Source: Pseudomonadota bacterium (GTDB lineage Bacteria > Pseudomonadota > Alphaproteobacteria > Acetobacterales > Acetobacteraceae). From it: 64,000 nt of DNA. The position numbers and the translations under genes are program-made. The notes beneath the pieces were generated by a model, which did no database searches, was not told the DNA's origin, and was given only the letters and a program-made list of their open reading frames with translations. Location of the stretch: assembly GCA_021805545.1 (NCBI GenBank), contig JAJZFB010000081.1, positions 62,001 through 126,000 on the forward strand, written 5' to 3'. Shown here piece after piece: positions 1 to 64,000 of this stretch; the stretch's first letter is position 1, and each line of letters starts with the position of its first letter.

Positions 1-722
1 ATGTGGTGTTCGCGGGCGGGATTCCCTCAACCGCTCACATCAAGGCGGCCAAGGAAGGCGGGGCGAAAATCATTGCCTTCGCCCCGGCGCTGGTTCTGGC
101 CAAGCGGCTGGTGAAATCCGGCGTGGATGCGCTGGTTATCGAAGGTTCGGAAGCAGGCGGGCATATCGGCCCGGTTTCGCTCACCGTGCTGGCACAGGAA
201 ATCCTGCCGCATATTACCGAGGTGCCGGTTTTCGTGGCTGGCGGGCTTGGCCGGGGCGAAGCCATTCTCGGGTATCTGGAAATGGGGGCCGCGGGCGCGC
301 AGCTCGGCACGCTGTTCGCCGCCTCGGCGGAGAGCATCGCGCATGAGAATTTCAAGAAGGCCTTCATCCGCGCCGCCGCGCGCGATGCCGTGCCGTCCGT
401 GCAGCTCGATGAGCGTTTCCCCGTCATCCCCGTGCGCGGCCTGAACAATGACGGCACCAAGCGCTTCATGCGCCATCAGGCCGATGTGCTACAAAAATTC
501 CAGTCCGGTGAACTGGATAAAACCGCCGCGCAGCTCGAAATCGAGCATTTCTGGGCAGGCGCGCTGCGCCGCGCGGTTATTGAGGGGGACATTGAAAGCG
601 GCTCGGTCATGGCCGGGCAATCGGTGGGCATGGTGACGGAAATTCTGCCCGTTGCCGAAATTCTGGCGGCGCTGCGCTCCCAAGCCATCGCTGCCCTGGC
701 GGCGCGTGCAGAGCGGGGCTGA
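1..722 (+). CDS. Nitronate monooxygenase family protein (5'-truncated by window edge)
   Basis: The C-terminal ~240 residues of an FMN-dependent nitronate monooxygenase / 2-nitropropane dioxygenase family TIM-barrel protein, which oxidises alkyl nitronates or related carbanions in the cytoplasm. The reading frame is open through the first base, so the listed GTG at base 3 is internal and the true start lies upstream. Supporting motifs are VIEGSEAGGHIG (FMN/active-site His loop), PVFVAGGLGRGEAILGYLEMGAAGAQLGTLF (phosphate-binding end of the barrel) and SGSVMAGQSVGM near the C-terminus. The 3' end overlaps the likely GTG start of ptsP by 17 bp. The substrate cannot be told from sequence, and many members are annotated only at family level. 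Confidence 0.88.
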   Translation, partial: VVFAGGIPSTAHIKAAKEGGAKIIAFAPALVLAKRLVKSGVDALVIEGSEAGGHIGPVSLTVLAQEILPHITEVPVFVAGGLGRGEAILGYLEMGAAGAQLGTLFAASAESIAHENFKKAFIRAAARDAVPSVQLDERFPVIPVRGLNNDGTKRFMRHQADVLQKFQSGELDKTAAQLEIEHFWAGALRRAVIEGDIESGSVMAGQSVGMVTEILPVAEILAALRSQAIAALAARAERG

Positions 723-2976
723 AAACACGCCGCCCAAACGGCGCAAGCGCAAGCCGAAATTCGGCGATACAAGGCGGCTTTTTGCCTCGCTGCGGGAGCA
801 TCTGGCCTCCGGCACGGCCTCGCTGGCCGATATTGCCCGCCTTGTTACTGAAGGGCTGCAGGCCGATGCCTCGGTCATCTATATCGCCCGGCCCGGTGAA
901 ATCCTCGAACTCGCCGCCGTCCAGGGGCTGAATATCAGCGCCGTGGGCCATACGCGCCTGCGCGCGGGCGAAGGCATTGTGGGCATGGTCGCGGCCTCGG
1001 GCGATATTCTCAACCTGGCCGATGTGCAGAACCACCCGCGTTATGTGTACAGGGCCGAAATTGGCGAGGAGGAAATGGCCTCCATGCTCGCCGTGCCGGT
1101 AAAGCGCGCCGGGCGCACGCTGGGGGTTATCGGCGTTATGTCGCGCGAGGCGCGGGCCTACACGCCGGTGGAGGTAGAGGCGCTTGCCACCGTCTCGATG
1201 CTGTTGGCCGAGCTGCTGGTAAAGGCCGGCGCCACCGATATTCATGAGGAGGGCTTCTCCGATACACTGCCCCGGCGCTTCGCGGGCCATGTGCTGGCCG
1301 CCGGTATCGCGCGCGGCAAAATCCTGCCTTATGGCGCGCAGGCGCCCATCGCCAAGCTGCTGACCGACGACCCGGAAGCAGAGAGCGCGCGCCTGGACGA
1401 TGCGGTGGAGGCCGTGAACAAGGGGCTGGACAAGCTGTTCTCGGCCAATATGCCAGCCGGCCCCACCTCGCGCGATGTGCTGGAAGCCTACCGCATGGTG
1501 ACGCAAAGCGCGGGCTGGCTGACGCAGATACGCGACGCCATTAACGACGGGCTAACCGCCGAAACCGCCGTGGACAAGGTGGCGCGCGCTCTGCGCGACC
1601 GCATGCGCCGCATTGCCGACCCGTATTTGCGCGAGCGCCTTGCCGATATTGAGGACATGGTAGGGCGGCTGATGGTGGCGCTGGGCGGCATGGCGCCAAA
1701 GCCCGAGCGCGCCGACGGGCTGTTGCTGCTGGTGCGGCGCCTGGGGCCAGCCGATTTGCTGGATTGGCACGCGCGCGGCATAGCCGGTGTGGCGATCGAG
1801 GAAGCCTCGGCCTCCGGCCATGCCGCCATCCTGGCCCGGGCGCTGGGCCTGCCCGCCTTGCAGGTGGACCGTGGCGCGGTGGATACGGCGCAGGAGGGCG
1901 ACCCGGCGATTCTGGACGCTGAGGGCGCGACGCTGATTTTGCGCCCCGAGCCCGCCGTGGTGGAAGTTTATGAGCGCGCGGTGGAGTCCCGTAACCAGCG
2001 CGCGGCAGCTCTGGCAGCGTACCGCGATGTACCTGCCGTGACCAAGGATGGCACGGAATTCCAGCTTATGCTGAATGTGGGGCTAGCGATGGAGCTGGAC
2101 CAGCTTGAACGCACCGGGGCCGATGGAATCGGGCTATACCGTACTGAAATTGCCGCCTTGGCCTCTGGTGGCATACCCGATGTGGCGGGCCAGGCGGCGG
2201 AATATGGCCGCGTGCTGGACCGCGCCAACGGCAAGCGCGTGCAATTCCGCACGCTGGATTTGGGCGCCGACAAGCTGCTGCCCGGCGAGGCCAGCGCGGG
2301 CGAGGAAAACCCGGCCATGGGCTGGCGCTCTCTGCGCGTGGCGCTGGACCGGCCCTCTATTTTGCGCCGCCAGTTGCGGGCACTGCTGCTGGGCGCGCAG
2401 GGGCGCAAGCTCTCGGTCATGTTCCCCATGGTGGCCACGGTGGAGGAGTTCCGCGCCGCGCGCGATTTGCTGGAGGCCGAGGCGGCACGCATACGCCCGG
2501 CACCCGAAGAGTTGGAAGCAGGCACCATGCTGGAAGTACCAGCCTTGCTGTTCCAGCTTCCCGGCCTGCTGGCGGAAGCAGATTTTATCTCGGTCGGCAC
2601 AAACGACCTGATGCAATTTTTGTTTGCCGCCGACCGTGGCACGCCGGAACTGGCTGAGCGTTACGACACGCTTTCCGCCCCGGTACTGGAACTGCTGGAA
2701 AAGCTGGTGACGGTTTGCCAGGAGGCTGGGGTATCGCTTTCGCTGTGCGGCGAAGCGGCGGGGCGGCCTTTGGATGCGCTTGCCTTCGCGGCACTCGGCA
2801 TTACCTGCCTCTCTATGTCCGGCAACGCGATTCTGCCGGTGAAGGCGGTACTGGTGGAGGCGGATTTGAACACGCTGCGCCCCGTGCTGCGCGAATTACG
2901 CCGGGCGGGCGCCGCGGGCGGCAGCATACGCGAACCCCTGGCCGCCTGGGCACGCGAGCATAATTTGGCGATATGA
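706..2976 (+). CDS. ptsP: Phosphoenolpyruvate-protein phosphotransferase PtsP (EI-Ntr)
   Basis: Enzyme I of the nitrogen PTS, which takes phosphate from PEP and passes it to NPr in a regulatory phosphorelay. An N-terminal GAF domain (about residues 15-150) is followed by the PEP-utiliser N domain, the mobile phosphohistidine domain (SGHAAILARALGLPAL, H372) and the PEP-binding TIM barrel (GADGIGLYRTEIAAL; SVGTNDLMQFLFAADRG; CGEAAGRP with the active-site Cys). The ORF track opens at a TTG at 652 inside the preceding gene. I prefer the in-frame GTG at 706, which gives 756 aa, close to the usual family length. The residue before the phospho-His is Gly rather than the usual Ser/Ala. Its partners NPr and EIIA-Ntr are not in the window. 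Confidence 0.93.
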   Translation: MQSGAENTPPKRRKRKPKFGDTRRLFASLREHLASGTASLADIARLVTEGLQADASVIYIARPGEILELAAVQGLNISAVGHTRLRAGEGIVGMVAASGDILNLADVQNHPRYVYRAEIGEEEMASMLAVPVKRAGRTLGVIGVMSREARAYTPVEVEALATVSMLLAELLVKAGATDIHEEGFSDTLPRRFAGHVLAAGIARGKILPYGAQAPIAKLLTDDPEAESARLDDAVEAVNKGLDKLFSANMPAGPTSRDVLEAYRMVTQSAGWLTQIRDAINDGLTAETAVDKVARALRDRMRRIADPYLRERLADIEDMVGRLMVALGGMAPKPERADGLLLLVRRLGPADLLDWHARGIAGVAIEEASASGHAAILARALGLPALQVDRGAVDTAQEGDPAILDAEGATLILRPEPAVVEVYERAVESRNQRAAALAAYRDVPAVTKDGTEFQLMLNVGLAMELDQLERTGADGIGLYRTEIAALASGGIPDVAGQAAEYGRVLDRANGKRVQFRTLDLGADKLLPGEASAGEENPAMGWRSLRVALDRPSILRRQLRALLLGAQGRKLSVMFPMVATVEEFRAARDLLEAEAARIRPAPEELEAGTMLEVPALLFQLPGLLAEADFISVGTNDLMQFLFAADRGTPELAERYDTLSAPVLELLEKLVTVCQEAGVSLSLCGEAAGRPLDALAFAALGITCLSMSGNAILPVKAVLVEADLNTLRPVLRELRRAGAAGGSIREPLAAWAREHNLAI

Positions 2977-3003
2977 CACCGGGCGGTATAGAAAGCGGGC
3001 GAA

Positions 3004-4098
3004 ATGCCGGATGATCTGAGCGGGACCGTTAGAATGGATGATGGACAGAATGCCGCAACGCAATCGGTGGGTGCCGGGCTGCGCGAGGTGCGCGAGCGCC
3101 TTGGCTGGCGCCTTGGCGATCTGGCCACGAACCTGCGCATCCGCCTGGAGTTTCTTGAGGCAATAGAGGCTGGTAATTTGCAGGCCCTCCCTGGTGTGGC
3201 CTATCGCGCCGGGTTTGTACGCACTTATGCCCGCGCCCTGGGGCTGGACCCTGAGGAGATTCTCCGGCGCTTCCGTGCCGCTGGCGAACTGCATGATTCG
3301 GCCAAGGCGGAAATACGCTTTATTGCTCCGGTACCCGATAGCGGCGTGCCGAAAGGTGCTGCCATTTTGCTAGGCGCGGTGCTGCTGCTGGCGGGGTATG
3401 GGGTATGGTACCATTATTCCTCTGCCCAGCGCCGCATGGCTGAAAAAATACCCGCCGTGCCCGCGCAGCTTGCCCCTCTGGCCACCCCGCCCAAAATTGA
3501 GGTTGCCCCTGTAACGCCAGCACCAACCCAGACACCCGCGCCTGCGGCCACACAGGCCGCGCCGCCCGCCACGCACCCCACGGCCCCACCGGCCACAACA
3601 CCCGCCAGCAGCACGCAGGTACAGGCCGCGCCCGCCACCGCACCTGCCGCCACGGCAGCCGCCGAACCTGCCACACCCGTTACCGGCATAGCCGCGCCCA
3701 GCGCCACAACCAGCCCGCCGCCACCTGGCAATGGCATCCCCACGCCAGCTTCACCCGCCCCCGGCGCCGGGCTTGTTATCAGCGCCACGCAGGATGCCTG
3801 GATTGAAGTGCAAGACACCAAGGGCAATATCTTGTTCAGCAAAGTGCTGCACCCCGGCGAGAGCTGGCCGGTGCCGCAGGAGCCCGGCCTGACCATGACC
3901 ACAGGCAATGCCGGAGGCACTTTACTCGTTAATAATGGCGTGGCCGGCGCGCCTTTGGGCAGCGCGGGCGTGGTGATGCGAGGCATCCAGCTCACCCCGG
4001 CGGCACCTGGCCCCCAAAGCCCTGCTTCCGCCAGCGCAGCCACGCCACCATCTTCCGCCACCGGCGCCACAGCCACCACGCCCGGCGGCACACCATAA
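3004..4098 (+). CDS. rodZ: RodZ-like helix-turn-helix membrane protein
   Basis: Bitopic inner-membrane protein resembling RodZ, which links MreB filaments to the cell-elongation machinery. An N-terminal HTH_25 (Xre-type) domain at about residues 18-100 ([31 protein letters not shown]) precedes one transmembrane helix near residues 120-137 ([18 protein letters not shown]). A long Ala/Pro/Thr-rich periplasmic linker leads to a C-terminal DUF4115 beta domain ([19 protein letters not shown]...GESWPVP). At 364 aa it is near the size of E. coli RodZ. It sits 27 bp after ptsP and 10 bp before ispG, matching the neighbourhood rodZ-like genes often have (rodZ-ispG-hisS). MreB is not in the window, so the elongation role is inferred from the family. 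Confidence 0.85.
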
Positions 4099-4108
4099 GG
4101 ACCAAGCG

Positions 4109-5233
4109 ATGAATTACCGCGAATACCAGCAGATCGCCCGCCGCAAATCGCGCCAGATCAGCGTCGGCACGGTGAAAGTGGGCGGTGACGCGCCGATTTC
4201 GGTGCAGACCATGACCAACACCCTGACCACCGATGTGGACGCCACCGTGGCGCAGATTCTGCGCGCCGAAAAGGCGGGCGTGGATATTGTGCGCGTGAGC
4301 TGCCCGGATGAGGAAAGCACCGCGGCGCTGAAGCACATCATCAAGCGCGTGACCGTGCCGGTGGTGGCGGATATTCACTTCCACTACAAGCGCGGCATAG
4401 AGGCCGCCGAGGCGGGCGCTGCGTGTTTGCGCATCAACCCCGGCAATATCGGCAGCCCGGAGCGCGTGCGGGAAGTTATTAAAGCCGCGCGCGACCATAA
4501 TTGCTCGATGCGCATCGGCGTGAATGCGGGATCTCTTGAGAAACATCTGCTGGAGAAATATGGCGAGCCGAACCCCGATGCGCTGGTGGAATCGGCCCTG
4601 GAACACGCCAAGATTCTGCAGGACCATGACTTCCACGAATTCAAGATTTCCGTGAAGGCGTCTGACGTTTTCATGGCCGTCGCGGCGTATCAGCAGCTTG
4701 CGGAGCAATGCGACCACCCGCTGCATATCGGCATTACCGAGGCCGGCGGCAAGCGCGCGGGCACGGTGAAATCGTCCATCGGGCTTGGCGCGCTGCTCTG
4801 GGCCGGGATTGGCGATACGATGCGCGTTTCGCTTTCCGCCGAGCCGGAGGAAGAAGTGCATGTGGGCTGGGATATTCTCAAATCTCTTGGCATCCGCCAT
4901 CGCGGCGTGCGCGTTATCTCGTGCCCTTCCTGCGCGCGCCAGGGCTTTAACGTCATCAAGACTGTGGAGACGCTGGAAGAGCGGCTGGCGCATATCGAGA
5001 CTCCGGTCACGCTCTCGATTATCGGCTGCGTGGTGAACGGGCCGGGCGAGGCGCTGATGACCGATATCGGCCTGACCGGCGGCGGCAATGGGCGGCACAT
5101 GGTGTATGCCAGCGGCAAGACAGACCACACGATTTCCGATGAGGAGATGGTGGAGCATCTGGTAAAGCTGGTGGAAACCAAGGCCGCGCAAATTGAGGCG
5201 GCCAAGGCGGCGGAAAAAGCCGCGGCTGAGTAG
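4109..5233 (+). CDS. ispG: 4-hydroxy-3-methylbut-2-enyl diphosphate synthase (flavodoxin)
   Basis: Penultimate enzyme of the MEP isoprenoid pathway, reductively opening MEcPP to HMBPP with a [4Fe-4S] cluster. The cluster ligands are visible as C272 and C275 ([11 protein letters not shown]) and C307 with E314 ([10 protein letters not shown]), almost the E. coli numbering. The N-terminal TIM barrel begins [30 protein letters not shown]. At 374 aa it is the short bacterial form without the inserted domain of plant enzymes. The last residues are Ala/Lys/Glu-rich. A strong intrinsic terminator follows 21 bp after the stop. The isoprenoid product feeds the hopanoid biosynthesis implied by hpnN elsewhere in the window. 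Confidence 0.97.
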
Positions 5234-5254
5234 AGGCGTTTCTGGGGTTATGGC

Positions 5255-5289
5255 ATCCGGGGCGGCTTACCGCTCCGGATTTTTATTTT
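5255..5289 (+). terminator. Intrinsic terminator between ispG and hisS
   Basis: An 11-bp stem (ATCCGGGGCGG / CCGCTCCGGAT, one G-U pair) with a CTTA loop is followed directly by TTTTATTTT, a textbook Rho-independent terminator. It ends only 12 nt before the hisS ATG, so it either separates ispG from hisS or acts as an attenuator for hisS. Confidence 0.88.
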
Positions 5290-5301
5290 GATGGTGCAAG
5301 A

Positions 5302-6525
5302 ATGTCGGACCAATTACAGCCTGTGCGCGGCACGCGAGACCTTTTGGGCGAGGATATGGCGCGCTTTGCCCGCGTGGTGGAAACAGCGCGGCGCGTTGTG
5401 GCACTTTACGGGTTTAGCGAGTGGCAGACGCCGATTTTTGAGGATACGCGGGTATTTTCGCGCACCTTGGGCGAGACTTCCGACGTGGTGACGAAGGAGA
5501 TGTACACGTTCGAGGATCGCGGCGGGGATTCCATCACGCTGCGGCCAGAGGGCACGGCGGGCGTGTGCCGCGCGCTGATTACCAACGGGCTGACCCAGAC
5601 CTTGCCGCAGAAAGTGTTCTATGCCGGGCCGATGTTCCGTTACGAGCGCCCGCAGAAAGGCCGCTACCGGCAATTCCACCAGATTGGCGTGGAATTGCTC
5701 GGCCCCGCCACGCCGCTGGCCGATGCGGAGGTGATTGCGATGGGCTGGCAGATTTTGCGCGAGCTGGGCATTGGCGATACCGTGCAGTTGCAGGTGAACA
5801 CGCTGGGCGATGCGGCCTCGCGCGCCGCGTACCGCGAGAAGCTGGTGGGGTATTTCTCGCAATATACCAACGAGCTTTCCGCCGACAGCAAGTTGCGGCT
5901 GCAGAAAAACCCGCTGCGCATTCTGGATTCGAAGGATGAGGGCGACAAGAAGCTGGTGGCCGGCGCGCCGCAAATGCAGGATTCGCTGACGGATGAGGCG
6001 CGCGCGTTTTTCGATGCGGTGCAGAACAATCTCACTGCCTTCGGCGTGCCATTTGTGCTGGACCCCGCCATTGTGCGCGGGCTGGATTATTATAACCACA
6101 CCGCTTTCGAGTTTGTAACCACCGCGCTTGGCGCACAGGGCACGGTGATGGCCGGCGGACGTTACGATGGGCTGGTGGAGCAGATGGGCGGGCCAAGCGT
6201 GCCGGGCATTGGCTGGGGGGCAGGGATCGAGCGGCTTTCCATGCTCATTGCCGCACCGGCGGCGGCGCATGTGCCGGTGGCCATTATCCCCATGGGGGCG
6301 GAGTCTGAAGGCCGCGCCATCGGAATTCTCAACCTGCTGCGCGGGCAGAATATTGCCGCCGAAATCGGCTATTCCGGCAACGTGAAAAAGCGCCTGGAGC
6401 GCGCCAATAAATCCGGCGCCGCTTTTGCCGTGCTGGTGGGCGAGGATGTGAAACTGAAAAACCTTGCCAGCGGCGAGCAGGCCGATGTGGCGGCAGAGGC
6501 GCTGCCGGGGCTGCTACGCGCATGA
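5302..6525 (+). CDS. hisS: Histidyl-tRNA synthetase
   Basis: Class II aminoacyl-tRNA synthetase that charges tRNA-His. Motif 2 is [29 protein letters not shown]. The histidine-binding signature [13 protein letters not shown] and [13 protein letters not shown] are present, as is motif 3 ([14 protein letters not shown]), and a C-terminal anticodon-binding domain follows. At 407 aa it is of normal bacterial length. The motif 2 sequence is the canonical bacterial type. The ATG at 5302 follows a weak ribosome site (ggtgcaaga), and another ATG at 5291 is out of frame. The gene ends in a 4-bp overlap with prfA. A strong hairpin terminator lies immediately upstream. Confidence 0.97.
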
Positions 6526-7580
6526 GCGAGCTTGAGTCCAAGCTGGACCGGATTCTCGCCCGGGCGGAGGAGTTGCGTTATATCCTCTCCGGCCAGGTAA
6601 GCGGCGAGGCATTCGTGAAGGCCTCGAAGGAGCTGGCCGAGCTGGAGCCGGTGGAGGAAAAGGTGACCACCCTGCGCGGCGCTGAAAAGCAGTTTGCCGA
6701 GGCTGAGGCGCTGATGGCCGACCCGGAGCTGAAGGAGCTGGCCGAGGTGGAGTACCACGAGCTGAAGGCAAAGCTGCCCGAGCTGGAGCTGGCCGTGCGG
6801 CTGGCGCTTTTGCCCAAGGACGAGGCGGATGAGCGTGCGGGTATTCTGGAAATCCGCCCCGCCGCCGGGGGCGACGAGGCCGGGCTGTTCGCCGCCGAGC
6901 TATTTGCCGCCTACCAGAAATACGCCGCCGCGCAGGGCTGGCGGTTCGAGGTGCTGGAATATGATGAAAGCGAGCTGGGCGGCCTGCGCGGTGCCATGGC
7001 GGAAATCGTGGGCAAATCGGTGTTCGCCAAGCTGAAGTTTGAATCTGGGGTGCACCGGGTACAGCGCGTGCCAGCCACCGAGACGCAAGGGCGTATCCAT
7101 ACCTCCACCGTAACCGTGGCCGTGCTGCCCGAGGCGGAAGAGGTGGATGTGGACGTGAACGAGGGGGATTTGCGGATTGACGTGTACCGCGCCTCGGGCG
7201 CTGGCGGGCAGCATGTGAACAAGACGGAATCCGCCGTGCGTATCACGCATATTCCCACCGGCATTGTGGTGGCCATGCAGGAGGAGCGCAGCCAGCACAA
7301 AAACCGCGCCAAGGCGATGAAGATTCTGCGCTCGCGCCTGTACGACGCGCAGCGCCATGCCGCCGATTCCTCGCGCGCCGCCGACCGTAAGAGCCAGGTG
7401 GGCACGGGCGATCGTTCAGAACGAATTCGTACTTATAATTTTCCGCAAGGGCGGGTTACGGACCATCGCATCAACCTGACCCTGCACAAGATCGACCGGG
7501 TGATGATGGGCGAGTTCGACGAGATTATCGACGCGCTGATTGCCGAGGACCAGGCGGCGCGGCTGGCGGCGCAGAATTGA
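6522..7580 (+). CDS. prfA: Peptide chain release factor 1
   Basis: Class I release factor that reads UAA and UAG and hydrolyses peptidyl-tRNA on the ribosome. The universal GGQ motif is at residues 228-230 ([19 protein letters not shown]), the target methylated by PrmC, whose gene follows. The RF1-type PAT tripeptide for stop-codon reading is in [26 protein letters not shown]. At 352 aa it is within the normal range. The start overlaps the hisS stop by 4 bp and the stop overlaps the prmC start by 4 bp, so all three are probably translationally coupled. Confidence 0.97.
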
Positions 7581-8401
7581 TACCCACCGCCGACGCGCTG
7601 GCAGACATAACAGCCCGGCTTAAGGCGGCGGGCATAGAAGAGCCGCGGCGCGAGGCAAGGCTGCTGCTGGCCGCCGCCCTTAACACCAACGCCGCCGGGC
7701 TTGTGGCGCGCGATGCGGTGGACCCCGCCGCCTATGCCCAAGCCCTGGCGCGGCGCGTGGCGCGCGAGCCGCTGGCCTATATTACCGGGCATAAGGAATT
7801 CTGGGGGCTGGAATTTGCCACCTCCCCTGCCACGCTCATCCCAAGGCCCGATACGGAAACGCTGGTGGAAGCCGTGCTCGAGTCGGGACTGACGCCGCGC
7901 ACAGTGCTGGATTTGGGCACCGGCACGGGCTGCCTGCTGCTGGCCGTGCTGCATGAATTTCCCCAAGCCTTCGGCGTGGGTGTGGACATAAACCCCGCAG
8001 CCGTGGCCCTGGCCGCGCGCAATGCGCGCGCGCTGGGGCTGGGCCGCCGTGCCGCGTTTTTGGCCGCAAGCTGGGCCAGCGCATTGGCGGGCAAATTCGG
8101 CCTTATACTCTCTAACCCGCCCTATATAGAGCACGCGGATGTGGCGGAACTGATGCCGGAAGTGGCGAAATACGAGCCCCTGGCAGCGCTGGATGGCGGC
8201 GCGGATGGGCTGGATGCCTACCGCACCATTATAGCTACCCTGCCCCATATTCTGGCCCCTGGCGGGCTGGCCGTGCTTGAACTGGGCGCGGGGCAAGCCA
8301 TATACGTGGCTAGGCTGGCTGCGGCGGCGGGGTTTTCCTGCCGTTTTCGGGCAGACCTGGCCGGAATTGAACGGGCTGCTCTGCTAAGTTTCTGCAAATA
8401 G
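7577..8401 (+). CDS. prmC: Release factor glutamine methyltransferase
   Basis: SAM-dependent N5-glutamine methyltransferase that modifies the Gln of the GGQ motif in RF1 and RF2. The Rossmann motif I is [21 protein letters not shown] and the catalytic NPPY is in [21 protein letters not shown]. The N-terminal helical domain for release-factor recognition (about residues 1-75) contains [15 protein letters not shown]. The start is a TTG sharing bases with the prfA stop (TTGA), consistent with translational coupling to its own substrate gene. The 274-aa length is typical. Confidence 0.95.
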
Positions 8402-8546
8402 GTCATTGGCAGAATAGGATAATGCAGCTAATCACGTAACAGCGCGGGCTTTTAGGCCCCGAGTCTCTGGCGCAAGCGGAGCTTATCAGGGTGGCGTACA
8501 AACGCCGTGCCGCGCATGTCATCAGCTTGAGGATAGACACGAGCAC

Positions 8547-9356
8547 ATGAATATGAAGCGTATGCGCGGGCGCAACCACCGCCAGGGCGGCGGCGGCGGG
8601 GGCGGCGGGTTCCGCAACCAGCAAAACGGCATTCCCCTGAACCGGAACCATGTTTTTGATAGTTCCGGCCCGGAAATGCGGGTGCGCGGCACGGCCCAGC
8701 AGCTTTTCGATAAATATACGCAGCTCGCGCGCGATGCAGCCTCCTCGGGTGACCGTGTGCTGGGCGAGGCTTATTACCAGCATGCCGAGCATTATTTCCG
8801 CATCATCAGCGCCATAAACCAGGCGCAAGGTGTGCCCAACCCGCCCCAGGGCGGCCAGCCGAATTACAACAATCCGCAAGCCGCAGAGGGTGAAGGCGAA
8901 CAGCCGCGCCAGGAGCACCGGCAGGAGCATCAGAACCGCCAGGAGTTCCGCCAGGACAGGCAGGACAGGCAGGACAGGCAGGACAGGCAAGACAGCCGGG
9001 ATACGCGGGACAACCGCGATAACCGGCAGGACCGCCGCTTTGAGCCGCGCCAGCGCCAGGAGTTTCAGCCGCGCGACCGTAACGAGCAGCGCCCCTACCG
9101 GCAGCCTCAGGTGCCAATCGCGGAAGCGCCCATCGATATTAGCTCCGCCCTGGAAGCCGAGTTGGCAGCCGCCGTGGCCGAGCCGCCGGGCCTGAGCGAA
9201 CAGCCCAGCATCCAGCACGAGCTGGCCGTTCCTGCACCGGAGCCACGCGCCATTCCCATAACCGCCGAGGCTCCGCCAACGGTGGCAGAGCCTGCCCCCG
9301 CCCCGCGCCGCCGCGGCCGCCCGCGCACCGCCAAGGCGGAGGCCGCCTCGGAATAA
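8547..9356 (+). CDS. DUF4167 domain protein with RQD repeat
   Basis: An uncharacterised alphaproteobacterial DUF4167 protein, conserved directly downstream of prmC. The N-terminus is basic and Gly-rich (RGRNHRQGGGGGGGGFRNQQ) and resembles RNA-binding tails. The conserved domain at about residues 25-95 reads NRNHVFDSSGPEMRVRGTAQQLFDKYTQLARDAASSGDRVLGEAYYQHAEHYFRI. The rest is low complexity: a 9-bp DNA repeat encodes (RQD)n, followed by Arg/Asp/Asn-rich sequence and a Pro/Ala tail with an AT-hook-like RRRGRPR motif near the C-terminus. Nucleic-acid binding is inference. A second ATG two codons later is an equally good start. The 145-bp gap after prmC shows no clear signal. Confidence 0.85.
   Translation: MNMKRMRGRNHRQGGGGGGGGFRNQQNGIPLNRNHVFDSSGPEMRVRGTAQQLFDKYTQLARDAASSGDRVLGEAYYQHAEHYFRIISAINQAQGVPNPPQGGQPNYNNPQAAEGEGEQPRQEHRQEHQNRQEFRQDRQDRQDRQDRQDSRDTRDNRDNRQDRRFEPRQRQEFQPRDRNEQRPYRQPQVPIAEAPIDISSALEAELAAAVAEPPGLSEQPSIQHELAVPAPEPRAIPITAEAPPTVAEPAPAPRRRGRPRTAKAEAASE
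8952..8996 (+). repeat. 9-bp tandem repeat inside the DUF4167 gene
   Basis: Four perfect copies of caggacagg and a fifth degenerate copy (caagacagc), in frame, encode RQDRQDRQD. The 9-bp unit keeps the frame under slippage, so length variation between strains would alter only the linker length. Confidence 0.9.
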
Positions 9357-9387
9357 AAGCCGCCCCGCCAATGCGATAAGGCTGGCG

Positions 9388-9454
9388 GGTTCAAAAGAAA
9401 AGGCCGTTTGCATCTGGGTTTTGCCCAGGCGCAAACGGCCTTTTCTTTTGAACC
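9388..9454. terminator. Bidirectional terminator between DUF4167 and pnp, nested hairpin
   Basis: Two perfect 24-nt arms (ggttcaaaagaaaaggccgt... and its exact complement at 9431-9454) flank a loop that itself contains the hairpin ctggg-ttttg-cccag. The outer arms carry an A-run on one side and a T-run on the other, so the structure can end transcription from both convergent genes. Confidence 0.82.
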
Positions 9455-9489
9455 GCCCCAGCCAGGGGCCAAGCTCCTGGCTGGGGCGG
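9453..9489 (-). terminator. Second GC-rich hairpin just after pnp
   Basis: Perfect 14-nt arms ccgccccagccagg / cctggctggggcgg with a 9-nt loop, located 13 nt past the pnp stop. The left arm shares its first bases with the 24-nt hairpin next to it, so the two structures compete. On the minus strand the U-rich stretch comes from the neighbouring hairpin arm. Confidence 0.65.
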
Positions 9490-9501
9490 TTAAAGGGCTT
9501 C

Positions 9502-11667
9502 TCAGCCCTCAGCCGAATCCTTTTCCTTGCGCGGCTCCCTCTTGGCGCCCACCTGGTCGGAGATGTCCTCACCGGTTTCCTGGTCCACCACGCGCATGGA
9601 GAGCTTCACCTTGCCGCGGTCGTCAAAGCCAATGACCTTCACCTTCACCGTGTCGCCCTGCTTCACCACGTCGGTGGTTTTGGCAACGCGGCCCTGGCCC
9701 AGCTCGGAAATATGCACCAGCCCGTCCTTGGCGCCGAGGAAGTTCACGAAGGCGCCGAAATCGGCGGTCTTCACCACCTTGCCGGTGTAGATCACGCCCA
9801 CCTCCGCTTCGGCCACAATGCCCTTGATCATATCGAGCGCGGCCTGGATCTTCTTGTCGTCGGCAGCGGAGACCTTCACCGTGCCGTCATCGCTGATATC
9901 GACCTTGGCGCCAGTCTTCTCGACGATGTCACGGATGACCTTGCCACCAGTGCCAATCACGTCGCGGATCTTGTCCTTCGGCACGGAGGTGGTGACGACC
10001 TTCGGCGCGTTGGCGGACACACTCTCGCGCGAGCCGGTGAGGGCCTTGGCCATTTCGCCCAGAATATGCAGGCGGCCTTCCTTGGCCTGGCCAAGGGCAA
10101 TCTGCATGATCTCGGGCGTGATGGAGGTGATCTTGATGTCCATCTGCAACGAGGTCACGCCATTTTCGGTGCCAGCCACCTTGAAGTCCATGTCGCCGAG
10201 ATGGTCCTCGTCGCCCAGAATGTCGGACAGAACGGCGAAGCCCTTATCCTCTTTGATGAGGCCCATGGCAATGCCGGCAACAGGCTGCTTCAGCGGCACG
10301 CCCGCGTCCATCAGCGCCAAAGATGTGCCGCAGACGGTGGCCATGGAGGAGGAGCCGTTGGACTCGGTGATCTCGGAGACCACGCGCAGCGTGTAGGGGA
10401 ATTCTTCCTTGGTGGGCAGCAGCGGATGCACCGCGCGCCAGGCCAGCTTGCCGTGGCCAATTTCGCGGCGGCCAGGCGAACCCATGCGGCCGGTCTCACC
10501 CACCGAGAAGGGGGGGAAGTTGTAATGGAGCATGAAATGCTCCTTGAACTCACCCTCGATGGCGTCGATCAGCTGCTCGTCCTGGGCGGTGCCCAGCGTA
10601 GCCACCACCAGCGCCTGGGTTTCGCCACGGGTAAACAGGGCGGAGCCATGGGTGCGCGGCAGCACGCCCACTTCGGCCAGAATCGGGCGCACGGTCTTGG
10701 TGTCGCGGCCATCGATGCGCAGGCCGGTGTCGAGAATGGCGTTGCGGACGATGTCGGCTTCCAGCTCCTTGAACAGCCCCTTGGCGGCTTCGGCGTTCAG
10801 CCCTTCCTCGGTCAGCCTGGCGGCGGCCTCTTTCTTCGCGGCGCCAATCTTCTCGTAGCGGACCTGCTTCTGCGTTTCCTTATAGGCTTCGGTAATGGCG
10901 GTGCGGGCCAGCGCGTCAACACGCGCCTTCAGCACCTTGGTCTCCTCGGATTCTTCCGGCAGCGCCCAAGGCTCCTTGGCGGCCACTTCGGCCAGCTCGA
11001 TAATGGCCTGGATGACCGGCTGGAAGCCGGCATGGCCGAAGGTGACCGCGCCGAGCATGATCTCTTCGGACAGCTCCGAAGCCTCGGATTCGACCATCAG
11101 CACGCCCTCGGTGGTGCCGGCCAAAACCAAGTCGAGATGGCTCTCATCGCACTCGCTCACGGTCGGGTTCAGGATATACTGTCCATCGATATAGCCGACG
11201 CGGGCGGCGCCAACCGGGCCGAAGAACGGAATGCCCGAGAGGGTAAGCGCGGCAGAGGCGGCGACGAGGCCGACAATATCCGGGTCATTCTCAAGGTCGT
11301 GGCTCAGCACGTTAACCACAACCTGCACTTCGTTGCGGAAGCCCGCGGGGAAGAGCGGGCGGATGGGGCGGTCGATGAGGCGGGAGACCAGCGTCTCCTT
11401 CTCAGTCGGGCGGCCTTCGCGCTTGAAGAAACCGCCGGGGATACGGCCCGCGGCGTAGAATTTTTCCTGGTAGTTCACGGTCAGCGGGAAGAAATCCTGC
11501 CCCGGCTTGGCGGTTTTGGCGCCAACAACCGTGGCCAGCACCACCGTATCGCCATACGAGGCCACAACGGCGCCATCGGCCTGGCGGGCAACCTTGCCGG
11601 TTTCCAAAATCAGGGTTTTGCCGCCCCATTCCAGCTCTTTGCGGAAATATTTGTCGAACATATACAT
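9502..11667 (-). CDS. pnp: Polyribonucleotide nucleotidyltransferase (PNPase)
   Basis: Phosphorolytic 3'-5' exoribonuclease of the RNA degradosome. Two RNase PH-like domains surround an alpha-helical linker. The second core domain contains [16 protein letters not shown] and the phosphate-site region [36 protein letters not shown] domain ([23 protein letters not shown]) and a C-terminal S1 domain ([34 protein letters not shown]) complete the 721 aa, the usual length. Either of two close ATGs (MYMFDKYF) may be the start. rpsO, the common upstream partner of pnp, is absent; a DUF962 gene lies upstream instead. Confidence 0.97.
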
Positions 11668-11906
11668 ACTCCAGCGCGGCCGGCCGGAGTTCTGGGCAAG
11701 GGATTAAGCGCATACAGCCGGATAAGGGCGGCGCCTCGGGCGGCAGGGTCTGGCAGCGGGTTGCCCCACATGCCTTACGACCATGTGGCCGGAAACGCCG
11801 CGGGCGTAAAACCCGGCAGGCAGCGCGGTCATCCGGTGCGTAAAACCCCGATCAGCCGCAATTTTAAGCCACGCCACCATGGCGCGGTGCGGCTTACTAG
11901 CCGATT
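11668..11906. other. Leader region of pnp with small repeats
   Basis: A non-coding 239-bp gap. It holds a 7-bp inverted repeat ccacatg/catgtgg (11766-11788), two copies of gcgtaaaaccc about 34 bp apart, an imperfect hairpin taagccacgcc...ggcg...ggctta just past the DUF962 stop, and a GC-rich self-complementary block (ctccagcgcggccggccggag) next to the pnp start. This fits a structured pnp 5' leader. No rpsO and no clear promoter are seen. Confidence 0.5.
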
Positions 11907-12410
11907 TCAGGGGGGATTACCAGCACAGCCGCCCTGTAGCTGAATGGCCGCTTTCAACGGCAGGCGCAGCCCGAGCAAAAAGCCGAATTCGGCGGCCACG
12001 AAGAGCGGGCCGGTCATCAGGCTGATAAGATCATCGAAAAATGCCGGTTTGCGGCCTTCAAAGCCATGGCCGATGAACTGGATGACCCAGCCAGCAACAA
12101 ACGCGCCCGCGCCACAGCCCAGCCATGCCGCCATTGGCAACCGCCCCAGCGCCAGCCCGGCCCACGCGGCCACCGCCAGAAAAACGGCCAGAACCAAGGC
12201 AAACCAGGCATCGAGCGTGACGTAATACAGCACGGCCAGGGCGGAGGCCGCCATGGCCGGGGTAAGCGGGAGCGGCCCAAAAACGGGGCGGGAAAGCAGG
12301 ATTTCCAGCGCCAGGACAATGAGCGGTATGCCCAGCATGTGCAGGGCGATGTTGCGCCTGTCGCGGTGGTAGGCCGCATAGGCGGAGAGGTTATGGACCA
12401 GAGCGGACAC
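11907..12410 (-). CDS. DUF962 / Mpo1-like membrane protein
   Basis: A small polytopic protein of the Mpo1-like (DUF962) family. In yeast this family contains an Fe(II) dioxygenase that alpha-oxidises 2-hydroxy fatty acids; the bacterial role is unproven. The signature histidines appear in YHRDRRNIALHMLGIP near the N-terminus and in WVIQFIGHGFEGRKPA. About four hydrophobic helices are visible. The ORF track starts at 12479, inside the next gene. I prefer the GTG at 12410, preceded by ggaggg with 10-nt spacing, which gives 167 aa. It lies 65 bp downstream of the GNAT gene. Confidence 0.8.
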   Translation of the reverse strand: MSALVHNLSAYAAYHRDRRNIALHMLGIPLIVLALEILLSRPVFGPLPLTPAMAASALAVLYYVTLDAWFALVLAVFLAVAAWAGLALGRLPMAAWLGCGAGAFVAGWVIQFIGHGFEGRKPAFFDDLISLMTGPLFVAAEFGFLLGLRLPLKAAIQLQGGCAGNPP

Positions 12411-12475
12411 AGTTGCATTTCCCTCCCGGTTTTTCTGCCGGGTATGGGATGAATCTGCGCCGCGTGGCAACATCG

Positions 12476-12922
12476 TCAAGGATTCGTGTAAATATCCGCC
12501 CGCAGCACTTCCATGAAGCGCGAGGGATTGCCGAGCGGGGTAAAGCCAAACTGAGCGTAAAGATCATGCGCGTCAGACGTGAGCAACAGCCAGCGCCGCA
12601 GTCCCTGCAACTCCTCATGCGCCTGTATGCAGCGCAGCATCCATTTGGAAACTCCCTTGCCCCGGTGCGCCTTGAGCACGAACAGATCAGCCAGTAGGGC
12701 GAAGGTCGCCTTGTCTGTCACCACACGCCCAAACCCGATTTGTTGGCCGGTGTGATACACCCCGAAGCATAAGGAGTTTTGTACTGCCAGCTCCACCACG
12801 TTCCGCGGAACACCGCGTGACCAATAGCTTTCCTGGGCAAGAAATCGATGGATCAACTCTATATCCAGCCGCAGCTTATCTGTGGAAAGCTCATAGCCGG
12901 GAAGCGTAATTTCAGTCAGCAC
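12476..12922 (-). CDS. GNAT family N-acetyltransferase
   Basis: A single-domain GNAT acetyltransferase of 148 aa. The acetyl-CoA-binding motif A is ADLFVLKAHRGKGVSKWMLRCI, with the R/Q-x-x-G-x-G/A loop as RGKGVS. Motif B includes LTSDAHDLYAQFGFTPL. The acceptor substrate is unknown. The N-terminus (SYWSRGVPRNVVELAVQNSLCFGVY) resembles the common small-GNAT group annotated from genome projects. By eye the gene is somewhat more AT-rich than its neighbours. Confidence 0.85.
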   Translation of the reverse strand: MLTEITLPGYELSTDKLRLDIELIHRFLAQESYWSRGVPRNVVELAVQNSLCFGVYHTGQQIGFGRVVTDKATFALLADLFVLKAHRGKGVSKWMLRCIQAHEELQGLRRWLLLTSDAHDLYAQFGFTPLGNPSRFMEVLRADIYTNP

Positions 12923-13036
12923 TGGCTCAGCCGCCTTCAGAAACGGGGACCACCAGTAAAACTGGAGGCTCTACACGGCCACAATAATCAACCATGCATG
13001 TGTGATATGTGTGAAGGCCGATAGGCCCGTTTGCCG

Positions 13037-13507
13037 CTACCCCTTCCGCGCCAGCGGCGCCACGAATTGCGGCTCCGTGTCCCAGGGGAAGAGAATCCAC
13101 GTATCCTGGCTTACCTCGGTAATAAACGTATCCACCACCGGCTTGCCCGCCGCCTTGGCGTACACGGTGGCAAAATGCGCCTTGGGCAGCAGGTTGCGTA
13201 CCACCTTGGCGGTGGTGCCGGTATCCACCAGGTCATCGATAATCAGCCACCCCTCCCCATCCCCCGCCGCAGCGGGGGGTTTGGTCACCGCGGGCTGGCC
13301 GCGCTGTTCTTCATTATAGGTAACAACGCAAACACTCTCGATAAGCCTGCACTCCAGCTCACGCGCGATGATGGCGGCGGGGATAAGCCCGCCGCGCGTG
13401 ATGGCAACGATGCCCCGCCACGGCCCCAGCGCGTGCAGGCGCCAGGCCAGGGCTTTGGCATCGCGGTGAAGCTGGTCCCAGGTAACGGTGAAATAATGCT
13501 CTGCCAT
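13037..13507 (-). CDS. gpt: Xanthine-guanine phosphoribosyltransferase
   Basis: Purine-salvage enzyme that converts guanine, xanthine and hypoxanthine with PRPP to nucleotides. Similarity to E. coli Gpt is strong throughout: [39 protein letters not shown], the PRPP-binding loop [37 protein letters not shown] and [10 protein letters not shown]. The ORF track begins 16 codons upstream, but [12 protein letters not shown] aligns with the E. coli start and is preceded by ggcggt, so I start at 13507 (156 aa). A small Pro/Ala insertion ([12 protein letters not shown]) precedes the PRPP loop. Confidence 0.95.
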
Positions 13508-13569
13508 GATACCGCCATAAACACGCTCCGGCCCAGCGGGCAATGCCTGCTGCAAGGCTTACAAAGGCG

Positions 13570-14328
13570 CTAAACGGTGAATTGCTCAGTGATGATACGC
13601 TCGGAGAGCGCACGGTCCGGGTCGAACAGCACGGTGGCGCCCAGGGTGCGGTCCTCGCTCACCGCAACGGAAACAACATCGCGCACCTCGGTAAAATCCG
13701 CCACCGCCGCCACGGGGCGCTTCTCGGCTTCCAGCACCTCGAACAGCACATCCACCGTGGAGGGCAGCAGCGCGCCGCGCCAGCGCCGCGGGCGGAAGGC
13801 GGAAATGGGCGTAAGCGGCAGCAGGTTTGCCGAAAGCGGAATTATGGGCCCATGCGCCGAGAGATTATACGCCGTGGAGCCCGCCGGGGTGGATATGAGC
13901 ACGCCATCGCAAATCAGCTCGGATAGCCGCTCCGTATGGTCCACCGAAATACGGATTTTAGCCGCCTGGCGCGCCTGGCGCAGCAGCGAGACCTCGTTCA
14001 GCGCCATTGCCTCCTCCACCACGCCAGACGCGGTAATGGCATGCATGCGCAACGGATGCAGCACCGCGGGATGGGCGCGTGACACGCGGGCGGGCAGGTC
14101 GTCCTCGTTATATTCGTTCATCAGGAAGCCGACCGAACCGCAATTCATGCCATAAACCGGGACAGTTGTGCCAAGCACGCGGTGCAGCGTTTCCAGCATC
14201 AGCCCGTCTCCGCCCAGCGCGACAATGGCATCCGCATCCTTGGCCGGGGCATCGCCATAACGTGCCACAAGCCGCCCGCGCGCCTCTGCCGCGCTTTGCG
14301 ATTGCGCGGCTGTAAATGAGAGCTTCAT
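13570..14328 (-). CDS. nadK: NAD kinase
   Basis: ATP-dependent (or polyphosphate-dependent) kinase that makes NADP from NAD. The GGDG motif is in [21 protein letters not shown], the NE/D motif in [12 protein letters not shown], and the glycine-rich loop in [23 protein letters not shown]. The 252-aa length fits the short alphaproteobacterial form. Its start overlaps the stop of the upstream nitrilase-family gene by 4 bp, so the two are probably coupled. Confidence 0.95.
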
Positions 14329-15158
14329 GTAAGTTTCCGGTGTTCCAGAACGGGCATACCGGCACGTATTCTGGCCATCAACGCCTTGCCGATAACCGCC
14401 GTGGCCCAGCCCGGCCCGTCCGAGGCTTTGGCCACCACATGGCCCCAGGGGTCGGCGATAAGCGAGTGGCCATAGGTAAAGCGCGTCTCGCCGCTGCTGC
14501 CCTCTTTATGCGCGCCGGTGCAGGCGGGGGCGGCTATCCAGCATTGTGTCTCTATGGCACGGGCGCGCAGCAATACCTCCCAATGGTCCTTACCGGTTTG
14601 CAGCGTGAAGGCGGCGGGCAGAATGATAAGCTCCGCGCCCGCCCGGCGCAGGGCCAGGAACAATTCAGGGAAGCGCAGATCGTAGCAGATGGCGAGGCCC
14701 ACGCGGGTATCGCCCGCCATGAAGGTGACCACTTGTTCTCCCGCGCCGTAAGCCGCGCTCTCTTTATAGCCCTGGCCGTCGGGCGTGGTGATGTCGAAAA
14801 GATGGATTTTGCGGTAGCGCGCCAGCTCCTCGCCCGCCGGGCTGAAAACCAGCGTGGTGTTGTATAGCCTGTCTCCCGCCAGCTCGCCAATGCTGCCGCC
14901 ATGCACAAATAGGTTATGGGCCTTGGCCATGCCCCGCAAAAACTCATAGGCTTCGCCCCCTTGCCCGCCCGGCGCGGGCAGCGCCTCGGCCTGGGCAAAT
15001 TTCTGCGCCCTGGTGCCGCCCAGGCAGGTCCATATTTCTGGCAGAGCGATAAAATCTGGCTTTTCCGCTGCTACCACCGCATCGATAAGGCCGCGCGCCT
15101 GCGCGATATTCTGCGCCTTCACCTCATCAGGCGACATCTGGATTACGGCAACGCGCAT
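14325..15158 (-). CDS. Carbon-nitrogen hydrolase, Nit1 / deaminated glutathione amidase type
   Basis: A nitrilase-superfamily amidase of 277 aa. The Glu-Lys-Cys triad is visible as the Glu in [13 protein letters not shown], the Lys in [12 protein letters not shown] and the Cys in [15 protein letters not shown]. The RKIHLFDI and ICYDLRFPE signatures match the Nit1/NitFhit branch, whose members repair deaminated glutathione. That substrate is inferred from the branch. The gene overlaps nadK by 4 bp downstream. Confidence 0.88.
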
Positions 15159-15222
15159 TCTGGCTCCCCAAGGCTTTGCTCAACCAGCATAACGTCAATC
15201 TTCGGCCCTGGCCAAGGCCGGG

Positions 15223-16164
15223 TCAATGTTTATCGGCACTGTAGGATTTGCGAATGAGGTAAGGCGGACGCTGTTTGGTCTCGACATAAATGCGCCCAAT
15301 ATATTCCCCTAATAGACCAATAGAAATAAGCTGTACCGAACCAAAAAACGTGATGGCGACAAAGAGCGAGGCATAACCAGGCACCTTATTGCCGAACAGC
15401 GCAGTGGATAGAAGAATATAGAGGCCATACAGAAGCGTGCCGAGTGCAGTGGCAATGCCCAGATAGGTCCAAATTTTGAGCGGCGCGGTGGAAAAGCTGG
15501 TAAACCCCTCCAAAGCAAAATTCCATAACGCGAAACCCGAGAATTTACTTGTACCCGCAGCCCTTGGCGCCCGCGCATAATCGATCGTGACGGTACGGAA
15601 TCCTACCCACGCGAACAGCCCTTTCATGAAACGCTGGCGCTCGGGCAATTGCTTCAGCGCATCCACCACCACACGGTCCATCAGGCGGAAATCGCCAACA
15701 TTCTCGGGAATCCTGGTGTCCGAGAGCCGGTTATGCAGCTTGTAGAACCAAGCAGCCGTTTTGCGCTTCAGCACACCGTCCGCGCTACGGTCAATGCGCC
15801 TCGCCAGTACCACCTCCGCGCCATCGCGCCAGGCCTGGACCATCTGTGCAATCAGCTCAGGAGGATCCTGCAAATCGGCATCAATGGGAATAACAGCCTC
15901 GCCCCTGGCCGCGTCGATGGCCGCGGTCAGCGCCGCCTCCTTGCCGAAATTGCGTGAAAACTCAAGCACGCGGAAGCGCTTATCCACCCCCGCCACAGCC
16001 ACAAGTTTGAGCAGCGTGCCATCCGTGCTGCCATCATCGACAAACACGAACTCCCATCTTGTATCCGGAATGGAACTGAGGACCGGCACAATCCGGTCAA
16101 CAAAGGCCTGAATGGTGGCAGCCTCGTTGTAAACTGGAACGGCGAGGGTAAGGAGCTGGCTCAT
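15223..16164 (-). CDS. GtrB-like family 2 glycosyltransferase
   Basis: A membrane-anchored GT2 enzyme of the DPM1/GtrB/ArnC type, expected to load a sugar onto undecaprenyl phosphate at the inner face of the membrane. The N-terminal GT-A domain shows VPVYNEAATI, FVFVDDGSTDGT, FSRNFGKEAALTAAIDAARGEAVIPIDADLQDPPE (DxD) and the QRFMKGLFAWVGF region. Two C-terminal transmembrane helices follow (about residues 232-252 and 265-290, ending GLLGEYIGRIYVETKQRPPY). It overlaps the upstream polytopic gene by 4 bp, and a second paralogue precedes that. The polyprenyl-linked sugar it makes is the likely donor for those proteins. Confidence 0.92.
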   Translation of the reverse strand: MSQLLTLAVPVYNEAATIQAFVDRIVPVLSSIPDTRWEFVFVDDGSTDGTLLKLVAVAGVDKRFRVLEFSRNFGKEAALTAAIDAARGEAVIPIDADLQDPPELIAQMVQAWRDGAEVVLARRIDRSADGVLKRKTAAWFYKLHNRLSDTRIPENVGDFRLMDRVVVDALKQLPERQRFMKGLFAWVGFRTVTIDYARAPRAAGTSKFSGFALWNFALEGFTSFSTAPLKIWTYLGIATALGTLLYGLYILLSTALFGNKVPGYASLFVAITFFGSVQLISIGLLGEYIGRIYVETKQRPPYLIRKSYSADKH

Positions 16165-17801
16165 GGCGCCTTCGGGACTGTGTAGATGGTTACATCATCC
16201 ACTTTCTGCGCGCGCCAGCCCAATGCGGCAAGGGCCATGTTCTGATCCGCCGGAGTGCCAGGGCCTACAACCACGTATTGCGCGCCATCGCGCTGTGCAA
16301 AGCGGGCAAAGTCCTGGGCAAAACTGGGGGTGATTTTATCTTGCCAAAGCTGCGCAACAGCCGGGTCGTGCTGCGCCCAACGAGGCGGAATGCCCAGATA
16401 GCCTCCTACTTGGCTGAACCCAAATTCATTCTCCGCCTGCCAGAATGAAGAGGCACCGTGGATGCTGAACGGCAAGATGAGCAACGTAGGGTGCGGCCCG
16501 AGAATCTGCTGTACCCGGCCAGGACGAAAGAAACTGGAATACGGCGCAGGTTGAGATGGATGAGGCATAGGCAGCAACGAAAGACAGGCACAGATCCCCC
16601 CAAGCACACGCCCCCGCCCCTTGCTCGCTGCAACCCAACGGCTAATGACGACGGAAAGCCCTAAAAACGCATATAGCATGCAGCGCCCTGGTATAGCCGT
16701 CCCCAATAAAGGCAAGCGGGAGATCAGTGCCCATGGCAAAACAAAATTTGTGACATGGCTTCCTACCTGCAAAACTGGACCTAGAGCGGCGAGCATTGCC
16801 AATCCGATCATAACAAGAGGCAACCATAAACTGCGGCGGAGTTTCGCATCGGTCAAAATAACCAACACCAACACCAATACAGGCAGCCCAACATAGCCAG
16901 TCTGCTCATCCAGCCCACCGTTGAAAGTCCGGGATATCGACAGAAAGTACTGGCCTCCAAACAGACTGCTTACCGACGGAATTAAAAAATTTAGTGCGTT
17001 AACTGAATAAAATTCAGTCCAAAAAGACGGATGTTTAACATCATAAGCAGCCGATACCATCGCCAACAAAACTGGCGAGGCAAGGAGAAGTGCCAAGGGT
17101 GTGGCAAGCACAATGTCCTGCACCAGCAACCGCAAGGCCGCACGGTGCCGTGGCTCCAGAACAAAGGCAACCAGGATTGTCAAACCGCCAAACATACATG
17201 TGGTAGCGAGGACTTCCTCGGATATGAGAAACTCTCCCCCCAGCAGCAGGCCCAACCATAAAACCGTCTTTCCCCTCCCTGCCTTGCCACGCACACGGCG
17301 TAACGCAACAAGCAAAATCAGAGGCACTAAAACCGTAAAATCCAGATTAAGATGATCCACGGTCTGCGCCGCTTCGTAGGAAGAAAAGGCAAACAAAAAA
17401 CCACCAAGTAGCGCCGCTGGTGGCCACTCGCACAACTCCAGGCACAGAAAATATGCCGCCCAACCCGCCAACGCGGGGGCCGCAAGCGTAAGAAGGTTGA
17501 AGCTAAGCACCGGCCCAAAGGCGAGCGTTACCGGAGCCATGATCAAACTTAGAAGGGGCACCGTTGTGACCCAGGCAAGGTTCACACCATGCGGTTGCCA
17601 CATTAAATGAGTGACAGGTGCAAACTGGTGGTGCGCTATGGCCCAGGGCAAATAACGCAAACACCAAATGATGAGATACGGGTCTGCGTGCAGGCCGAGT
17701 ATATGCGTCGTCAACGAAACGCCATGCGCAAGCAGCGCCCAGCTCGTTACGCCATAGAGAAACAACGCGAAGAGCGCCCATTTTCGGTTTAAGTTCATCA
17801 C
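16161..17801 (-). CDS. Polytopic membrane protein, putative GT-C glycosyltransferase (copy 2)
   Basis: A 546-aa protein with about ten to twelve hydrophobic helices and a soluble C-terminal domain of ~110 residues. The first extracytoplasmic loop carries an acidic motif (GLHADPYLIIW), where GT-C enzymes place catalytic acids. The tail (LILPFSIHGASSFWQ...SQVGGYLGIPPRW...GAQYVVVGPGTPAD...VDDVTIYTVPKAP) closely matches that of the next gene, so the two are paralogues. With the coupled GtrB-like gene downstream, a role using a polyprenyl-phosphate sugar to decorate a surface glycan or protein is the best guess. I recognise no named family. Parts of this gene look more AT-rich than its neighbours. 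Confidence 0.72.
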   Translation of the reverse strand: MMNLNRKWALFALFLYGVTSWALLAHGVSLTTHILGLHADPYLIIWCLRYLPWAIAHHQFAPVTHLMWQPHGVNLAWVTTVPLLSLIMAPVTLAFGPVLSFNLLTLAAPALAGWAAYFLCLELCEWPPAALLGGFLFAFSSYEAAQTVDHLNLDFTVLVPLILLVALRRVRGKAGRGKTVLWLGLLLGGEFLISEEVLATTCMFGGLTILVAFVLEPRHRAALRLLVQDIVLATPLALLLASPVLLAMVSAAYDVKHPSFWTEFYSVNALNFLIPSVSSLFGGQYFLSISRTFNGGLDEQTGYVGLPVLVLVLVILTDAKLRRSLWLPLVMIGLAMLAALGPVLQVGSHVTNFVLPWALISRLPLLGTAIPGRCMLYAFLGLSVVISRWVAASKGRGRVLGGICACLSLLPMPHPSQPAPYSSFFRPGRVQQILGPHPTLLILPFSIHGASSFWQAENEFGFSQVGGYLGIPPRWAQHDPAVAQLWQDKITPSFAQDFARFAQRDGAQYVVVGPGTPADQNMALAALGWRAQKVDDVTIYTVPKAP

Positions 17802-19432
17802 GATTTTGGCACCGTGAAGATCGTCACACCATCGACCCTACGCTCGGGCCAGCCCAAGCTGGCAATAACCGCCAGCTCCACCGGGTCTGTCCCTGGCCCC
17901 GCCACCACATATTGGGCGCCGTTATCCTGCGCGAATACCGCAAAATCGTCAGCCTTCAATGTTTGCCCCATCTTATCTCCAAACAACTCAATCGTCGCCT
18001 TAAAAGCCTGGGCGGGCTTGGGTGGAAAACCAAGATACCCGCCCACCTGGGTGAAGCCGAACCGGTTTTGCACCTGCCAGATCGAGGACGGGCCGTTGAT
18101 CGAGAAGGGGAGAATGATCAACCGGGGGTTTGGCCCCAGAACCTGCTGTACACGCCCGGGCGCAAAAAACCTTGCCCATGGCACCGGCTGCCACGGGTGG
18201 GGCTGCGGCAGCAGAGCCACACATGCAAACAAAGCCAGGGCAAATTTAAGCCCGCGCCGCCCCGGCAAGCCCAGCCAGCTTGCCGCCATAACGCACACCG
18301 CGAGTGAGGTAAAAAGTGCAAACCGCCCAGGCAAGGCACTACCCAGCAATGGCAGATGCACGGCCAGAATCCATGGCAAGGCAATACCCGTGAAATGCCC
18401 CGCCACCCACAGGAACGGGCCAAAACTGCACACCAGGCAAATGGCGAACATGATCCCGCAATAACGCCCCCGCCTCGTGCGCCCTTCGCGGAGCAGGTAC
18501 AGCGCCAGAATAAGCAGTAACGGCAGGCCCAGATATGCATCGCTCTCTTGCGTGGCGCCGGCAATGCCGCCGCTCATCCCCTGAAACGGATGGCCGAACA
18601 AATTGAACCGCGAGGGGATAACAATGCCCGCTAAATCGGACACGAAAACATAAGGCCACGCCGCCGGATGATTGATGAGCGCATAATGCCGCGCCATGGA
18701 AAAAATAACCGGAACCAGCGGCAGCGTGACAAACAACCCCGTCCACAACCCATCGGCCAAAAGCCGCCGCAGCGCGGGCCTGCGTTCGGGCAGATAAATG
18801 AGCGCCAAAGCCCAGCCTATGCCGCCGAACACGAAAATCATGGCGAAGATTTCGATGCAGATAAAAAACTGCGCCAGCAGCAACATCGCCGCAAGCGCCA
18901 CCGTGGCCGCGCGCGAGAGTTCGTCATTCAACCGCTTGAGGATAACCAGCAACAGCAACGGCAGCAGGAAGATAACCGCCAGATTCAACGCGCCTATGCT
19001 CTGCGAGGTTTCGTACGTTGAAAACCCGAACAGAAACCCGCCCAGCAGCGCCGATGCAAAATCACGCGTAATATACCGGCACAAAAAATAGGCCGACCAG
19101 GCGCCAAAAACCGGCGCGGTAACAATGAGGAGATTATAAGTAACCACCGGGCCCAAGCAAGCCGTAACAGGCCACCCAAGCAATGAAAGGAGCGGCACGG
19201 ATGTTACCCATAACATCGAAACGCCACCAGGATACCAGATGAGCTTCGTGAAAAACGGGTTCAGCCCATGCGTCAGCGCGTATGGCCACCAATCCAGGAA
19301 CAAAACAGAGTCATAGGGGTCTGAGCCAGCGCCGGAGAGCCGGTGCATGAGCGGCGCGCCGTGCCAAAAAAGCACAGCGGATAAAACAGCGTAAAGCGCC
19401 AGGGCCGTAACATTATTGATTATAGACCGCAT
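17798..19432 (-). CDS. Polytopic membrane protein, putative GT-C glycosyltransferase (copy 1)
   Basis: A 544-aa paralogue of the following gene, with the same architecture. The N-terminal helix is followed by a loop with GAGSDPYDSVLFLDWWPYALTHG, and then many transmembrane helices. The soluble C-terminus (LIILPFSINGPSSIWQVQNRFGFTQVGGYLGFPP...GAQYVVAGPGTDPVEL...VDGVTIFTVPKS) aligns with copy 2. The 4-bp overlap with copy 2 and then with the GtrB-like gene gives a three-gene coupled unit. The start lies 28 bp after the era stop, so read-through from lepB-rnc-era is possible. Function is unproven; GT-C transferase is inferred from context and topology. Confidence 0.72.
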   Translation of the reverse strand: MRSIINNVTALALYAVLSAVLFWHGAPLMHRLSGAGSDPYDSVLFLDWWPYALTHGLNPFFTKLIWYPGGVSMLWVTSVPLLSLLGWPVTACLGPVVTYNLLIVTAPVFGAWSAYFLCRYITRDFASALLGGFLFGFSTYETSQSIGALNLAVIFLLPLLLLVILKRLNDELSRAATVALAAMLLLAQFFICIEIFAMIFVFGGIGWALALIYLPERRPALRRLLADGLWTGLFVTLPLVPVIFSMARHYALINHPAAWPYVFVSDLAGIVIPSRFNLFGHPFQGMSGGIAGATQESDAYLGLPLLLILALYLLREGRTRRGRYCGIMFAICLVCSFGPFLWVAGHFTGIALPWILAVHLPLLGSALPGRFALFTSLAVCVMAASWLGLPGRRGLKFALALFACVALLPQPHPWQPVPWARFFAPGRVQQVLGPNPRLIILPFSINGPSSIWQVQNRFGFTQVGGYLGFPPKPAQAFKATIELFGDKMGQTLKADDFAVFAQDNGAQYVVAGPGTDPVELAVIASLGWPERRVDGVTIFTVPKS

Positions 19433-19460
19433 TATATTACACCAGCCCGCGCAGGTTCCG

Positions 19461-20351
19461 TCAGGTTTTCGGGTCCGTCAGCCCCGTGGCCCTGATGCGC
19501 GCGGCCTCCTCATCCCAACCAGGCCGCTCGGCCACGCGCAAAAACAAATCCACCTTGGTTTCCAGCAGCCGGGTCAGCTCGGTACGGGCACGGGCGCCCA
19601 GCTCTTTTATGCGCGCCCCCTTGGCACCGATGAGTATGCCCTTATGCCCAGGGCGGGACACATAAATCACCGCATCGATGCGTATTTTTCCGTTCTGCTC
19701 CTTAAAACTTTCCGTCTCCACCGTGGCGCTGTAGGGCACCTCGTCGCGCGTTTGCAAAAAAATCTGCTCGCGTACAATCTCGGCGGCCAGCAGGCGGTCC
19801 GGCAGGTCGGTCAGGTCGTCCTCGGGGTAGAGGAACGGGCTTTCGGGCAGTTTCGCCGTACAGAAATCCAGCAGCACATCCAGGCCATCGCCCGTATTGG
19901 CCGAGATCATGAATACCTGCTCAAACTTGGCAAGCTGCGCCAAATCCTGCGCCAGGGGCAATAGCTGCTGGCGGTCGATCAGGTCGATCTTGTTCAGCAC
20001 CAGCGCCATTTTGCGCCCGGAAGACATAGCCTGGCTAACGATCCCGCGCACCGCCTCTGTCAGCCCGGCTTTGGCGTCCACCAGCAGCAGCACATAATCG
20101 GCCTCGCCCGCGCCATCCCAGGCCGCGGCCACCATGGCGCGGTCCAGCCGCCGCTTTGGCGCGAAAATGCCCGGCGTATCCACAAAAATAAGCTGCGCCT
20201 CGCCGCGCACCAAAATGCCTAACACCCGCGCGCGCGTCGTCTGCGCCTTTGGTGTCACTATGGATAATTTCGCACCTGTCAGCCGGTTGAGAAGGGTCGA
20301 TTTACCCGCATTGGGCGCGCCGATGAGTGCGATGAAGCCGCATTTGGTCAT
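19461..20351 (-). CDS. era: GTPase Era
   Basis: Essential GTPase that binds 16S rRNA and assists 30S assembly. G1 is GAPNAGKSTLLNRL, G3 is FVDTPGIF, and G4 is VLNKIDLI. The C-terminal KH domain contains GHKGILIGAKGARIKELGARARTELTRLLETKVDLFLRVAERPGWDE. The 296-aa length is normal. It overlaps the upstream rnc by 4 bp, the widespread rnc-era arrangement. Confidence 0.97.
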   Translation of the reverse strand: MTKCGFIALIGAPNAGKSTLLNRLTGAKLSIVTPKAQTTRARVLGILVRGEAQLIFVDTPGIFAPKRRLDRAMVAAAWDGAGEADYVLLLVDAKAGLTEAVRGIVSQAMSSGRKMALVLNKIDLIDRQQLLPLAQDLAQLAKFEQVFMISANTGDGLDVLLDFCTAKLPESPFLYPEDDLTDLPDRLLAAEIVREQIFLQTRDEVPYSATVETESFKEQNGKIRIDAVIYVSRPGHKGILIGAKGARIKELGARARTELTRLLETKVDLFLRVAERPGWDEEAARIRATGLTDPKT

Positions 20352-21055
20352 GATGGCAAATCTTTCAACAACATACGTGCCGCCTCCTGCTCCGCCGCGC
20401 GTTTGGCCCCGGCCCGGGCCTCGGCGCTGGAGTCTCCCGCCGCCACCCTAACAACGAAAGAGGGGGCGTGCGAAGGGCCAGATTGTTCCACAACGCTATA
20501 AGCGGGTAACGGCAATCCACGTTTAAGCGCCCATTCCTGCAGCGCCGTCTTGGGGTCCTTGGGCGGGGTGTCCTGCGCCTCCACTGTGTTTTCCATAACC
20601 CGCCGCACAAAATCCCGCGCTGCGGCAAGCCCGGCATCCAGGTACAACGCGCCGATCATTGCCTCCAAAGCATCGGCCAGCACATTCGCCTGAGCGGAAA
20701 CGCCGCGCCTGGCCTCTCCCGGCGCCACGCTAATCATCTCCGCCACGCCATGGGCCTCGGCAATGGCCGCGAGCGCGGGCTTGGAGACAAGCGCCGCCAA
20801 ACGCGGGCCTAATTTGCCCTCCTGTTCATGCGGAAAACGTTCAATCAGCCATTCCGCCACAATCAGGCCCAGCACGCGGTCGCCGATAAATTCCAGCCGC
20901 TCGTTCGACCCCACACCCTTCGCCCCGGCCGCGGAGCGGTGGGTTAACGCCTCCGCCAGCAGCGCAAGCCGGGTAAATTCATGGCCAAGCCAGGCCGCGG
21001 CGTGGGTAAGCGCCTCGGCCGGCGGGGCTGCCTGCTGGGGCGCCTTTCGCCTCAT
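20348..21055 (-). CDS. rnc: Ribonuclease III
   Basis: Double-strand-specific endoribonuclease for rRNA and mRNA processing. The signature NERLEFIGDRVLGLIVAEWL contains the catalytic acidic residues, and a second acidic cluster is in LADALEAMIGALYLDAG. A C-terminal dsRBD begins at DPKTALQEWALKRGLPLPAYSVVEQSGPSHAPSFVVRV. The ORF track starts 20 codons upstream within lepB. The ATG at 21055 forms an ATGA overlap with the lepB stop and gives 235 aa, a normal length. It is coupled to lepB upstream and era downstream. Confidence 0.95.
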   Translation of the reverse strand: MRRKAPQQAAPPAEALTHAAAWLGHEFTRLALLAEALTHRSAAGAKGVGSNERLEFIGDRVLGLIVAEWLIERFPHEQEGKLGPRLAALVSKPALAAIAEAHGVAEMISVAPGEARRGVSAQANVLADALEAMIGALYLDAGLAAARDFVRRVMENTVEAQDTPPKDPKTALQEWALKRGLPLPAYSVVEQSGPSHAPSFVVRVAAGDSSAEARAGAKRAAEQEAARMLLKDLPS

Positions 21056-21837
21056 GAGATGTGCTTTAACATCCGGTCCCAGCGGATCTCGAACGGCCAG
21101 TACCAGAATTCCCAAAATGGATGCTTCAGGTCGATGGAGAAAAAGATGTAGGTTGCGGGCCCGATGACATTCTGGATGGGCACATACCCCACCGGCCCAT
21201 CCAGAAAGCGAGAATCCTCTGAATCATCGCGATTATCGCCCATCATGAACAAATCGCCCGGCGGCACGGTGTAAACAGGTGTGTTATTGGGGTCTATACC
21301 TTCCACGGTATAAGGCGCGTTGGTGCGCTTGAGGATATAATGCTTCCGTCCCCCTGGCAGGGTCTCCAGATAGTCGCGCGCCAGCACGGGCGGGCCGTAG
21401 CCATCGCTGTCATCGCTATACAGCCCCACATCGGTGCGTGGTACTTCTTTGCCATTAATGTAAAGCTGGCCTTGGCGCATCTGCACGGTATCGCCCGGCA
21501 GGCCTATCACGCGCTTAATGTAATCCTCGTTCATGGCGCCGGGCGGGCGGAACACAACCACGGCACCGCGCGGGGGCATGCGCGCGGGCCAGCGACCAGA
21601 AAACAGGTCCGGCCCGAAGGGAAAAGAATAGCGCGAATAGCCGTAGGCGAACTTATTCACAATGATATAGTCGCCCACTTTCAGCGTGGGCACCATGGAG
21701 CCGGAGGGAATATAGAACGGCTCGAACAGAAATGTATGGATACCGACCGCGATTAAACCGGCCCAGAAAATTGTTTTGATAAACTCGGCAATGGACCCGC
21801 CGAGTCCGTCATTCTGTTTCTGGTTGTTACGCGCCAT
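21052..21837 (-). CDS. lepB: Signal peptidase I
   Basis: Leader peptidase that removes signal peptides from secreted proteins. An N-terminal membrane helix (about residues 18-38) precedes the catalytic Ser-Lys dyad: S47 in IPSGSMVPTLKVGDYI and K108 in DYIKRVIGLPGD. Box E is LFMMGDNRDDSEDSRFLDGPVGYVPIQNVIG. The 261-aa length is typical. The gene starts the lepB-rnc-era unit, with aaaggcgag as a plausible ribosome site. Immediately upstream lies a degraded fragment of a second lepB. Confidence 0.96.
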   Translation of the reverse strand: MARNNQKQNDGLGGSIAEFIKTIFWAGLIAVGIHTFLFEPFYIPSGSMVPTLKVGDYIIVNKFAYGYSRYSFPFGPDLFSGRWPARMPPRGAVVVFRPPGAMNEDYIKRVIGLPGDTVQMRQGQLYINGKEVPRTDVGLYSDDSDGYGPPVLARDYLETLPGGRKHYILKRTNAPYTVEGIDPNNTPVYTVPPGDLFMMGDNRDDSEDSRFLDGPVGYVPIQNVIGPATYIFFSIDLKHPFWEFWYWPFEIRWDRMLKHIS

Positions 21838-22236
21838 CTATGCTCGCCTTTCTAGGAGTGCCGCATCAAACAAGGCGGGGACGGGTTGTCAAGAAAGCGC
21901 CTTAGCGAACACGGCGCAAAAACCGCCCCCAGCGTAACTCCCCGGGCCAGCTCCACACCTCTCACCAGGGCGCCCAAAAATGTGCCGCGCCGAGGATGAG
22001 CACGCCGGAACCCAGCAGATTGGCCTCCGGCATATAGTCCACCGGCCCATCCAGACAGTGCCAATCCTCCGAATTGCCGCGGTTATCGCCCGCCGGCAGG
22101 CCCCTGCGCTGCTATATTTCATATAACTTACCGGCCCTTAACATATGCGTTACAAGCCGTGGCTTGCGGCTTGTCAATAAATGGGTGCAGAGAGAGGCCC
22201 AATTTGCCTCATCTGCAAGGGAGACCGACTCACCCC
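21838..22236. other. lepB-dacA intergenic region
   Basis: A 399-bp divergent gap. It contains the lepB relic listed separately and an 8-bp inverted repeat acaagccg/cggcttgt (22152-22174, 7-nt loop) upstream of dacA. An A+T-rich stretch around 22110-22145 (ctatatttcatataactt) could hold promoter elements, but no convincing -35/-10 pair stands out. Confidence 0.55.
21962..22110 (-). pseudogene. Remnant of a second signal peptidase I gene (C-terminal box E)
   Basis: On the minus strand one frame reads RRGLPAGDNRGNSEDWHCLDGPVDYMPEANLLGSG and then stops. It aligns with the lepB segment MGDNRDDSEDSRFLDGPVGYVPIQNVIG just downstream. Nucleotide similarity is also obvious, for example caccggcccatccaga is shared. 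A TAG stops the frame immediately upstream and no catalytic Ser or Lys region is present, so this is a decayed fragment, not a gene. It probably records a former tandem or divergent lepB duplication. Confidence 0.75.
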
Positions 22237-23466
22237 ATGCCCAATTTCCGCTCCGCCTCGTACTTGGCGTTAACCGCCGCTCTCTTCATGGCCGCCCCAC
22301 TAGCCGCGGCGGCCGCCACCGGCGATACCGGCAAGATTGGCGCCACACCTGCGCCTTCTGGCCCTCCCCCGGTGCCAAACAGCCCGATCGCCGGCAAATC
22401 CACCCCCACCCCGCCGGTTCTGCCCGATATGACGGCCTATGTGCTGATGGACGCCACCACCGGCGCCGTACTGGCCGAAGCCGCGCCGCACCTGCAATTA
22501 CCCCCCGCCAGCCTGACCAAGCTGATGACCGCCCACCTCGTCTACCAGGCCATTGAGCATGGAGAGCTGAAGATGGACCAGGTGGTACCCGTCTCGGACG
22601 AGGCTTGGCACCAGGCGGGATCGACCATGTTCATCGACCCCACCTCGGTGGTAACGGTTGACCAGCTCCTGCACGGACTCATCATCGACTCCGGCAACGA
22701 CGCCGCCGTGGCCCTGGCCCAGCAGGTAGACGGCTCTACCAGCGCCTTTGTGCAGATGATGAACAGAACCGCCAAGAATTTGGGCTTGACCGACACCAAC
22801 TACACCAACGTTACCGGCCTGCCGGACCCCAATTTGCATACTTCCGCCATGGATGTAGCCAAGCTCTCCCGCGCCATCCTACAGGATGAACCGCAGATCC
22901 TCGATATTTCCAAGCAGCAAAGCTATACCTTCAACCACATAACGCAGGCTAGCTGGAACCCTGTGCTGAAGGTGGACCCAACCGTGGATGGGCTGAAAAC
23001 CGGCCTGACCAAGGAAAGCGGCCATTGCATAGACGCCACGGCGAAACGCGGTGACATGCGCCTTATTGCCGTTGTAACGGGTGGCCCCACCTGGCATGCC
23101 AGCACCGCCGCGGTGGAGGCATTGCTGGATTATGGCCAGCGCTTCTTTACCGACGCGCAAATCGCGCAGGTTGGAACGCAAATTGGCACGCTGCAGAGCA
23201 AAGAGCTTAATAGCGGCTCAGTCGCCGTGGGCCCCAACCAGGATGTGGTTGTTACCCTGCCCACTGATGAAGCCAAAAACGTAACCAACGATATTAGCTA
23301 TAATGCCAACCTCGCCAACGGCGTAACCAAAGGCGAGGTGCTGGGCAGCGCCAGCTACAGCGCGGGCGGCAAGATTCTCGCCACCGTGCCCGTGGTGGCG
23401 CTGGCGGATTCCCCTCCCGCCACCTTCATGACAAAAATGAAAGCAAAAATACGGAGCTGGCTATGA
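22237..23466 (+). CDS. dacA: D-alanyl-D-alanine carboxypeptidase (PBP5/6 family)
   Basis: Periplasmic serine DD-carboxypeptidase that trims peptidoglycan pentapeptides. A signal peptide (MPNFRSASYLALTAALFMAAPLAAAAA) is followed by the SxxK motif SLTK (S92, K95), SGN at 152-154 and KTG at 254-256. The C-terminal beta domain and an amphipathic end (TFMTKMKAKIRSWL) resemble the PBP5 membrane anchor. The ORF track starts at an upstream GTG; MPNFRS has the signal sequence and an upstream aaggga, so I start at 22237 (409 aa). The stop overlaps the DUF3297 start by 4 bp. Confidence 0.94.
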   Translation: MPNFRSASYLALTAALFMAAPLAAAAATGDTGKIGATPAPSGPPPVPNSPIAGKSTPTPPVLPDMTAYVLMDATTGAVLAEAAPHLQLPPASLTKLMTAHLVYQAIEHGELKMDQVVPVSDEAWHQAGSTMFIDPTSVVTVDQLLHGLIIDSGNDAAVALAQQVDGSTSAFVQMMNRTAKNLGLTDTNYTNVTGLPDPNLHTSAMDVAKLSRAILQDEPQILDISKQQSYTFNHITQASWNPVLKVDPTVDGLKTGLTKESGHCIDATAKRGDMRLIAVVTGGPTWHASTAAVEALLDYGQRFFTDAQIAQVGTQIGTLQSKELNSGSVAVGPNQDVVVTLPTDEAKNVTNDISYNANLANGVTKGEVLGSASYSAGGKILATVPVVALADSPPATFMTKMKAKIRSWL

Positions 23467-23708
23467 GCGACACCCCGCCGGACCGCCTGTCCATTGACCC
23501 GGACAGTAAATTTTTTAACGAAGAGCTGCTAAGCCGCGGCATCGGCATCCGTTTCAACGGCGCGGAAAAGACCAATGTGGAGGAATACTCCGTCGCCGAT
23601 GGGTGGGTAAAAGTCTCCCTCGGCAAAACCATGGACCGCCATGGCAAGCCGCTGACCATGAAGCTGAAGGGAAAGGTAGAGCCTTACTTCAAGGATACCG
23701 CCGCGTAA
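23463..23708 (+). CDS. DUF3297 family protein
   Basis: An 81-aa soluble protein of the uncharacterised DUF3297 family, recognised by PPDRLSIDPDSKFFNEELLSRGIGIRFNGAEKTNVEEYSVADGWVKV and KTMDRHGKPLTMKLKGKVEPYF. It is translationally coupled (4-bp ATGA overlap) to dacA, which would tie its expression to peptidoglycan maturation; the function is unknown. An intrinsic terminator follows 13 bp after the stop. Confidence 0.9.
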   Translation: MSDTPPDRLSIDPDSKFFNEELLSRGIGIRFNGAEKTNVEEYSVADGWVKVSLGKTMDRHGKPLTMKLKGKVEPYFKDTAA

Positions 23709-23721
23709 AATCTTGCACCGG

Positions 23722-23748
23722 GCCAGGGGCTACCCCCTGGCTTTTTAT
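23722..23748 (+). terminator. Intrinsic terminator after DUF3297
   Basis: The perfect stem gccagggg/cccctggc with a 4-nt ctac loop is followed by TTTTTATT. The U-tract overlaps the stop codon of the convergent flavin reductase gene. Confidence 0.9.
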
Positions 23749-24362
23749 TGACCCGGGCGCAGCATATCCAGCCTGCTCTCGGGCCGCACCTCGGCATAAG
23801 CACTCGCCCCGCCGGCGCGCAGCAAAATTCCCGCCCCGAACGTATCGAACACGCCATCCTTCAGCAGCTCCGGCGCAATATGCACCCCCACCACCTCTCC
23901 CAGCACCAGCCAAGCATCGGCCGGCACGCCGGCAGCGCTTTTCAACCGTATAATCTCCGAAAGCCTGCATTCAAAATTCACTTTCGCCGCCGCCACACGC
24001 GGCGGTTTCACCAGCTTTGAGGGCGCCTTTTCCAGCTCAGCCAGCGCAAACTCGTCCACCCCGTAAGGTGTTGCGGCGGCGCTTTCATTCATCGCCGCCC
24101 CCAGCTCGCGCGTTACAAGATTCCACACAAATTCACCTGTCTCCCGCACGTTACGCAGCGAGTCCTTCGCCCCGATTGACGAGAAACCGATGATGGGGGG
24201 TGTGTAACAAAACGCATTAAAAAAAGAGTAGGGCGCGAGATTAACACCACCGCCCGCCCCTTGCGTGGAGACCCAGCCAATGGGCCGCGGCCCCACTATG
24301 GCATTGAAAGGATCATGCCTAAGCCCATGCCCGCGTGCGGGCTCGTAGAAATATCTGTCCAT
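23745..24362 (-). CDS. Flavin reductase-like (FMN-binding split-barrel) protein
   Basis: A 205-aa protein of the flavin reductase-like domain family. Conserved stretches include VGPRPIGWVSTQGAGGGVNLAPYSFFNAFCYTPPIIGFSS, DSLRNVRETGEFVWNLVT and the mid-protein FECRLSEI. Such proteins bind FMN and reduce it or other acceptors with NAD(P)H; the physiological substrate is not evident and no monooxygenase partner is adjacent. It is convergent with DUF3297, sharing the terminator region. Confidence 0.87.
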   Translation of the reverse strand: MDRYFYEPARGHGLRHDPFNAIVGPRPIGWVSTQGAGGGVNLAPYSFFNAFCYTPPIIGFSSIGAKDSLRNVRETGEFVWNLVTRELGAAMNESAAATPYGVDEFALAELEKAPSKLVKPPRVAAAKVNFECRLSEIIRLKSAAGVPADAWLVLGEVVGVHIAPELLKDGVFDTFGAGILLRAGGASAYAEVRPESRLDMLRPGQ

Positions 24363-24405
24363 CCCTCCAAGATAATCACTGCTTTTCTGTTTGAAAATGC
24401 GCCGC

Positions 24406-25704
24406 TCAACCGCGCATGTTCAACACCCCTTCAAATTCCAGCTCGCGATAGCCGCGCACACACCCGCCGCCATTCAGCTTGGCTTCGGCCAAAGCCCGCG
24501 CCGCCCGGCGCGTCAGTTCCAGCGGATTGTAGAGATCATCCATGGTGAAAGCCGCCGCACCGCAGCTCACCGTCTGCAGCCCATCCGCACGGCCGGCATT
24601 GGTCAGCCCCAGGGCGCGTATGGCCTCGGCAATTTGTGCGGCCACACGCAACGCGCCACCGCCATCGGCCAGCGGCAGCAGCACGGCAATTTCGGTTTCG
24701 CTGTAGCGCGCCACAATATCGCCCGTGCGGCGGGGCACAGCCTGCACGGCTTGCGCAACATCCCGCAGGCACATATCAGCCTGGCGCACCCCATGCTGGC
24801 TGACAAATTGCTGGAACTGGTCAATCTCAATCAATACCAGCCCTAGCGGCTTCTTGCTGCGCACCGCGCGTTTGAACTCATAGGTCAAGCTGGCATCAAA
24901 CTGCCTACGGTCCGCCAGCCCCGTCACCGCATCCTCGCCCGCCAAACCGTCCAGCGCCCCGGCATGGGCAGGCGGGCGGGTTTCGGCCCGCTTGGGTTCA
25001 GTCACATCGAGCATCACCCCATTCATCATCTCCACCGCGCCATCTTCGTCCAGCACCGCCTGGGCGCATAAGGTCACGTTGCGAATCTCACCATCTGGCC
25101 GCCGCAGCCTTGCCGCCATATCGAATGTCCCGCCATTCGTGGCCGCTTCGCGCAACAACTCCCCCAGGCGTTTGCTGTCCAAGGGGTGAAATGCAGCCAA
25201 TGCCGTTTCAATATCTGGCTGGTAATGTTCACGCCACAAACCATGAATCCGGAACATTTCATTTGACCATACCAGCCTGTTCCCGGGCACGGTAAGCTGC
25301 CAATGCCCCACATGCGCGGCCTGCTCCGCCAAATCCAGCCAGGCTTGGGCCGATTGCGCCCGCGCTTCCGCACGCCGCGCAAGGCGCTGCAGGCGATGAT
25401 TGAGGATTTTCATCTGCCCCTGGCGGATTCGCCTGATGGGTGCCCGGCATAATACCAGCAAGGTGAGGAATGACAGCGCGGCAACCCCAGCCAAGACCCG
25501 CTGCATGGGCGCAATGCCAAAAGCCGCCACCACCACCAGGCTGGCTTGCGCCAGCGCGCCGGTGAGTGCCGCAACCATCAGCGCGGCGCGGCGCGGCCCC
25601 AGCGCGGTGCGGGCTGTCGCGGTGAAAAGATCGTTCACGGAAAACGCCGCCATTACAAAGCCAACGGCCATCACGCCATCAGGGATCACCCTCGCCGAAA
25701 TCAT
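24406..25704 (-). CDS. Membrane PAS-GGDEF protein with degenerate GGDEF site
   Basis: A 432-aa protein. Two or three hydrophobic helices span about residues 10-88. A PAS domain (AEQAAHVGHWQLTVPGNRLVWSNEMFRIHGL..., about 125-235) and a GGDEF domain (about 255-420) follow. The GGDEF start DAVTGLADRRQFDASL and the metal-site Asp in IEIDQFQQFVSQHG are present. The signature itself reads RYSETEIAVLLP at 333-344, where active cyclases have GG(D/E)EF. The protein is therefore probably not a working diguanylate cyclase but a sensor or c-di-GMP/GTP-responsive scaffold. It is downstream of acpS, after an 82-bp gap. Confidence 0.85.
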   Translation of the reverse strand: MISARVIPDGVMAVGFVMAAFSVNDLFTATARTALGPRRAALMVAALTGALAQASLVVVAAFGIAPMQRVLAGVAALSFLTLLVLCRAPIRRIRQGQMKILNHRLQRLARRAEARAQSAQAWLDLAEQAAHVGHWQLTVPGNRLVWSNEMFRIHGLWREHYQPDIETALAAFHPLDSKRLGELLREAATNGGTFDMAARLRRPDGEIRNVTLCAQAVLDEDGAVEMMNGVMLDVTEPKRAETRPPAHAGALDGLAGEDAVTGLADRRQFDASLTYEFKRAVRSKKPLGLVLIEIDQFQQFVSQHGVRQADMCLRDVAQAVQAVPRRTGDIVARYSETEIAVLLPLADGGGALRVAAQIAEAIRALGLTNAGRADGLQTVSCGAAAFTMDDLYNPLELTRRAARALAEAKLNGGGCVRGYRELEFEGVLNMRG

Positions 25705-25786
25705 CCTGCCTCACCCGTACAAAAGAATCCGAAGGGCGCGCTACAAAATTAACGTCCCGTTTCCTTTGTAAAATGCAGCAACAAAG

Positions 25787-26193
25787 TTAAGCGTTGGATA
25801 ACGGCTCGGCGGAAATAATGACCTGCGCATAGGCGTAAGGATATTCATCCGTAAGAGAAAGAAGCACCCGCGCCTCATGCCCCGCTGGTGTAATGGCCTT
25901 CAGCCGCGCCAAGGCCGCCCCATGCAGCGATAATGCAGGCTGCCCGCTGGGCAAATTCATCACCCTCAAATCCGAGAGAAACACCCCGTCGCGGAATCCC
26001 GTGCCCAGCGCCTTGGCACATGCCTCCTTGGCCGCGAAACGTTTGGCGTAGCTCGATGCCGCCTGCCCCGCGCGCTTCTCAGCCCGTGCGCGCTCGGTTT
26101 CAGAAAATACGCGGTGCGTGAACCGCTCGCCATGCCGCGCCAGCGTCTGCTCAATGCGGCGTATGTCGCAAATATCGGAGCCAAGGCCTATTA

Positions 26194-26197
<4 letters not shown>
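25787..26197 (-). CDS. acpS: Holo-[acyl-carrier-protein] synthase
   Basis: Transfers 4'-phosphopantetheine from CoA to a serine of ACP. The metal-binding Asp is D8 in [17 protein letters not shown] and the Glu is in [16 protein letters not shown]. The 136-aa length is normal. The start overlaps the rsh stop by 4 bp, coupling a fatty-acid synthesis gene to the stringent-response gene. Confidence 0.95.
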
Positions 26198-28374
<2,177 letters not shown>

Positions 28375-28463
28375 CAGTTCCGGGTGGATTTTACCCGCAC
28401 CGCCCCCCACCCCTTCGGGGGTATAGGACAGGCTCAACCCCAGGCCGCCTGTCCACACGACGC

Positions 28464-28871
28464 TTACCGGCGGGACTTGCCGCCGAGCTCTGCCTCGATC
28501 GCCGCCTGAATATCTTCAGGCGTCATTTCCTCAGCCTCGGCGGCCATCGCGGCGGCTTCTTCCTCGGCGGATACATCCTGCAGGCCGAAAATATTCTGCT
28601 CGGTCGGGATCAGGTCCACCACCTCTTCGTCCACCGGCTCGGGCTCCGGCACGCGGGAGAGGGATTTGACCAGATCAGCCTCCAGATTCGGCAGCCCCAC
28701 CGTCTCCTCCGCAATTTCGCGCAAGGCAACGACGGGGTTCTTGTCATTGTCGCGGTCGATGGTGAGCTGCTCGCCACGGCTGATATTGCGGGCGCGCTGC
28801 GCGGCCAGCAAAACCAGCTCAAAGCGGTTCGGCACCTTCAAAACGCAATCTTCAACAGTGACGCGAGCCAT
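28464..28871 (-). CDS. rpoZ: DNA-directed RNA polymerase omega subunit
   Basis: The omega subunit chaperones beta' and, in characterised bacteria, takes part in ppGpp binding. The conserved part is [58 protein letters not shown]. At 135 aa it is longer than E. coli omega (about 90 aa) because of an acidic C-terminal tail rich in Glu and Ala ([32 protein letters not shown]). It lies directly upstream of rsh on the same strand, linking the ppGpp enzyme to a polymerase subunit. Confidence 0.95.
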
Positions 28872-28967
28872 ACGGGAAACGCTCCGGGGAAAAAGAAAAC
28901 CGAAGGTTTGCCTTACCCCGCGCGCTGGCCCGATGCAAGTCTTATCCCCGCGCGGCTGGATTGCGGC

Positions 28968-29462
28968 TTAATTATCCCAGAGGCTTATGGCCTGCGGCGG
29001 CAGCTCGGCCAGCAATGTGGTCACACTCTGGCGCAAGGCCGGGTGGCGCCAAGCCGGGGCCACGTCCAGCAGCGGGCGCAGCACAAAGCCGCGTAAATGC
29101 GCCCTGGGGTGCGGCAACACCGGGTCTGGCACCGCGCGGATTATGCCATTCAGGTCAATAATGTCCAAATCCAGCGTGCGCGCCGCATTGGGTGTGCCGC
29201 GCGCACGGCCAAACTGGTATTCTATTTCTTGCAGCCGGGCCAGCAACATCTCTGGGCTAATCGCACCTTCCAGCCGTATCATGCCATTGCAATAATCGGG
29301 CTGGCTGGCTGCTGGTATGGGGCTGGTGCGATACCATGGTGAAAGTGCTACAAATTTCAGCCCTGCGATACCCCGCACCACGGCGGCCGCCTGCTCACAG
29401 CTTTCCCTCGGGCTGGCCCTGTCCCGCCCTGGCAGGTTGGCGCCAATGGCAATCAAAATCAT
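28968..29462 (-). CDS. folK: 2-amino-4-hydroxy-6-hydroxymethyldihydropteridine diphosphokinase
   Basis: Folate-pathway pyrophosphokinase (HPPK), acting before FolP. Visible motifs are MILIAIGANLPG, FVALSPWYRTSPIPAASQPDYCNGMIRLE, the signature ARTLDLDIIDLNG and VLPHPRAHLRGFVLRPLLDVAP. The 164-aa length is normal. It stands alone on the minus strand, divergent from the NYN-domain gene across a 119-bp promoter region; no other fol gene is adjacent. Confidence 0.95.
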   Translation of the reverse strand: MILIAIGANLPGRDRASPRESCEQAAAVVRGIAGLKFVALSPWYRTSPIPAASQPDYCNGMIRLEGAISPEMLLARLQEIEYQFGRARGTPNAARTLDLDIIDLNGIIRAVPDPVLPHPRAHLRGFVLRPLLDVAPAWRHPALRQSVTTLLAELPPQAISLWDN

Positions 29463-29542
29463 TTGCTGCTATGCCTGCGCACGATACTCACACCCCGCCA
29501 TTGCACACTCCCCAGCCTTCTAACATTGTTACTCGTCTTGTA

Positions 29543-29575
29543 TATAATTTTTAACTTTTTCTTCCCGGGAAGAAA
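29543..29575 (+). promoter_or_regulatory. TATAAT box and 18-bp palindrome upstream of the NYN gene
   Basis: A perfect -10 hexamer TATAAT (29543-29548) lies 33 bp before the ATG, without a convincing -35. It is followed by the perfect 18-bp palindrome TTTCTTCCCGGGAAGAAA (29558-29575), which includes the probable ribosome-binding sequence ggaag 9-10 nt before the ATG. The palindrome could be an operator or an mRNA hairpin that hides the ribosome site. Confidence 0.6.
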
Positions 29576-29581
29576 CCCCCC

Positions 29582-30160
29582 ATGATCCGATTTTCCGCAC
29601 AGGAACGCACCGCGCTCTTCATCGATGGCGCCAATCTCTACGCCGCAACCCGTAGCCTGGCCTTTGACATTGACTACCGCAGGTTGCTTGATTTTTTTGG
29701 AACCAAAACAAACCTGCTGCGCGCCTACTACTACTCCGCCCTGCTGGAAACCGAGGATTATTCTCCGCTTAAGCCACTAACAGACTGGCTGGCCTATAAT
29801 GGCTATTCTCTGGTCACCAAGCCCGCGAAAGAGTTCACCGACACCATGGGCCGCCGCCGCATCAAGGGCAATATGGATATCGAGCTGGCCATCGATATGC
29901 TCGAACTCACCCCGCATATGGACCATGCCATCCTGTTCTCGGGTGATTCCGATTTCCGCCGCCTGGTAGAGGCCGTGCAACGCAAGGGTGTGCGTGTTTC
30001 CGTGGTTTCGACCATAAAAACCAGCCCGCCAATGATTGCCGATGAGCTGCGCCGGCAGGCCGACCAATACATAGAACTGGCTGATATTGCCCCCGAATTC
30101 ACCCGGCGCCCCACCGAATCGCGCCCCCGCCCGCAAAACCGGGACGATGATGAGGCATGA
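29582..30160 (+). CDS. NYN domain (PIN-like, LabA/DUF88) protein
   Basis: A 192-aa protein with a single NYN domain, a PIN-like ribonuclease fold. The acidic metal-site residues appear in TALFIDGANLYAATRSL, KGNMDIELAIDMLEL and AILFSGDSDFRRLVEAVQRKGVRVSVVS, the standard NYN spacing. The Arg/Asp-rich tail (RRPTESRPRPQNRDDDEA) may contact nucleic acid. The catalytic acids look intact, so RNase activity is plausible but unproven. The stop overlaps the uracil-DNA glycosylase gene by 4 bp. Expression may be governed by the palindrome just upstream. Confidence 0.9.
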   Translation: MIRFSAQERTALFIDGANLYAATRSLAFDIDYRRLLDFFGTKTNLLRAYYYSALLETEDYSPLKPLTDWLAYNGYSLVTKPAKEFTDTMGRRRIKGNMDIELAIDMLELTPHMDHAILFSGDSDFRRLVEAVQRKGVRVSVVSTIKTSPPMIADELRRQADQYIELADIAPEFTRRPTESRPRPQNRDDDEA

Positions 30161-30783
30161 CGCCCCCGGCTGACTGCGCGCTCTGCCCCCGGCTGGTGGC
30201 CTACCGGGAGGCCAACCGCACAGCCATCCCGCACGGCTTCAACGCCCCTGTTCCCAGCTTCGGCCCGCTCACGGCCCGGCTGCTGGTGGTGGGCCAGGCC
30301 CCGGGGGTGAATGGCGCCAACACCACGGGCCGGCCCTTCACGGGCGATGTCGCCGGCCGGCTGCTTTATGCCGGGCTGCTGGCCGCGGGCTTCGCCAAAG
30401 GCACGTATGAAGAACGCGCCGATGACGGGCTGAAGCTCCTTGATTGCCGCGTAACCAACGCCGTGCGCTGCGCGCCGCCCCAGCACAAGCTGGAGCGCGC
30501 GGAAATCCATAATTGCCGCCCCTATCTGGCCGCGGAAATCGCCGCGATGAAGAAATTGCGCGTGTTCCTCGCCATAGGGCGGGAGCCGCATGAGGGCATT
30601 CTGCGCGTGCTGGGCCTGAAGCCTGCCGCCTATAAATTCACCCATGGCGCGCTGCATGAATTGCCCAACGGGCTGGTGCTGGCGGACAGCTTCCATACCT
30701 CGCAATACAACGTGAACACAGGCCGCCTGACAGCGGCGATGTTCGAAACGGTTGTGCGCGATATACGCGGGTTGCTGAACTAA
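30157..30783 (+). CDS. Uracil-DNA glycosylase, family 5 (UDGb-like)
   Basis: A 208-aa uracil-DNA glycosylase superfamily protein. Motif 1 is VVGQAPGVNGANTTGRPFTGDVAGRLL and motif 2 is DSFHTSQYNVNTGRLT. The NxTG element after the His region and the GANxTGRxFTGD motif resemble family 5 (UDGb), which removes uracil and some other deaminated bases. Cysteines near the N-terminus (CALCPRL) and in the middle (LLDCRVTNAVRC) fit the [4Fe-4S] cluster of families 4 and 5. It is coupled by a 4-bp overlap to the NYN nuclease gene. Confidence 0.87.
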   Translation: MTPPADCALCPRLVAYREANRTAIPHGFNAPVPSFGPLTARLLVVGQAPGVNGANTTGRPFTGDVAGRLLYAGLLAAGFAKGTYEERADDGLKLLDCRVTNAVRCAPPQHKLERAEIHNCRPYLAAEIAAMKKLRVFLAIGREPHEGILRVLGLKPAAYKFTHGALHELPNGLVLADSFHTSQYNVNTGRLTAAMFETVVRDIRGLLN

Positions 30784-30808
30784 CGCCGTTGCGGCCGTAA
30801 CGGCAATC

Positions 30809-31294
30809 CTACCGGTTCCGCAACAGCCGCGCCTTGTCCCTCTGCCAGTCGCGGTCCGCAATGGCCTGGCGCTTATCCGCCTTCTGCTTGCCCTCGGCTA
30901 TGCCCAAAGTCACCTTCGCCATGCCGCGCTCATTAAAGTGCACATCCAGCGGCACCACCGTATTCCGGTCGCGCGCGATGGCGCCAAAAATCTGGTTGCG
31001 CTCTTTCTTCTTCACCAGCAGCTTGCGTAAGCCGCGCGTATCAAAGCGCGACAGCACCCCGCCCTGATATTCCGGGATATACATATTAAAAAGATAAAGC
31101 TCGCCGTCGCGCTCGCCGGCCCAGGCCTCGTTCAGCGCCGCACGGCCAAGGCGGAGAGATTTCACCTCCGCCCCCTTCAGCACAATCCCGGCCTCTATGG
31201 TCTCAAGAATTTTGTAATCGAAACGCGCCTTGCGGTTCTGGGCCGCAATGCCGTGCGAAATCATCCCGGTCTTTTTTTTGTCTTTTCCGCTCAA
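30809..31294 (-). CDS. smpB: SsrA-binding protein SmpB
   Basis: Partner of tmRNA in trans-translation rescue of stalled ribosomes. Conserved segments are QNRKARFDYKILETIEAGIVLKGAEVKSLRLGRAALNEAWAG, ELYLFNMYIPEY, and the basic C-terminal tail KADKRQAIADRDWQRDKARLLRNR. The 161-aa length is normal. It overlaps the dapA stop by 4 bp. It is convergent with the uracil-DNA glycosylase gene across 25 bp holding a small gccgtt/aacggc inverted repeat. The ssrA gene itself is not in the window. Confidence 0.96.
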   Translation of the reverse strand: MSGKDKKKTGMISHGIAAQNRKARFDYKILETIEAGIVLKGAEVKSLRLGRAALNEAWAGERDGELYLFNMYIPEYQGGVLSRFDTRGLRKLLVKKKERNQIFGAIARDRNTVVPLDVHFNERGMAKVTLGIAEGKQKADKRQAIADRDWQRDKARLLRNR

Positions 31295-32169
31295 TGCAGC
31301 AGGCCAACTTCCAGCATCGCCGCCTTTACCCGCGCGGCACTCGCCTCCGCAACCGGCACGAGCGGCAGGCGCACATTATTGGCGCCAAACCCAAGCAACG
31401 AGGCCGCATATTTCACCGGTCCCGGATTGCTCTCGCAAAACATAGAATCATGCAGCGGCAGCAGGCGCATCTGAATATCCATTGCCGCCTTCACATCGCC
31501 GCGCACCCAGGCCGCGTGCATCTCGGCACACAGGCGCGGCGCCACGTTCGCGGTAACGGAAATACAGCCATGCCCGCCCGCGGCCAGATACGAGACCACC
31601 GTATGATCCTCTCCGGAAAGCTGGATGAAATCCGGCCCGCAGGCGCGCAGCGTATGCAGCGGGCGGGTGAGGTTGGCGGTGGCGTCCTTCACCCCGGCAA
31701 TGTTGGGCAACTGGGCCAAACGCGCCATCGTCTCCACGCTCATGTCAATCACCGAGCGCCCAGGAATGTTGTAGATGAAAATCGGCAGCGTCACCGCATC
31801 GGCAATGGCCTTGTAATGCCGGTACAGCCCTTCCTGGGTTGGCTTATTGTAATAGGGCGTCACCACCAGCACCGCGCCGGCCCCGGCCTTCTGGGCGTGC
31901 TTGGCCAGCTCAATCGCCTCGGCCGTGGAATTGGAGCCTGCCCCGGCCATTACCGGCACGCGCCCCTTTGCCGCCTCAATCGCGGCTTCCACCACGGCTT
32001 TATGCTCCTCATGGGTCAGGGTGGGCGATTCGCCCGTGGTGCCAACCGGCACAATACCGCTCGTGCCTTCCGCAATCTGCCAGGCGATCAACCGCTTATA
32101 GGCGGCAAAATCTATATTGCCATCCTCATCCATCGGCGTAATCAGCGCGGTAAGCGAGCCCTGAAACAT
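31291..32169 (-). CDS. dapA: 4-hydroxy-tetrahydrodipicolinate synthase
   Basis: Condenses pyruvate with aspartate semialdehyde in lysine/diaminopimelate biosynthesis. The barrel signatures are GIVPVGTTGESPTLTHEEH (the Thr-Thr pair), FIYNIPGRSVIDMS (catalytic Tyr) and NIAGVKDATANL (Schiff-base Lys). The 292-aa length is normal. dapA-smpB adjacency is common in alphaproteobacteria. It is divergent from the lytic transglycosylase gene across 103 bp. Confidence 0.96.
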   Translation of the reverse strand: MFQGSLTALITPMDEDGNIDFAAYKRLIAWQIAEGTSGIVPVGTTGESPTLTHEEHKAVVEAAIEAAKGRVPVMAGAGSNSTAEAIELAKHAQKAGAGAVLVVTPYYNKPTQEGLYRHYKAIADAVTLPIFIYNIPGRSVIDMSVETMARLAQLPNIAGVKDATANLTRPLHTLRACGPDFIQLSGEDHTVVSYLAAGGHGCISVTANVAPRLCAEMHAAWVRGDVKAAMDIQMRLLPLHDSMFCESNPGPVKYAASLLGFGANNVRLPLVPVAEASAARVKAAMLEVGLLH

Positions 32170-32272
32170 TTTGGTTCTATCTCCTGTCGGCCCTCACGTA
32201 ATCCGGGCGCCGCGCGCAGGCAAGGCGGCTCTCTGTTTGGCCCTGCACGGCACCGCTGCTAAAAGCGCAGGC

Positions 32273-33859
32273 ATGAGACTCCGCGCCGCTCTCCCGCTTC
32301 TGTTGCTCCCCGTTCTTACCGCCCAGCAGGCCCCTGCCCCGGCACAAATCATGGTGGATGTGCACCATGGCGATTTCGCCGCCGCCGCCGGTCTGGCAGA
32401 ACAGACTGGCGACCCGCTGGTGGAAAAGCTGGTCACCTTTTTCCGGCTTGCCGCCGGCGGGGGCTCAGCCGATGAAATCCAGGCCTTCATGCAGCAAAAC
32501 CCAGACTGGCCGGAACAAAACCTGCTCGCCCTGCGCCTGGCCCAGGCGAATGGAACAGCCGAGCACCCTATCCCCTCCGCCACACCGGCCTTTATTACGG
32601 AAGTCACGGATCTGCACGCCGCCGGGCAGGACAGTTCCGCCGCCGGCATCTGGCAAAATCATGGCCAGGAGGAATTCAATACCGCCACGCCAGACCAGCA
32701 GCAACTCTTCTGGCCAGCACAGCAAGACCTTGCCCGCGCCCTGCTGGCAGAAAACGACCCGCAAGACGCCTACAGCGTGGTTACATCGGTAAACCCCGCG
32801 CAAGGCGGCACGCCTGATATAGGGCAAGAGCTCAGCCGCGACTTCCTGGCCGGTTTCATTGCCCTGCGCTTTCTGCACCAGAATGCCATGGCCGCCCAAT
32901 GGTTCCGCGACCTGGCTGGCCTCTCTAACGCCGTTATCACCCAGGCCCGCGCCTATTACTGGCTGGCCCGCACCGAAACGGGCGCCGCCGCCACAGCCGA
33001 TTACGAGCGCGCAGCCGCCTATCCCACCACTTATTATGGCCAGCTCGCTTCCGCCGCCCTGGGCGAATCTCCCTCCACCCTGGCCCAACGTATCGAAACC
33101 GTGGATCCCCCCAGCTACACCGCCACGGATGCCATCTATTTCAGCCTGACCGAGCTGCCCCACGCCGCTGTATTGCTGATGCAGATGAACGACCCGAATG
33201 ATGCCGCGATTTTCCTCAACCGCGCGGCGCAAGAAGCCATAGATAATAAAACCCGCACCATGGACGCCAAGCTGGCCCTGGGCCTTGGCCTGCCGCAAGC
33301 AGCGGTTTCCATAGCCCGCATTGCCGGCATTGCCGGGCAAATGATGCCGGATCTGGGCTGGCCAACCCCGTACAATCCCCCCCCGGCCAATCTCGACCCC
33401 GCGGTGGCGGATGGCATTATGCGCCAGGAAAGCAGCTTCGATCCCAATGTTGTTTCCGGCTCCGGCGCCATCGGGCTGATGCAGCTTCTCCCCTCTACCG
33501 CGCGCATGACCGCAAGAAAGGCCGGGCTGCCTTACGGCAACCCCTTCGACCCCGCGCAAAACATGGCGCTCGGCACCACATATTTCGCTACCGAGCTGCG
33601 GCATTTCGGCAACTGCCTGCCCCTGGCCATCGCTGCCTATAATGCGGGCCCCACCGCTGTTGCGCGCTGGCTCAGCCAGAATGGAGACCCCGAGCTTGGC
33701 AGCCACGCCGGCGGCGCCAATATCATCGACTGGATTGAATTGATCCCCTACAGCGAGACACGGAATTACGTGCAGCGCGTAAGCGAGAACATCACCATCT
33801 ACCGCGCCAAGCTCACAGGCTCGGCCGGCTCCCCCATTACCCGCTGGCTGAACCAATGA
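32273..33859 (+). CDS. Soluble lytic murein transglycosylase (Slt family)
   Basis: A periplasmic peptidoglycan-cleaving transglycosylase, 528 aa from the chosen ATG. An N-terminal signal peptide (MRLRAALPLLLLPVLTAQQAPAPAQ) precedes a long helical superhelix domain (about 30-360) like the Slt70 U-ring. The C-terminal SLT domain holds catalytic E386 (MRQESSFDPNVVSGSGAIGLMQLLPSTA), then AYNAGPTAVARWL and IPYSETRNYVQRV. The ORF track begins 34 codons earlier; the ATG at 32273 is preferred because the signal peptide starts there. The stop overlaps pgpA by 4 bp. Confidence 0.94.
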   Translation: MRLRAALPLLLLPVLTAQQAPAPAQIMVDVHHGDFAAAAGLAEQTGDPLVEKLVTFFRLAAGGGSADEIQAFMQQNPDWPEQNLLALRLAQANGTAEHPIPSATPAFITEVTDLHAAGQDSSAAGIWQNHGQEEFNTATPDQQQLFWPAQQDLARALLAENDPQDAYSVVTSVNPAQGGTPDIGQELSRDFLAGFIALRFLHQNAMAAQWFRDLAGLSNAVITQARAYYWLARTETGAAATADYERAAAYPTTYYGQLASAALGESPSTLAQRIETVDPPSYTATDAIYFSLTELPHAAVLLMQMNDPNDAAIFLNRAAQEAIDNKTRTMDAKLALGLGLPQAAVSIARIAGIAGQMMPDLGWPTPYNPPPANLDPAVADGIMRQESSFDPNVVSGSGAIGLMQLLPSTARMTARKAGLPYGNPFDPAQNMALGTTYFATELRHFGNCLPLAIAAYNAGPTAVARWLSQNGDPELGSHAGGANIIDWIELIPYSETRNYVQRVSENITIYRAKLTGSAGSPITRWLNQ

Positions 33860-34305
33860 ATTTCCGCACCTTCATCGCCAGCGGGCTGGGCATTGGCTAT
33901 GCGCCCAAGGCGCCCGGCACATTTGGCTCCTTGCTTGGCCTTGCTTTAGGCATGGCTTTGCTGGCCGCGGGGCACATGCCGTTGCTGCTTGGCATCATCG
34001 TAACCACAGGGCTGGGCATCTGGGCCATTTCACACCTGCCTGAACATGCGGGCAACGATCCGGGCTGGATCGTCATTGACGAAATTGCCGGGCAGATGAT
34101 CCCATTACTCGCCCTCAGCCAGCTTTCCCTCGGCGCCGTGCTGCTCGCCTTCGCATTGTTCCGCCTGTTCGACATCTGGAAACCCGGCCCCGTCGCCTGG
34201 GCAGACCGGCGCCATGACGAGCTTGGCATCATGGGCGACGACCTCATCGCCGGGCTGCTCGCCTTCGCCGTTCTCTTCGTCATCCGCCTGGTTACGCCGC
34301 TATGA
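33856..34305 (+). CDS. pgpA: Phosphatidylglycerophosphatase A
   Basis: Membrane phosphatase that makes phosphatidylglycerol from PGP. Recognised by GIGYAPKAPGTFGSLLGLALG, the catalytic region DPGWIVIDEIAGQMIPLL and LFRLFDIWKPGPVAWADRRHDELGIMGDDLIAGLLA. The 149-aa length with four hydrophobic helices is typical. It overlaps slt upstream and pncC downstream by 4 bp each. Confidence 0.95.
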   Translation: MNFRTFIASGLGIGYAPKAPGTFGSLLGLALGMALLAAGHMPLLLGIIVTTGLGIWAISHLPEHAGNDPGWIVIDEIAGQMIPLLALSQLSLGAVLLAFALFRLFDIWKPGPVAWADRRHDELGIMGDDLIAGLLAFAVLFVIRLVTPL

Positions 34306-34769
34306 GCGCGGCCGCCCTGGTTGCCCTTTGCACGCAAAAGCGCCTGCGCGTGGCCACGGCGGAAAGCTGCACGGGCGGGCTGGCCGCCAGTGCCATCACC
34401 GCCATTCCCGGCGCCTCCGCCATCTTCACCCATGGCTTCGTCACTTACGCGAATGAGGCCAAAACAAAGATGCTGGGGGTGCCTGCCGCCATGCTCGCCG
34501 CGCACGGCGCTGTATCGCCAGAAGTTGCCGCCGCCATGGCACAAGGGGCGCGGGAACGCGCGTCTGCAAATCTCGCCGTCTCCACCACCGGTATTGCAGG
34601 GCCGGAAGGCGGCTCGGCCGAAAAACCCGTGGGCACGGTCTGGTTTGGCCTCGCCACGCCACGCGGCGTTACCACATATCACCGCATCTTCCCCGGTAAC
34701 CGGGATGAGGTGCGCCAGGCCAGCACCGATTTTGCCCTGGCCCTGCTGCAACAAGGAGCAGAAGCATGA
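34302..34769 (+). CDS. pncC: Nicotinamide-nucleotide amidohydrolase PncC (CinA C-terminal domain)
   Basis: A stand-alone CinA C-terminal domain of 155 aa that deamidates NMN in the pyridine nucleotide cycle. Signatures are VATAESCTGGLAASAITAIPGASAIFTHGFVTYANEAKTKMLGV and LAVSTTGIAGPEGGSAEKPVGTVWFGLA. There is no N-terminal competence/damage-inducible domain. It follows pgpA and precedes panB with 4-bp overlaps, an order often seen in alphaproteobacteria for pgpA-cinA. Confidence 0.94.
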   Translation: MSAAALVALCTQKRLRVATAESCTGGLAASAITAIPGASAIFTHGFVTYANEAKTKMLGVPAAMLAAHGAVSPEVAAAMAQGARERASANLAVSTTGIAGPEGGSAEKPVGTVWFGLATPRGVTTYHRIFPGNRDEVRQASTDFALALLQQGAEA

Positions 34770-35542
34770 CCAAGACTCTCGCCCTTTGGGAAAAAGCCAA
34801 GCGCGAAGGCCGCAAGATGGCCATTGTCACGGCCTATGACTACCCCTTTGCCCGCTTTGCCGACGAAGCCGGGCTGGACGCCATCCTCATCGGTGACTCC
34901 CTGGGCATGACAGTGGCGGGCGACGCCGATACGCTGCGCGTCTCGCTTGAGCAGATGGAGTATCACACCAGCATCGTCGCCAAAGCCGTAAAACACGCCC
35001 TGGTGATGGCCGATCTGCCCTTCGGCAGCTTCGAGGAATCTCCCCAGAAAGCCTTTTCCGCCGCCGCCAGGCTGCTCAAGGCGGGCGCGGACATCGTGAA
35101 ACTGGAAGGCGGCGCGCCAATGGTGGAAACTGTCGCCTTCCTCGCCAAGCGCGCCATTCCCGTCTGCGCCCATATCGGCCTTACACCGCAGCACATACGT
35201 CAGCTCGGCGGGTTCAAGCGCCAGGGCAAAACCCAGGAAGCCGCGCAGCTCATCCTCGAGGATGCCATCGCCCTGGCCGAAGCCGGCGCCCGCATCGTGC
35301 TGATGGAAGCCGTGCCCGCCGACCTCGCCCGCGAGATCACCCAGCGGCTTAGCATACCGACCATCGGCATAGGCGCCGGGCCGCATACCGATGCCCAGGT
35401 GCTGGTAATGCACGACATACTCGGCCTCAACCCGGATAAAGCCCCCGGCTTCGCCAAGCGCTACCTCAACGGCGCCGAACTCATCTCAACCGCCCTCACC
35501 CAATATGCCGCCGATGTGCGCGGCGGGCAGTTTCCGGGTTAA
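34766..35542 (+). CDS. panB: 3-methyl-2-oxobutanoate hydroxymethyltransferase
   Basis: First committed enzyme of pantothenate synthesis, producing ketopantoate with methylene-THF. The motifs are IVTAYDYPFARFADEAGLDAILIGDSLGMTVAG, ADLPFGSFEESPQKAFSAAARLLKAGADIVKLEGG and HIGLTPQHIRQLGGFKRQGKT. The 258-aa length is normal. It ends the slt-pgpA-pncC-panB unit; a long palindrome lies just downstream, before the convergent ftsH. Confidence 0.96.
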   Translation: MTKTLALWEKAKREGRKMAIVTAYDYPFARFADEAGLDAILIGDSLGMTVAGDADTLRVSLEQMEYHTSIVAKAVKHALVMADLPFGSFEESPQKAFSAAARLLKAGADIVKLEGGAPMVETVAFLAKRAIPVCAHIGLTPQHIRQLGGFKRQGKTQEAAQLILEDAIALAEAGARIVLMEAVPADLAREITQRLSIPTIGIGAGPHTDAQVLVMHDILGLNPDKAPGFAKRYLNGAELISTALTQYAADVRGGQFPG

Positions 35543-35549
35543 GTCCCGC

Positions 35550-35592
35550 GCCTAATACCAACGGGCATTGAGCATGACCGTTGGTATTAGGC
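35550..35592. repeat. REP-like palindrome between panB and ftsH
   Basis: Perfect 15-nt arms gcctaataccaacgg / ccgttggtattaggc. Allowing one mismatch the stem extends to 19 bp with loop tgagc. It lacks a U-tract, so it is a weak candidate for a simple terminator. It looks like a REP-type element or a bidirectional mRNA-end structure in the gap between two convergent genes. Confidence 0.8.
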
Positions 35593-35642
35593 TTATGCCT
35601 GGCGCGTGGCCGCCCCGCCAGCCCCACGCGCGAGGCAAAAAC

Positions 35643-37559
35643 TTACGCCGGAAGCGCCGGCCCCAGCCCGCCCGGCAGATCCGGTTTGGGCGCGGCGGTG
35701 GGCACCGAGGCGCGGCGGTTATCACGCGCGGGTTCATCCACCACCGTGCGGATAATCCGCTCGCCGCGCAGCACCTGCTGAATCTCATCGCCCGAAAGCG
35801 TCTCATATTCCAGCAACCCTTGCGCCATGGCCTCCAAATCGTCCCGGCGCTCGGTGAGGATGCGCTTGGCCTCGGAATAGGCATGGTCGATGAAGGCGCG
35901 CACCTCGGTGTCAATCTCGCGCGCCGTGGCTTCGGAAACGCTCTTGTTCTGCGTCACCGAGTGGCCCAGAAACACTTCCTGCCCATTATCACCGTAAGAG
36001 ACCATGCCGAGCTTCTCGGACATGCCCCATTCGGTAATCATGCGCCGCGCCGTGTCGGTGGCCATTTTTATGTCGCCTGACGCGCCGTTGGAGACCTTAT
36101 CCGCCCCAAACACCAGCTCCTCGGCCGCACGCCCGCCCATGGCCATGATAAGCTGCTGCAACAGCTTTATCTTGCTCATGGAATAGCGGTCACCTTCCGG
36201 CAGGCTCATCACCATGCCCAAGGCTCGCCCGCGCGGAATAATGGTGGCCTTATGCACCGGGTCGCATTCTGGCAGGCTGATGGAGCAAATGGCGTGCCCG
36301 CCCTCATGGTAGGCGGTCATGCGCTTCTCATCGTCGGACATCACCATCGAGCGCCGCTCGGCACCCATCATCACCTTGTCCTTGGCATTCTCGAACTCCG
36401 CCATCGAGACCACGCGCTTGCCAATGCGCGCGGCCTGCAATGCGGCCTCGTTCACCAGATTAGACAAATCGGCACCCGAAAACCCAGGCGTGCCACGCGC
36501 GATGACTTTCGGATCGACATCGGAAGCCAGGGGCACTTTGCGCATATGCACGCGCAAAATCTTCTCGCGCCCCATCACATCCGGGTTCGGCACCACCACC
36601 TGGCGGTCGAAACGGCCAGGGCGCAGCAATGCCGGGTCCAGCACGTCCGGCCGGTTGGTGGCGGCAATCAGGATCACACCCTCATTGCTCTCAAACCCGT
36701 CCATTTCCACCAGCATCTGGTTCAGGGTCTGCTCGCGCTCATCGTTACCGCCGCCCAGGCCAGCGCCGCGATGGCGGCCAACCGCGTCGATTTCATCGAT
36801 AAAGATGATGCACGGCGCGTTCTTCTTGCCCTGCTCGAACATATCGCGCACGCGGGACGCACCCACGCCCACGAACATCTCGACGAAATCCGAGCCGGAG
36901 ATGGTGAAGAACGGCACATTCGCCTCGCCCGCAATGGCGCGGGCCAGCAGCGTTTTACCCGTGCCGGGCGGGCCGACCAGCAGGCAGCCTTTGGGAATTT
37001 TGCCGCCCAGCCGCTGGAATTTCTGCGGGTCGCGCAGGAATTCCACAATCTCCTGCAACTCGCCCTTGGCCTCGTCGATGCCGGCGACATCCTCGAACGT
37101 CACGCGCCCCTGCTTTTCGGTCAGCAGCCGCGCGCGGCTCTTGCCAAAGCCCATGGCACGCCCGCCGCCGCCCTGCATCTGGCGCATGTAGAACACCCAA
37201 ACACCAATCAGCAGCAGCATCGGCGCCCAAGAGATCAACCCGCGCAGAATCGGGTTCATCGTGTCGCCATCTGGCTTGGCCGTAACGGTCACATTCGCCG
37301 CTTCCAGCTTGGGAATAAGGGTCGGGTCCTCCGGCGCGTAGGTCTCGAAGCTCTTACCATCCTTGGTGGTGCCGGTAATATCCTTGCCCGTAATGGTTAC
37401 CGATTGCACCTGGTTATCATTCACCTGCTGCAAGAAGCTGGAATAGGCGATCTCGGCGGCGTTACCCTGTGTACCGGAAGGCTGGAACACGTTGAACAAC
37501 AGCACCAGAAACAGGGCCACAACAACCCATAATGCGATGTTTCGACCCAGATTATTCAT
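35643..37559 (-). CDS. ftsH: ATP-dependent zinc metalloprotease FtsH
   Basis: Membrane AAA+ protease for quality control of membrane and some cytosolic proteins. Two N-terminal helices (about 8-25 and 109-126) flank a small periplasmic domain. The AAA module has [54 protein letters not shown] and the SRH region [19 protein letters not shown]. The zinc site is HEGGH at 418-422 (HEAGH in E. coli; the Gly variant keeps HExxH). The 638-aa length is normal. It sits downstream of tilS after a 116-bp gap without a clear signal. Confidence 0.97.
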
Positions 37560-37675
37560 CTAGACTTATCCGTTCTTTCATCAATTCGCGCTCTCGCCCC
37601 ACAATTTTGCCAAGGCGAATTACGCATGTGGCTATTCTGCACCGGATTCCCAGCCCAGCACAAATCATTTGCGGA

Positions 37676-38830
37676 TTAAACCCGGAATGGGTGGGATGTT
37701 GCCGGGACAGGCGGCACAAAACGCACCGGCGCGGGAAAAATCAGCGCCCCATCCGGAGCCCGCAACACCGCCATGCCACGCAAAACAACCATCGGAAGAT
37801 TATTGAATTTACGGTATTTTGTGGCATCCTCCGCCAAGGCGCCCAGCATCATCTCCGGCATGGGTGCCGCAAATAGCGTAAAACGCCGGTCCCAACGCGC
37901 GCCCGGCAGCGCGGCAACCGGCCCCGCGCAGGCCGCAGGCTCGCGCGCCAGCAGCCAGCCTGGCCCCAGCCTGCCCGCCGGCAAAATCTGCACTCCGCCC
38001 AGTGTGGCCGGGTGCAGCGCCGCCCCAAGCCGCGCCAGTGCCTCTTGCCTTGGCGCGTAATCGGCGCCGCCCAGCATACGGATGAGCGCCCCTAAAGCCG
38101 CTGGCGGCGCGCTGGCGGCATTCAGCACCGCAAACCCCTCGGGCCAAATTTGCGCATGGGCCGCCAGAAAATCGGCCACAGCCGTATCTCGCGCGGCCCG
38201 CGCCGCCGCCCCTTCAGGCTTGGCCGCAACCCCCTGCTGGCGCAGCCGCACACGCTCAAACCGCGGCGACTGGTTAGAGGGGTCTTCCACCCACGCCATC
38301 CCCTCGGCCCGCAAATATTCACGCAGCATGTCCGGCTGCACGCCCAAAAGCGGACGCAGCAGCAATATTTTGTTCCGCGCGCTCCAGCCCGGCATACCCT
38401 CCGCCCCATTTGGCCCCCGTGCGGCGCGCATGGCCACTGTCTCGGCCTGGTCCGCCGCATGGTGGCCGAGCAGCAAATGCGCAAACCCGGCCACTGAGGC
38501 TGCCTCCGCCAGCGCCTCGTGCCGCGCCCGCCGCGCCGCCTCCTGCAACCCGGCACCGCGCGGCAGGCCACAAAGGGTAATAATACGCGCCGCAATGCCA
38601 CGCGCGGCCAGCCGTTTGGCCGTTAGCGCCGCTTCCGCCGCCGCCCCGCCGCGCAACCCATGGTCGACAATAAAGCCCATGGCCTCGCCGCCACGCGCCG
38701 TGCAAAATTGCTGGGCCAGCAAAGCCAGGGCCGTGCTATCCGCCCCACCGGAAACCGCCACCGCCAGGCGCGGCGGGGTGCCGAACGGCCCCAACCGCGT
38801 CAGTGCCGCCTCGAACCAGCCTAGTTGCAA
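37676..38830 (-). CDS. tilS: tRNA(Ile)-lysidine synthase
   Basis: Converts C34 of tRNA-Ile(CAU) to lysidine. The PP-loop is LAVAVSGGADSTALALLAQQF, with IVDHGLRGGAAAEAALTAKRLAARG and LLGHHAADQAETVAMRAARG as further TilS signatures, and WVEDPSNQSPRFERVRLR. The ORF track starts 30 codons upstream within cpoB. A TTG at 38830 (preceded by aggcgaa) leaves a 10-bp overlap and places the P-loop at residues 27-33, where TilS normally has it. This start is a judgement. Confidence 0.93.
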   Translation of the reverse strand: MQLGWFEAALTRLGPFGTPPRLAVAVSGGADSTALALLAQQFCTARGGEAMGFIVDHGLRGGAAAEAALTAKRLAARGIAARIITLCGLPRGAGLQEAARRARHEALAEAASVAGFAHLLLGHHAADQAETVAMRAARGPNGAEGMPGWSARNKILLLRPLLGVQPDMLREYLRAEGMAWVEDPSNQSPRFERVRLRQQGVAAKPEGAAARAARDTAVADFLAAHAQIWPEGFAVLNAASAPPAALGALIRMLGGADYAPRQEALARLGAALHPATLGGVQILPAGRLGPGWLLAREPAACAGPVAALPGARWDRRFTLFAAPMPEMMLGALAEDATKYRKFNNLPMVVLRGMAVLRAPDGALIFPAPVRFVPPVPATSHPFRV

Positions 38831-39711
38831 TTCGCCTGCTTGCTCACGGCATCGATGCGCAGCTGCATACCCGCGGGCGGCGTGGGGAACTGGCTGTTGA
38901 GCGAGCTCAGCGTCGAGCAAGCCTCGTCATTGGCGCCAATCCCGGCCAGCGAGGAGGCCAGCCCTAGCAAAGATTGCGGCGCGTAAGAGCCGGTGCGGTT
39001 CATGTTATATGTGTTGTCATACGCAATCGCCGCATCCTGGTCATTGCCGCTGGCGGCGTAGGATTGGGCAGAAAGATACTGCGCCCGGTAAGCCTCCGCC
39101 GCCTGCGGGTGGCTCTTCACCAGCGCCGAAGAGAGGCTGGCGGCAGCCTTGTAATCCCCCTTATCATAGGCGTCGAGCGCCGCGCGGAGCTGGCTCTTGG
39201 GATCGTTCGGCACCACCGCAGGGGCTGGTGTGGTGGATGCGGCGGCTGGCGGGGTAAGCGCTGGGGGCTGGCCGGCGGCGGCCCCCGCGGCGGCAGGCAC
39301 GCCCGGCGTGGCCGAGCCCGTAACGCGGAAATTCAAATCCCCAATCTCTTTCTGCGTCTGCGTATTCTGCTGATTCACCTGGTTTTGCAGCTCATCCACC
39401 CGCCCCCTGAGCGACTGCACCTGGCTTTGCAATTGCTGCACCTGGGTGAGCAGGCTGCCCACCAAGCCGCCAGCCACGGGCGCGCCGCCACCAGCGGGCT
39501 GCGGCGGTGGCGCGGCGCTGCCGCCCAGCACGGAGCTGCCATTATTCTGCGCGCCGCTTTGCAATTGCTGCACCTGTGCCTGCAACTGCTCAATCTCATT
39601 CTGCAGGGCTATGCCCTCTTGGCTTTGGATGAACTGCTGCGCGCGCGCGGCAACGGGGAACATAAGCACGGCGCTGGAAAACAGAATCGATGCAAACTGG
39701 CTTTTACGCAT
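38821..39711 (-). CDS. cpoB: Cell division coordinator CpoB (YbgF)
   Basis: A periplasmic Tol-Pal associated protein that coordinates outer-membrane constriction with septal peptidoglycan synthesis. Signal peptide MRKSQFASILFSSAVLMFPVAARAQQ, then coiled coil (EIEQLQAQVQQLQ; QVQQLQSQVQSLRGRVDELQNQVNQQNTQTQ) separated by a Gly/Pro-rich insert, an Ala/Pro linker, and C-terminal TPR repeats (RAALDAYDKGDYKAAASLSSALVKSHP; YLSAQSYAASGNDQDAAIAYDNTYNMN). I start at MRKSQ (296 aa), not at the track start five codons earlier. It is downstream of pal, as is usual. Confidence 0.92.
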   Translation of the reverse strand: MRKSQFASILFSSAVLMFPVAARAQQFIQSQEGIALQNEIEQLQAQVQQLQSGAQNNGSSVLGGSAAPPPQPAGGGAPVAGGLVGSLLTQVQQLQSQVQSLRGRVDELQNQVNQQNTQTQKEIGDLNFRVTGSATPGVPAAAGAAAGQPPALTPPAAASTTPAPAVVPNDPKSQLRAALDAYDKGDYKAAASLSSALVKSHPQAAEAYRAQYLSAQSYAASGNDQDAAIAYDNTYNMNRTGSYAPQSLLGLASSLAGIGANDEACSTLSSLNSQFPTPPAGMQLRIDAVSKQANCN

Positions 39712-39804
39712 GGCGAATCCCGGCATGGCTAGAAACTGATACCGCTATAACCACCCAAGCGCTTAAAGACAAAACATGGCGGGATTACGATACGGCCATT
39801 CATT

Positions 39805-39841
39805 TCCTTAAAAGCAAAACCAGCTCCTTAAAAACAAAACC
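39805..39841. repeat. Short direct repeat next to the pal terminator
   Basis: tccttaaaagcaaaacc and tccttaaaaacaaaacc, 17 nt each with one difference, at a 20-nt period. The second copy supplies the U-tract of the pal terminator, so this looks like a local duplication. Confidence 0.7.
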
Positions 39842-39863
39842 GGCGGCACTTGCGTGCCGCCGG
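39829..39863 (-). terminator. Intrinsic terminator after pal
   Basis: On the minus strand ccggcggcac-gcaa-gtgccgccgg is followed by ttttgttttt. The 10-bp perfect GC stem and U-tract lie 30 bp after the pal stop, so cpoB probably needs read-through or its own promoter. Confidence 0.9.
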
Positions 39864-39892
39864 TCCTTGCAACCTCAATCGTTACAAAGAGA

Positions 39893-40390
39893 TTACTTGC
39901 AGCTCTGCGGATTGAAGCCGACCACAGAGGTGATGGCGTTGCGGTTCTGCGCCCAGGCAGCCTCGTCGTGGCCGGAAGCCACCGGGCAATCCTTGCCGTA
40001 GGAGATGGTGGAGATACGGCTCGCGGCAACACCCTGGGCAACCAGGAAGTCGCGGGCGGTATCGGCACGGCGCTGGCCGAGCGCAAGGTTGTACGTCTCG
40101 GTACCGCGCTCGTCGGCGTTACCAGCCACCAGCACGTTCACGGAGGGGTACTTCGCCAGCCAAGCGGCCTGCTTGGTCAGGGTTGCCTGCGCGTCGGGGG
40201 TGAGGCTCGACTTGTTGAAGCCGTAGAAGACGCGGTCGCCAACATTGGCGACAAGATCCTGCTCACTGCCAGGAGCCGGGCCGGTCATCTGCGTGCCAGT
40301 GCCGCCAGTGCTGGCCTGGGGCGTGGGAGAGGAAGAGCAGGCTGCCAGCAGGGCAAGGCCGGCAAAAGCGCCCAGAGCTTTAAATTTCAT
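39893..40390 (-). CDS. pal: Peptidoglycan-associated lipoprotein Pal
   Basis: An outer-membrane lipoprotein that tethers the envelope to peptidoglycan in the Tol-Pal system. The lipobox is LLAAC with the acylated Cys at residue 18. A short Ser/Thr/Pro linker is followed by an OmpA-like domain with NVLVAGNADERGTETYNLALGQRRADTARDFLVAQGV (peptidoglycan contact) and ISTISYGKDCPVASGHDEAAWAQNRNAI. The 165-aa length is normal. tolB is not upstream; a 329-bp region and divergent pheS are there instead. Confidence 0.96.
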   Translation of the reverse strand: MKFKALGAFAGLALLAACSSSPTPQASTGGTGTQMTGPAPGSEQDLVANVGDRVFYGFNKSSLTPDAQATLTKQAAWLAKYPSVNVLVAGNADERGTETYNLALGQRRADTARDFLVAQGVAASRISTISYGKDCPVASGHDEAAWAQNRNAITSVVGFNPQSCK

Positions 40391-40442
40391 GATAAAACCG
40401 ATCCCTGTCCTATAGGTGGGTGAAAACTACACGCACTTTGGT

Positions 40443-40465
40443 TGCATAATCACTATGATTATGCA
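40443..40465 (-). promoter_or_regulatory. Palindromic operator-like site upstream of pal
   Basis: The perfect 10-nt arms tgcataatca / tgattatgca are separated by cta, 53 bp before the pal start. The symmetry and AT content suggest a dimeric regulator site or a promoter-overlapping operator. The regulator is unknown. Confidence 0.5.
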
Positions 40466-40643
40466 TACATCTGCGCTCTACTCTTCCCGGCAGCAAGGGG
40501 TCAAGCGGCTGATTTATACAAATTGTGCAATCCTCCCCCGTTTCCAGTCATTACGAGATTTTCTTGCCCGCTGTTGATAATTTGTAACACCTGGGCAGAG
40601 CTTCTGTTCATAATTCCGTCACATTTCAACCCAGGGGCATGGC

Positions 40644-40649
40644 TTGACA
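40644..40649 (+). promoter_or_regulatory. Possible -35 element for pheST
   Basis: An exact TTGACA lies 71 bp upstream of the pheS ATG. No good -10 is found at 16-18 bp; the best nearby is atgtct with a short spacer, so this is a weak call. Confidence 0.3.
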
Positions 40650-40719
40650 TTTCCGCCCCGCCCATGTCTGCCCTGCCCCGGCGCCGCCAGCGGGCGGACC
40701 GGAGCTTAAGCAGGGATAA

Positions 40720-41781
40720 ATGACGAACATGCTGGCCGATGAGCTGAACAATATACGGCAAGGCGCGCTCCCCGCCATCGCGGCGGCGGATGCGGCTTCA
40801 CTTGAGGAATTGCGCGTCAGCCTGATGGGCAAAACCGGCAGCGTGACACAATTGCTGAAATCACTCGGCACCATGGAGGCCGAGGCCCGCAAAGCCGCCG
40901 GCGCCGAGATCAACCAGCTAAAAACCGAGATTACCGAGTGCCTGGCCGCCCGCCGCGCCGTGCTGGATGCGGCGGCGCTGGAAGCCAGGCTGGCCGCCGA
41001 ACGGCTGGATGTAACGCAGCCGCCGCGCCCGGAACCCGCGGGCGCCATCCACCCGCTCTCGCGCACCATGGAAGAAATCGCGGCAATTTTTTCCGCCATG
41101 GGTTTCGCCATCAAGGACGGGCCAGACATCGAGTCCGATTGGCATAATTTCTCCGCCCTCAACATTCCCGGCCACCACCCGGCACGGGCGATGATGGATA
41201 CGTTCTACCTGACCGGCGGCGAGGTTCTGCGCACCCATACCTCGCCGGTACAAATCCGCACCCTGCTCAACGAGCAGCCGCCCATCCGCATCATCGTGCC
41301 CGGCCGCACCTTCCGCTCCGACCACGACGCCACGCACAGCCCCATGTTCCACCAATGCGAAGGGCTGGTGGTGGGCGAAGGCATCACGCTCGGCCACCTG
41401 AAAGGCTGCCTCACCGATTTCCTCTCCGCCTATTTCGACGTTCCCAGCCTGCCCGTACGCCTGCGCTCCTCCTATTTCCCCTTCACCGAGCCTTCGATGG
41501 AGGTGGATATTGGATGGAACAAAAAAACCGGCGAGATTGGCGGCGGCACGGATTGGCTGGAAATTGGCGGCTCCGGCATGGTGCACCCCAACGTGCTGGC
41601 CAATTGCGGCATAGACCCGCGCCAATACCAGGGCTTTGCTTTCGGCGTGGGGCTGGAGCGCCTGACCATGCTCAAGCACGGCATCGCCGATTTGCGCTTG
41701 TTTTACGAAAGCGATGTGCGCTGGCTGCGCCATTACGGCTTCTCACCCCTCGCCCCCGCCACCCTGCATGAGGGGTTCTAA
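40720..41781 (+). CDS. pheS: Phenylalanyl-tRNA synthetase alpha subunit
   Basis: Catalytic class II subunit of the (alpha-beta)2 PheRS. The N-terminal coiled-coil arm (LRVSLMGKTGSVTQLLKSLGTMEAEARKAAGAEINQLKTEI) binds tRNA. The core has HPLSRTMEEIAAIFSAMGF, HTSPVQIRTL, the motif 2 region RTFRSDHDATHSPMFHQCEGLVV and the motif 3 region GFAFGVGLERLTMLKHGI. The 353-aa length is normal. The ATG at 40720 has a cagggata ribosome site. pheT follows after 3 bp. Confidence 0.97.
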   Translation: MTNMLADELNNIRQGALPAIAAADAASLEELRVSLMGKTGSVTQLLKSLGTMEAEARKAAGAEINQLKTEITECLAARRAVLDAAALEARLAAERLDVTQPPRPEPAGAIHPLSRTMEEIAAIFSAMGFAIKDGPDIESDWHNFSALNIPGHHPARAMMDTFYLTGGEVLRTHTSPVQIRTLLNEQPPIRIIVPGRTFRSDHDATHSPMFHQCEGLVVGEGITLGHLKGCLTDFLSAYFDVPSLPVRLRSSYFPFTEPSMEVDIGWNKKTGEIGGGTDWLEIGGSGMVHPNVLANCGIDPRQYQGFAFGVGLERLTMLKHGIADLRLFYESDVRWLRHYGFSPLAPATLHEGF

Positions 41782-41784
41782 CCG

Positions 41785-44241
41785 ATGAAATTCTCGCTTT
41801 CCTGGCTCAAAACCTGGCTTGATACCGATGCCTCGCTGGAGGACATCACCACCACGCTCTCCGCCATCGGGCTGGAGGTTGAAGGGGTGGAGAACAAGGC
41901 GGACACGCTGCGGCCCTTCCTCATCGCCGAAATTCTGGAAGCCACCCGCCACCCTAATGCCGACAAGCTGCAAGCCTGCCGCGTCTCCGCCAGCGGCGCG
42001 GAGCTTTCCGTGGTGTGCGGCGCGCCAAATGCGCGCACCGGGCTTAAGGTGGTGCTTGCCCCGGTGGGCGCGGTGATTCCGGTAAACGGCATGGTGCTGA
42101 AAGCCGGTGAGATTCGCGGCGTGAAATCCGAGGGTATGCTGACGAGTTACCGCGAGCTGGGGCTGGGTGAGGACCATGAGGGCATCATCGAGCTGCCCGC
42201 AGATGCACCGGTAGGCGCGCATTTCGCGCAATGGGCCGGGCTGGACGAGCCGGTCATCGAAATCGCCGTTACTCCCAACCGTGGCGACGCGCTTTCCGTG
42301 CGTGGCATTGCCCGCGACCTCGCCGCGGCGGGGCTGGGCAGGCTCAAGCCCTTCACCGCGCCGGATGTGAAAGCTGAAGGCTCGCCGCCGATTATTTGGA
42401 AGAACGAGTGCCAGGAAGCCTGCCCCTGGATTCTCGGCCGCACCGTGCGCGGGGTGAAGAATGGCCAAAGCCCGGACTGGCTGAAGCAGCGGCTGGAAAG
42501 CATCGGCCTGCGCCCCATCAACACGCTGGTGGACATCACCAATTTCTTCACCTTCGACCTCGGCCGCCCGCTGCATGTGTTCGATGTTAACAAAATTAAC
42601 GGCAGCACGCTCACGCTGCGCCACGGCATTCCGGGCGAATCCTTCCTTGGCCTGCATGGCAAGGAGGTAAAACCCGGCGAGCATGATTGCGTGATCGCCG
42701 ACGCCGCCGGCCCGCAATCCCTCGCCGGCATTACAGGCGGCGAGGCCACGGGCACGGACGAGGCCACCACCGATGTGTTCATCGAATGCGCGCTGTTCGA
42801 CCGCGTTAAAATCGCGCAAACCGGCCAGCGTACCGGCATTTTCTCCGATGCCCGCCAGCGTTTCGAGCGCGGCATCGACAGCCAGCTCCTGCCCGAAGCG
42901 CTGGACGCCGCCACGGCCATGGTCATCGCCCTGTGCGGCGGTACGGCCAGCGAGGTGACAGAAGCAGGCCAGCGCCCAGAATGGAACCGCGCCGCCAAGC
43001 TGCGTTTCGCCCGCCTCCAGAGCTTCGGCGGGTCAGACATTACAGCCCCCGAGGCCGTGGCGGCGCTGGAGCGGCTGGGCTTTGTTGTGCAGGAAGAGGA
43101 TGCGGAGTCTGTCACGGTTGCTGTGCCGAGCTGGCGTAACGATGTGGCGCAGCCCCAGGCGCTGGACCAGGCACCCGGCCTGCCCCACGCCCAGGCCGCC
43201 GCCGAAGGTGCCGCCGCCATCGAACCGGAAGTGGACCTTATCGAGGAAGTGCTGCGCCTGAAGGGGCTGGACGCCATACAGCCCGTCTCGCTGCCGGTGC
43301 AGGGCCTCATCCAGCCCCCCATCCTCACGGCAAAACAGGTCCGCACCTCTCTGGCCCGCCGTACATTGGCCGCACGAGGTATGCTGGAATGTGTCACCTT
43401 CTCCTTTGTGGATGATTCAAGCTGCGCCCTGTTCGGCGGCGGCGCGGAAGGTTTGCGCCTGGCCAACCCCATTGCCGCGGACCTCAACCAGATGCGCCCC
43501 ACCCCGCTGGTGACTTTGGCCCAGGCCGCCGCGCGCAACATCGCCCGTGGCCTGCCCGATTTCGGCCTGTTCGAGATTGGCCCGGCCTATTCGGATGCCA
43601 AATCGCAAGCCCTGGTGGCCGCCGGGCTGCGCTGCGGCGCCACGCCGCTCTCCGCCATCAGCCCCGCCCGCGCCTATGATGCGCTGGACGCCAAGGCGGA
43701 TGCCATCGCCGTGCTCTCGGCCCTGGGCGTGCCCATGGATGCCATAACCACCGCCCATGGCACCCCGGATTATTACCACCCCGGCCAAAGCGGCGCGCTG
43801 ATGCAAGGGCCGAAAACCATGCTCGCCCGCTTCGGCGCGCTGCACCCCAGCCTGTGCCAAAAGCTGGACCTGCCCCCGGGCAGCGTGGCGTTTGAAATCT
43901 TCCTCGACACCATCGCCGAGCCCAAGCGGCGCAAGAAATCCGCCCCCGCATTACCACCCTTCCAGCCGCTGCGGCGCGACTTCGCTTTTCTGGTGGATGA
44001 AAACAGCGGCGCCGAGGCGGTTCTTCGCGCCATCAAGGGAGCAGAGCGCAACCTCATCACCGGTGTTACGCTATTCGACCGCTACCAGGGCAAGGGCGTG
44101 CCCGAAGGCCAGGTCTCACTGGCCATCGCCGTTACGCTGCAACCTGCTGATAAAAGCCTGACCGATGCCGAGATCGAGGCGGTGTGCACCAAAATCATCG
44201 CGGAAGCGGGTAAGAAAACAGGCGCCACATTGCGAGGATAG
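41785..44241 (+). CDS. pheT: Phenylalanyl-tRNA synthetase beta subunit
   Basis: The large PheRS subunit with editing and tRNA-binding roles. An N-terminal EMAP-like tRNA-binding domain (LIAEILEATRHPNADKLQACRVSA...VVCGAPNARTGLKVVLAPVGA), B3/B4 editing domain, two B5 repeats, the catalytic-like core and the C-terminal FDX-ACB anticodon domain (FQPLRRDFAFLVDENSGAEAVLRAIKGAE...LFDRYQGKGVPEGQVSLAIAVTLQPADKSLTDAEIEAV) are in the normal order. The 818-aa length is typical. A TMEM175-like gene starts 2 bp later. Confidence 0.97.
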   Translation: MKFSLSWLKTWLDTDASLEDITTTLSAIGLEVEGVENKADTLRPFLIAEILEATRHPNADKLQACRVSASGAELSVVCGAPNARTGLKVVLAPVGAVIPVNGMVLKAGEIRGVKSEGMLTSYRELGLGEDHEGIIELPADAPVGAHFAQWAGLDEPVIEIAVTPNRGDALSVRGIARDLAAAGLGRLKPFTAPDVKAEGSPPIIWKNECQEACPWILGRTVRGVKNGQSPDWLKQRLESIGLRPINTLVDITNFFTFDLGRPLHVFDVNKINGSTLTLRHGIPGESFLGLHGKEVKPGEHDCVIADAAGPQSLAGITGGEATGTDEATTDVFIECALFDRVKIAQTGQRTGIFSDARQRFERGIDSQLLPEALDAATAMVIALCGGTASEVTEAGQRPEWNRAAKLRFARLQSFGGSDITAPEAVAALERLGFVVQEEDAESVTVAVPSWRNDVAQPQALDQAPGLPHAQAAAEGAAAIEPEVDLIEEVLRLKGLDAIQPVSLPVQGLIQPPILTAKQVRTSLARRTLAARGMLECVTFSFVDDSSCALFGGGAEGLRLANPIAADLNQMRPTPLVTLAQAAARNIARGLPDFGLFEIGPAYSDAKSQALVAAGLRCGATPLSAISPARAYDALDAKADAIAVLSALGVPMDAITTAHGTPDYYHPGQSGALMQGPKTMLARFGALHPSLCQKLDLPPGSVAFEIFLDTIAEPKRRKKSAPALPPFQPLRRDFAFLVDENSGAEAVLRAIKGAERNLITGVTLFDRYQGKGVPEGQVSLAIAVTLQPADKSLTDAEIEAVCTKIIAEAGKKTGATLRG

Positions 44242-44243
44242 GC

Positions 44244-44826
44244 ATGGAAAAAGACAGGCTGGCGGCTTTCACCGACGGGGTTATCGCGGTCATCATCACC
44301 ATTATGGTGCTGGACCTTAAAACCCCCGCACGCACCCAGCCTGTCAGCCCTGCGCGAGGCTCTGCCCACCTTCGTAAGCTATGTGTTGAGCTTTATTTAT
44401 GTGGCTATCTACTGGAACAACCATCATCACTTCTTCCATCTGGTGAAACATGTGAATGGCGCACTGCTCTGGGCCAATCTGCATCTGCTGTTCTGGCTCT
44501 CGCTCATTCCCTTCACCACAAGCTGGCTGGGCGAGACTCATGATGCAAGCTGGCCCGCAGCGCTCTACGGCGCGGTGCTGCTGCTCAACGCGGTGGCCTG
44601 GTATATCCTGCAACACGCCATCATCCGCGCCCAGGGGCCGGATTCGGCGCTGCGCAAGGCGCTGGGGCGCGACATAAAGGGCAAAACCTCACCCATTCTG
44701 TATGTCATCGGCATCGCCCTGGCCTTCACAGCGGTCTGGCTGTCCGAAGCAATGTATGTGCTCGTGGCGCTGATATGGGTCATCCCGGACCGGCGGATGG
44801 AAATACGGTTGAATAAGGCAGATTAA
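44244..44826 (+). pseudogene. TMEM175-like (DUF1211) channel gene, frameshifted at a C-run
   Basis: The first part encodes MEKDRLAAFTDGVIAVIITIMVLDLKTP, the FTDGV...TIMVLDLK signature of TMEM175-family potassium channels. The rest lies in another frame: LSALREALPTFVSYVLSFIYVAIYWNNHHHFFHLVKHVNGALLWANLHLLFWLSLIPF... to RRMEIRLNKAD. Removing one C from the run ccccc at 44323-44327 restores a continuous 193-aa protein (DLKTPHAPSLSALREALP). The gene is either inactivated, phase-variable at the homopolymer, or affected by a sequencing error. It starts 2 bp after pheT and is probably co-transcribed with it. Confidence 0.85.
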
Positions 44827-45041
44827 CCGCGCCGCCCGGCCTGCAACGCAAACACCCGCAGCGCCGACGCCAGTGGCTGCCCCTCGCCCCGCCCGGCATC
44901 CAGCCGGGTAACCAGCGCGGAGAGCGTCACCCCCCCGGCTTGCGCGGCTTCCTCAAGCACCGCCCAGAATTCCGGCTCCAGCGCCACGCTGGTGCGGTGC
45001 CCGGAAAGCGCAAAACTACGCTTTTCCAGCACGCCGCGCAT
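44823..45041 (-). CDS. Ribbon-helix-helix domain protein
   Basis: A 72-aa protein matching the alphaproteobacterial RHH_4-type domain: KRSFALSGHRTSVALEPEFWAVLEEAAQAGGVTLSALVTRLDAGRGEGQPLASALRVFAL. The ribbon strand is SGHRTSVAL and the helices follow. DNA-binding regulation is the family expectation; no target is known. The ORF track begins far upstream in hpnN. ATG at 45041 or GTG at 45032 is likely, overlapping the last hpnN codons by about 20 bp. It is convergent with the TMEM175-like gene, overlapping it by 4 bp. Confidence 0.82.
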   Translation of the reverse strand: MRGVLEKRSFALSGHRTSVALEPEFWAVLEEAAQAGGVTLSALVTRLDAGRGEGQPLASALRVFALQAGRRG

Positions 45042-47595
45042 CAACCGCATAGAGCATGGCGGGGAGAAAAATGAAGGTGGCGATGAGCACCGCGCCCAGG
45101 CTAAGAAAAAGCAGCTCGCCCATGCTGGCCGTGCCCCTGTCATGGCTCGCCGCCAGCGTGCCAAAGGCGGTGCCGGTGGTAAGAGCCGAGAACAGCACCG
45201 CATGGGCCGTGGCCGAGCTTAAAAACCGCCGCATCCCCGCGCGGAAATTCATCACGAAATACACGTTGAACGACACGCCCACCCCTAGCAGCAGCGGCAG
45301 GGCGATGATGTTGGCGTAATTGATCGGCATGCCCGCAACCCAGGCGAGCAAGGCCGTGAGCAGCGCCGAAAGCGCCAGCGTGGCCAGCACCAGCAGCGCC
45401 GCGCGCAAATTGCGGAACACGATGAACAAAATCGTGGCAATGGCAGCAAAAGCGAGAATCGCCGCCTCGCGAAAGGCGGTGAGGATGGTCCCCGCCGTGG
45501 CGATTGTGGAAATAGCCGGCCCGCCCGCATTGGGTGCGAGCTTCAGCACGGCCTCGGCGAATTTCCTCATGCCCCTGGTGGTCTGCGCGGCGGCGGATGG
45601 CAACACCTCCACCCTCACCTGGCCATCGGGCAAAAACCAGTTGCGCGCCACGGCCTGGGGCAAGGTGGCACGTGTTATCGGGCCAGCATTCAGGCTGGTA
45701 ATCAGCTGGTTCAGCGCACCCGGCAGAAAGCGCGTTATCCCCTCATTCATCGCCGCAACCCGTGCATCGCTCCCGCTCTGCAGTTTTTGTAACGCCGCCG
45801 CTATGCCCAGCAATGGCGAGTCCTTCGGCAGTTGCGGGGCAATTTTGGCAATCGCGGCCTGGGTTTTTGCCATCGCGGCACGGATGCTGGCAATGCTCAC
45901 CGGCGCTGCTGGCGGGTTGGCGGCGGCCTGCAAGGTTGGCGCCAGTAAACTCTTCGCCTGCGCCAGCATGGCCAGCTTCTGCGCCTGCTGGGCAGGTACA
46001 AACGTCGCGCCCGAGAGAACCTGGTCCACCTCGGGCAAGGCGGAGAATTTGGCCGCCAGTACCCGGGCATCAGCCAGGCTGGGCACCAGGGCATCGGCAT
46101 AGAACGGGTTGGTCGCCGGGTCCGCCAGCAGGGTGTGGATGGTCCTCATCGCTTCGGTGTTGGGGTCCTTGGTGTCCAGCGGGTTGGCGTCGAAATTGAT
46201 GTTTACCGAGGCATACAGCCCGGCCAGCGCCAGCAGGGCAAACACACCCAGCACGGCGCGGCAATGCCGCCGCAGCCAGGCATCGGCCAACGCCCCGCCT
46301 GGCAGTCCCACCGGCATGCGTTCGCCACCGGGGCGGAACAGCACCAGCAAAGCCGGCAGAAAGGTGATGGTGCAGAAAAAGGCGATAAACATCCCCGCCC
46401 CCGCAATCTCCCCCAGTTCCGCCACCCCCACGAACGAGGTTGGAGAAAACGCCAGAAACCCGCAAGCCGTGGCGGTGGCGGCCAGGGCAATCTGCCCGCC
46501 TGCCTGGCGCGCCGTCTCGTCCAGCGCCGGGCCCAGCTCTGGCAAATTATGCCGCACGCTGCGCAGCCGCACGCAATACTGAATGGCGAAATCCACCGCC
46601 AGCCCGACAAATAATATGGCAAACGCCACGGAGATCAGGTTCATCACCCTCACCGTAACGGCAGCAAAACTGACCGTGAGGCAAAGCCCCAGCACCAGCG
46701 TGAACAGAATGGGCACAATCAGCCGCCAGGACCGTAATGCCAGAAACAGCCACAAGGCGATGAAGGCGGCCGAGATGATGCCCCCCACCACCAGCCCGTG
46801 GGTGAGCGAGGCAAATTGCTCATCGGAAAGTGGAATCTGCCCCGTATAATCCACCGTGGCGCGTCTGGCCTTCACGTCCGGCAGGCTTGCGGCAATTTTC
46901 ACCAGCGCGGCCGTGGCCAGCCCGCCCGGCCGCAGCGTGCCCTGGTTGAGCACAGGGTGAGTAATGACAAACTCCGCCCCGCCCTTGGCGCCCAGCAGTA
47001 AGGATTGCCAGGAGAGCGGCTGTGCATGGCCGCTGGCGGCTTGTTGCAAATTATGCTCCACCGCGGCCAGGGCGCTCTTGTAAGGCGTAATATCCGTGCC
47101 CGCCCGCACGCCTTGGGCAATCAAGGCCAGCCCGGTGAACAAGCCGCGCGCGGAAGGGTCGGCGGCAAGCTGGCCGAGGAAAGGCTGCGCCGCCACAATC
47201 TGGCTGAGCTGCTTGGCCAATGCGTCAGGCGGCAGAAGCAGCAGCCCCTCCTGGGTGTAGAAGGGCTCTCCAGCCTGGTAAGAGGCGCTATGAAAATGCG
47301 CCTTGTCGGCGTTCAGCGCCACCGCCAGAGCCGCCGCGGTCTCGCGCGCCTCTTCGGGCGTGGCGGCCCGCACCACGGCCACCGTTGTGTCGTTGAACTG
47401 CGGAAAATTGCGATTTTCCTGGATTTGCGCCTGGCGCCAGGGCAAATTGGCCGCAAAGAGGTGGTCGGTATCCGTATCGATGGAAAGATGTGTGGCGGTG
47501 TAGCGCACGCCCAGACCGGCCAGGAGCAAAAACCCAAACATGACAAGCAGGGCGTGGCGGCGCGAGGCCGCCACGATGGCGATGATCATCTTCAC
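45016..47595 (-). CDS. hpnN: Hopanoid transporter HpnN (MMPL/RND family)
   Basis: An 859-aa inner-membrane RND-superfamily transporter that moves hopanoids to the outer membrane. It has two halves, each with one helix, a periplasmic domain and a five-helix block. Visible features are the N-terminal helix (RHALLVMFGFLLLAGLGV), LSIDTDTDHLFAANLPWRQAQ, the sterol-sensing-like block with VGLAVDFAIQYCVRLRSVRHN and the second block LLLGVGVSFNVYFVMNFRAGMRR...LFSALTTGTAFGTLAASHDRGTASMGELLFL. Annotation as HpnN rests on the overall pattern; no other hpn gene is nearby. Confidence 0.88.
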   Translation of the reverse strand: MKMIIAIVAASRRHALLVMFGFLLLAGLGVRYTATHLSIDTDTDHLFAANLPWRQAQIQENRNFPQFNDTTVAVVRAATPEEARETAAALAVALNADKAHFHSASYQAGEPFYTQEGLLLLPPDALAKQLSQIVAAQPFLGQLAADPSARGLFTGLALIAQGVRAGTDITPYKSALAAVEHNLQQAASGHAQPLSWQSLLLGAKGGAEFVITHPVLNQGTLRPGGLATAALVKIAASLPDVKARRATVDYTGQIPLSDEQFASLTHGLVVGGIISAAFIALWLFLALRSWRLIVPILFTLVLGLCLTVSFAAVTVRVMNLISVAFAILFVGLAVDFAIQYCVRLRSVRHNLPELGPALDETARQAGGQIALAATATACGFLAFSPTSFVGVAELGEIAGAGMFIAFFCTITFLPALLVLFRPGGERMPVGLPGGALADAWLRRHCRAVLGVFALLALAGLYASVNINFDANPLDTKDPNTEAMRTIHTLLADPATNPFYADALVPSLADARVLAAKFSALPEVDQVLSGATFVPAQQAQKLAMLAQAKSLLAPTLQAAANPPAAPVSIASIRAAMAKTQAAIAKIAPQLPKDSPLLGIAAALQKLQSGSDARVAAMNEGITRFLPGALNQLITSLNAGPITRATLPQAVARNWFLPDGQVRVEVLPSAAAQTTRGMRKFAEAVLKLAPNAGGPAISTIATAGTILTAFREAAILAFAAIATILFIVFRNLRAALLVLATLALSALLTALLAWVAGMPINYANIIALPLLLGVGVSFNVYFVMNFRAGMRRFLSSATAHAVLFSALTTGTAFGTLAASHDRGTASMGELLFLSLGAVLIATFIFLPAMLYAVDARRAGKA

Positions 47596-47631
47596 TCCTC
47601 AGCCCCTTTTTCAGGTCCGGTGCCGCGGCCC

Positions 47632-47940
47632 TTATATTGCCCAGCCCGCTACCAGCAGGCGGCCATAAACATCCGCCAGCACCATCTGCAGCGCTTGCAG
47701 CAGCAAAATGGCGATAACCGGCGAGATGTCCACATTGCCAAGCAGCGGCAAAAAATTGCGGATGGGGCGCAAAATAGGCTCTGTGAGCTTGGTCAGAAAA
47801 TCATCCACGGTATAAACAAACTGGTTACGCGGGTTCGCCACACCAAACGCGATCAGCATGCTCATCACCGCCGCGGCGATGACAGCCAAAATCAGTAAAT
47901 GGATGATCTGGCTCAACAGCCAGAAAATTGCGCCCACCAT
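47632..47940 (-). CDS. YggT family membrane protein
   Basis: A 102-aa integral membrane protein with two hydrophobic helices. The family signature [41 protein letters not shown] is clear. Members are implicated in osmotic stress tolerance and, in some bacteria, in cell-division or membrane organisation; the role here is not known. It lies 36 bp upstream of hpnN on the same strand, so the two may be co-transcribed. Confidence 0.92.
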
Positions 47941-48047
47941 AATTCACCCCATGATTTACGTGCCACACAGTTAGAGGCGCTGCGGGGGGAAGGCAATGTT
48001 GCCCGCCCGCCACACGCTGGAGCCGCGGCCAGCACCAAGCGGCGGAG

Positions 48048-48076
48048 TTGACTTCTCCCCGCGAATGCGCGACATG
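48048..48076 (+). promoter_or_regulatory. Possible promoter for tRNA-Ala/rsmB
   Basis: TTGACT at 48048 is followed at 17 nt by gacatg, a weak -10. It is placed about 35 bp before the tRNA, a plausible distance for a short 5' leader. Confidence 0.35.
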
Positions 48077-48110
48077 GCGCCCCCACATGGACCCTGAAGC
48101 TTTTCAGGCC

Positions 48111-48186
<76 letters not shown>

Positions 48187-48199
48187 GGTTCCTATCTTC

Positions 48200-49489
48200 A
48201 TGACCGACCCAACCAGAGACGCCGCTTTTTCGCTTTTGCATGCCGTGCTGGCCAAGGGCGCGATGCTGGATACGGCGCTGGACCGCCTGCCGCGCCTGGA
48301 CCCGCGCGACCGCGCCGCGGCCCACCGCCTGGCCGCCTGCGTACTGCGCCATGCCGGCACGCTGGACGAGGTGCTGGACCCGTTCCTGCGCCGCCGCCCG
48401 CCCGATGAAGTCCGGCAGATCCTGCGCCTGGGTGCCGCCGCCTTCCTGTTCCTCGAATCGCCCGCCCATGCCGCCGTCGCCACCTCGGTGGAGCTGACCA
48501 AGAGCAAAAAACTCGCCCCTTTCTCCGGCCTGGTAAATGCCGTGCTGCGCAAACTGGTGGCCCAAGGCCCAGGCGTGCTGGAGGAGCTGGACACGCCGCG
48601 CCTGGACACCCCCGCCTGGGCCTGGGCCAGCTGGGGCACGCAGGCCCGCGCCATTGCCGGGGCCCACGCGCATGAGGCGCCGCTGGACATCTCCGCCCTG
48701 CCCGGCTTCACACCCCAGGGCGGCGAGACATTACCCACCGGCTCCTACCGCTTCCCGCCCGGCACATCGGTGCATGAGGTTCCGGGCTTCACCGAAGGCA
48801 AGGTGTGGGTACAAGACGCTGCCGCCGCCCTGCCCGCCCGGCTGCTCACCCCCGCCCCCGGCGAGCGTGTGCTGGATTTATGCGCCGCCCCCGGCGGCAA
48901 AACCGCCCAGCTTGCCGCCGCGGGCGCCGTGGTAACCGCCGTGGAGCGCGACAAGGCCCGCCTGGCCACGCTGCAAGGCAACCTCAAACGCCTGGGGCTG
49001 ACAGCGGAACTGGTCACCGCCGACGCCACCGCCTGGCGCCCGGCGGAAACATTCCCCGCCATTCTGCTCGATGCCCCCTGCAGCGCCACCGGCACCATCC
49101 GCCGCCACCCGGAGCTGTTGCATTTGCGCAAACCGCAGGATTTTGCCCGCGTGACCGCCCTGCAAGACAAATTGCTGGACGCCGCCGCCGCCATGCTGGC
49201 TCCCGGCGGGCGGCTGATCTACGCCGTCTGCTCGCTGCAACCCGAGGAAGGCGCAGCCCGGATAGACGCCGCCTGCGCGCGCCTCGGCCTGAAACGCGCC
49301 CCGCTAAGCCTGCCGGAACTGCCCGAGGCGGTAACCCCGCAAGGCGACATCCGCACCCACCCCGGCCTATGGCCAGAGCGCGGCGGCATGGACGGTTTCT
49401 TCATCGCCCGGCTGGTGCGCGAGGAAGGAGAGGTGGAATGCGCCTCCCCGCCCTGCCTGGCACGCGAACTGGGGCCGGATTTCCGGTGA
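48200..49489 (+). CDS. rsmB: 16S rRNA m5C967 methyltransferase RsmB
   Basis: SAM-dependent RNA cytosine methyltransferase with an N-terminal NusB-like helical domain (RDAAFSLLHAVLAKGAMLDTALDRL ... VNAVLRKL). The catalytic domain has VLDLCAAPGGKTAQLAAAGA, the catalytic Cys motifs ILLDAPCSATGTIRRHPELLHLRK and IYAVCSLQPEEGAARID. The 429-aa length is normal. It begins 13 nt after tRNA-Ala with no strong ribosome site, so the mRNA leader is probably generated by processing of the tRNA precursor. rpe follows after 52 bp. Confidence 0.95.
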   Translation: MTDPTRDAAFSLLHAVLAKGAMLDTALDRLPRLDPRDRAAAHRLAACVLRHAGTLDEVLDPFLRRRPPDEVRQILRLGAAAFLFLESPAHAAVATSVELTKSKKLAPFSGLVNAVLRKLVAQGPGVLEELDTPRLDTPAWAWASWGTQARAIAGAHAHEAPLDISALPGFTPQGGETLPTGSYRFPPGTSVHEVPGFTEGKVWVQDAAAALPARLLTPAPGERVLDLCAAPGGKTAQLAAAGAVVTAVERDKARLATLQGNLKRLGLTAELVTADATAWRPAETFPAILLDAPCSATGTIRRHPELLHLRKPQDFARVTALQDKLLDAAAAMLAPGGRLIYAVCSLQPEEGAARIDAACARLGLKRAPLSLPELPEAVTPQGDIRTHPGLWPERGGMDGFFIARLVREEGEVECASPPCLARELGPDFR

Positions 49490-49541
49490 AATCCACCCCC
49501 GGCTTGTGATACCGCCCGCCTAGCGGTTACAAACAACCACC

Positions 49542-50243
49542 ATGTCCGCATACCCGACTCGCCCGCTCATCGCCCCGTCCCTCCTCGCCGCCGATTTCGC
49601 GCGCCTGGGCGAAGAGGTAACCGCCATCGAACGGGCCGGGGCGGATTGGCTGCACCTGGATGTGATGGACGGGCATTTCGTGCCCAACATCACCTTCGGC
49701 CCCATGCTGGTGAAGGCCCTGCGCAAGCACAGCGCCATGCCGTTCGACGCGCATCTGATGATCGCGCCCGCCGACCCGTATATTGCCGCCTTTGCCGAGG
49801 CGGGCGCGGACCATATTTCCGTGCACCCCGAGGCCGGGCCGCATCTGCACCGCACGCTGCAGCTCATCCGGTCCTTGGGCAAAAAGGCGGGCGTGGTGCT
49901 CAACCCCGCCACGCCCATCGAGTCTGTGGCGCATGTGCTGGATATTACCGACCTTATTATGGTGATGACGGTGAATCCCGGCTTTGGCGGCCAGGCCTTC
50001 ATTTCCTCCCAGCTCCCCAAAATCGCCGCGCTGCGGCAGATGATTGACGCCACGGGCCGGGACATTGTGCTGCAAGTGGATGGCGGTATTACCGAAAAAA
50101 CCGCGCCCGCCGTGCTGGAAGCGGGCGCCACCTGCCTGATTGCAGGCACCGCCGTATATGGCGCGCCCGACTACGCCGCCGCCATCGCCGCCCTGCGCCC
50201 CAACCGCCCGCACGCGGCTGAGCTTACGGCTGGCGGCGGATGA
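49542..50243 (+). CDS. rpe: Ribulose-phosphate 3-epimerase
   Basis: Interconverts ribulose-5-phosphate and xylulose-5-phosphate in the pentose phosphate pathway. The barrel motifs are [63 protein letters not shown] and [12 protein letters not shown], containing the conserved metal-ligand His/Asp residues. The 233-aa length is normal. The stop overlaps the heparinase-like gene by 4 bp. Confidence 0.96.
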
Positions 50244-51844
50244 CCCGCCCGGCGCGGCCTTCCGCCAGCCTTACACGCCGCCTGCGCGGGTTGTTGAACA
50301 GGCTGGATAATCTGCGGACGCCGCAAGGGCCGGATGCGCCCTCTTTGAGCCTGCGCGACCCCTGGCCGGGCGACCCCAGCCGCGGCGCCCGGCTGGTGAA
50401 AGCCGAGATGGAATATGCCGGCGCCGTGCTTTCCATGCCGCCGGACATATTCGCCACCGCCAGCGCCACCAGGCCCCTGCTTGCGCATCTGCACGGCTTT
50501 ACCTGGCTGCGCGATTTACGCGCCCTGGGCACCGATGCCGCGCGCAGCCGCGCCCGCACCTTGGTGCTGGACTTCATGGAAACGGAAAAGCCCGGCCCGC
50601 TGGCAAACGCGCCCGATGTAACGGGCGCGCGCCTCGCCTCCTGGCTGGGCCATTACGATTTTTTCGCCGCCTCCGCCGATGATGATTTCCGCCAGGCACT
50701 GATGTCTCATCTGGTGCGCGACGCGCGCAATCTGGCGGCCCAGATGCCGCCGGAGCTGCTGGACCAGCGCGCCCTGACAGCGCTGAAAGGCCTGACCGCC
50801 GCCGCCATCGCCTTGCCCGAACACGCGCCTTACCTCACCCGCGCGCTCAAATTCCTCGGCCCCGAGCTGAAACGGCAATTCTACGAGGATGGCTGCCATA
50901 CCGAGCGCAGCCCGGCAGCACACCTGGCCGCGCTGCAGGACCTTACGGAAATTCGCGCGCTTTTGCAGGCGGCGGGCACAACACCGCCGGATGAACTGCT
51001 GGTGACCATAGAGCGCGCCGCCGCCACCATGCGCGCACTGCGCCACGGCGATGGCGGGCTGGCTTTGTTTAATGGCAGCAAGGAAGACTTGCCTAGCCTC
51101 ATCGACCTTGTGCTGGCCCAGGCGGCGCGCGCACGCGGCAATCTCTCATCGCTTACCAATTGCGGTCTGCACCGCATTTCCGCCGCCAAGGCCGTGCTGT
51201 TCATGGATGCCGGCCTGCCGCCCGGCCCGGGGCTGGACCGGCTGGCCCATGCGGGCACACTCTCGTTTGAATTTTCCTTCGGCAAAGAGAGGCTGGTTGT
51301 AAATTGCGGCGCGGCACCTGCTTTAAGTGGCGGCTGGTCCAGCGCCCTGCGCGCCACCGCCGCGCATTCCACCCTCACCATCGCCGATGTTTCCTCCTCG
51401 GAAATTCTGGACACCGGACTTGGCCGCAAGCCCGCGGAAGTGCACGCGCACCGGCAATTTCTGGGCGGTGTGCATTGGCTGGAAGCCAGCCAGGATGGCT
51501 GGCAGAAACTTTTCGGCGCCGTGCACCACCGCCGCCTCGGCCTTTCGGAAAATGGCGAGGAGCTGCAAGGGGAAGACCTGATCGAGGCCGCAACGCCGCA
51601 GCCTTTCGCCATACGTTTCCACCTACACCCCAACGTAACGGCCAGCCTGCAGCAGGATGACGAAACAGTGCTGCTGCGCATGCCCTCTGGCCTCGGTTTC
51701 CGCCTGCGCGCGGAAGGCGCCAAGCCGCGCGTGGAAGAGAGTGTTTATTTCGGCCAGGGCGAACCGCGCCGGGCCGAGCAGATTGTACTGCCCGGCCACC
51801 AGGATGGGCCGCAACACGTAAAATGGACAATAACGAGGGTATAA
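50240..51844 (+). CDS. Heparinase II/III family protein
   Basis: A 534-aa protein with an N-terminal alpha/alpha toroid-like region (about 1-290) and a C-terminal heparinase II/III beta domain ([47 protein letters not shown]...[21 protein letters not shown]). Characterised members are polysaccharide lyases. In alphaproteobacteria this gene sits conspicuously beside rsmB, as here, and its substrate is unknown. It has no obvious signal peptide. It is coupled to rpe by 4 bp and followed 1 bp later by galE. Confidence 0.9.
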
Positions 51845-51845
51845 T

Positions 51846-52859
51846 ATGCGCGTACTGCTGACGGGTGGAGCAGGCTATATCGGGTCTCACACCGCCGCCG
51901 TTTTATGCGCGCGCGGGCATGAGATTGTGATTCTCGACAATTTCGCCAATGCCGAGCGCGACGTGCCGGCGCGGCTGGAACGCCTGACCGGATGCAAAAT
52001 CCCCGTTATCGAAGCCGACATACGCGATGCGGAAACCGTTACGGCGGCGCTGCGCGAACACCCCGTGGACGCGGTGATTCATTTCGCGGCGCTGAAGGCC
52101 GTGGGAGAGTCCGAAGCCGACCCGCTGCTTTATTACGACATGAACATTATCGGCACCATCCGCCTGTTGCAGGCCATGCAGGCGGCGGGTGTTGCGCGCA
52201 TCGTATTCTCCTCTTCCGCCACCGTGTACGGACAGCCGGAATCCTCGCCAATTCTTGAGGAATTTCCAACAAAGGTTGAAAACATCTATGGCCGCACCAA
52301 GCTGGTGATGGAAGACCTCATCCGCGACCTAGCCCGCACCAAAAAGCTGAAAGCCGCCGCCAATCTGCGCTACTTCAACCCCGTAGGCGCGCATCCCAGC
52401 GCGCAAATTGGCGAAACACCGCGCGGCGTGCCGAACAACCTCATGCCCTACGTGTCGCAGGTGGCCACGGGCGAGCGCCCGCACCTCAACATCTTCGGCA
52501 ACGATTACGGCACACCAGACGGCACGGGTGTGCGCGACTACATTCACGTTATGGACCTGGCCGAAGCCCATGCGCTGGCGCTGGAACATATCTGCGCCAA
52601 CGATGTTTCGGTTACGGTCAATCTTGGCACGGGCGAAGGCACATCCGTATTGCAGCTCGTTCACGCTTTCGAGGCGGCAACGGGCCGCAAAATCCCCGTG
52701 GTCATTGCCCCGCGCAGGCCCGGCGACGTGTCTTCCTACTACGCCAACCCGGCCCTGGCCGAAAAACTATTCGGCTGGAAGGCCAAGCTGAACGTGGAAG
52801 ATATGTGCCGCGATAGCTGGCGCTGGCAGGCGGCGCGGGCCGGGATAAACGACGTTTAA
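51846..52859 (+). CDS. galE: UDP-glucose 4-epimerase
   Basis: An extended short-chain dehydrogenase that interconverts UDP-Glc and UDP-Gal (or the GlcNAc/GalNAc pair). The NAD site is VLLTGGAGYIGSHTAAVL, the catalytic region SSSATVYGQPE and the YGRTK Tyr-Lys pair. The NPVGAHPSAQIGETPRGVPNNLMPYVSQVA and FGNDYGTPDGTGVRDYIHVMDLAEAH signatures are typical of GalE. The 337-aa length is normal. It starts 1 bp after the heparinase-like gene and supplies UDP-sugars for the glycosyltransferases in the region. Confidence 0.95.
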   Translation: MRVLLTGGAGYIGSHTAAVLCARGHEIVILDNFANAERDVPARLERLTGCKIPVIEADIRDAETVTAALREHPVDAVIHFAALKAVGESEADPLLYYDMNIIGTIRLLQAMQAAGVARIVFSSSATVYGQPESSPILEEFPTKVENIYGRTKLVMEDLIRDLARTKKLKAAANLRYFNPVGAHPSAQIGETPRGVPNNLMPYVSQVATGERPHLNIFGNDYGTPDGTGVRDYIHVMDLAEAHALALEHICANDVSVTVNLGTGEGTSVLQLVHAFEAATGRKIPVVIAPRRPGDVSSYYANPALAEKLFGWKAKLNVEDMCRDSWRWQAARAGINDV

Positions 52860-52876
52860 CCCCGCCCGCTTTCAGC

Positions 52877-54145
52877 CTAGCTCCATACCAGCGGCAAATT
52901 CCGTATCGACAGCAACCCCGGAAACACCGTCGTATCCGCCCCCGGCTTCACTTGGAACTCTGGAATCCGCTTAAACCATTCCTCAAGCAATAAACGCAGC
53001 TCGCGCCGGGCCAGATGCGCGCCCAAACAGGCATGCACACCGGCAATAAACGTAAAATGCCGGTTGCCCTTGCGCGTGGGGTCAAACTCGCGCGGGTTGG
53101 CAAACTTCGTGGCATCGAAATTACCCGCCGGGTTGAGGCACGAAAACACATCGCCTTTTTTAATCTGCACCCCATGCCATTCAAAATCCTTTGTGGCGGA
53201 GCGGGCGGAACTCAAAATTGGCTGCGTGCGCAAAAACTCCTCCACCGCGCCGTTAATCAGCTCCGGGTGCCCGCGCAGCATGGTCTGGATGGAAGGTTGC
53301 AGCGCCATGCGGCGGAACATCTGGCTGATGGTCGCCGCCACCGTATCCAGCCCGCCGAGCCAGAGAAACCAGACCATGCCGATCTTCTCTTCCTCGGTTG
53401 GCGCGCGCCCCTCAATTTTGCCATGCACGATGGAAGACACCAGATGCTCATCCGGGGTCTTCTCTTTCTCCGCGATAAAACCACGTAAAAATGCCAGCAC
53501 ACCGCGCAGCGCGGCTTGTGTTTTCTCCAGGCTGTTGGCGTGCAGAATATCCCATTCCCAGGCCAGAAACTGCTCGAACATCTCCGCTGGAAAGCCCATC
53601 AGCCCCATGAAAATCCGCACCGGATAAACACGGGCGAAATCCCAGGCCATATCCACCTCGCCCTTGGCGGCGATGGCCTCGATCATCCCCACCACCACCG
53701 CGCGGATGCGCGGCTCCAAATCGCGCGAGATGCGCGCGGGTGAGAAATACGGCATGAGATACATGCGGTATTTGCCATGCTCCGGCGGGTCCACACCCAG
53801 CGGAATGGAGCGGAACGTCTCGCCAATCAGGCGCTGGAATTCCGCCGCGCCCTTGTTCGAGAAATGCTCGTTATCGGTATAAACACGGTCTATGTCATCG
53901 TAATGCGTAACCACCCAATTGCCGTTGCCCATGCCAGACACGGCGCCATGCATCCGCTCGGCCGGCATGTTGTAAAGCAGGCGCGGAATATCGGGGCCGT
54001 TCAGCCATTCAAATGGCTCATACGGGTCAACCAGATCATTCGGCACACCACCCATGGCAAAACCCAGATCAACAACACGGCCCTTTGGCACATGCGGCGG
54101 CGCCGGGCGGTCCACACGTATCGAGTCGAGTATCTGCTTGTCCAT
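52877..54145 (-). CDS. Cytochrome P450
   Basis: A 422-aa soluble bacterial P450. The haem ligand is C373 in FIAGVHACLGAHLARREL, the I-helix oxygen-activation motif is GGLDTVAATIS and the K-helix ExxR is in EEFLRTQPIL. It has no membrane anchor. Substrate class cannot be assigned from sequence, and no ferredoxin or ferredoxin reductase gene is adjacent, so the redox partner is encoded elsewhere. It is convergent with galE and divergent from the GT4 gene across 147 bp. Confidence 0.95.
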   Translation of the reverse strand: MDKQILDSIRVDRPAPPHVPKGRVVDLGFAMGGVPNDLVDPYEPFEWLNGPDIPRLLYNMPAERMHGAVSGMGNGNWVVTHYDDIDRVYTDNEHFSNKGAAEFQRLIGETFRSIPLGVDPPEHGKYRMYLMPYFSPARISRDLEPRIRAVVVGMIEAIAAKGEVDMAWDFARVYPVRIFMGLMGFPAEMFEQFLAWEWDILHANSLEKTQAALRGVLAFLRGFIAEKEKTPDEHLVSSIVHGKIEGRAPTEEEKIGMVWFLWLGGLDTVAATISQMFRRMALQPSIQTMLRGHPELINGAVEEFLRTQPILSSARSATKDFEWHGVQIKKGDVFSCLNPAGNFDATKFANPREFDPTRKGNRHFTFIAGVHACLGAHLARRELRLLLEEWFKRIPEFQVKPGADTTVFPGLLSIRNLPLVWS

Positions 54146-54292
54146 TTGCTTCCTCTCGCGCCGCCGGGCGCATTCTCGTTTTATTTAAGTGATTCTACCC
54201 CCCTCATCCTCTCCCGGCCAGCCATGGGGCGGCTTCATCATTGGGGCGATGGCGGGCTGGCTCTGGCCGGGGCCATGGCTTAAACCCTTTCC

Positions 54293-55429
54293 ATGGCCCA
54301 GCGCACCCTCCTTTTTCTGCTCACGGAAGACTGGTTCTTCGCCTCGCATTTCTGGGTACGCGCCCTGGCAGCCAAAAAGGCTGGCTGGCGCGTGGTGCTT
54401 GTGGCGCGCGAGAGCGAGGCGGCGGCGAAAATCCGCGAAAGCGGCATCGAATTCGTGCCCGTGGATTTCATCAGGCGCCGCCTGAACCCGTTTGCCGAGG
54501 CCGCCTTCGTGCTGCAACTGGCGCGGGTGTACCGGCAGGTAAAGCCCGGCCTCGTTCACCACATCGCGCTCAAACCCATCGTGCTGGGCGGCCTCGCGGC
54601 GCGTCTCACCGGGGTAAAATCCATCGTCAATGCGCCTGTGGGGCTGGGCTTCGTATTCTCGTCGGACAAGCTGCTGGCCAAAATCCTGCGCCCGCTTGTG
54701 GCGCTGGGCCTGCGCCTCACCCTCACCCCACGCAACGCCATGGCGGTGTTCGAGAACCCGGATGATCTGCAAGCCCTGGTGACAGGCGGCATGGCCCGGC
54801 CCGATGCCGTCACGCTCATCCGCGGCGCGGGCGTGGATATTGAAAAATTCCACCCCACACCAGAGCCGGAAGGGCCAGTGCGCGTGGTGCTCATCGCGCG
54901 CATGATCCGCGAGAAAGGCGTGCCGGAATTCGTGGAGGCCGCGCGCATCCTGCACGGCAAGGCCAAATTCATCCTGGCCGGCGCGCCGGATGAAGGCAAC
55001 CATAACGCCCTTACCGCCGCCGAACTGCGCGCCTGGCAGGATGAAGGGCTGGTGGAATGGCTTGGACCGGTGCAAGACATCCCTGCCCTGCTCGCCGCCT
55101 CCCATATCGCCTGCCAGCCTTCCTCGTACCGCGAGGGCCTGCCTAAATCGGCGCTGGAAGCCATGGCCGCGGGCAAGCCGCTTGTAGCCACCAACATCCC
55201 CGGCTGCCGCGAGGCCGTGGTGGATGGCGAAACCGGCTTTCTCGTTCCGCCCCGCAATGCCTTCGCTCTTGCGGAAGCGCTTGCCCGGCTGATTGAAGAC
55301 CCCGCCTTGCGCGCCCGCATGGGTGCCGCCGGGCGCGCACGGGTTGAAGAGCATTTTTCCGACGCCATTATCTGCGCCAAAACACTCGCCATATACGAGC
55401 GCCTCGCCCCCGCAAGGAGTCCAGCATGA
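54293..55429 (+). CDS. Family 4 glycosyltransferase
   Basis: A GT-B fold retaining glycosyltransferase of 378 aa. The N-terminal acceptor domain begins LLFLLTEDWFFASHFWVRALAAKKAGWRVVLVAR. The C-terminal donor domain has RVVLIARMIREKGVPEFVEAARIL, the E-x7-E type motif SYREGLPKSALEAMAAGKPLVATNIPGCREAVVDGETGFLVPP. This pattern is that of capsule, LPS or exopolysaccharide enzymes; donor and acceptor are unknown. The stop overlaps the CreA-family gene by 4 bp. Confidence 0.9.
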   Translation: MAQRTLLFLLTEDWFFASHFWVRALAAKKAGWRVVLVARESEAAAKIRESGIEFVPVDFIRRRLNPFAEAAFVLQLARVYRQVKPGLVHHIALKPIVLGGLAARLTGVKSIVNAPVGLGFVFSSDKLLAKILRPLVALGLRLTLTPRNAMAVFENPDDLQALVTGGMARPDAVTLIRGAGVDIEKFHPTPEPEGPVRVVLIARMIREKGVPEFVEAARILHGKAKFILAGAPDEGNHNALTAAELRAWQDEGLVEWLGPVQDIPALLAASHIACQPSSYREGLPKSALEAMAAGKPLVATNIPGCREAVVDGETGFLVPPRNAFALAEALARLIEDPALRARMGAAGRARVEEHFSDAIICAKTLAIYERLAPARSPA

Positions 55430-55893
55430 AATATGTTTACGCCACCCTGGCCACGCTGGTTGTGGTCATCATCCTGGCCGTCCTGCTGCTCAATAGCGGC
55501 GGGCACCAGCGCGTCGGCTCCGTCAGCACCAATTTCCGCCTGCTCGGCCCTAACGACAAAGTGGTGGTGCGGCATTTCGATGACCCGGCCATACCAAACA
55601 TCTCGTGCTATGCCAGCTTCGCCCAAACAGGCGGCGTTGCCGGCAGCGTGGGGCTGGCGGAAGACCCAAGCCGGTTCGCGCTAAGCTGCGTGGCGCACGG
55701 GCCGGTAACAATCCCCTCCAGCCTGCCAGACCAGCAGGAAATCGGCGCCGTTTCCGCCTCGGCGCTGTTCAAGCATTTCGTGCTCACCCGCATGGTGGAC
55801 CGGCAGACGAATACGCTGGTGTATCTTTTGGTCTCGACAAAAGTGCTGCACGGCTCGCCCGCCAACGCGGTTTCGGCAGTGCCTGCATCCTGA
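55426..55893 (+). CDS. creA: CreA family protein
   Basis: A 155-aa envelope protein of the conserved CreA family. An N-terminal hydrophobic anchor (MKYVYATLATLVVVIILAVLLL) precedes the family core RVGSVSTNFRLLGPNDKVVVRHFDDPAIPNISCYASFAQTGGVAGSVGLAEDPSRFALSCVAHGPV, with two cysteines that could form a disulfide, and ending KVLHGSPANAVSAVPAS. The function of CreA is unknown. It is coupled to the GT4 gene by ATGA and is not near creB/creC-type regulators. Confidence 0.88.
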   Translation: MKYVYATLATLVVVIILAVLLLNSGGHQRVGSVSTNFRLLGPNDKVVVRHFDDPAIPNISCYASFAQTGGVAGSVGLAEDPSRFALSCVAHGPVTIPSSLPDQQEIGAVSASALFKHFVLTRMVDRQTNTLVYLLVSTKVLHGSPANAVSAVPAS

Positions 55894-55904
55894 GCAGCTG
55901 GGCT

Positions 55905-57791
55905 TCAAAACCCAAACATATGGTCGAACGAAAACCCGCCCGCGCCATCGTAAAGCCCGTGGAAGCCAAATAGCCGGCACGTCTTATCCCGCACCAGCAC
56001 ATAGCCACGCTCGCCCGCCGCGCTCAGCTTCTCTTCGGAAAAATATTTCGCGGGACGCACAATCATCGACCCCGAGCAGGCGATGGAAATACGCGCGGCA
56101 TCCAGCAGCGCGCCTTGCCCATCGTAAAGCTCCAGGTCAGTGCTCGATTTTTCTACCCAGGGCGATGAAGCGGGGTAAATGAGCATGCAGAAACTCTGCT
56201 TGCCCGCAAAGCCCAGCTTAAGGAACAGCCTGGTGGAAAGCCCGGGCGGCTTGCCGGTATAGCTCTGCGGCTCGTTTTTATACACCATGGCGGTGTTGAA
56301 AATATGCGCGCCAAAGCTGCTCTCCGCCGCGTGCCCGGAGGTTTTGTCCTCCCACCGGAACAAAGCATGCATCCAGCCATTTGCATCGCCACCAAAACGG
56401 AAATCATACACCAGCTCGGCATGGCCGCCTACGGGCAGGGCATCCTCAGGCAGCATGGCGCCAATATCCACCACCCCCTTGTGCGCGCGCGGCAAAACAC
56501 CCATGAAATGCTCGTCAATCTTCGCGCCATCGGGCGCGAACACATCCAGGCGCAGCGGCGTGCCCTGCTCGCTTTCCGCCATGGGCGTGGGCAGCACAAG
56601 GGTTTTGAAGCGCGCGGGCGGCAGCACGGGGAATGGCAGCAAAAACCCGCGCCCCAGCGCTTCAGGCAGGGCCTTTATGCCCGGGTCCGGCTGCAAATCG
56701 GCGCGCTCCACATTTACATGGGCAATGCGTGTGGCGGCACCGCGCACCACCTCGTAGCGCGGGCGCACCACATGGCGCCCGGCATGGAATTCAATCTGCG
56801 CCGGCCAGTTCAGGCCCGGCAGCAACTCCGCCACATCCACCGCCATGGTGGCAAAGGGCGGAATTTCCGTCTGCAGCCGCACCGGGTGCCCCGCCCCCAT
56901 GCAGTCCAGCGCCAGCGTACCGGCGGGAATGGGCACGGCATGGCTGTTCTGCACCCACAACACCACCCGCTCATCCGCCCGCGGCGCGGGCAGCCCGGCA
57001 AACCGGGCCGAGGGCCAGGCATTGGCATCATGCGTGCACGAAAGCGACACGCCATTATCGGTGGCATAGGTATCCAGCGCGTATTTCACCACATCATGCC
57101 CCGCCACGCCAATGGCATGCATGAAAAGCTGCCCCGTAAACGGCCCAAGCCCGAAGCGCGCGCGTACCTCGCGGCTATCCAGCACATAACCGCCCGGCCC
57201 GGCCGGGGCATCATCCGCCCATTCCGCCAGCACCGCGCCATCCACGGCGTACAGAATAAACTGGAAACGCACCTGCTCCGCCCCATACCCGGCCCAGTAA
57301 TTGGCCGTGGTCAGGCGGGTGGCGAAACGGCCATCATCGCGGAAAAACACGAAATTCGTGGCAAAATTCCGCGCCTCCAAATACCGCCCCGGCACGGTCA
57401 GCCAATCTGGCGGCAACTTGGCGTCATCCAGCGTTAGCAGCCTGGCACCCGGCGGCAGCAAGGGCGGCAGGCGCTCGGCCAGGCGCGCGGAATCGAAGGA
57501 GGCCAGCAGCACGGTTTGCACCTGTGCCTGGGGCAACTCTGTCAGCGCGCGCGCCTCGTGCCCGCCGCGCATTTTGCCCACCGCCTGCACATCCTGCACA
57601 TACAGGCCTTGCACATCAAAATCCGGGCACAGGGCGAGCAAGGGGGCTGCTATGCCGTCGGGGTCGAAAATGGCAACCGGCCCCGCAGCCCCGGCCAGCG
57701 CCGCCAGCCTGCGTGCCGCCAGCGGGTGGGCCAGCGCCTTGTAAACAACATTGCCGCCACGCAGATTATCAAATGTTTCGATATCCAGCAT
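55905..57791 (-). CDS. Uncharacterised 628-aa repeat protein downstream of an ELM1-like gene
   Basis: I do not recognise this family. Residues ~1-145 look like an alpha/beta nucleotide-binding-type fold (GPVAIFDPDGIAAPLLALCPDFDVQGLYVQDV ... TVLLASFDSARLAERL). After that, a beta-rich module appears up to three times, with a recurring [LF]xxY/FxxxGAxL...F/VxGxxxxH pattern: RFQFILYAVDGAVLAEWADD...HDANAW, RLDVFAPDGAKIDEHFMG...GDANGWMHALFRWED, and LELYDGQGALLDAARIS...CRLFGFHGLYDG. No signal peptide or membrane helix is seen. The start is taken at MLDIETFDN, 5 bp after the ELM1-like stop. Confidence 0.85.
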   Translation of the reverse strand: MLDIETFDNLRGGNVVYKALAHPLAARRLAALAGAAGPVAIFDPDGIAAPLLALCPDFDVQGLYVQDVQAVGKMRGGHEARALTELPQAQVQTVLLASFDSARLAERLPPLLPPGARLLTLDDAKLPPDWLTVPGRYLEARNFATNFVFFRDDGRFATRLTTANYWAGYGAEQVRFQFILYAVDGAVLAEWADDAPAGPGGYVLDSREVRARFGLGPFTGQLFMHAIGVAGHDVVKYALDTYATDNGVSLSCTHDANAWPSARFAGLPAPRADERVVLWVQNSHAVPIPAGTLALDCMGAGHPVRLQTEIPPFATMAVDVAELLPGLNWPAQIEFHAGRHVVRPRYEVVRGAATRIAHVNVERADLQPDPGIKALPEALGRGFLLPFPVLPPARFKTLVLPTPMAESEQGTPLRLDVFAPDGAKIDEHFMGVLPRAHKGVVDIGAMLPEDALPVGGHAELVYDFRFGGDANGWMHALFRWEDKTSGHAAESSFGAHIFNTAMVYKNEPQSYTGKPPGLSTRLFLKLGFAGKQSFCMLIYPASSPWVEKSSTDLELYDGQGALLDAARISIACSGSMIVRPAKYFSEEKLSAAGERGYVLVRDKTCRLFGFHGLYDGAGGFSFDHMFGF

Positions 57792-57796
57792 ATGCC

Positions 57797-58723
57797 CTAT
57801 AACCCCAAAAGGCGGCGCAGTTCCGCCCCTGCCCATTCCGTGTCGTCAAGCGGAGATGTATTCCACAGCTCCAGCCTTCCGGCAAAGCCGCGCACACGCC
57901 CATCGCGCAGCAGCGCCTCCATAAAACAGCCAATACGCGCCGAGCGCCCCGGCAGCCGGGCCAGATAAACAGGCGCCGCCGTTGCCACCGCCTCGGACAC
58001 CATCGAGACGGAATCAGCCGTCACGATCAGCGCATCGGCACAGGCCAGCATACCAAAATACGGGTTCTCGCCGGTAAAATCCCAAATCCACGCCCCCAGC
58101 GGCTCCAGCGCCGCCCGCAAAATCGCCAGCTCCGCAGCGCCAGTACGGCGCGAGGGCGTAATAACCAGCCCCAAATCGCGCGCCACACCGGCAAGCTGGG
58201 CCGCCAAGGCGCTGGCTTGTTCGGGGCCAAAACGGTAGCGGCCATTATTGCCGCCCAGCAGCACCGCCGCCAAAGGCCGCTTATATGGGGCGAAAAACGG
58301 CGCCCAGGCCGCGCGCTCCGCCGCAAGCCGCGCCTGGGTTACACGGTGCAGGGCGGTACGGGTTACAATTACGTTAGGGCCGGAAATCCCATCATGCCGG
58401 GCGGCCAGCACGGCGTCGAATTTCCGCAACTCCATGCGCGGATCCTGGATGGCAACCGCCTTCACATCCGGCCCGCGCAGGCAGGCCGCCACGCGCGCCC
58501 CTGCCCCGCCGCAGCCCATAACCACCGGCGGCAAGGGTGGCGCAAACGCCTCCGCCGCCACGGCCAGGCGCGGGTTGAACCAGAGACTGGTGGGAATTCT
58601 ATCCCACGGCTTGCGGAAGCGCAGCGTGCGCAAATCGGGCGTAAAACCGGCCGCCTCGGCCAGCCCCAGCGCCTGGTTGCGCAGCCCGGCTATGTCCGTG
58701 CAAATAAGTCTGGCGGTCATCAT
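57797..58723 (-). CDS. ELM1-like (DUF1022, GT-B type) protein
   Basis: A 308-aa bacterial relative of the plant mitochondrial fission protein ELM1, a family that groups structurally with GT-B glycosyltransferases such as LpxB. Signature segments are CTDIAGLRNQALGLAEAAG, VVMGCGGAGARVAACLRG, AVLLGGNNGRYRFGPEQASALAAQLAGV, TPSRRTGAAELAILRAAL and ALIVTADSVSMVSEAVATAAPVYLARLPG. A role in transferring a sugar to a lipid or glycan is inference. The start may be either of the ATG pair at 58723/58720. The 628-aa protein gene follows 5 bp after its stop. Confidence 0.85.
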   Translation of the reverse strand: MMTARLICTDIAGLRNQALGLAEAAGFTPDLRTLRFRKPWDRIPTSLWFNPRLAVAAEAFAPPLPPVVMGCGGAGARVAACLRGPDVKAVAIQDPRMELRKFDAVLAARHDGISGPNVIVTRTALHRVTQARLAAERAAWAPFFAPYKRPLAAVLLGGNNGRYRFGPEQASALAAQLAGVARDLGLVITPSRRTGAAELAILRAALEPLGAWIWDFTGENPYFGMLACADALIVTADSVSMVSEAVATAAPVYLARLPGRSARIGCFMEALLRDGRVRGFAGRLELWNTSPLDDTEWAGAELRRLLGL

Positions 58724-58802
58724 GCACGCGGCAATGGCGGCGCGCGCCCCTGGCGTCAACCCGCCGCATTGCCAGATGCGGCAAGCCGGTTACATTACGG
58801 GT

Positions 58803-59804
58803 ATGAGTTCCGGACCCAAGCCCGTAACGCCAAACCGCCCTGCCGCCCAGGCCAGCCTGCCCGATTTCGTGCTGGCCATCCCCCCGCCCGATCTTTCGCC
58901 CTGGCTGGATGGCAATACTGGCGTGTCAGGCTTCACCATGCTCGATTCCGGCGTGGCCGGGCCGCATGTGCTGGTAATCTCGCTTATTCATGGCAATGAG
59001 TTCGCCGGGGCCATCGTGCTGGCCGAGCTTCTGGCAGCCAAATTCCGCCCCCTGCGCGGGCGGCTCACGCTGGGCTTCGCCAACCTTACCGCCTACGCCA
59101 AATTCGACCCCGCGAACCCCACCGCCGCGCGTTACGTGGACGAAGACATGAACCGCGTATGGGACGATTACCAGCTTTTCGGCGTGCGCCATTCGGTGGA
59201 GCTGGACCGCGCCCGTAAAATTCTCCCCCTGGTAAACACCGCCGATATGCTGCTGGATTTGCACACCATGCTGTGGCCCGCCGACCCCAGCCTGCTCTGC
59301 GGCGCAGGCCCGCGCGGGCGCGATCTGGCCTTCGCCATCGGTACGCCGGGCCAGGTCATCGCCGATGCCGGGCATGTGGGCGGCAAGCGGCTCATCGATT
59401 ATGGCCGCTTTACCGAAGGCGCCCAGCAGCGCGCCGCCTGTGTGCTGGTGGAAGCCGGGCCGCATTGGCACGAAAGCGCGGTGGCGCAATGCCGCGCCAC
59501 ACTGCATTCGCTTCTGCGCCATGCCGGCATGGCGCATGGCGCGCCGCCGCCCTACCCGCCTTCATTCGCGCAGGTGGTGCGAACCATTACGGCACGCAGC
59601 AACCGCTTCCAGTTTGTACACCCTTTTCGCGGCGGCCAAATCATACGCCGCGCGGGCACGGTCATTGCCTTCGATGGCGAGCATGAAGTGGTAACACCCG
59701 AGGATAATATGATGCTGGTCATGCCCAGCCTGCGCGTCAGCCACGGGCAAACAGCCGTAAGGCTGGCAAGGCTGGAAAAAAATTACGGCAAGACGCAAAC
59801 ATAG
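58803..59804 (+). CDS. Succinylglutamate desuccinylase/aspartoacylase-like zinc hydrolase
   Basis: A 333-aa M14-like zinc amidohydrolase. The metal ligands are H63 and E66 (LIHGNEFAGAIVLAELLA) and H154 (LLDLHTMLWPAD). The substrate arginine/asparagine region is VDEDMNRVWDD. The C-terminal beta domain (PFRGGQIIRRAGTVIAFDGEHEVVTPEDNMMLVMPS) is typical. The ORF track extends 185 codons upstream over the ELM1-like gene; the ATG at 58803 is the natural start and leaves a 79-bp divergent gap. The substrate (N-acyl amino acid or related) is unknown. Confidence 0.88.
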   Translation: MSSGPKPVTPNRPAAQASLPDFVLAIPPPDLSPWLDGNTGVSGFTMLDSGVAGPHVLVISLIHGNEFAGAIVLAELLAAKFRPLRGRLTLGFANLTAYAKFDPANPTAARYVDEDMNRVWDDYQLFGVRHSVELDRARKILPLVNTADMLLDLHTMLWPADPSLLCGAGPRGRDLAFAIGTPGQVIADAGHVGGKRLIDYGRFTEGAQQRAACVLVEAGPHWHESAVAQCRATLHSLLRHAGMAHGAPPPYPPSFAQVVRTITARSNRFQFVHPFRGGQIIRRAGTVIAFDGEHEVVTPEDNMMLVMPSLRVSHGQTAVRLARLEKNYGKTQT

Positions 59805-59873
59805 CAGCCAGGCCAAATCCGCCGCGTAAAATCACAGAGGCCGCGGCCCCACAGTACACAAGGTGCCATCCGC

Positions 59874-60776
59874 ATGTCCGCCAATAACAGCACCGCGCGG
59901 CAAGCCGTCATTATTCTTGGCATGCATCGCAGCGGCACCTCGGCGCTTGCCGGCGCGCTGGTGCGGCTGGGGCTGGTGCCGCCACGCACCAAATTGGCCA
60001 ATGCTGACGATAATCCCCAAGGGTTTTACGAATCGCAGCGCATTGCCGACCGCAATTGCGAGATTCTGGCCGCCGGGCAATGCGCCTGGAATGCCTGCTT
60101 CACGCTGGACCCGGCAGAACTGCAAGCCAGAATGGGAGATTCGCTGAACGATGAATTATACCAAATCCTGCATGCGGAATTTGGCAGCCACAATTCCTTC
60201 GTGCTGAAAGATCCGCGCCTATGCCTGCTTCTGCCGCTTTGGTACCCCGGCCTCGCGCGGCTGTCCTCCAGCCAGCATGTTCTGCTCATCATGCGCCACC
60301 CGGCCGAGGTTGCCCGCTCGCACGAGGCACGGGGCGGGCACCCGGAACATGAAACGCTGCTGAACTGGCTGCACCACATGCTGGAAGCCGAAAACATGAC
60401 CCGCACCCTGCCCCGCACGGTGTTGCTGTACGAAGATTTGTTGCGGGACTGGCGCAAAACCATAACCCGCGCGCTGCGCACCGCCGGAATCGCCCCGCCG
60501 CGCACGCTGGAGCAAGCCAGTGCTGAAATCGATCAATTCATTTCGCCCGCAATGCGCCATCATTGCGCCACGGCGGAAGGCGCGCGCATCGGCCCGGACC
60601 ACCTGGCGCCACTGCTGGATACAAGCTGGCGCGCTTTGCGCGTGCTGGCAGAGCAGCCGCAGGATTCAGCCGCGCGTGAAGCCTTGAACAATGCCCGGCA
60701 TAATTTTCTGCATATACGCCACGCCATGGTCCGCCAGGGTGTCACAATCACCCTGCCCCCGGCTCTAAATAAATGA
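59874..60776 (+). CDS. Sulfotransferase family protein
   Basis: A 300-aa cytosolic-type sulfotransferase domain protein. The 5'-phosphosulfate-binding loop is ILGMHRSGTSALAGALV (residues ~14-30), a Ser/Arg interaction site is VLKDPRLCLLLPLW, and the 3'-phosphate motif is LLIMRHPAEVARSHEARGG. It uses PAPS to sulfate an unknown acceptor, plausibly a glycan made by the neighbouring glycosyltransferases. An aaggtg ribosome site lies 8 nt before the ATG. No PAPS-synthesis genes are nearby. Confidence 0.88.
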   Translation: MSANNSTARQAVIILGMHRSGTSALAGALVRLGLVPPRTKLANADDNPQGFYESQRIADRNCEILAAGQCAWNACFTLDPAELQARMGDSLNDELYQILHAEFGSHNSFVLKDPRLCLLLPLWYPGLARLSSSQHVLLIMRHPAEVARSHEARGGHPEHETLLNWLHHMLEAENMTRTLPRTVLLYEDLLRDWRKTITRALRTAGIAPPRTLEQASAEIDQFISPAMRHHCATAEGARIGPDHLAPLLDTSWRALRVLAEQPQDSAAREALNNARHNFLHIRHAMVRQGVTITLPPALNK

Positions 60777-60782
60777 CATAGA

Positions 60783-60808
60783 GCGCGATTCAGACGTTCG
60801 AATCGCGC
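60783..60808. terminator. Hairpin between the sulfotransferase and inositol monophosphatase genes
   Basis: The perfect 9-bp arms gcgcgattc/gaatcgcgc with an 8-nt loop lie in the gap between convergent genes. On the minus strand it is followed by a T-rich stretch (tctatgtcatttattta), and on the plus strand by gcaaagcg, so it fits termination of the minus-strand unit better. Confidence 0.6.
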
Positions 60809-60837
60809 GCAAAGCGAACGCATCTCAAGTCATCGCG

Positions 60838-61656
60838 CTAACGCAGTAGCGCATCCGCCAGTTTTTCCCAGCTTGCCGCATCTGGGGCCAGCAGCAACCC
60901 GCCGCTGGTATGGCAGGGGCTGTAGGCCGAGCCATCAAAATGCCGCGCATAGCCGCCCGCCTCGCGGTGCAGCAGCACACCCGCCGCATGGTCCCAAGGC
61001 AGCAGCTTGCGGAACATCTGCACATGGCAATGCCCGCCCGCCAGCATGCGGTACTGGTGTGCGGCGCAGCGGTAATCGGTCACGGCCGCCAGCCTGTCCA
61101 GCCGGTGCAGAACATGAGAGCGCAACGGCTCATCCATGAAGCGCCAGGACATGGAACCCACCATCTGCCGCACCGGCACAGGCGCCGCCACGCGCAGGCG
61201 CCGCTCGCGCCCATCCGCCGCGCGCAAAAACGCGCCATGCCCGGCCAGCGCATAGGCGCAATCATCGCCGAACGGGTCGAAGATGAACCCGGCCAGAATT
61301 TCGTTTTCCTCAACCAGCGCGGCCATCACGCCAAATAGCGGCAGCTCGGCGGCAAAATTGGCGGTGCCGTCAATCGGGTCCAGCACCCATACGCGCCCTG
61401 GCGCGGCCAGCCGCTCTATGCGTGCCGCCCCTGCCGCCACGGCCTCTTCGCCAATCACGTCATCGCCGGGAAAAAGCCTGTTCAGCCCCGCGTGCAGGGC
61501 CGCCTCGGCGGCCTCATCCGCCACCGTCACCGGGTCCAGCGGCCCCGCCTTGGTGCGCACATCGCCCGCGCCCAGCTTCTTGAAGCGCGGCAGGATTTCC
61601 GCCCGTGCCACATCGCGCAGCAAGGCAATAACGCGGCTGACATCCTCCGGCGTCAT
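60838..61656 (-). CDS. Inositol monophosphatase family protein
   Basis: A 272-aa Mg-dependent, Li-sensitive phosphatase. Metal-binding motifs are DPVTVADEAAE, GEEAVAAGA, VWVLDPIDGTANFAAELPLFGVMAAL and the second signature LPWDHAAGVLLHREAGG. The substrate could be inositol-1-phosphate, histidinol phosphate or 3'-phosphoadenosine 5'-phosphate. The last is notable beside a sulfotransferase, which releases PAP, but family sequence cannot decide. The start overlaps the hflX stop by 4 bp. Confidence 0.88.
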   Translation of the reverse strand: MTPEDVSRVIALLRDVARAEILPRFKKLGAGDVRTKAGPLDPVTVADEAAEAALHAGLNRLFPGDDVIGEEAVAAGAARIERLAAPGRVWVLDPIDGTANFAAELPLFGVMAALVEENEILAGFIFDPFGDDCAYALAGHGAFLRAADGRERRLRVAAPVPVRQMVGSMSWRFMDEPLRSHVLHRLDRLAAVTDYRCAAHQYRMLAGGHCHVQMFRKLLPWDHAAGVLLHREAGGYARHFDGSAYSPCHTSGGLLLAPDAASWEKLADALLR

Positions 61657-62933
61657 AACGCCTCAAACCGTGCCTTGTCGGCACTGGAAATCCGCAAGCG
61701 CAGCTTCACCACATGCTCGCCATCCTCGCGGTGCAGCACCTCGCCATGGCGGTAGGCCCAGGCCAGGCGCGCGCCATCGGCCACGGGAATTTCCACCTCC
61801 ACCAGTTCCAGCCTTGCTGCCAGCCTGGCATCCATTACCGCCAGCAAGCGCGGCAAACCCTCGCCGGTAAGCGCGGAAACGGCAACGCCCTCGGCCTGCA
61901 CCACATGCTCCACGCCGCCCAGCACATCGGCCTTGTTCAGCACTTCCAGCGTGCGGGCGGGCCAATCCTCATCCAGCGCGCCATCCTTGGCCATGCGCGC
62001 CAGCACGTTACGCACATCGGCTTCCTGCGCCTCGGTATCGGGGTGCGAAATATCGCGCACATGCAGCAGCAAATCGGCTTCCGCCACCTCTTCCAGCGTG
62101 GCGCGGAAGGCGGCCACCAGCTGGGTTGGCAATTCAGAAATAAACCCCACAGTGTCGGAGAGAATAATCTGCCGGCCAGAGGGCAGCGTCAGCCCGCGCA
62201 TGGCCGGGTCCAGCGTGGCGAAGAGCTGGTCCTCGGCCATTACCGTGGCGCCGGTAAGCGCATTAAACAAGGTGGACTTGCCCGCATTGGTGTACCCCAC
62301 CAGTGCCACAATGGGGTATGGCACACGCTTGCGCGCGCCGCGGTGCAGCCCGCGCGTGCGGCGCACCTCCTCCAGCTCCGCCTTCAGCCGCACAATGCGG
62401 TCGCCAATCAGGCGCCGGTCGGCCTCAATCTGCGTCTCGCCCGGCCCGCCCAAAAAGCCGAAGCCACCGCGCTGGCGCTCCAAATGGGTCCAGGACCGCA
62501 CCAGGCGCGAGCGCTGATACTCCAGATGCGCCAGCTCCACCTGCAACGCGCCCTCGCGCGTGCGGGCGCGGGCGCCGAAAATATCCAAAATCAGTCCGGT
62601 GCGGTCAATCACCTTCACGCCCCAGGCTTTTTCCAGGTTGCGCTGCTGCACCGGCGTCAGCGCGGCATCCACCACCGCCACATCCACCTCCGCCTCGTGC
62701 AGAAGCGGCGCTTCCATCTCCACCTGCCCCTTGCCGAACAGCGTGGCCGGCGTAACGGCGCGCAACGGGAAGATGCGCTCGCGCACCACCACAAGCCCGA
62801 TGGACGAAGCCAGCCCAACGGCCTCGGCCAAGCGTGCCTCAGCCGGGCGTAACCGCCCCTCGGCATGGGCGGCCTGTTTGTCCCAGGGTAATAAAATGGC
62901 GGCGCGCGAAGGCGCTGGTGCGGTTTCTCTCAT
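61653..62933 (-). CDS. hflX: Ribosome-splitting GTPase HflX
   Basis: A GTPase that rescues or splits stalled ribosomes under stress. The N-terminal HflX domain (TLFGKGQVEMEAPLLHEAEVDVAVVDAALTPVQQRNLEKAWGVKVIDRTGLILDIFGARARTREGALQVELAHLEYQRSRLVRSWTHLERQRGGFGFLGGPGETQIEADRR) is complete. The G domain has VGYTNAGKSTLFNAL, LSDTVGFI and LNKADV. The 426-aa length is normal. It lies 19 bp after hfq, the classical hfq-hflX order. Confidence 0.96.
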   Translation of the reverse strand: MRETAPAPSRAAILLPWDKQAAHAEGRLRPAEARLAEAVGLASSIGLVVVRERIFPLRAVTPATLFGKGQVEMEAPLLHEAEVDVAVVDAALTPVQQRNLEKAWGVKVIDRTGLILDIFGARARTREGALQVELAHLEYQRSRLVRSWTHLERQRGGFGFLGGPGETQIEADRRLIGDRIVRLKAELEEVRRTRGLHRGARKRVPYPIVALVGYTNAGKSTLFNALTGATVMAEDQLFATLDPAMRGLTLPSGRQIILSDTVGFISELPTQLVAAFRATLEEVAEADLLLHVRDISHPDTEAQEADVRNVLARMAKDGALDEDWPARTLEVLNKADVLGGVEHVVQAEGVAVSALTGEGLPRLLAVMDARLAARLELVEVEIPVADGARLAWAYRHGEVLHREDGEHVVKLRLRISSADKARFEAL

Positions 62934-62952
62934 GCCCGCACGGCCGCCTCGC

Positions 62953-63279
62953 TCAATCCTGCTCCGGGTCGTATTGCGGCTCGGGCTGGCGGCTCAGGGT
63001 CAGCTTGCCGCCATTCTCGGCCTGCGGCGGCGCCGCACCCTCGGCGCGCGAGGCATCGAACAGCATAATCGGCGCGCCCGGCATCACGGTGGAAATGGCG
63101 TGCTTGTAAACAAGCTGCGTATGCCCATCGCGGCGCAGCAGGACGGAGAAATTATCGAACCAGGTAATAACGCCCTGCAGTTTGACGCCATTCACCAGAA
63201 ACACCGTGACCGGTGTTTTGCTCTTGCGAACATGGTTGAGGAACACGTCCTGCACATTCTGCGATTTTTCGTTGGCCAC
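62953..63279 (-). CDS. hfq: RNA chaperone Hfq
   Basis: Hexameric Sm-like RNA chaperone for small RNA regulation. The Sm1 motif is [37 protein letters not shown] and Sm2 is [13 protein letters not shown]. The 108-aa length includes a C-terminal tail ([28 protein letters not shown]) of about 30 residues. It is followed by hflX. A 12-bp direct repeat lies about 40 bp upstream. Confidence 0.96.
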
Positions 63280-63319
63280 GGCGGCATCCTTGTTTTTGTC
63301 ACCCTGGAATGGGCGATGT

Positions 63320-63344
63320 TTGAGTTAATCTTTTGAGTTAATCT
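63320..63344. repeat. 12-bp direct repeat upstream of hfq
   Basis: Two exact copies of ttgagttaatct with a 13-bp period lie 41 bp upstream of the hfq start, in a locally AT-rich stretch. They could be part of a promoter or regulator site; no matching -10 element is convincing. Confidence 0.6.
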
Positions 63345-63462
63345 AGCGTAAAAATCCAAGTTTCAAGCAGCTGCGTGGCGCGCGCCGCCGCCTTACCTTC
63401 TACACCAAAATTGTGCAGTGCGGCAATAACACCCCCTATCGCCGCATCGCACGGGCGCCAGC

Positions 63463-64000
63463 TTAAAAAATTCCCGACACGGCAAAAGAGCCAAATTCGT
63501 GTACAGCCCCGGTCTCGTTATGGAAGCGGCTGGTCTGGAACACCTGCGTGTAGCTAAAGCGCAGCCCGTGCCAGATAATGGCCGCCCCAACCTCGAATGT
63601 GCCAACCACATGGCTGACCGGCACATTCCGGCTGTCCTGGAAGTCAGAGCCTTGCAGCACCTCGTCGTAACCAACGAATTTGGAAGCCGCGGAAGCAAAT
63701 AAATACCAGGCGAAGGGCTGAACCACCTTATAGGCATCGCCGCCATAGGCTGAGGGCGCGAGCAGCGGCGGGCCGTAATCGGATTGCAGCCCGCTGCCAA
63801 TGCGCAACCCCAAGGCTGGCTGCACGTAAACGGCGGTAAGCCCGGCCATGCCGGAAATCTGCGGCAGCATATCCGTCTCCAGCCCGCCTATATGGCCGAG
63901 CGGTACGCGCCATATATGCGCGCCGAGGAAGTCCAGCGCTGGTTCAGAGGGAAGCTGATAAGCCCAGCCATGCGTACCCTTCTGGCCGATCACCGCATGA
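63463..64000 (-). CDS. LpxR-type lipid A deacylase family protein (N-terminus outside window)
   Basis: The C-terminal ~178 residues of an LpxR/DUF2219 outer-membrane beta-barrel. Family features are GWAYQLPSEPALDFLGAHIWRV, TDMLPQISGMAGLTAVYVQPALGLRIGSGLQSDYGPPLLAPS, FAWYLFASAASKFVGYDEVLQGSDFQDSRNVP and the closing FSYTQVFQTSRFHNETGAVHEFGSFAVSGIF, ending in Phe as outer-membrane proteins do. Known LpxR removes the 3'-acyloxyacyl group of lipid A. The catalytic residues lie in the N-terminal part outside this window, so activity cannot be judged. The frame is open to the window edge. Confidence 0.85.
   Translation of the reverse strand, partial: HAVIGQKGTHGWAYQLPSEPALDFLGAHIWRVPLGHIGGLETDMLPQISGMAGLTAVYVQPALGLRIGSGLQSDYGPPLLAPSAYGGDAYKVVQPFAWYLFASAASKFVGYDEVLQGSDFQDSRNVPVSHVVGTFEVGAAIIWHGLRFSYTQVFQTSRFHNETGAVHEFGSFAVSGIF

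Follow-up and report, generated by a model that had tools for sequence, protein, structure and literature searches.

What does an ELM1-like protein do in an alphaproteobacterium, and what is the large protein of no evident family that is encoded directly behind it? The question is raised by a gene pair in the window analysed here, a 64,000-nucleotide part of a contig from an Acidocella-like genome of 2.79 Mb. A sequence-only reading of this DNA had described two open reading frames on the minus strand, the ELM1 gene upstream and separated from the second by 5 bp (57792-57796), and the frames, strand and spacing proved exact. It had proposed that the two act together in polysaccharide or lipid modification. 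We lean, with moderate confidence, towards a more specific reading, in which the pair represents, in Acidocella, an LPS inner-core module that is conserved among Alphaproteobacteria and comprises a KdoT-like transferase, a new cytoplasmic family (here called the partner) and, often, an oxygenase. The conserved pairing and the KdoT precedent (PMC12856342) uphold the general proposal, whereas the repeat motif and the flanking genes once offered with it do not. Coordinates are collected in Table 1.

Table 1. Positions of the two genes, the predicted domains and motifs of their products, and one neighbouring gene within the window.
Feature	Positions	Strand	Basis
ELM1 / PF06258 protein, KdoT-type, 308 aa, first gene of the pair	57797..58723	-	Pfam PF06258, E 3.4e-91; SRRT and HD motifs
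HD motif, H110-D111 of ELM1	58391..58396	-	39/39 partner loci, 24/25 WaaA-positive partner-less, 8/30 WaaA-negative
SRRT motif, ELM1 residues 191-194, KdoT-important arginine pair	58142..58153	-	sequence; KdoT R179/R180 (PMC12856342)
628-aa orphan protein (partner), second gene of the pair	55905..57791	-	open reading frame; no family match; homologues
Rossmann-type domain, partner residues 1-142	57366..57791	-	AlphaFold pLDDT 90.6; Foldseek to Rex and 3nkl
Predicted beta-sandwich B1, partner residues 143-248	57048..57365	-	AlphaFold model; approximate boundaries
Predicted beta-sandwich B2, partner residues 249-352, with conserved HDANAWP, QNSH and RPRYE	56736..57047	-	AlphaFold, conservation
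HDANAWP motif, partner residues 254-260	57012..57032	-	HDANAW in 112/123 homologues
Predicted beta-sandwich B3, partner residues 353-486, with HVNVERxDL and PTPM	56334..56735	-	AlphaFold, conservation
Predicted beta-sandwich B4, partner residues 487-628, with TCRLFGxHG and C-terminal DHMFGF	55908..56333	-	AlphaFold, conservation
EPQSYxGxPPGL loop, partner residues 507-518, candidate ligand-binding lid	56238..56273	-	conservation; low model confidence
AstE/AspA-like hydrolase, divergent neighbour, not counted in the module	58857..59801	+	kept in 22/37 related loci

The genes around the pair carry little of the argument. Pfam searches recovered the GT4 glycosyltransferase, CreA, AspA-like and sulfotransferase genes that had been noted on its flanks, the last with a match below the cut-off, but they lie on the opposite strand to the pair. 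All 37 full-length related loci contain ELM1 and the partner, whereas the AspA-like gene is kept in 22, the sulfotransferase in two, and GT4 and CreA in none. As they are not conserved around related pairs, we rejected GT4, CreA and the sulfotransferase as functional context. Further away in the window, positions 50240-51841 encode a heparinase II/III-like protein (PF07940), immediately ahead of a sugar-epimerase-like gene.

The upstream protein matches PF06258 (Mito_fiss_Elm1) over profile positions 1-303 of 304 with 306 bits, against a cut-off of 27, in agreement with its earlier assignment as an ELM1/DUF1022-type protein. In Acinetobacter, an ELM1-like protein is required for the third Kdo on the inner core (PMC10936431), and the transferase that attaches this sugar to the inner core of the LOS is the ELM1-like KdoT of Acinetobacter baumannii (PMC12856342). 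The same study reported a GT-B model for KdoT and complementation of kdoT by a Rickettsia ELM1 homologue; mutagenesis of R179/R180 identified R180 as important, with no single essential base (PMC12856342). The window ELM1 shares with KdoT the ELM1-like annotation, the SRRT motif and, at a nearly equal position, the HD pair; judged by motif position and the text of that paper, its HD and SRRT correspond to H109/D110 and R179/R180 of KdoT. The two systems differ in that Acinetobacter KdoT works with GnaT, and no 628-aa partner has been described there. By analogy, the window ELM1 probably helps to build the LPS inner core, and it may do so as KdoT does.

The distribution of the HD motif agrees with this assignment. 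HD occurs in 63 of 64 ELM1s from genomes that encode the partner or WaaA, as opposed to 8 of 30 from WaaA-negative genomes, in which QY is common in its place. SRRT is retained in 14 of these 30 and is thus less telling. WaaA itself is present in the window's genome and in 53 of the 55 partner-encoding genomes surveyed, the two exceptions being metagenome-assembled genomes (MAGs) 88% and 70% complete. The HD/QY split offers a simple sequence rule for which ELM1s are likely to be LPS enzymes, and the QY-type proteins of WaaA-negative genomes possibly form a second functional class. Assembly gaps may explain why five WaaA-negative genomes (L213-L217) have close HD-type ELM1s. The ELM1s of WaaA-negative genomes (L213-L242) usually align with the profile from position 1 to only about 260 of 304, and they often occur in several copies.

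Since ELM1-family proteins occur in WaaA-negative genomes, the family is not confined to Kdo chemistry, which leaves room for a module that modifies another glycan or lipid, such as a capsule, exopolysaccharide or glycolipid, with an ELM1 donor and acceptor different from those of KdoT. The divergence of partner-locus ELM1s between families (median identity 41%) would suit such a role. However, the ELM1s associated with the partner are of the HD/SRRT type that tracks WaaA, the genomes that encode the partner are WaaA-positive, one locus (L038) has lptF-lptG-lptD as neighbours, and the Rickettsia ELM1 complements kdoT (PMC12856342). We therefore regard a different glycan as unlikely.

The 628-aa partner had been described as belonging to no placeable family, and our searches bear this out. 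The protein has no match in NCBIfam, PHROGs or PADLOC, its best Pfam E-value is 0.021, under the cut-off, and its best match among PDB sequences, InhA at E 0.011, is unconvincing. InhA was dropped because it was absent when a profile built from 13 homologues was searched against the PDB, which returned nothing at E<=10. RskA_C was likewise set aside: 21 of 63 homologues match it (best E 3e-4) over part of B2, and the window protein falls below the cut-off. We also rejected a defence system, given the lack of a PADLOC match, and a phage or plasmid origin, as viral contigs and plasmids hold no relatives. In the literature, we found no experimental work on this family.

Homologues of the partner are nevertheless numerous. 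They occur in 40 of the 61 nearest genomes, in 55 of a class-wide sample of 289, and in at least 543 stretches of a public genome collection, of which the 80 retained come mostly from Acidocella, Acidiphilium, Acidisphaera, Rhodopila and other Acetobacteraceae/Rhodospirillales. None was seen outside Alphaproteobacteria; a phylum-wide draw of 399 genomes, whose make-up by class is not itemised, gave four hits, all within the class. Identity to proteins of other alphaproteobacterial families is 41-53% over the full length, with many positions invariant. Between 39 loci, the median identity is 52% for the partner and 41% for ELM1; over 18 loci, the medians are 54% for the partner, 45% for ELM1 and 47% for the oxygenase.

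The two genes travel together. Of 80 related loci, 77 have ELM1 immediately upstream of the partner; L053 and L120 start within the partner gene, which leaves L081 as a genuine exception, with 3.9 kb upstream of the partner gene (L081:1-3876) free of ELM1. Among 46 loci drawn across the class, 38 have ELM1 upstream on the same strand. The pairing is thus kept through many alphaproteobacterial families. By genome, ELM1 is found in 54 of 55 that encode the partner and in 178 of 234 that do not (Fisher's exact test, p 4e-5), although the genomes are interrelated, so that Fisher p-values uncorrected for kinship overstate their independence. The association is asymmetric, with ELM1 in 232 of 289 genomes and the partner in 55; a KdoT-type transfer therefore does not need the partner, and Acinetobacter KdoT was itself characterised in its absence. 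The partner stands apart from ELM1 in G046, G047, G050, G081 and G282 as well as in L081. In G266, the partner is at one contig end and ELM1 with an oxygenase at another, an arrangement consistent with a broken locus.

What surrounds the pair in other genomes is mixed. In L038, the genes lptF-lptG-lptD and one for a membrane PTPS_related protein stand ahead of the partner, and this is the sole locus in which lpt neighbours were seen. PAP2 and a divergent PMT_2 gene separate ELM1 from the partner in L163 and L181, and L083, L104, L110 and L112 have co-directional GT4 genes immediately upstream. Against the inner-core reading, many loci sit among housekeeping genes that are uninformative on glycans: carB and greA occur in 21 of 46 loci, commonly upstream of the module, and trxB in 27 of 46, commonly downstream.

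To our knowledge, plant ELM1 has no partner of the 628-aa kind. This protein, ELONGATED MITOCHONDRIA1, is the source of the PF06258 family name and acts in mitochondrial fission (cited in PMC10936431). A dynamin-related protein is described as sharing in that role. The pair might accordingly serve a housekeeping or membrane-organising function unrelated to glycans, its co-location a matter of descent within a carB-greA...trxB region. Yet the pair is intact where carB, greA and trxB are absent, as in Acetobacteraceae, and a bacterial ELM1-like protein is a demonstrated glycosyltransferase (PMC12856342). We consider this explanation very improbable.

To gain insight into the partner, we turned to structure prediction. 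With 63 homologues, AlphaFold gave a model with a pLDDT of 90.6 and a pTM of 0.91, comprising an NAD(P)-type Rossmann domain followed by four beta domains that we read as Ig-like sandwiches. By inspection of the sequence, the protein has no apparent signal peptide or membrane segment. An alpha/beta N-terminal half and beta modules had been anticipated; both are seen in the model, but the alpha/beta part amounts to about a quarter of the chain, since the Rossmann domain spans residues 1-142 and the beta domains residues 143-628. Modelled separately, the Rossmann domain has its Foldseek matches in the NAD-binding domains of Rex (best E 4e-4, prob 1.0) and in 3nkl, a domain of the UDP-sugar dehydrogenase UDP-QuiNAc 4-dehydrogenase (prob 0.99). 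The fold is the same as in these NAD(P)-type domains, but TM-scores to the partner domain are only about 0.40-0.45, and the partner differs from both in being fused to four Ig-like beta domains and in having no obvious Gly-rich motif. Binding of a cofactor is doubtful because no obvious GxGxxG dinucleotide motif is apparent on inspection of the sequence. No whole-chain fold match was found in the PDB. Tandem Ig-like proteins, which alone matched the full chain (E 1e-6), were rejected at a TM-score of about 0.1, and the architecture as a whole is therefore one for which we found no counterpart in the PDB.

Internal repeats in the partner, also anticipated, are at best faint. Profile-profile comparison related B1, B3 and B4 weakly (E 5e-4 to 2e-3, probability 13-30%), but B2 matched none of the other beta domains and the proposed repeat motif found no support. 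The pairing of HDANAW with a GDANGW element fails in particular: GDANGW (residues 468-473) occurs in just nine of 123 homologues, in which the commonest form at this position is GEADGW, and the two motifs do not align in the domain comparison. We therefore abandoned this motif as a measure of repeats. Conservation is dense nonetheless, with 36 of the 142 positions of B4 at least 98% conserved. Few segments are as conserved as the EPQSYxGxPPGL loop, yet its pLDDT falls below 50 at residues 510-517; a ligand-binding lid would fit both its conservation and its poor prediction.

Such an architecture could also belong to a non-catalytic scaffold or chaperone in LPS assembly, whose Ig-like domains would join ELM1 and the oxygenase or dock them at the membrane. 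The tandem Ig-like build, with hits to Ig/FN3-type folds alone, would suit this role, as would a Rossmann domain without an obvious dinucleotide motif, conserved residues scattered across all four beta domains instead of at one site, and an operon shared with two apparent enzymes. However, the dense invariant polar residues (H, D, N, W, R) and the conserved flexible loop are unusual for a pure scaffold, and the partner is more conserved than either ELM1 or the oxygenase. We hold a pure scaffold to be a possible but distinctly less favoured role. With similar caution, the partner may be the first member of a new LPS inner-core enzyme family, of Rossmann and Ig-like build, that acts on Kdo-lipid A alongside the KdoT-like transferase and the 2OG oxygenase, in a pathway old and widespread in Alphaproteobacteria.

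A third gene recurs at these loci. At 21 of 46, the gene immediately ahead of that of the partner encodes a 2-oxoglutarate/Fe(II) oxygenase. Of the 44 genomes in which this subfamily of oxygenase occurs, 37 encode the partner (p 4e-26, again uncorrected for kinship) and seven do not. The linked oxygenases, all from other genomes, match PF13640/PF13661 alone and keep the HxD...H pattern; none matches the KdoO family PF11004. KdoO, the Kdo 3-hydroxylase (PF11004), is likewise an oxygenase of the 2OG-Fe(II) type, and by analogy the module's oxygenase would act, as KdoO does, at the inner core, despite matching PF13640 and not PF11004. A PF11004 search of the window's genome returned no match, but control genomes were likewise silent, so this result does not establish its absence. 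In the window's genome, the oxygenase is unlinked to the pair and present in two copies, at G000:C8:18711-19325 (L193), where a GT2 glycosyltransferase and then a VTT-domain gene follow, and at G000:C94:5-598 (L194). A second conserved gene of 213-223 aa lies directly after the oxygenase at L210:5603-6929 and L194:50-1238; the one at L194 matches nothing in Pfam.

Granulibacter and Acetobacter pasteurianus, which like the window's genome belong to Acetobacteraceae, have Ko in the lipid A-linked core (PMC8036547). The oxygenase subfamily is a candidate for the Ko step in the Acetobacteraceae core, where it may turn Kdo into Ko. The oxygenase might instead hydroxylate the partner protein, forming an oxygen-sensing switch in place of a set of glycan enzymes. 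Prolyl hydroxylases belong to the same superfamily as the PF13640 oxygenase, and its HxD...H pattern and position directly ahead of the partner gene are compatible with such a switch. Still, G050 and G183 have the oxygenase beside ELM1 with the partner located elsewhere, and in G079 the two adjoin although the genome has no partner; the seven partner-less genomes noted above also carry it, and many partner loci have no linked oxygenase. A hydroxylation switch is, in our judgement, quite improbable.

Returning to the inner-core module, we propose that it acts on the cytoplasmic side of the inner membrane. As a KdoT-like glycosyltransferase of the GT-B type, ELM1 would extend the Kdo-lipid A made by WaaA with a sugar, taken by analogy to be Kdo. 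The partner, often with the 2OG-Fe(II) oxygenase, would act on or present the same intermediate, either as an enzyme itself or as a substrate-presenting factor. Its Rossmann and four Ig-like domains could form a platform for the glycan, to be bound by HDANAWP, QNSH, RPRYE, HVNVERxDL and the flexible EPQSYxGxPPGL loop, and the bound glycan would allow the transferase and, where present, the oxygenase to finish the inner core. Because it is kept with ELM1 across much of Alphaproteobacteria, often with the oxygenase, the 628-aa protein is probably a missing part of outer-surface construction.

ELM1 is widespread in Alphaproteobacteria, and in the literature that we found, its bacterial role was first assigned by the work on Acinetobacter KdoT. 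If the pair forms an inner-core module, it would name a partner of the KdoT-like transferase in a large part of Alphaproteobacteria. A family that numbers more than 540 homologues and lacks any assigned domain would also gain a testable function. The module would, moreover, supply candidates for unexplained core features, such as the replacement of Kdo by Ko in some Acetobacteraceae (PMC8036547).

Two smaller observations concern individual copies of the partner gene. A 3.7-kb contig of the window's genome (G000:C60, L040) carries a second ELM1 and a truncated partner. Its whole length is collinear with other Acidocella loci, at a DNA identity of 84-87%, so the contig most likely entered the MAG as contamination, and we rejected it as a second genuine copy of the pair. 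In L175 (G150:C8) and L176 (G199:C55), the partner gene is broken into two reading frames, through sequencing error or decay, and one piece of the split gene in G199 contains an in-frame TGA.
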